Below are positions 1 through 32,815 of a stretch of DNA of 32,815 nt, in pieces. The translations under genes and the position numbers were made by a program. The notes under the pieces were generated by a model. It was not told where the DNA came from and made no database searches. It worked only from the letters and a program-made list of their open reading frames with translations. This stretch comes from Bacillota bacterium. Its GTDB lineage: Bacteria > Bacillota > Dethiobacteria > DTU022 > UBA8154. The stretch is taken from positions 1-32,815 of the forward strand of contig JAAZMI010000055.1 in assembly GCA_012798895.1 (NCBI GenBank). The letters are read 5' to 3'. Numbering within the stretch: position 1 is the first letter of the stretch; every line of letters begins with the position of its first letter.

Positions 1-927
1 GCCGGCGAGATCATCGTTGCGGAATTGAGCAGTTTTCAGCTTGAAGATACGCAAAATTTCCGGGCGCATATCGCTGCTGTTTTAAATATTACCGCGGATC
101 ATCTCGATTACCACGAAACGATGGACCGGTATATTGCCGCGAAGAAGAAAGTCCTCAAGAACCAGGAAGGCGACGATTGGGCTGTGCTCAATTGGGATGA
201 CCCGCGGGTTAGGGATCTGGCCGGGGAGGCCGGGGGTAGGGTTCTGCCTTTCAGCCGTAAGGAGACGCCGAGCCCCGGTGTATACCTGCGGGAAGGGGCA
301 CTTTATATCGACTTACAGGCAGGGGGGGCGGGTCCTTCCCCCCGCCTGCTCTGCCGGGAAGATGAGATTAGGATCCCCGGGGTGCACAACCTCGAAAATG
401 CTCTCGCTGCGGCGGGTATCGCTGCGGCCGGGGGCGTGGATGCAGATAACATTGCCTGTGCCTTAAGGGCTTTCCCCGGAGTTCCCCATCGCCTGGAAAA
501 AATTGCGGTCATCCGCGGGGTAACCTTTATCAATGATTCCAAAGGTACTAATTCTGATGCCGCCCTGCAGGCTCTGCGTGCTGTGCCCGGCCCGAAGGTG
601 CTCATCGCTGGCGGTCTGCACAAGGGGGGCGATATGCAGTCCTTTATGCGCGAACTGCTTCCCCAAAAGGTGAAAAAACTGATCTTGCTGGGCCGGGCCG
701 CCTCTTTTTTCGCCGCCCAGGCCAGGGAAGCGGGGTTTTCTTCGGAACCGGTGATCGTTTCTGATCTGAAGGCAGCTGTGGCGCAGGCTTTCCAAGCAAC
801 AGAACCTGGGGATACCGTTCTACTTTCACCGGCCTGTGCCAGTTGGGATATGTTTAACAGCTTTGAGGAGCGGGGTGAGATATTTAAGGCAGAGGTACTT
901 TCTTTAAGGGGGGCCCTGGAAAAATGA
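1..927 (+). CDS. murD: UDP-N-acetylmuramoylalanine--D-glutamate ligase MurD (5'-truncated by window edge)
   Basis: Frame is open from base 1 (AGEIIVAELSSFQLEDT...); Mur ligase motifs SSFQL, LNITADHLDYH, GVHNLENALAA, FINDSKGTNSDA, LSPACASWDMF. Confidence 0.96.
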   Translation, partial: AGEIIVAELSSFQLEDTQNFRAHIAAVLNITADHLDYHETMDRYIAAKKKVLKNQEGDDWAVLNWDDPRVRDLAGEAGGRVLPFSRKETPSPGVYLREGALYIDLQAGGAGPSPRLLCREDEIRIPGVHNLENALAAAGIAAAGGVDADNIACALRAFPGVPHRLEKIAVIRGVTFINDSKGTNSDAALQALRAVPGPKVLIAGGLHKGGDMQSFMRELLPQKVKKLILLGRAASFFAAQAREAGFSSEPVIVSDLKAAVAQAFQATEPGDTVLLSPACASWDMFNSFEERGEIFKAEVLSLRGALEK

Positions 928-2042
928 GGAGGATCTCCGCCGAGCAGGAACAACGAAAACTCCCCGATTTTACCATATTTTTTACCGTGCTCATCTTAAC
1001 GGCAATTGGTTTGGTCATGGTTTTCAGCGCCAGCTACATCACGGCGTTGGAATCGAGGGGGGATGCCTTTTATTTTCTGAGGCGCCAGGCCTTCTGGGCC
1101 TGTTTGGGATTGATCGGCATGGTTTTCACGGCGAATTTTAATTACAAAAAGTGGCATAGAATGGCCCCCGTACTGTTGTTTCTTAATTTTATTTTTCTGT
1201 TGCTTGTTTTTATTCCGGGGTTGGGTGAAGAATACGGGGGGGCTCGCCGCTGGATCTCGATGGGTGGCCTCTTCACAATACAGCCTGCAGAATTTACGAA
1301 GTTAGTGCTCGTCATCTTTACGGCATCCTTTTTAAGCAAGAAAAATATTGATATGGATGATTTCTGGCGCAGCAGTTTTGTACCGTTGCTTATGATGGCT
1401 ATCTCTTTTCTGTTGATCATCAAACAGCCCGATCTGGGTACGGCGGTGACCCTGGCCTTGGCTGTGGGCGTGATTGTTTTTGCTGCGGGCATGCCTTTCA
1501 AACAGCTCTTCTGCCTTGCTTCCTTCAGCCTTCCGGCGATGCTCTATTTTTCCATGAGCGAAGAATACCGCATGGAGCGCATTTTTTCTTTTCTCGATCC
1601 CTGGGCCGATCCGTTGGATACAGGTTACCATATCATCCAGTCGCTCTATGCCTTGGGGCCGGGAGGGCTTTTCGGCGTTGGGCTGGGGCGCAGCCGCCAG
1701 AAGCTGTACTACCTTCCCGAGCCGCAGAACGATTTTATCTTTTCAATTATCGGCGAGGAACTCGGGTTTTTGGGGGCTGTAACGATCATGCTGCTTTTTT
1801 TTGTCCTGATCTGGCGGGGTTTTAAAACTTCCCTGATGGCGCCGGATACCTTCAGCAGCCTTCTGGCTATGGGCATTACGGTGATGGTGGCCGTGCAGAC
1901 GCTGTTGAACATCGGGGTGGTTACCGGTTCTATCCCGGTGACGGGGATCACTCTTCCTTTGATCAGCGCCGGGGGAAGTTCGCTTTTTTTTACGATGTGT
2001 GGCCTGGGCATTATAATGAATATTTCGCGGTATAATCGTTGA
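924..2042 (+). CDS. ftsW: FtsW/RodA/SpoVE-family peptidoglycan glycosyltransferase
   Basis: SEDS polytopic protein; motifs QPAEFTKL, KQPDLGTA, GLGRSRQK, PEPQNDFIFSIIGEELGF, ISAGGSS; ATGA overlap with murD. Confidence 0.95.
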   Translation: MRRISAEQEQRKLPDFTIFFTVLILTAIGLVMVFSASYITALESRGDAFYFLRRQAFWACLGLIGMVFTANFNYKKWHRMAPVLLFLNFIFLLLVFIPGLGEEYGGARRWISMGGLFTIQPAEFTKLVLVIFTASFLSKKNIDMDDFWRSSFVPLLMMAISFLLIIKQPDLGTAVTLALAVGVIVFAAGMPFKQLFCLASFSLPAMLYFSMSEEYRMERIFSFLDPWADPLDTGYHIIQSLYALGPGGLFGVGLGRSRQKLYYLPEPQNDFIFSIIGEELGFLGAVTIMLLFFVLIWRGFKTSLMAPDTFSSLLAMGITVMVAVQTLLNIGVVTGSIPVTGITLPLISAGGSSLFFTMCGLGIIMNISRYNR

Positions 2043-2059
2043 ATGCAGGAGGATGAAAA

Positions 2060-3160
2060 TTGCGGATTATCTTTACGGGCGGGGGAACCGGGGGGCATAT
2101 CTACCCGGCCCTGGCTTTGGCACGTTACATCGAAAAAACCGATCCGGGGGCCGAGCTGATCTTCGTGGGTGCCAGGGGAGGAATGGAGGAGAAGATTGTA
2201 CCTTCTTCCGGATTTCGCCTTCTTACCCTACCGGTGCGCGGCCTTTCCCGCAAATTAGGATTCGATTGGGGGAAAACATTTTACCTGTTGGGAAAATCCA
2301 TTAGCCGGGCGCAGAAAATACTGGATGAGTTCCAGCCGGATTTTGTCGTGGGTACCGGGGGCTTTGCCGCTGCACCGATGATTTTGGCGGCCCTGCTCCG
2401 GCGCAAAAAAATCCTTATCCACGAGCAGAACGTGATCCCGGGAGTTACCAACCGCCTTCTTGCCCCCTTTGTCAGCCGGGTCTGTCTCTCCTTTGCAGCC
2501 TCTCGCCGGTATTTTAGGAGGCAGGCCAACTTGTATGTTACCGGCAACCCCCGTGCCTCGGAAGTGGGAAATGTAAGCAAGGCGGCGGCGCGGCGGATGT
2601 TGAACATGGATGCAAACCGGCCATTTTTGCTGGTGGTAAGCGGGAGCCGGGGCGCGGCCAAGATTAACCAGAACACGGTGGATTTTTTAATCCGTGCCGC
2701 CGGCGATAAAAATATGCAGGTTCTCTATATTACGGGGGAGATATATTTCGAGGAGGTGCTCTCCCGGCTCCGGGCAGCGGGGATCATGCAACGCTATGAT
2801 GGCCGCTTACAGGTGCGCCCCTATCAACAGGAGATGGCCTTGGCCCTGGCCGCTGCCGATCTGATGATCACGAGGGCCGGGGCAACCACCCTGGCGGAGA
2901 TTACCGCCCTGGGGATCCCGGCGATCATCGTTCCTTCGCCAAATGTTGTTCATAATCACCAACTGATCAATGCGCAGGAGATGGCCCGCCTCGGGGCGGC
3001 CGTGTTGATCGAGGAACATAATTTAACGGGACAGATTTTACAGAAAAATATCTTTGACCTGCTCGCTAATCCCGATAAATTGGAACAGATGAAGAAAAAA
3101 AGCATCCGGTTGGGGCATCCGCAGGCTGCTGCAGATATCTACCGGTTAATGCTTCTATAA
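2060..3160 (+). CDS. murG: UDP-N-acetylglucosamine--N-acetylmuramyl-(pentapeptide) transferase MurG
   Basis: TTG start after GCAGGAGGA; FTGGGTGGHIYPALA N-terminus, HEQNVIPGVTNR, GSRGA, RAGATTLAEITALGIPAIIVP. Confidence 0.96.
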   Translation: MRIIFTGGGTGGHIYPALALARYIEKTDPGAELIFVGARGGMEEKIVPSSGFRLLTLPVRGLSRKLGFDWGKTFYLLGKSISRAQKILDEFQPDFVVGTGGFAAAPMILAALLRRKKILIHEQNVIPGVTNRLLAPFVSRVCLSFAASRRYFRRQANLYVTGNPRASEVGNVSKAAARRMLNMDANRPFLLVVSGSRGAAKINQNTVDFLIRAAGDKNMQVLYITGEIYFEEVLSRLRAAGIMQRYDGRLQVRPYQQEMALALAAADLMITRAGATTLAEITALGIPAIIVPSPNVVHNHQLINAQEMARLGAAVLIEEHNLTGQILQKNIFDLLANPDKLEQMKKKSIRLGHPQAAADIYRLMLL

Positions 3161-3308
3161 GAAGAATATGGACAAGTGCTCTTAAGGCACGCTGTCTATA
3201 ATCGTTGCATAGCATATAGTAGAAATTGGGTGGCGAGGGTTGTAGCCTGCCTCAACCTTTCAATACCCCCAGGTGGGAATAGGAAAATATAGGCCGGGGT
3301 GGATACAG

Positions 3309-4232
3309 ATGGATTGGAAGAAAAAATTATATCATATTCTAAGTGTGCCTCCCCTTGTGGAGGAACCTATGTCTAAACATACTTCTTTGCGCATCGGCGG
3401 TCCGGCAGAATTTTTGGTTTCCCCCCAAAGCGCTGCCGAACTCCAAAACCTGATAGAGATGGCCTTTCAATATGCTGTTCCTCTCTTTGTCCTCGGGCAG
3501 GGCACAAACCTGCTGGTAAGCGATCGGGGCCTGCGGGGGATAGTCGTCAGTTTAAGCGGGTTTTGTTCTACGTACGAATTTCTTGAAGGGGGTCTGTTAA
3601 AAGCGGGGGCGGCGGTATCTCTGTTCAAGCTTTGCCAGGCGGCAGCCGGCAAAGGTTTGGGAGGGCTGGAATTCGCAACCGGTATTCCGGGGAGCATGGG
3701 GGGTGCTCTCTATATGAACGCCGGTGCCTACGGTTCTTCCATGAGCAATCTAATCCGGGAAGTGACCACCATCGATCTGCGCGGGAAACGTTGTGTTCGC
3801 CCCGTCGAAGAACTAAAATTCGATTATCGTTGGAGCAGCTTTCAAGATGAAGAGGTGATCATTCTCGAGGGGTTGCTTGCTTTGACGCCCGGAGACAGGG
3901 AAAAGATTCTGGCCCGGACGGCAGAGGTCTTAAACGACAGGCAGGCCAAACACCCGCACCTGCCAAACGCCGGAAGTGTTTTCCGCAATCCACCGGGCCG
4001 GCCGGCCGGCAAGCTTATCGAACAGGCGGGGGCCAAGGGCCTGGCTGTCGGCGATGCCCAGGTTTCCCTGCAGCACGGCAATTTTATCGTAAACAAGGGC
4101 CGAGCCACAGCCAGCGATGTGTTAAAGTTGATCGCTATGGTTAAAGAAAAAGTGAAAGAAAAATTTGATCTGGACCTTGCTTTGGAGATTAAAGTAATCG
4201 GGGAAAACGGCAGTAAACAGGGGAGAAGATGA
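3309..4232 (+). CDS. murB: UDP-N-acetylenolpyruvoylglucosamine reductase MurB
   Basis: TSLRIGGPAEFLV, LGQGTNLLVSDRGLRG, GLEFATGIPGSMGGALYMNAGAYG, NAGSVFRNPPG; ATG at 3309 preferred over 3273. Confidence 0.95.
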   Translation: MDWKKKLYHILSVPPLVEEPMSKHTSLRIGGPAEFLVSPQSAAELQNLIEMAFQYAVPLFVLGQGTNLLVSDRGLRGIVVSLSGFCSTYEFLEGGLLKAGAAVSLFKLCQAAAGKGLGGLEFATGIPGSMGGALYMNAGAYGSSMSNLIREVTTIDLRGKRCVRPVEELKFDYRWSSFQDEEVIILEGLLALTPGDREKILARTAEVLNDRQAKHPHLPNAGSVFRNPPGRPAGKLIEQAGAKGLAVGDAQVSLQHGNFIVNKGRATASDVLKLIAMVKEKVKEKFDLDLALEIKVIGENGSKQGRR

Positions 4233-4233
4233 G

Positions 4234-5487
4234 ATGACAAAGTTCGTGATCAAGGGAGGAAAAAAGCTGGAGGGGACCCTGCCGATCAAGGGCGCTAAAA
4301 ATTCAATGCTGCCCATTATGGCTGCCGCTGTTCTCAGCAGCAGCAGGGAAGACATTGAATTGCAGAATATCCCGGCGATTGTGGATATGCAGGTGATGAC
4401 CAAGATCCTGCAATCCCTGGGCGCCAAGGCCAAGTTTGCACAGAACACCCTTTGGATTAACGTCCGAGATCTGCAAAATTACACCATCACTGAGGAACTG
4501 ATGCAGGAGATGCGTTCTTCCATTTTTCTGATGGGCCCACTGTTGGCACGTTTTGGAAAAGTGAGGGTGACCTACCCGGGGGGATGTTCTATCGGGCCCC
4601 GTCCCATAGATCTGCATCTGAAGGGGTTGGAGGCGCTGGGTGCCCGGATAAGGGAGGAGAACGGCTACATTACCGCTTCCGCACCCAGACTGCACGGCAC
4701 GGAGATACATCTGGATTATCCCAGCGTTGGCGCCACCGAAAATCTGATCATGGCCGCTGTTCTCGCCCGGGGTAAAACGCTCATCTACAACGCGGCGAAA
4801 GAACCCGAAATTGTGGATCTGCAAAATTTTTTAAATGCATTGGGGGCTGATGTTCGAGGGGCGGGAACGGAGACGTTGCGCATCAGGGGCGTTGAAAGCG
4901 TGGGCCGATGTACATACCGCATCATCCCGGATCGTATTGTCGCCGGAACATATCTGATGGCGGCGGCGATAACGGGGGGGAGGTTGTTGCTTGAGCAGAT
5001 CATCCCGGAACATCTGGATGCCGTCGTGGCCAAAATGAAGGAGGCTGGAGTAGAGCTCGTAGCTACTGCAGACAGCCTGGAGGTTGTAAGCAGCGATCTA
5101 AGGGCGGTGGAGACGTTGCACACCCTGCCCTATCCCGGTTTTCCAACAGATCTGCAGGCGCCGATGATGGCTTTGCTTACTCTTGCCCGGGGAGAGAGCA
5201 AGGTGACGGAGAGCATCTTTGAGGCCCGCTTTCGGCATGTTGATGAATTAAAACGTTTAAGGGCACAAATCAATGTTGAAGGGAGAACAGCCTTGATTCG
5301 AGGCGTAGAAAAACTGAGCGGGGCAGAGGTGCAAGCCACTGATCTGCGGGCCGGCGCGGCCTTGGTTCTGGTCGGCCTTGCCGCCGAAGGGCAGACAGTG
5401 GTTCATAATATCAAGCACATCGACCGCGGTTATGAACGCATTGAAGAAGATCTGGGGAAAATAGGAGCCGAGATCTACCGGGTTTAA
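4234..5487 (+). CDS. murA: UDP-N-acetylglucosamine 1-carboxyvinyltransferase MurA
   Basis: IKGAKNSMLPIMAAA, GGCSIGPRPIDLHLKGLEALGA, YPGFPTDLQAPMMALL, FEARFRHVDEL, RAGAALVLVGLAAEG. Confidence 0.96.
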   Translation: MTKFVIKGGKKLEGTLPIKGAKNSMLPIMAAAVLSSSREDIELQNIPAIVDMQVMTKILQSLGAKAKFAQNTLWINVRDLQNYTITEELMQEMRSSIFLMGPLLARFGKVRVTYPGGCSIGPRPIDLHLKGLEALGARIREENGYITASAPRLHGTEIHLDYPSVGATENLIMAAVLARGKTLIYNAAKEPEIVDLQNFLNALGADVRGAGTETLRIRGVESVGRCTYRIIPDRIVAGTYLMAAAITGGRLLLEQIIPEHLDAVVAKMKEAGVELVATADSLEVVSSDLRAVETLHTLPYPGFPTDLQAPMMALLTLARGESKVTESIFEARFRHVDELKRLRAQINVEGRTALIRGVEKLSGAEVQATDLRAGAALVLVGLAAEGQTVVHNIKHIDRGYERIEEDLGKIGAEIYRV

Positions 5488-5549
5488 AATTGCCGGAAAG
5501 ATGCGATATATATTATAGGGCATCTAGCCGGGCATGAAGCCGGTTTGCT

Positions 5550-6356
5550 TTGGAGTTAAGGCTGGCGATAAAATTGGAAAATTCTGTGCGTAAATTTCCT
5601 TTAGGCCGTCATGGGCTCATAGCAGAGCGCAAGGCCGAGGGAAAGATCAAAAACAAACTTGGCTTTGTCTTTCTTTTGCTGTTGGCGAATCTCTCCCTGC
5701 TTCTTTTTCTGCGTTCTCCTTTTTTTACCATTGGGGAGCTCTCCCTGCAGGGTCTGGACAAGCTTTCAACCGACGAGGTCCATCTGGCCCTGGGGATCCG
5801 GGAGGGGGCAAATATCTGGAAGATAAGCCCCCTGGAACTGCAGGAACGTATCTCGGTGCTGCCCCGGGTCGACGAGGCAGAAGTGGAGCGGGTGTTGCCG
5901 GATAAGCTGCTGGTTAGCATCCGGGAGAAATATGCTTTGGCCCTGATCCCGTACCACGGTTACTATCTGGAACTGGCCGGGGATGGCTCTCTAATTGGGA
6001 TCCGGAACAATTACGCCGGGGAGTTGCCTCTGATTAACGGGCTGCCCCGGGGGCAGTTGAATGTAGGTTCAAATATTAAAGAACAGAGCCGGGGGAAAAT
6101 AATCACAGCTTTTTTAAGTGCTTTGAAGAGCGTGCCACCCCCCCCGCTGGCTGAAATTAATGTCGAAAATCCGGAACAGATTATCATCTATACCTGGGAT
6201 GGCACAGAAGTATGGCTGGGGGATAAAAAAAATTTATCCAAAAAAATAGAGGTGCTAAAAGGCATTCATGCCCATTACTTTCCTTTAAGTGTTGATGCCG
6301 CCGGGGGGCATCTGGATCTACGGGTTGCAGAATCGCCGGTGTTCAGGCCATTTTAA
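5550..6356 (+). CDS. ftsQ: Cell division protein FtsQ/DivIB
   Basis: Single N-terminal TM followed by POTRA-like FTIGELSLQGLDKLSTDEVHLALGIREGANIW and VERVLPDKLLVSIREKYALALI; located between murA and ftsA. Confidence 0.88.
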   Translation: MELRLAIKLENSVRKFPLGRHGLIAERKAEGKIKNKLGFVFLLLLANLSLLLFLRSPFFTIGELSLQGLDKLSTDEVHLALGIREGANIWKISPLELQERISVLPRVDEAEVERVLPDKLLVSIREKYALALIPYHGYYLELAGDGSLIGIRNNYAGELPLINGLPRGQLNVGSNIKEQSRGKIITAFLSALKSVPPPPLAEINVENPEQIIIYTWDGTEVWLGDKKNLSKKIEVLKGIHAHYFPLSVDAAGGHLDLRVAESPVFRPF

Positions 6357-6452
6357 AATAATTTTTTACGCATAAAGGAAATAAATTAAAAATGTGGAAT
6401 AAGTAGAATATGTGCCGATTGAGGGGGAGCCGCGACTTTAGGGGGTGTATGT

Positions 6453-7688
6453 TTGACCAAGCGAGATCTAGTGGCAGGAATGGATATAGGAACTTCCCAT
6501 GTTCGCGTGATCGTTGGAGAAATTGTGAGCGATGGGGCGATGAATATCATTGGTGTGGGGACGAGCCCGTCCGAAGGTATTAAAAAGGGCGTTATTATCG
6601 ATCTGGAACGGACTGTTGATTCCATCAGCCAGGCCGTAGATGAAGCTGAACGCATGGTGGGCGCAAAAATAGGCCCGTTAAATGTTGGCATTGTCGGTTC
6701 TAACATCGGCTTGATCAATAACAAAGGGATCGTAGCCGTAGTTAGAGAGGACAAGGAGATTACCGAAGAAGATGTGGAAAGGGTTTTACAGGCTGCAAAA
6801 GTAATTGCTCTCCCTCAGGACAGGGAGATTATTGATATAATCCCGCGGGAATTCATCGTCGATGGTTACGACAGTATTCGTGATCCGGTGGGTATGATCG
6901 GGGTACGGTTGGAAGTGGAGGCCATGATCATTACCGGTGCGTTAACCTCTTTGCGTAATCTCTTGCGCTCCTTGGAGATGGCCGGGCTGGAGATTAATGT
7001 CATGGTTTTAAATTCTCTGGCCAATGGCGAGATATGCCTCTCCCGCGATGAAAAAGAACTGGGCGTATTTCTGATCGACATGGGGGGAGGGACGACCGAG
7101 GTCTCCCTTTTTCAACAGGGGGCCCTGACAGATCTGGCCGTCTTATCTGTGGGCGGTGATCACATCACCAATGATCTTGCTGTGGGCCTGCGGACAACCT
7201 TTGAATTAGCGGAGAAGCTAAAAATAGAACACGGTTTCGTTCTGGAAAACTTGACCTCCGACGATGAAGAGATCGAGGTTGAAGATATCAGCGGCAAGGA
7301 ACAGCGCAACATTTCTTCGCGCCAACTTTTTCACTTCATTGAGCCTCGCGTTTTAGAGATGTTGCAGCTTTGCCGGGAAGAGATGGCACGTTTGGGTTTT
7401 ACCGAGATGCCATCGGGGGGGGTTGTGTTGACGGGAGGGGTATCTCTTTTAAGGGGAGTAATAGATCTTGCTGAAGATATTTTCGGTTGCCCCGTCCGGT
7501 TGGCTCAACCAGAATACCTGGGGGTAAAAAGCCCCATCTACTCAACGGCGGTGGGAATTATCAACTACGTTATGCGCCATTCCCCCCGGAGACGGGGTCG
7601 GATGGCCGGGCGTACGGAAAACAAAACAGGATTTTTACATGTTATATGGCAGCGTATTAAGGCCTTTGTGTTGGATATATGGCAATAA
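6453..7688 (+). CDS. ftsA: Cell division protein FtsA
   Basis: AGMDIGTSHVRVIVGE, GGTTEVSLFQQG, VVLTGGVSLLRGV, C-terminal amphipathic tail (WQRIKAFVLDIWQ). Confidence 0.95.
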   Translation: MTKRDLVAGMDIGTSHVRVIVGEIVSDGAMNIIGVGTSPSEGIKKGVIIDLERTVDSISQAVDEAERMVGAKIGPLNVGIVGSNIGLINNKGIVAVVREDKEITEEDVERVLQAAKVIALPQDREIIDIIPREFIVDGYDSIRDPVGMIGVRLEVEAMIITGALTSLRNLLRSLEMAGLEINVMVLNSLANGEICLSRDEKELGVFLIDMGGGTTEVSLFQQGALTDLAVLSVGGDHITNDLAVGLRTTFELAEKLKIEHGFVLENLTSDDEEIEVEDISGKEQRNISSRQLFHFIEPRVLEMLQLCREEMARLGFTEMPSGGVVLTGGVSLLRGVIDLAEDIFGCPVRLAQPEYLGVKSPIYSTAVGIINYVMRHSPRRRGRMAGRTENKTGFLHVIWQRIKAFVLDIWQ

Positions 7689-7727
7689 TCCGGGGTGATT
7701 ATTGTAAACCGGGGAGGTAAATAAAAA

Positions 7728-8783
7728 ATGATTGATCTGGAGATAGAAATGGAGCCATATGCTCAAATTAAAGTTATCGGTGTGGGTGGGGGTGGGGGCA
7801 ACGCCGTTAACCGCATGATCGCGGCAGGGTTGAAGGGCGTTGATTTCATCGTGGTCAATACGGATGCCCAGGCCTTGGAACTCTCCAAGGCCGGCACAAA
7901 GTTGCAAATTGGCAACAAGCTGACCAAGGGGCTTGGTTCCGGTGGCAACCCGGAGATTGGGCAGCAGGCAGCCGAAGAGAGCAAACAGGAGATCGAATCG
8001 GTTCTACAGGGTGCCGATATGATCTTTATTACCGCAGGGATGGGAGGAGGCACGGGCACGGGGGGCGTGCCTGTTATTGCAGAGATAGCCAAAAATCTCG
8101 GTGCTCTGACCGTTGGTGTAGTAACGCGTCCCTTTACCTTTGAAGGCCGCAAACGCATAACCCAGGCTGAAAAGGGGATCTCCGCCTTCAAGGAGAAGGT
8201 GGATACGCTGATCGTCATCCCCAACGACAAGCTTTTGCAGGTTGTGGATAAAAAAACCCCGTTAATCGAGGCATTTCGCATCGCCGACGATGTTCTACGC
8301 CAGGGCGTGCAGGGTATCTCAGATTTAATAGCCATTCCCGGTTTGATCAACCTTGACTTTGCCGATGTTCGCACGATCATGCAGGAGACAGGGACAGCCT
8401 TGATGGGCGTGGGGAGTTCCAGCGGCGATAACAGCGCCCTGGAGGCTGCCAAAGCTGCAATTTTCAGCCCTCTATTGGAGACCTCCATCGATGGGGCACG
8501 CGGGGTTTTGATCAATATTACCGGTGGCAGCAACCTAAGTTTGTTCGAAATTCACGAAGCAGCGGAAACGATTTCGGAGGTAGCCGATTCCGAGGCAAAC
8601 ATCATCTTTGGTGCTGTAATCGACGAAAGCTTCAAGGATGAATCCCGTGTTACCGTGATCGCTACGGGTTTTGACAAATACCCGGCGGCCGAGAAGAAAG
8701 AAGAAGCGCTCCTGCGCCCCAACTTAAACGAATCCGATATCGATATCCCGGCTTTTCTACGTCGCCGCCGCTCGGGATTATAA
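7728..8783 (+). CDS. ftsZ: Cell division protein FtsZ
   Basis: [38 protein letters not shown] tubulin signature, C-terminal [12 protein letters not shown]. Confidence 0.98.
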
Positions 8784-8884
8784 GGTACACCGGCTGGTAA
8801 CCGGCTATCGACAGTAAACAGATTGTTATCATTAAGGAATAATTTGCCGGGAAAATATTTTAATAGATCCTCCCCTAGAAACAG

Positions 8885-8922
8885 GGTATAGGTAAAACTA
8901 TACCTTTTTTTATTTTTTTTGA
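8885..8922 (+). terminator. Rho-independent terminator after ftsZ
   Basis: GGTATAG/CTATACC 7-bp inverted repeat (8885-8891/8898-8904) followed by TTTTTTTATTTTTTTT. Confidence 0.75.
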
Positions 8923-8964
8923 TGTCAAATTATAACAAAATTTTAACCTGATCTCCGTTATAAT
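8923..8964 (+). promoter_or_regulatory. Candidate spoIIGA-sigE promoter region with 0A-box-like TGTCAAA and TATAAT -10
   Basis: TGTCAAA at 8923-8929 matches the Spo0A-box core TGTCRAA; TATAAT at 8959-8964; no good -35 at 17-bp spacing. Confidence 0.45.
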
Positions 8965-9056
8965 GCTAGGTAGTGGATTCTGGTTTCGGGCATAGATCTA
9001 TCTTTCAAGGCATAACAATAGATATCCGGCCTTTGTTTTTGGGGACAGGTGAGGGG

Positions 9057-9983
9057 ATGTATCTCGATCTAATAGTAGCCCTAAATTTTATTGTAAATTA
9101 TTTCCTTTTATGGCTGACCGCTTTTGTCACGGAACAGAAAACTTCTACAGCCAGGCTGGTAGCCGGTTCTCTATTCGGCGCAGCATTTATTTTAATTGTT
9201 GCCTGGCCTACCTGGTATCCTCTTTATACCTGGCTTGGCAAGACGCTTCTTCCGCTATCAATGATCCTGCTCACCTTTCGGCCACGGTTTTTTGGCCAGG
9301 GCCTTCTCCTTCTGTTCACTTTTTATCTTTGTTCCTGTACATTGGGCGGATTGGTTTTGGCCTTCAGCCTATGGGGGGAATACCCCCTGGATTTTGCAAG
9401 GGGAATCTATTACCTGCCGGCACCTTTTCTTTATTACCTGCTTTTCTTTTCCGGTGTTCTAATATTTTTTTTGGCACGCGGTCTCAAACCTTTTTTAGTG
9501 GAAAAGTTTAATTTAAGTCTCCTATCAAGAGAATTTGAAGTGGAGATTGGATTTTGTGGGAAGAATAAAAAACTTTCCGCCTACTTGGATACAGGTAATA
9601 TGCTCCGGGAACCTTTTTCCGGATTACCCGTTGCCATCACCAATCATACTGTTATCCGGGAGATGCTTCCTCCGGAGAGCGGGCGGGTATTTGGCAACGG
9701 GGGGGAGATGAACTGGCTTTTGTGGGAAAAGCTGTTTGCCGGGAATGACGAGGCAACAAAATTTTATCTTATTCCCTACCATACGCTGCAAGGCAAAGGG
9801 TTTCTTTTGGGCTTTAAACCGGAAAAAATTAGAATATGGAAAAAGGGCCGGGACCTCGGTTTCTCGCAAGAATTAATTATGGGCGTTCAGCCAAAGCAAG
9901 TCCATCCTGCGGGGGAATATGATGTTCTACTGCCGCTGGAGATCTGGCGTTCTGCCTGTAAACAAGAAGGGTTAGGGTTATGA
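9057..9983 (+). CDS. spoIIGA: Sporulation sigma-E factor-processing peptidase SpoIIGA
   Basis: Multi-TM N-terminus [22 protein letters not shown], aspartic protease motif [19 protein letters not shown], directly upstream of sigE; ATG at 9057 with AGGTGAGGGG preferred over ORF start 8973. Confidence 0.92.
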
Positions 9984-10714
9984 AAATAATTTTACTGTTA
10001 CAGCGCTGGAAAACGAAATTAACATTTCTATATTTCAGCCGTAAACTGGGTTTGCCATACAGTAGGATGGTCTACTATGTTTCAAGCAGCAAGGCGCTTC
10101 CTTCTCCCCTTTCTCCAGAAGAAGAACATACGCTTCTGGAACGCCTTAAAATTGGAGAAGAGGATGTCCGGAACGTTTTTATCGAGCGCAATCTACGCCT
10201 CGTGGTCTATATTGCCCGCAAATTTGAAAACACGGGGGTATATATAGACGATCTGGTTTCTATCGGCACGATTGGCTTGATCAAAGCTGTAAATACTTTT
10301 GATCCCCACAAAAAAATTAAACTCGCTACCTATGCTTCCAAATGTATAGAAAATGAAATATTAATGTTTCTGCGGAGAAATAATAAGATTAGGGCGGAGA
10401 TCTCCTTTGATGAACCCCTGAATGTTGATTGGGACGGCAATGAATTGCTGCTTTCAGATGTTCTCGGGACGGAGAGCGATCTGGTTGTCCGCAACCTGGA
10501 AAGCGAAGTGGATCGAAAACTGCTCTACTTAGCGATGGAGAAGCTTGCACCCCGCGAAAAAAGGATCATGCAGTTGCGATTTGGGCTCAACAACGGGCAA
10601 GAGAAGACACAAAAGGAGGTGGCCGATCTTCTGGGCATCTCTCAATCCTATATCTCGCGCCTGGAAAAACGCATTATCAAGCGTTTAAAAAAAGAAATCA
10701 AAAAAATGGAATAG
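9980..10714 (+). CDS. sigE: RNA polymerase sporulation sigma factor SigE (pro-sigma-E)
   Basis: [63 protein letters not shown]-terminal pro-sequence and [15 protein letters not shown] processing region; ATGA overlap with spoIIGA. Confidence 0.98.
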
Positions 10715-10723
10715 ACCTCTCCG

Positions 10724-10752
10724 GTATAAAATTAGATGCTCAGGAAATACTT
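10724..10752 (+). promoter_or_regulatory. Candidate forespore (sigma-F/sigma-G type) promoter for sigG
   Basis: GTATA (10724-10728), 14-bp spacer, GGAAATACTT (10743-10752) matching the sigma-F -10 consensus GGnRAnAnTw. Confidence 0.5.
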
Positions 10753-10813
10753 CTATTGAGGATCCAAAGTACAAGATATAGCCAAGTCACTGCCAGAGGA
10801 GAGGATATCCCCG

Positions 10814-11584
10814 GTGAATAAAGTCGAAATTTGCGGCGTAAATACTGCCAAACTGCCGGTTTTAAAAAACAGTGAAATGCGCAAGTTATTTACCAAGATG
10901 CTCAATGGGGATAAAGGGGCCCGGGAAAAGCTGGTCAATGGGAACTTAAGGCTTGTTTTAAGCGTTATCCAACGCTTTAACAACAGGGGGGAATACGTTG
11001 ATGATCTTTTTCAGGTGGGCTGCGTGGGCCTGATCAAGGCCATCGATAATTTTGATTTAAAACAGAATGTAAGGTTTTCTACCTATGCTGTACCCATGAT
11101 CGTCGGAGAGATACGCCGTTACCTAAGGGATAACACCCCGGTAAGGGTAAGCAGATCTCTGAGGGATATCGCCTATAAAGTGCTGCAGATTAGGGATCAG
11201 TTGGCCTATAAATTTTCGAGGGAGCCCACCCTGGAGGAGATATCCCAGGAGATCCTAGTGAGCAGAGAAGAGATCATCTTTGCCCTTGATTCCATCCAAG
11301 AACCGGTCTCTCTTTTTGAGCCCATCTTTCATGACGGGGGCGACCCTATTTTCGTTATGGATCAGATCAGCGATGATAAGATCCAGGATGAAAAATGGCT
11401 GAATGTGCTCTCCATTAAGGATGCTCTGCAAAAATTGAACGACAGGGAAAAATTGATCCTGACGCTCCGGTTTTACCGGGGGAAAACGCAGATGGAGGTA
11501 GCCGACGAGATCGGCATCTCCCAGGCACAGGTTTCACGCCTCGAAAAATCGGCGTTGGGGCAACTGCGAAAACATATCCAGTAG
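10814..11584 (+). CDS. sigG: RNA polymerase sporulation sigma factor SigG
   Basis: NKVEICGVNTAKLPVLKNSEMRKLF, NGNLRLVLSVIQRFNNRGEYVDDLFQVGCVGLIKAIDNFDL, QMEVADEIGISQAQVSRLEK. Confidence 0.98.
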   Translation: MNKVEICGVNTAKLPVLKNSEMRKLFTKMLNGDKGAREKLVNGNLRLVLSVIQRFNNRGEYVDDLFQVGCVGLIKAIDNFDLKQNVRFSTYAVPMIVGEIRRYLRDNTPVRVSRSLRDIAYKVLQIRDQLAYKFSREPTLEEISQEILVSREEIIFALDSIQEPVSLFEPIFHDGGDPIFVMDQISDDKIQDEKWLNVLSIKDALQKLNDREKLILTLRFYRGKTQMEVADEIGISQAQVSRLEKSALGQLRKHIQ

Positions 11585-11627
11585 ATTTATTTAAGGTTAT
11601 CATCTTAAAAACAAAGGAGGGTAAACC

Positions 11628-11855
11628 ATGCAGGGAAATAAGAATAGATTTTACAGTTACCTACGTCTGTTGTTGTTGGGGTTCGTTCTTTTCAGTTTTT
11701 CATTCAAGTTCTCCCTGCAAGAGGGAAAGCTGGCCTTTGCCTACAATACATATAATCTTGAACGCAGTTCGGCCCATGAAAGACTGGTACAAAACCCTGC
11801 AGTAAGCGAAGAAGCCGATAGCGGTTTTGAAAATAATTCCATAGGGATCTTTTAG
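11628..11855 (+). CDS. Small protein (75 aa) with N-terminal signal-peptide-like hydrophobic segment, unknown function
   Basis: Strong RBS AAAGGAGGG upstream of ATG; hydrophobic LRLLLLGFVLFSFSFKF then LAFA-YN possible cleavage; directly downstream of sigG and before a strong terminator. Confidence 0.7.
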   Translation: MQGNKNRFYSYLRLLLLGFVLFSFSFKFSLQEGKLAFAYNTYNLERSSAHERLVQNPAVSEEADSGFENNSIGIF

Positions 11856-11898
11856 GAATAGATCCCTATCTTCAAAAAAAGAATAAAAAAATAAGACG

Positions 11899-11938
11899 AT
11901 CCCCTGCCGGCGTCATAGCCAGCGGCGGGGGATTTTTC
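11899..11938 (+). terminator. Rho-independent terminator
   Basis: ATCCCCTGCCG (11899-11909) pairs with CGGCGGGGGAT (11923-11933), one G-T wobble, followed by T-run. Confidence 0.85.
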
Positions 11939-12066
11939 TGTATCGCCGGCAGAGGCCGGCATTCGTTCTGTTGTTCTAATTTTTAAGTTATGTTTTAGAA
12001 GCGAAAGTATAATATAATAGTATAGTAACGAGGGCTGCGATCAGCCGGCGGGGAGGGAAACACGGT

Positions 12067-12318
12067 ATGGTTCGTCTCAGTGATCTGCGCGATCGGGATG
12101 TGATTAACCTCGATGGCAAAAGGTTGGGCGTGATCAGCGATCTGGATCTGGATCTGGAAAATGGGAGGATCAGGGCGCTTGTTCTACCGGGGTCGGGGGG
12201 GTTTATGGGGATGCTCGGTGCCCGCAAAAACGATCTGATTATTCCTTGGGAGCAGGTGCGAAAAATCGGTGTGGATGCCATTCTCGTTGATTATCCCATC
12301 GAATTTGAAAGGGGCTAG
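12067..12318 (+). CDS. ylmC: YlmC/YmxH family PRC-barrel sporulation protein
   Basis: MVRLSDLRDRDVINLDGKRLGVISDLDLDLENGRIRALVLPG ... IPWEQVRKIGVDAILVD, typical YlmC/YmxH PRC-barrel; position after sigG. Confidence 0.9.
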   Translation: MVRLSDLRDRDVINLDGKRLGVISDLDLDLENGRIRALVLPGSGGFMGMLGARKNDLIIPWEQVRKIGVDAILVDYPIEFERG

Positions 12319-12411
12319 GATTGGACAGACCGCGGGGGCTTTAATATAATGAATTTAATGATCTACAAAGGCCCGGCGGCGGTAGGCCGGCCGGCGTGAG
12401 GGGGTGGTAAT

Positions 12412-14277
12412 TTGGTGGGGGATGCTTTCCCTTTTAAAGAGATCTGCAAAAGAGATGGGAGAGTGGTGCCCTTTGATCCCCTTAAGATTACGCAGGCTAT
12501 CTTCAAGGCGGCAAAGGCCGTGGGCGGAGAGGATTATGCCCTGGCTAAGGAGTTGACGGGGGAGGTCATCGCTTATCTTCAGGGGCAGCAGATTGCCGGG
12601 CTGATCCCGACAGTGGAAGAGATCCAGGATGCAGTGGAAAAGATTCTCATCGAAAGAGGACATGCCCGGACGGCAAAAGCCTATATCTTATACCGGGCGA
12701 AGAGAACCCGTATCCGGGAAGCCAAATCAGAGCTTATGGATGTCGTTAAAGATATACTGCTCTTCGAGGGAGATCGGGGCCAGGATGAACATAGCCAGTA
12801 CTCACCGGCCGGAAAGATGCATCAGATTGCTTTGGCGGCCAGCCAAAAATACTATTTCGATAATTTGCTGCCGGCGGAGATCGCGGCTGCCCATCAACTG
12901 GGTAGTTTTCATATACATTGCCCGGGTTATTATAGTAAAACTTTGGATTCTTTGCAGTTGGATCTGTTCCCCGTGCTTAAAAAGGGTTTTGATCTGCATG
13001 AAAAGGCTCCGCCCGGCGATTTCTTAGCGATGCTTTGGAGAGTGGCCCTGCTTCTACAGAAAAATCAGCATGATCTCTTTGGTGAACAGGCCCTGCCTTT
13101 TTTTGACTGTGTGCTGGCCAGGCTGTGGCGCACCTTTAAGATAAAAGCTTCGAAAAAGGAGCTGCGGGCTGGAATATATACATTTATCGATTTTTTGGGA
13201 GCCCTTTCCTATATAGGTGGGAGTGCGCTGCGTTGTAGCATACAGTTGGGGCTGGATCAGACCCCGGAAGGAAGAGAGATTGCCGGGATTATTTTAGATG
13301 GTATTATGGCCCGTAAAGAAAAAAGTGGTGCCTGGCCAAAGTATATTTTTGTGCTGCAGAAAGGAATAAATTTTTCTAACGGCGATCCCAATTATGATCT
13401 ATATAAACAGGCCTTAAGGGCAGCAATCGCTGTTGGTAGCCCTTCATTTTTAGTCTGTAATGTACCCCACAGTGCCCCCGGTTTTCCTGATCCGGCGGGG
13501 CCGTGTTCTTTTGGCAACGGGTTGCGGGTGTCGGGCAACAGGTGCGGCCCGGAAGGGGGGAAAAAAAGGGGAAACATCGCCTCTTTGACCATTAATTTGC
13601 CGCGATTGGCCTTGAGTACCCGTGCGGATGATCTGTTTTTTGTAGAGTTGGACCGCCTGCTGCGCCTGGGGGTGCGCCAGTTGCTGCACCGTTTTGAGGT
13701 GCTGACCTCCTTGCAATGCAAGGATCTGCCTTTTCTGATGGGCAACAAACTCTATCAGGGAAGCGAGAGCCTGGCCCCCTGGGAAAGCATTCAAGAATCT
13801 TTGAAAAACGGCCTTTTGACATTTAATATTGCCGGCTTGCCGGAGACCCTGCGGGTCTTGGCCGGCACAGGGCAGAAGAAGGAGCAGGCTGCTGTTGGGA
13901 TGGCGGTTGAAGTTTTGCGGCATCTCTCCCGGCGCGTCCGATCTTTTGCAGAGGAGTATGAGCTAAACATTGCCCTGTGCGGGGTGGAAACCGAGGACAA
14001 GTTGTCGCGTTTTGTCGAAAAGGACCGCCATGAATTTGGCATGGTCTCCGGTGTTACAGATAAGGATTTCTACAATTCTAATTTTATTCTATTTCAAGAA
14101 GATGCCGGCCTCGCTGATAAGATTGCCCTCGAGGCGGCGATCCACCAACATTGCTCCGCCGGGCACGAATCCCGTGTCATCTTGCTTTCCGGCATGGAGG
14201 CCGAAGGGGCGGAGGAGATGGTTCGGGGACTGGTGGAGGCCGGGATTGATTATCTATCGCTTAACACGCTTTGTTAA
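12412..14277 (+). CDS. ATP-cone-containing anaerobic ribonucleoside-triphosphate reductase (NrdD)-like protein lacking the C-terminal Zn-ribbon/glycyl-radical domain
   Basis: ATP-cone ICKRDGRVVPFDPLKITQAIFKAAKAVGG; NrdD-like GDPNYDLYKQAL, NIASLTINLPRLAL, FGMVSGVTDKDFYNSNF; protein ends ...IDYLSLNTLC* where CxxCG...RVxGYL would follow. Confidence 0.82.
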   Translation: MVGDAFPFKEICKRDGRVVPFDPLKITQAIFKAAKAVGGEDYALAKELTGEVIAYLQGQQIAGLIPTVEEIQDAVEKILIERGHARTAKAYILYRAKRTRIREAKSELMDVVKDILLFEGDRGQDEHSQYSPAGKMHQIALAASQKYYFDNLLPAEIAAAHQLGSFHIHCPGYYSKTLDSLQLDLFPVLKKGFDLHEKAPPGDFLAMLWRVALLLQKNQHDLFGEQALPFFDCVLARLWRTFKIKASKKELRAGIYTFIDFLGALSYIGGSALRCSIQLGLDQTPEGREIAGIILDGIMARKEKSGAWPKYIFVLQKGINFSNGDPNYDLYKQALRAAIAVGSPSFLVCNVPHSAPGFPDPAGPCSFGNGLRVSGNRCGPEGGKKRGNIASLTINLPRLALSTRADDLFFVELDRLLRLGVRQLLHRFEVLTSLQCKDLPFLMGNKLYQGSESLAPWESIQESLKNGLLTFNIAGLPETLRVLAGTGQKKEQAAVGMAVEVLRHLSRRVRSFAEEYELNIALCGVETEDKLSRFVEKDRHEFGMVSGVTDKDFYNSNFILFQEDAGLADKIALEAAIHQHCSAGHESRVILLSGMEAEGAEEMVRGLVEAGIDYLSLNTLC

Positions 14278-14334
14278 GGGGCGGTATGGCGGGAAAACCG
14301 GCACAGTTTTTTCCCGGGGTAGCGGGGTGATGAA

Positions 14335-15498
14335 ATGAGGAGAAGAAAACCAAGAGCCGGGCCCAGGCCTTCTTACCTGAAGGTGATCGAGGGCCAGGGC
14401 CGGGGAGAAACCGTGCCCGCAAAGGCCGGGATGGAAAACAGGGGATCGCAGGGGCCGGTGTATTTTCTTTTGTTTTCGCTGGCGTCTATTTTGATCGTGC
14501 AGATGCTTATCGGCTGGGTTTGGGGGCCAACCACCCATAGCTCTCTTCACACTGTTTCTGTTGTTGAAAGCAAGGCCGATATCTCTTTTCCTATATCGGG
14601 GATCATCACTTTTAAAGAAAAGGTTCTCCTCGCTCCTTGTGCAGGGTTTGTATATTACAATATTAACGGCGGGCAGAGGGTTCCCGTGGATAAGGAACTG
14701 GCAATAATCTCTGCTTCCCCCCTGGAAAAGGAGGCTAAAACTGAGGGTAATGGTACGGCAGGGGCGGAGGCATCGTTGCAACGTTTCAAGGGATGGTTTT
14801 GGGGGGAAGAAAGGGAAGAGGGGCAAGACCGGGGGCATGCACATCTTTCACCTATCCACGAAGAGGTCAAAATCTATGCACCGGAACCCGGCCTGGTCAG
14901 CCTGAATTTTGAGGGCCTGGAAGGATTTGGGCCGCAGGGCGGCTTCCCGTATTTTTCGGCGAAAGAGTTACAAGATAAAGTATGCCCGGCGGATTCTCTT
15001 CGCTCCGGGGACAGGGTGTGCCGTTCCCAACCCCTGCTCAAGATTATCGATAATTATTACTGGTATTACAGCGTTGTTCTTCCCCGGGATCCGGGGCAAC
15101 TGATTGCCGAAAAGCCCAAGGTGAAGTTTTATTTTTCTTTTGCTCCGGAGACCCCCGTCTGGGGTGAACAGGTGGAGCTGAAAGAAAACGATACGGATGG
15201 TACGCTGTTGGTAACATGGCGCATCGATCGGGAGATACCCGGTCTTTATAATCAACGCTGTTGTAAAGCAGAGATCGTCTACGAGGAAAAACCGGGGGTG
15301 CTCGTGCCCAAGAGCGCCCTTGTGGAGGCCGGGGAAAAACAGGGGGTCTACTATTTGGAAAAAGGAGCGGTGCATTTCCGTGAGATCGAGCTCCTTCTTG
15401 AAAAAGGGGAGGATGTCTTCATCAAAAGTTGGGATGGACAACAGAGAATAATAGCCAACCCGGAGAGCGTCAAAGAAGGCCAACGGTTTAGATGGTAG
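14335..15498 (+). CDS. HlyD-family efflux periplasmic-adaptor-like membrane protein
   Basis: N-terminal TM (VYFLLFSLASILIVQMLIGWVW), split lipoyl-like segments, VLVPKSALVEAGEKQGVYYLEKGAVHFREIELL typical of the HlyD/RND adaptor C-terminal region. Confidence 0.68.
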   Translation: MRRRKPRAGPRPSYLKVIEGQGRGETVPAKAGMENRGSQGPVYFLLFSLASILIVQMLIGWVWGPTTHSSLHTVSVVESKADISFPISGIITFKEKVLLAPCAGFVYYNINGGQRVPVDKELAIISASPLEKEAKTEGNGTAGAEASLQRFKGWFWGEEREEGQDRGHAHLSPIHEEVKIYAPEPGLVSLNFEGLEGFGPQGGFPYFSAKELQDKVCPADSLRSGDRVCRSQPLLKIIDNYYWYYSVVLPRDPGQLIAEKPKVKFYFSFAPETPVWGEQVELKENDTDGTLLVTWRIDREIPGLYNQRCCKAEIVYEEKPGVLVPKSALVEAGEKQGVYYLEKGAVHFREIELLLEKGEDVFIKSWDGQQRIIANPESVKEGQRFRW

Positions 15499-15520
15499 CA
15501 TTAAAGGAGTGTATGTAGTG

Positions 15521-16195
15521 ATGCTTGAAAAAAATTTGGCAGCAGTGCGGGAACGTCTGCAGAAGGCCGCGGCTAAGAGAGGGGCTTCCTTGGGGGATAT
15601 CACCCTCGTTGCTGCAACCAAAACCGTGCCGGTAACGACAATCCGCCGGGCGTATGCCCTGGGGATGGCACATTTCGGAGAAAATCGCCTGCAGGAAGCC
15701 GAGGAGAAGATTGGCGCCCTGCCTCCCGCCATCCATTGGCATTTTATCGGCCACCTACAGACCAACAAGGTAAAAAAAGTATTGCCTGCTTTTGAACTTA
15801 TCCATTCTCTGGATCGGATGAGATTGGCCCGCAGGATACAGAGAGAGGGAGAAAAGATCGACAGGAAGATAGATGTCCTTTTACAGGTGAATATCGGTTT
15901 AGAAAAGAGCAAACAAGGCTTCCACCCGGGAGAAGTAGAAGATGCCCTGACCGAATTGGCCACTTTTTCCCACCTACGAATATTGGGTTTGATGGCTATT
16001 GCCCCTTTTTTTGATGATCCGGAAGAGACCCGGCCTTATTTTCGTCATCTCTCCGATCTTTCCAAGCAGATCCAGATCCCGGGGGTTGCGATGAAATATC
16101 TTTCCATGGGTATGAGCAACGATTTTGAGGTGGCGGTAGAGGAAGGAGCAAACATGGTGCGTTTAGGCAGCATTCTTTTTGGCGAACGACATTAG
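15521..16195 (+). CDS. ylmE: YggS/YlmE family pyridoxal phosphate homeostasis protein
   Basis: LVAATKTVPVTTIRRAYALGMAHFGENRLQEAEEKI, HFIGHLQTNKVKK, LGLMAIAPF, LSMGMSNDFEVAVEEGANMVRLGSILFG. Confidence 0.95.
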   Translation: MLEKNLAAVRERLQKAAAKRGASLGDITLVAATKTVPVTTIRRAYALGMAHFGENRLQEAEEKIGALPPAIHWHFIGHLQTNKVKKVLPAFELIHSLDRMRLARRIQREGEKIDRKIDVLLQVNIGLEKSKQGFHPGEVEDALTELATFSHLRILGLMAIAPFFDDPEETRPYFRHLSDLSKQIQIPGVAMKYLSMGMSNDFEVAVEEGANMVRLGSILFGERH

Positions 16196-16247
16196 ATCTA
16201 ACACAGATCGGGTGCTCTAGGCAGGGCTTCCAATGTAATCGGAAAGG

Positions 16248-16535
16248 GTGATTAAAATTTATTTTAAAGGTTTTGTCAACCTCCTTTTTGAACTGTTATA
16301 CATCTTAATTATCATCCGCCTTCTCTTCAGTTTTTTGCCGGTAAGCTCTTTTAGTATTCCTTTTCTAAACAATTTTTTTCGTTTCACATACCAGATTACA
16401 GAACCTATCCTGGCCCCTTTTCGCAACCTCATTCCCTCTCTTAGGGCGGGTGGCGGGGCCCGCATAGATTTTTCCCCTATTCTTGCCCTGTTGGTGTTGA
16501 GCCTGGTGCGTCGTTTCCTATTGGGTATGCTTTAA
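16248..16535 (+). CDS. ylmG: YggT family membrane protein (YlmG)
   Basis: IIIRLLFSFLPVSSF...YQITEPILAPFRNLIPSLRAGGGARIDFSPILALLVL YggT signature. Confidence 0.92.
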   Translation: MIKIYFKGFVNLLFELLYILIIIRLLFSFLPVSSFSIPFLNNFFRFTYQITEPILAPFRNLIPSLRAGGGARIDFSPILALLVLSLVRRFLLGML

Positions 16536-16598
16536 CCTAAGATGCGGAGTAAAAAATGAAAGGTGTTTTCCACTTTTATCCCGGGAAGGGGGAAGGCG

Positions 16599-17393
16599 AT
16601 GTCTGAAGAAAAGCAGCTTTTAGCTTATCCATTACTCACGGAGAAAAAATGGGCGGCCTCCTTTTTGTCCTTGCTTAGAAAGGCGGCTGCTTCTCAAAAT
16701 AGGCAGTGTTCACTTTTTGCTGACCCGCGGCAACAGGAGATTGCCCGGGAGCTGCTACGACATTTTCCGGAACTTAAATGCTATCTTTGGGGAGGATATC
16801 CTGCTGCGGAGCGGGTTAGAATCTGCCTGTCTTCTTCTCCGCTGGCCGGCGATGAGGAGAAAGAGGTGTTGAGCTGTCTGGTGCTGCGGGGTGATTTCCC
16901 GGCGGATATGCTCAGCCACAGGGATTTTCTGGGGGCACTATTGGGATTGGGCCTAAAAAGAGAGATGATCGGCGATATTATCTACCAGGGGGCAGAGAAA
17001 GTTTTCGTCATTTTAGCGAGGAAGCTGGCTTCTTTTGTGCGATTTAATCTAAAAAAAGCAGGCAGCTACCCGCTGGAGGTAGAGGAGTTGCCCCTGGACG
17101 AATTAAGGTCAAGTTTGGCGCCGCGCCGCGTTAAAGAGATCAGAGGCACAGTAGCCTCCTTGAGGCTTGATGCGGTCTCCGGATTGGGTTTTGGCCTTTC
17201 GCGTTCTAAGATTGCTCCCTTGATCCGGGGCGAACAGGTCAAGATCAATCACGAGGTTATCAAGCAGCCCGCGAGGGCGGTTCAAGAAGGGGATCTGATC
17301 TCCCTTGCCGGAAGGGGAAGGATCGAGATCGTAGAGGTCGGAGGGAAGAGCCGCAAGGGAAGGACGCATCTTCTGGTTCACCGCATCATCTAA
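16599..17393 (+). CDS. ylmH: YlmH family S4-domain RNA-binding protein
   Basis: LGLGLKREMIGDIIYQGAEKVFVILA, S4 domain LRLDAVSGLGFGLSRSKIAPLIRGEQVKINHEVIKQPARAVQEGDLISLAGRGRIEI. Confidence 0.93.
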   Translation: MSEEKQLLAYPLLTEKKWAASFLSLLRKAAASQNRQCSLFADPRQQEIARELLRHFPELKCYLWGGYPAAERVRICLSSSPLAGDEEKEVLSCLVLRGDFPADMLSHRDFLGALLGLGLKREMIGDIIYQGAEKVFVILARKLASFVRFNLKKAGSYPLEVEELPLDELRSSLAPRRVKEIRGTVASLRLDAVSGLGFGLSRSKIAPLIRGEQVKINHEVIKQPARAVQEGDLISLAGRGRIEIVEVGGKSRKGRTHLLVHRII

Positions 17394-17557
17394 GCTGCCG
17401 GCCGGATCAATGCCACAAAAAAATAAATATTGCCAATTTTTGTCGTTTAAGGTATGATGTTGTTAACAGGGTCTGTTATTAGGATAATTTTATTTAAATT
17501 TAATTTAAAATGGTCGATATATTTTGGTATGGTATTGATCGGGAAGGGAGGATAACT

Positions 17558-18046
17558 GTGAATATCATCGACATTCAAAACAAGGAATTTGATCGTGCTT
17601 TCCGGGGCTATAAGATGGAGGAAGTTGATGAATTTTTGGATGTGACGGCCAAGGAATTTGAACTTCTGCTTAAAGAAAGAGTAAGCCTGGAGGAAAGATG
17701 CGCCTTGTTGGAAGAGCAACTGGGGCAGTACCAAAAATTGGAAGAGACGCTGCACAATTCCATCATTGTTGCACAAGAAACTGCCGAGGATGTTAAGCGC
17801 AATGCCAATAAAGAGGCCGAATTGATCCGCAAGGAGGCTGAAAAGGAGTCGCAACGCATTATCGAAGAAGCCCGTTTTAAAGCCAGCCGCATCCTGGCCG
17901 AACATGAAGAAGTCCATAAGCAGGCCCAGATTTTCAAGTTGCGATTTCGGTCTTTTATTGAGGCACAGCTTGCTTCGTTGGAGCTGGAGGATTTCTGGTT
18001 GCAGACAGAAGACGAAGATGAGCACGATGTACAAGATATCGGCTAA
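17558..18046 (+). CDS. divIVA: DivIVA domain protein
   Basis: IIDIQNKEFDRAFRGYKMEEVDEFLDVTAKEFELLLKE followed by coiled-coil; GTG start at 17558 after GGGAGG. Confidence 0.92.
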   Translation: MNIIDIQNKEFDRAFRGYKMEEVDEFLDVTAKEFELLLKERVSLEERCALLEEQLGQYQKLEETLHNSIIVAQETAEDVKRNANKEAELIRKEAEKESQRIIEEARFKASRILAEHEEVHKQAQIFKLRFRSFIEAQLASLELEDFWLQTEDEDEHDVQDIG

Positions 18047-18164
18047 AAGTTAATGTGTTGGCATTTCGTGAACAGGTTCCCGCCGGTTTGGTTCACGGGG
18101 CCACCCCAAGGCTTGTTTTCAGGCCGGGGGGCTGGTATACTATAATTAATAAATTGGTGGTAAA

Positions 18165-18480
18165 ATAGGTTAAAAGCCAGGAACGGGAGAGTAAGTAGGG
18201 TTAAACTCCCTCCCAGCGAGCCGGGTTGGGTGAAAGCCGGTAAGGGAGCCGTACTGAAGATCACCCGGGAGCTCTTATCCCCAAAGCAGCGGGGGGACCG
18301 GAGGGTAAGCGTACGATCTGGTTGCGCCGGCGGCCGTAAGGGTAAGCGTAGTACAGGGCTGCGTTAAAGCTTATAAAGAGGCAATTGTATCCTTCTGCCA
18401 CCTTTGGGGAGGGTTATAAACTGTTGCCAGAAGGGTGGTACCGCGGGAAATTCTCGTCCCTGGAGGCGGGATTTTTTATT
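18165..18480 (+). promoter_or_regulatory. T-box leader (probably tRNA-Ile responsive) upstream of ileS, with intrinsic terminator
   Basis: Stem I-like GCGAGCCGGGTTGGGTGAAAGCCGG, putative specifier ATC in CTGAAGATCACCC, T-box AAGGGTGGTACCGCGGG (18431-18447), terminator TCTCGTC/GGCGGGA then TTTTTT. Confidence 0.92.
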
Positions 18481-18584
18481 TTTCGACAATAATATAGACA
18501 TAAATTAAAATAATTAAAGGGGAGGGTTGAGCCTGGTTCTCTATTTGAACATCATAATGGCCGGATTGGACCAGGCAGTTGTCT

Positions 18585-21434
18585 ATGGATTATAGCACTA
18601 CTTTGAATCTACCGCAGACAGATTTCCCCATGCGGGCCGGGTTGCCGCAGAAGGAACCGCAGCGGTTGGCCTATTGGGATAAAATCGATCTCTATCAGAA
18701 AATGAGGGAAAGCAGGCAGAAGGCGCCCGCTTTTATTCTGCATGATGGGCCCCCTTATGCCAACGGCAGTATTCATATGGGTACGGCGATGAATAAGGTT
18801 CTTAAAGATATCATTAATAAATACAAATATATGCAGGGTTTCGATATCCCTTACGTTCCGGGTTGGGATACCCATGGTCTGCCCATCGAGTACCAGGTGA
18901 TTAAAACCAAGAAGATCCGGCGGGAGGAGATCTCCGCGCTGGAGTTTCGCCGGATGTGCCGTGAGTATGCTCTGCGCTATGTGGATATCCAACGGGAACA
19001 ATTTATTAGACTGGGGGTGGTGGGCGATTGGGATAATCCCTATCTGACGCTTACCCCGGATTATGAGGCGCGGCAGATCGGCATCTTCGGGCAGATGGCG
19101 CAGAAAGGCTATATCTACCAGGGGCTCAAACCGGTCTACTGGTGCCCCCAGTGTGAAACAGCCCTTGCAGAGGCGGAGATAGAATATGCAGAGCGGCGTT
19201 CGCCCTCCATCTTCGTTAAATTTCCGGTGATCGACAGCCCAAGGAAATGGGATGCAGCATACCGGCCGGTATCAATTTTAATCTGGACGACGACGCCCTG
19301 GACGATCCCCGCCAACCTCGCCACGGCTTTGCACCCGGATTATCGCTACGTTCTGGCGGAAGCCGGGGGAGAATATTTCATCCTGGCGGAGGAGCTGCAG
19401 GAAGAAGTATTTGCAAACATCGGTTTTGAGCAGCACAAAGTATGTGCCACCTTCCAGGGCCGTGAACTGGAAGGGTTAACCTACCGCCACCCGCTTTATG
19501 AGCGCGAATCGAAGGTGGTCCTGGCCAACTATGTAACCCTCGAACAGGGCACCGGCTGCGTGCACATTGCACCCGGCCACGGGCAGGAGGACTATGAGAC
19601 GGGTTTGCAGTACGATTTGCCGATCTATGCTCCCATGGACGAGAAAGGGATCTTTACAGCGGAGGCAGGTGAATTTGCCGGGTTGCGCTATGATGAGGGC
19701 AACAAAGCCGTTACAAAGGCGCTGGAGAGGGAGGGCGCTCTCTTGGATCTCTCCTTCATCACGCACCAGTACCCCCATTGCTGGCGCTGTAAGGACGAAG
19801 TGATTTTCCGGGCTACGGAGCAGTGGTTTGCTTCGATTCAGGATTTCCGGGAACAGGCCTTAGCGGCCGTAGAGGAGGTGCGGTGGATCCCGGCCTGGGG
19901 GCAGACCCGCATGGCCAATATGCTCAAGGAACGCCGTGACTGGTGCATCTCCCGCCAGCGGACCTGGGGCGTGCCGCTGCCCATCTTCTACTGCATCCAT
20001 TGCGACGAACCTCTTTTGAATGCAGAAAGCATCGCCGCCGTGCAGGAACTTTTCCAGAAGGAGGGTTCCGATGCCTGGTATATCTACGATGCCGCGGAGA
20101 TTTTACCGCCCGGGTGCAGCTGTCCGGCCTGCGGGAAGAAAGACTTTCGCAAAGAACAGGATACGATGGATGTCTGGTTTGATTCCGGTTCCAGCCACGA
20201 TGCTGTTTTGCAGGACCGGGAGGTAGAAAATCTGCGTTGGCCGGCAGATCTGTATCTGGAGGGAAGCGATCAGTTCCGGGGTTGGTTTCAATCTTCTCTT
20301 TTAACGGCTGTAGCAGCCAGGGGCAAACCTCCTTATCGCAGCGTGCTCAGCCATGGCTGGGTAGTGGATGGCGAAGGCAAGAAGATGTCCAAATCCCTGG
20401 GGAACGTGATTGCCCCGGAGGAAGTGATCAAAAAATATGGTGCGGATATTCTACGTCTCTGGGTTTTCAGCGCCGATTTTACGACCGATGTACACCTTTC
20501 CAGGGAGATATTGAAACAGTTGGCCGAAATATATCGCAAAATCCGCAATACCTGCCGTTTCTTGTTGGGGAATTGTTACGATTTTCAGCCTGCACAGCAC
20601 GGTGTTCCCTACGAACAGCTTGCAGAGGTGGATCGCTGGGCATTGCACCGCTTATTTAAACTGGTCGAAAAAACCACAGCCGCCTATGAGAACTTCGAAT
20701 ATCACCAGATTTTTCATGCCATCCACAACTTTGCCGCCGTGGATATGAGCAATTTCTACCTCGATCTGGTCAAAGACCGGCTCTATGTGCTGGAAAAAGA
20801 GGCCTCTTCCCGCCGGGCGGTCCAGACGGTGCTGGCGGAGATCCTAAAAACGCTTACACTATTGATCGCTCCCGTCCTTTCTTTTACGGCGGAAGAGATC
20901 TGGTCTTACCTTCCCTTCGAGAAAGGAGAAAGCGTGTTTCTAAGAGCCTGGCCCGAACTTCCTGCTTACTATGCAGATCAGGAACTGGCTGATCGCTGGG
21001 AGGTGTTGCTGCAGTTGAGGGAGGAGAGCAACCGGGTTTTAGAGGCGGCTCGGAGAGAAAAGCTGATCGGCTCTTCCCTGCAGGCTGCTGTCGAACTCTA
21101 CCCGGATGCGGAACTCTACCCCAAACTTGCTGCGTACGCAGAGCTGCTTCCCATGCTGTTGATTGTCTCGGATTGCCGCCTGCATGAACCCGGTGCCGGC
21201 ATCGGGCCGGCGGAGGGCGGGAGAGACGGGGATGGTCTGGTTGCCGCCCAGGATCTGGGTTTGAGCCTTAAGATCTATAAAGCGCCGGGTTCTAAATGTC
21301 AGCGTTGCTGGATGTATTCGCCGACAGTGGGGCAATACGGGGACGAACAAGGGGAAGTGTGTTCCCGCTGCCGCGAGATTCTGGCACGGAGCAAGACGGT
21401 TGCCGGGCCGGATAACCAGGCGCAAAAAGAGTGA
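18585..21434 (+). CDS. ileS: Isoleucyl-tRNA synthetase
   Basis: LHDGPPYANGSIHMGTAMNK (HIGH-type), GWVVDGEGKKMSKSLGN (KMSKS), C-terminal Zn-binding CQRCWMYSPTVG...CSRC; start ATG 18585 (ORF track uses TTG 18579). Confidence 0.98.
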   Translation: MDYSTTLNLPQTDFPMRAGLPQKEPQRLAYWDKIDLYQKMRESRQKAPAFILHDGPPYANGSIHMGTAMNKVLKDIINKYKYMQGFDIPYVPGWDTHGLPIEYQVIKTKKIRREEISALEFRRMCREYALRYVDIQREQFIRLGVVGDWDNPYLTLTPDYEARQIGIFGQMAQKGYIYQGLKPVYWCPQCETALAEAEIEYAERRSPSIFVKFPVIDSPRKWDAAYRPVSILIWTTTPWTIPANLATALHPDYRYVLAEAGGEYFILAEELQEEVFANIGFEQHKVCATFQGRELEGLTYRHPLYERESKVVLANYVTLEQGTGCVHIAPGHGQEDYETGLQYDLPIYAPMDEKGIFTAEAGEFAGLRYDEGNKAVTKALEREGALLDLSFITHQYPHCWRCKDEVIFRATEQWFASIQDFREQALAAVEEVRWIPAWGQTRMANMLKERRDWCISRQRTWGVPLPIFYCIHCDEPLLNAESIAAVQELFQKEGSDAWYIYDAAEILPPGCSCPACGKKDFRKEQDTMDVWFDSGSSHDAVLQDREVENLRWPADLYLEGSDQFRGWFQSSLLTAVAARGKPPYRSVLSHGWVVDGEGKKMSKSLGNVIAPEEVIKKYGADILRLWVFSADFTTDVHLSREILKQLAEIYRKIRNTCRFLLGNCYDFQPAQHGVPYEQLAEVDRWALHRLFKLVEKTTAAYENFEYHQIFHAIHNFAAVDMSNFYLDLVKDRLYVLEKEASSRRAVQTVLAEILKTLTLLIAPVLSFTAEEIWSYLPFEKGESVFLRAWPELPAYYADQELADRWEVLLQLREESNRVLEAARREKLIGSSLQAAVELYPDAELYPKLAAYAELLPMLLIVSDCRLHEPGAGIGPAEGGRDGDGLVAAQDLGLSLKIYKAPGSKCQRCWMYSPTVGQYGDEQGEVCSRCREILARSKTVAGPDNQAQKE

Positions 21435-21485
21435 AAAATATATCCCGGGGGAATATATAGGTACTGGAAAAGGTGGAGGAAATTT

Positions 21486-21809
21486 TTGCAAGCGGATGAA
21501 GATCGCCATGGAAAAACCCGGGAGGAGGAGGCAAAGGGCCGGCGGGTACTTTTGGATAAGCTGGCAGAGCTGGCCCAGCAGATGGAAAAATTTAATATAG
21601 CGGCTTATCTGGAGCAGCTAAACAATCCCCGGCGCTATCTAATGGTTAACTTTTTGGGAGGCGTCGTGCGTGGCCTGGGCATCATCTTCGGCATGACCAT
21701 TTTGGGGGCCCTGCTCCTCTATCTATTACAAAAATTGGTTGTTTTAAAGCTGCCGCTGATCGGGGATTTTATTGCCGAACTGGTCCGCATTGTCCTTACC
21801 TACCTTTGA
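21486..21809 (+). CDS. DUF5665 domain-containing membrane protein
   Basis: MEKFNIAAYLEQLNNPRRYLMVNFLGGVVRGLGIIFGMTILGALLLYLLQKLV pattern typical of DUF5665. Confidence 0.8.
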   Translation: MQADEDRHGKTREEEAKGRRVLLDKLAELAQQMEKFNIAAYLEQLNNPRRYLMVNFLGGVVRGLGIIFGMTILGALLLYLLQKLVVLKLPLIGDFIAELVRIVLTYL

Positions 21810-21830
21810 AAGTAGATAACGAAAGAAACG

Positions 21831-22511
21831 GTGAAAAGAATGGCAAAACTGGATTATGCGCATTTTAACCGTTTGTTGCAACAAGAAAAAGCGGCTCTCC
21901 TCCAGGATGCAGGCGAGGAAGGGAGGGGCCGGCACAGCTCTTTGAAAGACAGCACCGGCGAACTCTCCCTTATCGACAATCATCCGGCTGATACCGGTTC
22001 GGAGCTTTTTGAACGCTCTAAGGATCTGGCCCTGCACGAAAACCGTTTAAAGACCCTGGATGAGATTAACCGGGCCCTGGAGAGACTTGACCGGGGGGTC
22101 TATGGACGCTGTGTAGTCTGTGGGCGGGAGATTGGGCGCGAACGCCTCGAAGCCCTTCCTTATGCTGCCTGCTGCCGGCGTTGTCAGACCAGGCAGGAGG
22201 AGAGCAGCAGGGAAGAAGATGCAGATCGCCCTGTGGAGGAATCTGTGCTGGCACCGCCTTTTCTACGTACTTTTAAGGACGGCCAGGATTATACCGGGTT
22301 CGACGGGGAGGATGCCTGGCAAAAGGTGGCACGCTATGGTACCTCCAGTTCACCACAGGATGTACCCGGCAATGTGGATAACCCCGCTTTTATTGATGCT
22401 GGGGAAGAGATCGGCCGGGTGGATCACATGGATGCGTTACCTTCCAGGCGCGAGATAAAAAGAAAAAAAGAGTGGGGAGAGGAAGAAGATGCCGGAGGAG
22501 GAGAAGATTAA
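21831..22511 (+). CDS. TraR/DksA-type zinc-finger protein, YteA-like (sporulation-associated family)
   Basis: LSLIDNHPADTGSELFERSKDLALHEN, GVYGRCVVCGREIGRERLEALPYAACCRRCQ zinc finger, C-terminal DYTGFDGEDAWQKVARYGTSSSPQD. Confidence 0.88.
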   Translation: MKRMAKLDYAHFNRLLQQEKAALLQDAGEEGRGRHSSLKDSTGELSLIDNHPADTGSELFERSKDLALHENRLKTLDEINRALERLDRGVYGRCVVCGREIGRERLEALPYAACCRRCQTRQEESSREEDADRPVEESVLAPPFLRTFKDGQDYTGFDGEDAWQKVARYGTSSSPQDVPGNVDNPAFIDAGEEIGRVDHMDALPSRREIKRKKEWGEEEDAGGGED

Positions 22512-23034
22512 GACAAAAAAAGGTGTATATCTGCCCCAATCTCTGTTGAGGTGGATCCGGAAGCAACAGTTGACAGACCGCGCTCTTGCCTTGATCACCC
22601 TGCTTGTTTTTGCCGGCGATCAACTCAGCAAATTTTGGGTGGGGCGGGTTTTCATGTTGGGGGAAAGCCGGCCCCTCCTGCCGGGCATTTTTCACTTAAC
22701 CTATGTCCGCAATCCGGGGGGTGCTTTTGGGCTTTTAGCCCATAAGACATCCTTTTTTATCGTTGCTTCTCTTCTCGTCATCTTTTTGATTATTTTTGGG
22801 GGCCGCTATCTGAAGACGCACTTTTTTTTATCGCGTCTTGCCCTGGCTCTGCTGCTGGGGGGTGTCCTGGGCAATCTTGGCGACAGGCTGCGCACGGGCT
22901 ATGTTATCGATTTTTTAGATTTTCGTTTCTGGCCGGTTTTCAACTTTGCCGATGTGGCCCTCGTTCTCGGTATTTTTCTGCTGGCCGCCGGTTTTTTAGA
23001 TCCGGATTTTCTCCCCCCGGGGCATAGAGAGTGA
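22489..23034 (+). CDS. lspA: Signal peptidase II (prolipoprotein signal peptidase)
   Basis: DQLSKFWVGR, VRNPGGAFGLL, GGVLGNLGDRLRTGYVIDFLDF, FNFADVALVLG. Confidence 0.96.
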   Translation: MPEEEKIKTKKGVYLPQSLLRWIRKQQLTDRALALITLLVFAGDQLSKFWVGRVFMLGESRPLLPGIFHLTYVRNPGGAFGLLAHKTSFFIVASLLVIFLIIFGGRYLKTHFFLSRLALALLLGGVLGNLGDRLRTGYVIDFLDFRFWPVFNFADVALVLGIFLLAAGFLDPDFLPPGHRE

Positions 23035-23056
23035 ACCGCATAAGAAAGGATCTTAC

Positions 23057-24527
<1,471 letters not shown>

Positions 24528-24726
24528 ACCGGCCGATGTTATTATGGAGCTTGAGGGAAAAAGAATTGTGTGCTGAATCGTAGGGGAGGAGTGAACCTGT
24601 TACGTAGAAATGTGTGGGGCCACGGAAAAAACAGTTTTTGTCGCTCTGAACGAAATGAATAATTTGTCTTAAGCACAAAAATCATAATACCCCCCGGCTT
24701 TGTCTTGGGGTAACAGACGTTGAAAA

Positions 24727-26490
24727 TTAGGGCTTTCCGGTTTTACCGATAAAAGAACGCAGCTTTTCTTCGTGTGGCGTAACATATTTTGTTCTGTAAT
24801 TGCTGTAGGTGACAAGCCCCGGTTTTTTCCCCAACCGGCGGACATTTTTAACCTGCGTGTAATCGACAGGAACATTGGAGGAATGGGCGCCCCGGCTGAA
24901 ATGGGCAGCTAGTAGAGCTGCTTCTTCGATCGTCTCTTCCCGGGGGTGCTCTGCTTTGACGATGATATGGGAACCGGGCAGATCCTTGGCGTGTAGCCAA
25001 AGATCGGTTTTAGCAGCGAAGTGGTGCACAAGGAATTCGTTTTGGAGGTTGTTGCGCCCCACGATAATTTCTTCTCCCCGAGAAGAGGTGAATTTTAAGG
25101 GAACTAGCTGCGATCTTGTTTTCTGAGGGCGGGGTTTTTTGGGGGCCGGCAGGTAACCGGTTGCCACCAGTTCTGCTTTAATCTCCTGCAAAACTGCCAT
25201 ATCGGCTTTTTCGAGTGCAAAAAGCACGTTTTCGAGGTAGGCCTTCTCCTGGCGAGTCTGCTGCAGCCGGGCGGCAATCTTCTTTTTCCCCTGACGGGCT
25301 TTGCGGTATCTTCGAAAATAGCGCTGGGCGTTTGCAGAGGGTGATACCTGCGGGTCGAGTTTTATTTTAACGTAATCTTCTTCTGCCCGGAAGGCGTTTT
25401 GCAGAAGCACTTCATTCGATTTTTCCGGGATCTGATGCAGGTTGATCAGCAACAGTTCGCCGCACTGGCGATAATAATCAGCTTTAGCGGCTTTCTCCAG
25501 CTCTAATAGCTGGTTTTTTTCTTTGCGTTTGTTTTTCTTTAGGGCTTGTTCTGCACTGCGGGTTACTAAGAGGCATAGTTTTTCCTTATCTTCCTTCTCT
25601 TCTTTTGCGCTATAAAATTCATCTAAAAGAGAGCTGATCGAAGAAAAGAACTGTTGGCGCCCGGGAAGGGGCTGCGCCGGTTTTAAGACGTGGTAATCAT
25701 AGGGTTGGCCTTGCGGATCCAGAAACAATGCCGGGTTCCAGTTCCGATCCCGGTAGATATCTAAAACTTCATACAGCTTTTGCCAAAGAACGGGCGCTGC
25801 TTCTGCTGTTAGAAAGGTAGAACCGGCCCGGGCGGCGATCTCTGTCGCCAAAAAGGGGCTAAGCCCCTGCAGGTTGGCCAATAGCGCCCTCGAGGCGGGT
25901 TGGTTTTCCAGCCTCTCTATCTCCTGCTGGAAATGTTCATAGTTAAGAGCATAAGGGTGTAATTTTTCCTGTGGCGGCGGCGGAATGTAGGTGTGGCGGG
26001 GCAGAAGCACCCGGTAGCGGTTTAGAGAGGATGGTATCGGTTTTAGGGCGCCGAGGATGATCTGCTTTCCTTTTCGATCGGGGGTATCCAGCAAGACAAG
26101 GTTGCTGTGACGCCCCATGATCTCCACAGCCAATGTTTTCTGCACTTTCTCCCCTCGTGTATTCAAGACGGTGAAGTGCAGGTAGAGCACTCTTTCGAGG
26201 GGAGGCTGTTCGAGGGAGGCGAGGAGGCCGTTTACGAGGTGTTTGCGCACGAGCATGCAAAAAGGTGGGGGGGTCGGGGGGTGGCTAAAATTGCGTTCTG
26301 TAAAGTTGATGCGTCCTCTCTGCGTATGTATAGAGATAAAAAGCGGTGTTAAAGGCACCCCCCCTCTAAAGAACAGCAGCATCTCCCGGGGGTTCAGTTG
26401 ATATACTCTATTTAATCGTCCCCGGTTTTCCAGGATATTTTCTTCTATTTCTTGTGCTACAGCATTCAGGACAAAGGCATCAAAAGCCAT
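24727..26490 (-). CDS. rqcH: Rqc2/NEMF homologue RqcH (NFACT, formerly fibronectin-binding FbpA-like)
   Basis: MAFDAFVLNAVAQEIEENILENRGRLNRVYQ, EIMGRHSNLVLLD, NFACT-R EEIIVGRNNLQNEFLVHHFAAKTDLWLHAKDLPGSHIIVK. Confidence 0.95.
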   Translation of the reverse strand: MAFDAFVLNAVAQEIEENILENRGRLNRVYQLNPREMLLFFRGGVPLTPLFISIHTQRGRINFTERNFSHPPTPPPFCMLVRKHLVNGLLASLEQPPLERVLYLHFTVLNTRGEKVQKTLAVEIMGRHSNLVLLDTPDRKGKQIILGALKPIPSSLNRYRVLLPRHTYIPPPPQEKLHPYALNYEHFQQEIERLENQPASRALLANLQGLSPFLATEIAARAGSTFLTAEAAPVLWQKLYEVLDIYRDRNWNPALFLDPQGQPYDYHVLKPAQPLPGRQQFFSSISSLLDEFYSAKEEKEDKEKLCLLVTRSAEQALKKNKRKEKNQLLELEKAAKADYYRQCGELLLINLHQIPEKSNEVLLQNAFRAEEDYVKIKLDPQVSPSANAQRYFRRYRKARQGKKKIAARLQQTRQEKAYLENVLFALEKADMAVLQEIKAELVATGYLPAPKKPRPQKTRSQLVPLKFTSSRGEEIIVGRNNLQNEFLVHHFAAKTDLWLHAKDLPGSHIIVKAEHPREETIEEAALLAAHFSRGAHSSNVPVDYTQVKNVRRLGKKPGLVTYSNYRTKYVTPHEEKLRSFIGKTGKP

Positions 26491-26686
26491 CCTGGTTTCC
26501 TCCCCATGGTACAGTTTGTTCCCCGGCCGCGGCCGCCTTAGGGGTTAAAACCCAAAGATGGCCGCAGCCCTTAAAATGTTTTGGATCTTTAATTTCCGCT
26601 TGGAGCTGATTCCACAGTAAGTATAACTGCCGCCGGTAGAAAAAGCAAACACTGAACCCTTGGAAAACCCGGGACAAGCGGGTCAT
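26480..26686 (-). CDS. Possible small protein (68 aa) upstream of and overlapping rqcH start, unknown function
   Basis: ATG at 26686 (minus) preceded by AAAGGA; ORF MTRLSRVFQGFSVCFFYRRQLYLLWNQLQAEIKDPKHFKGCGHLWVLTP... stops within rqcH codon 4 (translational-coupling arrangement). Confidence 0.4.
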   Translation of the reverse strand: MTRLSRVFQGFSVCFFYRRQLYLLWNQLQAEIKDPKHFKGCGHLWVLTPKAAAAGEQTVPWGGNQDGF

Positions 26687-26706
26687 TTTTTCCTTTGGAA
26701 AGGAAT

Positions 26707-29520
26707 ATGAATAGAAACGGGATTTTGCCGGCAGAGCCGGGCATCTTTTTTGCAAAAAAACAGAACGGTGATGAAAAAATGAAGAGATCTACCTCCATTC
26801 TCTGGGCCCTCTCCCCTCTGCGGGAGATCTACCGCCACTACAGGGTGGAGCCGGGCCATGGACTGGCCGGGCTGGAGGCCTCCCGCCGTCTGCAGCAGTG
26901 GGGCAGCAACACCTTGCAGGAAAAAAAACAAAAAGGAATGGCAGAGATTTTTCTCGATCAGTTTAGGGATTTTATGGTACTGATCCTGCTTGTAGCCACG
27001 CTTATCTCCGGGTTGCTAAAGGAATACAGCGATGCTCTGACCATCATCGTGATCGTCGTTTTAAATGCGGTGCTTGGTTTCGTTCAGGAATTTAGGGCAG
27101 AACGTTCATTTGCCGCCCTGCAGAAGATGACTGCACCCCGGGGCAATGTATTGCGAGACGGTCTGCGCCAGGAGATACCCGCCTGGCAGGTGGTCCCCGG
27201 CGATCTTATTCTTTTGGAAGCCGGCGACCGCGTCTGTGCTGATGTGCGCTTAATGGATGCCGACGCGCTGAAAGTTGATGAATCCCCGCTGACGGGGGAA
27301 TCGACGCCGGTGGAAAAGGAGACATCAACCCTAAAGGTGCTGCCTTCTTCACTTGGCGATGTTAAGAATATGGTTTTCAAGGGCACGCTGATCGTCAACG
27401 GCCAGGGTTTTGGCGTGGCGGTGGCCACCGGCATGCAGACAGAGATGGGCCGGATCGCTTCCTTGATGCAGGAAGCAGAGACAGGCAGCACACCGCTGCA
27501 GAGGCGCCTGGCCATACTGGGGAAATACCTGGTGGCCGCCTGCTTTCTGCTCTGTCTGGGCCTGGCTTTGCTAGGGCTTTGGCGGGGAGAGGAGTTATAT
27601 AAGATGTTCATGGCCGGAATCTCCCTGGCTGTGGCGGCTATTCCCGAGGGGTTGCCGGCTATAGTTACCATTTCGCTGGCCCTCGGCGTACAGCGCATGG
27701 CCAGGCGCAGGGCAATCGTGCGGCGTCTGCCGGCCGTGGAAACCCTGGGCTGCGCGACGGTGATCTGTGCGGATAAAACGGGGACGATCACCCAAAACAG
27801 GCTAACAGTGAAGAGAATCTATGCGGAGGGCCGTTTTTACAACGTGGAGGGTGAAGGGGACGATCTGCAGGGGGGGATCTACGCCGCCGGGAAAAGGATC
27901 GGTGCATCGCCAGAAGCAGGCCTTAGGCAGTTGTTCTTGGGTATGACCCTCTGCAATAACGCTACCTTACTGCGCCCTGTGGGACTGCTCGGGGATGAAA
28001 CCGTGTTTGCCGGGCCCGGGCCGGTGCGGGGGGCGCCACGGGAGATGCTGCAGGGTGATCCCCTGGAGAGGGCCCTTTTGATCTGTGCGGCCAAAGCCGG
28101 TTTCTGGAAGGAGGAACTGGAAGATAATTATCTTCGGATCAAGGAATTTCCCTTTAATGCCGAGCGGAAATGTATGTCTATAATCTATCAAAAGGGCGTT
28201 GAAAAAGTTATCTACGTGAAAGGGGCACCGGAGAGCCTGCTTGAAAAATCTGCTTACCTGCTGGAAGGGGGACGGGTGAGGCCTCTGCATCCCGGCGATC
28301 GACAAAGGATCTTATCACGGGTCGATGAGATGGCGACGGAGGCTCTTAGGACGTTGGCGGTAGCTTACCGCCTATTACCGGGGCATATCGAGCCCACGCG
28401 GGCGGAGGCAGGCGAAGTTGAGACGGAGCTGATCTTCGCCGGTTTTTGCGGGATGATCGATCCTCCCCGCCCTGCTGTCTTTAAAGCGATACAGAGCTGT
28501 ATCAGGGCCGGTATCGGCATTAAGATGATTACGGGAGACCACCGGCATACGGCGATGGCCATCGGGCAGAAGACGGGCATACTGCGCCCCGGTAGCAGGG
28601 TCATCACCGGGGAAGAGCTTGATCGGCTTAGCGAAAAAGAGCTTTTCAGGGATATTGACAGTTTTGCCGTCTTTGCCCGGGTCAACCCGGAACATAAGCT
28701 GCGCATAGTACGCTGCTTAAAAGCCCGCGGGCATATTGTGGCCATGACCGGAGACGGGGTCAACGATGCCCCGGCTATAAAAGAAGCCGATATCGGCATC
28801 GCCATGGGTTCGACGGGAACAGAGGTGACCAAAGAAGCGGCCTCCCTGATTCTGGCGGACGATAATTTTAAAACGATCGTTGCCGCAGTAGAGGAGGGGC
28901 GAAATATCTATGAAAACATCCGCAAATTCATCCGTTTTCTGTTAGGGTGTAACTTCGGAGAGATTCTAACCATGTTTTTAGCTATGGTTTTGGGGTTGCC
29001 CCTGCCTCTGCGCCCCATCCAAATTCTCTGGGTCAACCTGGTGACAGACGGCCTTCCGGCCATTGCTCTTGGTTTGGAGCCACCCGAAGATGACGTCATG
29101 CAGGATCCCCCCCGCTCCCCGCAGGAGGGAATTCTGGGGCGGGGGCTCTGGAGAAAGATATTGCTTCGTGGCATTATTATCGGTGCAACCTCGGTGCTCA
29201 TCTTTGCGCTGGCGCTCCGGCAGACGGAGGTATTGATCTATGCCCAGACGATGGCTCTGTCCACCTTGATCGTTACCCAGCTTTTCCATGTTTTTGAATG
29301 CCGTTCCGAGAAGCGGACGGTTTGGGAAACAAGCCCAAGGTGTAACTGGGCGCTTATCGGGGCGGTAATTTTCTCCTGTTTCCTTCTGGTCATCATTGTC
29401 TACCATCCTTTCCTGCAAGCTGTTTTCAAAACCTACCCCCTGCGGGGTCAAGATTGGTATCTCATCTTTATCGTCTCCATCCTTCCTTATTTTGTCGGTT
29501 TTTTCTTGCACAAGAGCTAA
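26707..29520 (+). CDS. Cation-translocating P-type ATPase (Ca2+-type, YloB-like)
   Basis: CADKTGTITQNRLTV, TGES, AAIPEGLPAIVTISLALG, MTGDGVNDAPAIKEADIGIAMG; GGAAAGG RBS supports ATG 26707 (alternative ATG 26779). Confidence 0.93.
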   Translation: MNRNGILPAEPGIFFAKKQNGDEKMKRSTSILWALSPLREIYRHYRVEPGHGLAGLEASRRLQQWGSNTLQEKKQKGMAEIFLDQFRDFMVLILLVATLISGLLKEYSDALTIIVIVVLNAVLGFVQEFRAERSFAALQKMTAPRGNVLRDGLRQEIPAWQVVPGDLILLEAGDRVCADVRLMDADALKVDESPLTGESTPVEKETSTLKVLPSSLGDVKNMVFKGTLIVNGQGFGVAVATGMQTEMGRIASLMQEAETGSTPLQRRLAILGKYLVAACFLLCLGLALLGLWRGEELYKMFMAGISLAVAAIPEGLPAIVTISLALGVQRMARRRAIVRRLPAVETLGCATVICADKTGTITQNRLTVKRIYAEGRFYNVEGEGDDLQGGIYAAGKRIGASPEAGLRQLFLGMTLCNNATLLRPVGLLGDETVFAGPGPVRGAPREMLQGDPLERALLICAAKAGFWKEELEDNYLRIKEFPFNAERKCMSIIYQKGVEKVIYVKGAPESLLEKSAYLLEGGRVRPLHPGDRQRILSRVDEMATEALRTLAVAYRLLPGHIEPTRAEAGEVETELIFAGFCGMIDPPRPAVFKAIQSCIRAGIGIKMITGDHRHTAMAIGQKTGILRPGSRVITGEELDRLSEKELFRDIDSFAVFARVNPEHKLRIVRCLKARGHIVAMTGDGVNDAPAIKEADIGIAMGSTGTEVTKEAASLILADDNFKTIVAAVEEGRNIYENIRKFIRFLLGCNFGEILTMFLAMVLGLPLPLRPIQILWVNLVTDGLPAIALGLEPPEDDVMQDPPRSPQEGILGRGLWRKILLRGIIIGATSVLIFALALRQTEVLIYAQTMALSTLIVTQLFHVFECRSEKRTVWETSPRCNWALIGAVIFSCFLLVIIVYHPFLQAVFKTYPLRGQDWYLIFIVSILPYFVGFFLHKS

Positions 29521-29577
29521 TTGATGGCGATGGAATTGAAGGATACTCTTGCCAATGAAAGAAGAATCCCGCAAGCT

Positions 29578-29608
29578 TGCCCGTTGGGCATCAATTTCTT
29601 TTTTTCCC
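29578..29608 (+). terminator. Candidate intrinsic terminator after the P-ATPase
   Basis: TGCCC-GTT-GGGCA stem followed by TCAATTTCTTTTTTT. Confidence 0.5.
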
Positions 29609-29636
29609 TTGATTATGCCCGTTATTATGATAAAAT
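29609..29636 (+). promoter_or_regulatory. Candidate sigma-A promoter for the yicC-remA-gmk-rpoZ-coaBC operon
   Basis: TTGATT - 16 bp - TAAAAT. Confidence 0.5.
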
Positions 29637-29681
29637 AGGGTAAATAGAAAAATCGTCCGGGTAAAGCCGAATAAAAGGGGT

Positions 29682-30569
29682 ATGAATTTGCTTAAAAGTA
29701 TGACGGGCTATGGCAGAGGGGAGGAGAGCGTTAACGGTTATCGTTTTCTGATCGAGATCAAAACTTTAAATCATCGTTATTTTGATCTGGTGCTCAGGGC
29801 ACCGAAAGACCTCTGGTCGCTGGAGGATAAGATCAGGCGCATGTTGCAGGAGAAGATCCACCGGGGGAGGGTAGAGATCTTCATTACCCTGGAGAGGAGT
29901 CGGGGAAAGGGAAAAAGTGTGACGATCGATTGGGAGTTGGCCGCGGCTTATTTTGATTCACTGGAAAGGCTGCAGGATTCTCTGCAGTTACCTGTAAAAA
30001 AGCTAACGGTTACCGAATTGGCACTTTTACCGGAAGTTTTAAACCTGGAAAATCTTCCCGTGGATCCAGAGATATTAACGCCGCTTTTGGAGGGCGCAAT
30101 GGATGAAGCCATCTCCCAATTAATTCAGCAGAGAAAGGAAGAGGGGGAGAGGCTGGAGGCGGACATTCTTTCGCGGTTGGATAAACTGGAGGAATATAAT
30201 ACCCGGATTAGAAAGAGGGTTCCACTTTGTTTGGAAGAATACCGGGAAAAATTGCAGGTGCGTTTAGAAGAGCTCCATGCCGGACGGGAATATGATCGGC
30301 AACGTTTTTTTACAGAGGTTGCTTTTTTCGCGGAAAGATGTAATATTGAGGAAGAAACTGTCCGCTTGGACAGCCACCTAAAACTTTTCCGCAAGGCAAT
30401 GCAAAAAGATGAAGCTGTGGGCCGTAAATTAGATTTTTTTATGCAGGAGATGAACAGGGAAGTAAATACGATCGCTTCCAAAAGCAGCGATCTGGATATC
30501 TCCCATCTTGCAGTGGAAGCCAGAAGTGAGATTGAAAAGATTAGGGAACAGGTGCAAAACATCGAGTAA
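29682..30569 (+). CDS. yicC: YicC/YloC family endoribonuclease-like protein
   Basis: LKSMTGYGRGEESVNGYRFLIEIKTLNHRYFDLVLRAP, C-terminal KLDFFMQEMNREVNTIASKSSDLDISHLAVEARSEIEKIREQVQNIE. Confidence 0.96.
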   Translation: MNLLKSMTGYGRGEESVNGYRFLIEIKTLNHRYFDLVLRAPKDLWSLEDKIRRMLQEKIHRGRVEIFITLERSRGKGKSVTIDWELAAAYFDSLERLQDSLQLPVKKLTVTELALLPEVLNLENLPVDPEILTPLLEGAMDEAISQLIQQRKEEGERLEADILSRLDKLEEYNTRIRKRVPLCLEEYREKLQVRLEELHAGREYDRQRFFTEVAFFAERCNIEEETVRLDSHLKLFRKAMQKDEAVGRKLDFFMQEMNREVNTIASKSSDLDISHLAVEARSEIEKIREQVQNIE

Positions 30570-30700
30570 TGGACGACTTATCTAATCTTGCTTGAATTAC
30601 GGGGCAAATGATCTTCAACTGATAAAGGAGGTGCAGGCCTGATTCCGGTTCAATCGAGGATGTAAAAATATTGAAAACGCTTGGTCGGGATCAGGTTAAA

Positions 30701-30976
30701 ATGCATATTAAACTAATAAACATCGGCTTTGGAAACATCGTATCGGCAAACCGTATCATTGCTATTGTCAGCCCTGAATCCGCCCCGATTAAGCGGATCA
30801 TTGGGGAGGCTAGAGACAGGGGCATGCTGGTTGATGCCACCTACGGGCGGAGGACGCGTGCTGTGATCATCACCGATAGCGGGCATGTGATTCTATCCGC
30901 TGTGCAACCGGAGACGGTACGGCATCGCCTGCAAAACCGGGATCCGGTGCAGGAAGAAAGCGGTTCCCGGGTGTAA
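30701..30976 (+). CDS. remA: DUF370 / RemA extracellular matrix regulator
   Basis: [71 protein letters not shown] 30701 preferred over ORF start 30671. Confidence 0.95.
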
Positions 30977-31001
30977 CCGATCTGTGATCCGGTATGAAGA
31001 G

Positions 31002-31616
31002 ATGATGAAAGGGGTTTTGGTTGTCATCTCCGGGCCTTCCGGAACAGGTAAGGGGACGATCTGCAGCAGGCTTTCCCGGGAAAATTCAAAATTGTATAAT
31101 GCCATCTCACTCACCACCCGCCCCCCCCGGCAAGGGGAAGAAGACGGCGTAAGCTACTTTTTTTCTTCTGAAGAAGATTTCCGAAGGCTTATTCTGGAGG
31201 ATGCTTTACTGGAATGGGCCCATGTTTACGGCCATTACTATGGAACCTTGTGCGAGCAGGTAGAGGAAAAACTTGCACTGGGGTTCGATGTTATCTTAGA
31301 GATCGATACACAGGGAGCGGAACAGGTTCGCCGTAGAGAAAAAGAAGCGATCTTTATTTTTTTATTGCCCCCTTCTATGGAGGAGCTGTGGGCCCGGATT
31401 CAAGGCCGGGGTACGGACAGCCAGGCGGCTATCAGGGAAAGGTTTGCCGCTGCCCGCAGGGAGATAGAAGAGGCTTGCAAGTACGATTATGTGGTGATCA
31501 ACGAAGATGTAGTGGAGACGACAAAGGCTGTGGAAGCGATTATTTTAGCGGAAAAATGCCGGGCGGAAAGGAACCAAAATATGATTCGTCGCTTAAAAGA
31601 AGGTGAAAAAGGATGA
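31002..31616 (+). CDS. gmk: Guanylate kinase
   Basis: VVISGPSGTGKGTICSRL, SLTTRPPRQGEEDGVSYFF, EWAHVYGHYYGT, DVILEIDTQGAEQVR; exact start uncertain (30984/31002/31005). Confidence 0.96.
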   Translation: MMKGVLVVISGPSGTGKGTICSRLSRENSKLYNAISLTTRPPRQGEEDGVSYFFSSEEDFRRLILEDALLEWAHVYGHYYGTLCEQVEEKLALGFDVILEIDTQGAEQVRRREKEAIFIFLLPPSMEELWARIQGRGTDSQAAIRERFAAARREIEEACKYDYVVINEDVVETTKAVEAIILAEKCRAERNQNMIRRLKEGEKG

Positions 31617-31819
31617 TCTATCCTTCTGTTGATCAGTTGTTAAAAAAAGTGGACAGCAGGTATTCCCTGGTGATCATGACGGCCAAAAGAGCGCGCCAAT
31701 TAAGGGAAAACCAGTTAAACAGAGATGATTCTGATTTTATTAAGGAAGTGACTGCGGCCTTGGAAGATATTGCAGTCGACAAGATCTATTTTGAAAGGAT
31801 AAAGGATGGCATTAAGTGA
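31613..31819 (+). CDS. rpoZ: DNA-directed RNA polymerase omega subunit
   Basis: MIYPSVDQLLKKVDSRYSLVIMTAKRARQL; ATGA overlap with gmk. Confidence 0.94.
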   Translation: MIYPSVDQLLKKVDSRYSLVIMTAKRARQLRENQLNRDDSDFIKEVTAALEDIAVDKIYFERIKDGIK

Positions 31820-31886
31820 TCTCGATCTTTGGTCGGGTTCGCCCGGCACGCAGTTTTTTGAAACATAACAGATAACGGAGCAGACT

Positions 31887-32815
31887 ATGTTGAAAAACAA
31901 GATCATTCTTTTGGGATTGACGGGTGGTATTGCGGCCTACAAAGGCGCTGAACTGGCCCGGCTGCTGATCAAGGAGGGTGCGGCTGTACAAGCCGTAATG
32001 ACGGATAACGCCAAGGCTTTTCTGGCGCCCCTTACGTTAAGAAGCCTGACTGGGCGCCCGGTTTACAGTGCCTTGTTCGAACCCTCCTATGGTTCAGCAA
32101 CCATACATATCGATCTGGCCCGCGAGCCGCAAGCTTTTGTGGTAGCCCCGGCTACAGCCAATTTTTTAGGTAAACTGGCTGCCGGGTTGGCCGATGACCT
32201 ACTTACCACCTTGTTTCTGGCCGTCGATCCCTTAAAACGTCCTGTTATTCTTGCCCCGGCGATGAATACGGCTATGTTTCACAACCCGGTCGTTCAGGAA
32301 AATATAGAACGGCTGCGCCGTAGGGGTTTCGTAATTGCCGACCCGTCTTCCGGTGTGCTGGCTTGCGGCGATGTAGGTAAGGGCCGCATGGTCGAACCGG
32401 CGGGGTTGTTAAAGCTAATCCGGGATAAGTTGTTGGCTCCGGTGATCGTGCCGGATTATCGCGGGCAGACCATCCTCATCACGGCGGGTCCCACCAGGGA
32501 ACCGTTGGATCCCGTTCGTTTTATCAGCAACTATTCCAGCGGGCGCATGGGGTATGCTCTGGCCCGCGCCGCCAAGGAAAGGGGAGCGCAGGTTATCCTC
32601 GTGACGGGGCCCACCTCCCTGGAACCGCCGCCCGGGGTAGAACTTTGCCCGATCGAATCTGCGCGGGAGATGCACCGTGTCGTAATGGAGAAGCTTCCCA
32701 TAGCCCAGATCGTTATTAAAACCGCAGCCGTGGCCGATTACCGCCCGGCGGAGAGCCAGCCGCAAAAAGTCAAAAAAGGCGGCGATCTGGTACTAAGGCT
32801 TGTGCGCAACCCGGA
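31887..32815 (+). CDS. coaBC: Bifunctional phosphopantothenoylcysteine decarboxylase/phosphopantothenate--cysteine ligase CoaBC (3'-truncated by window edge; not in the supplied ORF track)
   Basis: Manual translation from ATG 31887: MLKNKIILLGLTGGIAAYKGAELARLLIKEG..., PAMNTAMFHNPVVQEN, SSGVLACGDVGKGRM, ILITAGPTREPLDPVRFISNYSSGRMGYALARAA; open to window end. Confidence 0.96.
   Translation, partial: MLKNKIILLGLTGGIAAYKGAELARLLIKEGAAVQAVMTDNAKAFLAPLTLRSLTGRPVYSALFEPSYGSATIHIDLAREPQAFVVAPATANFLGKLAAGLADDLLTTLFLAVDPLKRPVILAPAMNTAMFHNPVVQENIERLRRRGFVIADPSSGVLACGDVGKGRMVEPAGLLKLIRDKLLAPVIVPDYRGQTILITAGPTREPLDPVRFISNYSSGRMGYALARAAKERGAQVILVTGPTSLEPPPGVELCPIESAREMHRVVMEKLPIAQIVIKTAAVADYRPAESQPQKVKKGGDLVLRLVRNP

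Follow-up and report, generated by a model that had tools for sequence, protein, structure and literature searches.

What becomes of a class III ribonucleotide reductase (RNR) that has lost the domain bearing its glycyl radical, and does its place among sporulation genes say anything about its role? The question is raised by a window of 32,815 nucleotides (the whole stretch of DNA analyzed; contig JAAZMI010000055.1, assembly GCA_012798895.1) from a Bacillota bacterium, whose genome is available as a fragmented assembly of 1.84 Mb in 211 contigs (87.5% complete). The window carries a gene derived from nrdD, and we use the label psNrdD for the NrdD-derived pseudoenzyme that it encodes. The GTDB family to which the window belongs, comprising 10 genera and 23 genomes, is called f1 hereafter. 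Coordinates are collected in Table 1.

Table 1. Position of psNrdD, its main sequence features and its neighbors in the window.
Feature	Coordinates	Strand	Remarks
sigE and sigG	9980..11584	+	Upstream part of the conserved neighborhood
ymxH/ylmC family gene	12067..12318	+	Upstream of psNrdD; the nrdR of some relatives is missing at this place in the window
Sigma-A-like promoter TGGACA-17-TATAAT	12322..12350	+	Conserved in f1
Shine-Dalgarno-like stretch before TTG	12398..12407	+	Similar stretch in relatives
psNrdD CDS	12412..14277	+	621 aa, TTG start, TAA stop, frame uninterrupted; conserved family-wide
ATP-cone, residues 9-100	12436..12711	+	PF03477; P. copri a-site (PMC11226230) mapped via alignment
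NxN flap position, residues 119-127	12766..12792	+	Motif lost; segment variable, low confidence in AF2 model
Ser180 codon	12949..12951	+	Position of catalytic Cys171 of P. copri NrdD
Glu225 codon	13084..13086	+	Gly in 32/32 functional NrdDs; Glu in 4/5 inactive groups
Asn369 and Gly370 codons	13516..13521	+	369, position of radical-initiating Cys416; 370, Arg in 32/32 functional NrdDs and Gly in every inactive group
Helix 404-431	13621..13704	+	Among the best-conserved barrel segments; equivalent to P. copri 458-485
HlyD-like membrane protein gene	14335..15498	+	Downstream of psNrdD
ylmE/YggS family gene	15509..16195	+	Part of the conserved neighborhood

The initial annotation had described an unbroken 621-codon frame encoding an ATP-cone and a class III barrel without the glycyl-radical/Zn domain, and both points held. 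The Pfam ATP-cone (PF03477) matched residues 10-99 of psNrdD (E = 2.8e-22; 79.5 bits against a cut-off of 25.8), and the NRDD profile matched residues 129-619 (E = 1.5e-69) over its columns 6-506 of 562, so that the missing part is C-terminal only. The nearest NCBIfam model was PRK07111 NrdD (NF005497), reached with 416 bits against a cut-off of 764. The KRDG-type hairpin and the basic and aromatic residues of the a-site are present in the cone. Residues K7, R8, D9, R11, Y83, R87 and R91 of the Prevotella copri (P. copri) a-site, where two nucleotides are held, correspond to K13, R14, D15, R17, Y94, R98 and R102 of psNrdD, the last one located just past the end of the cone. The AF2 model had a pLDDT of 85.1, falling below 50 at residues 119-127, and the nearest solved structures according to Foldseek were the dATP tetramers of P. 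copri NrdD (8p2c/8p28, TM 0.79). The protein is therefore predicted to retain the RNR/GRE barrel fold.

We found psNrdD in 22 of the 23 f1 genomes, with 47-71% identity, as 19 complete copies and partial ones (those of G010, G011 and G013 were broken by contig ends). In the sole genome without a match (G002, 79% complete), the locus itself was not seen. All 19 complete copies end at residue 612-624, before the start of the zinc ribbon, and none has an internal stop; this shared end point in different genomes excludes a frameshift or an assembly artefact. No downstream sequence that would restore the missing domain was found, as already proposed. Only 57 bases separate the stop codon from the next gene, and a family-wide search, at the sensitivity used, revealed no stand-alone Zn/glycyl-radical domain in any f1 genome. 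Nei-Gojobori dN/dS values for 11 f1 pairs ranged from 0.074 to 0.155 (single values are rough, as several pairs had dS above 1.5), and purifying selection thus maintains the gene. Along with the intact frames, these values exclude a decaying pseudogene in f1. Hence, psNrdD is intact, fixed and under purifying selection in f1, in agreement with the view first taken of this gene; neither a dN/dS near 1 nor an absence from close relatives was observed. The rare start codon TTG is used in all 19 complete copies (position 12412 in the window; relatives L003-L022).

The catalytic parts were compared using P. copri NrdD (PMC11226230) as a residue guide, with 26 functional NrdDs and then 32 when more lineages were included. 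The catalytic sites were invariant in the functional copies (26/26, and 32/32 on the wider sampling). Column 180, the place of catalytic Cys171 in P. copri, was Ser in 19/19 f1 copies and Cys in 32/32 functional NrdDs. Column 369, which holds the radical-initiating Cys416 and was likewise Cys in 32/32 functional sequences, was occupied in f1 by Asn (13 copies), Ser (3 copies), Asp, Gly or Thr. Beside it, column 370 was Gly in every f1 copy (19/19) versus Arg in 32/32 functional NrdDs, and column 225, the second Gly of the GGQ motif, was Glu in 18/19 f1 copies versus Gly in all 32. Two substitutions pointed out in the initial annotation were thus real, the change from NC to DS being N179D/C180S and that from an HIYGGT-like segment to DLFGEQ being G225E. 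One detail was mistaken: the GPCSF cysteine, described there as lying near the PMGCRSF position, does not occupy the radical column, which is Asn369 in the window, and the alignment excludes it as a surviving radical Cys. The GPCSF cysteine was absent in at least five relatives (L005, L016, L018, L019 and L021). The NxN flap, the Asp of the HxHD triphosphate motif, the loop 2/s-site residues and the C-terminal RxxGYL glycyl-radical loop were also gone from psNrdD, and eight sites invariant in functional NrdDs had changed to another nearly fixed residue in f1. Judged from its sequence, psNrdD is non-catalytic and disabled at many independent points. A predicted enzyme fold, lost catalytic residues, an intact frame and purifying selection come together in this protein, which would make it a pseudoenzyme.

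The origin of psNrdD can be read from its locus. The gene order in f1 is spoIIGA-sigE-sigG-ymxH-[nrdR]-psNrdD-[ylmD]-hlyD-ylmE-yggT-ylmH-divIVA, and the neighbors spoIIGA, sigE, sigG, ymxH, hlyD and ylmE were as first annotated. In sister families, at the levels of order and class, the same place is occupied by sigE-sigG-ymxH-nrdR-nrdD-nrdG-ylmD-hlyD-ylmE, where NrdD is full-length (about 700 aa) and has both CxxC...CxxC and RRITGYL; functional nrdR-nrdD-nrdG genes were found at this locus across much of the phylum. Thus, psNrdD is the old nrdD minus its C-terminus and nrdG. Because its locus is the ancestral place of nrdD, a duplicate paralogue is excluded, and of the earlier description as a non-catalytic paralogue only the first half stands, the ancestral NrdD having been inactivated in place. 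The ylmD gene (PgeF family) lies between psNrdD and hlyD in most relatives and is missing in the window (14277-14335) as well as in L116 and L129. Between sigG and ymxH, the window has a weakly conserved ORF of 75 aa with an N-terminal hydrophobic stretch (11628-11855), and at this place other lineages have a gene of approximately 200 aa resembling spoIIR.

The position beside sigG had been taken to suggest that psNrdD acts during sporulation. Since nrdR-nrdD-nrdG occupy the same place elsewhere, this position was inherited from the functional gene. A sigma-A-like promoter, TGGACA-17-TATAAT, lies directly before psNrdD in ten f1 genomes without nrdR, the window included, and before nrdR in the six with an intact nrdR; a few nrdR-less relatives do not have such a promoter. 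In functional orthologues, nrdR is likewise preceded by a sigma-A-like promoter, in many cases with NrdR-box-like palindromes (ACAATATATTGTG in the spacer and a second copy downstream), and these palindromes are absent from the f1 promoter. With the palindromes lost and strong sigma-A-like hexamers kept, psNrdD is probably made constitutively, a sign that vegetative cells may express it steadily and outside the control of NrdR. The proposed link to sporulation has no support other than the position of the gene.

We also investigated which other RNR genes accompany psNrdD. No nrdG was present at the psNrdD locus, and no match to TIGR02491 exceeded the cut-off in f1 genomes. A PRK08270-type NrdD above the curated cut-off was encoded elsewhere in f1 and f4 genomes (f4 is described below) and in no other genome of the order; in f1 it is a foreign NrdD. 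We infer that this second NrdD came first and permitted the loss of catalysis. In the window genome, the first codons of the PRK08270-type gene were found at a contig end (C5:4-144; L002/L134), adjoined by a ComEC-like gene, the same neighbor as in relatives. The class II RNR NrdJ was present in the window genome (contig C206) and in most relatives, had no ATP-cone where its N-terminus was read, and also occurred in genomes with a functional NrdD. The repressor gene nrdR was often lost where psNrdD is kept: its distribution across f1 is patchy, with intact copies in 6/23 genomes, a remnant in G012 (L126:6673-6957) and none in the window genome (gap 12318-12412). As nrdR is lost in most of f1, NrdR cannot be a general partner of psNrdD and is excluded as an obligatory one. 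A scan for NrdR-box-like sites before the PRK08270-type nrdD or nrdJ in f1 gave nothing convincing.

Five inactive groups were found: f1, the families f4 and f62, the latter in a survey of 300 genomes across the phylum, and two single species of family f2, G045 and G052. In f62, which belongs to another class, the NrdD at the same locus has 602-608 aa and no nrdG there, and its degenerate C-terminus keeps the zinc ribbon and has VQRGGYL or TQDGGYI as radical loop. All four genomes of the f62 order carry the inactive-type gene, one only in part; a second full-length NrdD was found elsewhere in G158 and G196 of f62, adjoining nrdG in G158, where it was read. The G045 copy is truncated (659 aa), with neither nrdR nor nrdG, and NrdJ was the only other RNR detected in this genome, where no other NrdD was found. 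The G052 copy is full-length with RVSGRL instead of RITGYL, again without nrdG and nrdR, and the f4 copy (G067) is truncated to 574 aa. The CxxC...CxxC zinc ribbon is absent in f1, f4 and G045, and G052 and f62 keep it ahead of a degenerate loop.

In the tree, G045 and G052 fell inside f2 beside functional copies and f1 formed a separate clade. A single clade of all inactive copies was rejected with f62 added (AU test, p = 0.005), which excludes one ancient inactivation common to all groups, although f4 and f62 are long branches, which weakens single placements, and f1 and f4 may represent one event. Every inactive group nevertheless had Gly at 370, no Cys at 180 and a lost NxN flap, and four of the five had Glu at 225. 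Of seven sites changed jointly in G045 and f1, four carried the same new residue where 0.4 was expected (P = 3e-4, under a simple BLOSUM-based expectation); for G052 alone, the replacements shared with f1 were not significant. The tree and alignment indicate that pseudo-NrdDs arose separately several times at one locus, and the single species G045 and G052 could be at an early stage of decay. Other NrdD architectures were also seen. In L039 (also L038), the large ORF of a split NrdD ends after the zinc ribbon, and in L039 a 51-aa ORF with RRITGYL follows (L039:7147-7302; JAUNJX010000064.1), then nrdG. Long open frames with intein-like insertions were found in PRK08270-type NrdDs (L133:1080-4253, L140:236-3388), in a locus-resident NrdD (L180:5343-9011) and apparently in NrdJ (frames of about 1100 aa), in many genomes of the class.

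What the inactive copies have kept is unevenly distributed. Of the residues invariant in functional NrdDs (n = 32 sequences), 26/31 in the cone and linker survived in all five inactive groups versus 19/152 in the barrel (Fisher p = 8.6e-15, neighboring sites not being fully independent). The a-site residues were invariant across all inactive groups except for one Y94H. Pairwise identity in pseudoenzymes and functional NrdDs was 0.78 and 0.75 for the cone, 0.87 and 0.79 for the linker, 0.80 and 0.81 for helix 132-175, and 0.83 and 0.71 for helix 404-431, while the rest of the barrel reached 0.49 in pseudoenzymes versus 0.75 in functional copies. Many barrel-interior segments of the pseudoenzymes had identities of 0.31-0.5, and the s-site/loop 2 region 0.43. 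In P. copri, segment 458-485 is one of two helices that, within the dATP tetramer, touch the roof of an ATP-cone belonging to the other dimer (PMC11226230); conservation of the second docking helix (497-516) was not exceptional in pseudoenzymes. Even active NrdDs do not conserve the contact residues of the dATP tetramer well (PMC11226230), and the NrdD of S. thermophilus forms no tetramers (PMC12662201). These patterns indicate that the ATP-cone, the presumed sensor, is selectively retained across lineages. The conserved cone residues reflect constraint, and nucleotide binding by psNrdD may be its cause.

We consider it somewhat probable that psNrdD is a non-catalytic protein sensing ATP and dATP and acting on RNR or on dNTP control. 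It descends from the housekeeping anaerobic RNR of the sigG-ymxH-nrdR-nrdD-nrdG locus, whose catalysis other RNRs may have made dispensable. The losses took place at this locus and comprise the glycyl-radical/Zn domain, nrdG, the two catalytic cysteines, the NxN flap and the s-site/loop 2 motifs. Selection has preserved the ATP-cone, the linker that joins it to the barrel, one long core helix and an outer helix that would contact the cone as in the P. copri homologue. The cone would still bind ATP or dATP, and their ratio might switch the oligomeric state or surface exposure of psNrdD. Such a switch could control a partner non-catalytically, most likely an RNR or another dNTP-related target; placing the partner in RNR control requires the fewest assumptions. 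As a target, NrdJ has the appeal that it is cone-less where read and the only other RNR detected in G045, but it also occurs where NrdD is functional, so its presence does not single it out. The more specific proposal, that spore-forming Bacillota repeatedly turned the NrdD of this locus into an independent pseudo-reductase that senses ATP/dATP and regulates the supply of dNTPs in trans, for instance through gating of the cone-less NrdJ, is for us a tentative one, about which we are more doubtful than confident.

The emptied active site could instead have acquired a new function, in ligand binding or as an enzyme, of which the recurrent C180S, G225E and R370G would be the marks and which the cone would only regulate. 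The eight nearly fixed replacements in f1, the recurrence of R370G in every group and G225E in 4/5, and a sharing with G045 that chance would produce with P = 3e-4 speak for this reading, yet no other part of psNrdD is under as little constraint as the interior of the barrel (identities of 0.31-0.5 in many segments), in contrast to a new active site, and only the 19 of 152 barrel invariants noted above are kept in all groups; we regard it as rather unlikely. Less likely still would be a prozyme-like regulatory subunit that forms mixed dimers with the PRK08270-type NrdD, inhibiting or activating it. While f1 genomes hold both proteins and catalytically inactive paralogues are known to activate a partner (PMC5201418, PMC3663545), a psNrdD was found in G045 with no other NrdD, only NrdJ, the candidate partner is about 38% identical in its N-terminal part only, and the s-site/loop 2 region is not conserved (0.43).

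A functionless relic in slow decay would fit the loss of the activase, the C-terminal domain and often nrdR, as well as the intermediate state of G052, which is full-length with RVSGRL and no nrdG. For f1 this is largely refuted by dN/dS values of 0.07-0.16, by complete copies free of internal stops in 10 genera, by the conserved promoter and by the selective survival of cone residues, and we give it very little credence. Finally, catalysis could persist if a separate peptide provided the glycyl radical in trans, and the split NrdD of L038/L039, with its 51-aa glycyl-radical ORF, is a precedent from other Clostridia; but a peptide of this kind was not found in the family-wide search of f1, psNrdD has neither of the two catalytic cysteines nor the NxN flap, and no nrdG exceeded the cut-off in f1, leaving this the least credible explanation of all.

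Herpesvirus RNR homologues without reductase activity are a case in which a large-subunit homologue is kept for non-catalytic work; these are class I, viral and different in role. The closest known relative of psNrdD is the PRK07111-type NrdD (P. copri 8p23/8p28/8p2c), with the same cone, linker and ten-stranded barrel, from which psNrdD, a direct descendant at the same locus, differs by having no Zn/glycyl-radical domain, catalytic cysteines, NxN flap, s-site/loop 2 motifs or nrdG. NrdR, the ATP-cone repressor of RNR genes that is encoded directly upstream of psNrdD in some relatives, shares the cone, but psNrdD has no DNA-binding Zn-ribbon and no sequence relation to NrdR outside the cone. 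Enzyme folds kept without catalysis are also found in the trypanosomal prozyme of AdoMetDC and the dead subunit of deoxyhypusine synthase (PMC5201418, PMC3663545); those are proven partners of an active paralogue, whereas psNrdD is the original gene rather than a duplicate and its partner is putative. The NrdB of L. blandensis carries an ATP-cone, and a cone can thus control RNR from a non-catalytic polypeptide (PMC5794259), although the RNR subunit to which it is fused there is an active one. No description of an inactive NrdD, an RNR pseudoenzyme or this locus was found in the open-access literature, and the targeted passages of large RNR family surveys contained no NrdD pseudoenzyme. Pseudoenzymes as such are already known; a recurrent inactive class III RNR that keeps its ATP-cone appears to be new, in one of the most studied enzyme families.

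These conversions, which took place separately at a single locus, share replacements and selectively spare the cone, constitute a natural experiment in which the chemistry of RNR is removed and its allosteric sensor is left. An nrdD annotation may also refer to a dead copy, a point to bear in mind when RNR content is used to infer an oxygen lifestyle. If the sensing role is true, the cone-plus-barrel scaffold would by itself have a biological output, and normal NrdD may turn out to have a non-catalytic role as well. If control in trans is also true, ordinary NrdD would already carry a second, regulatory role.
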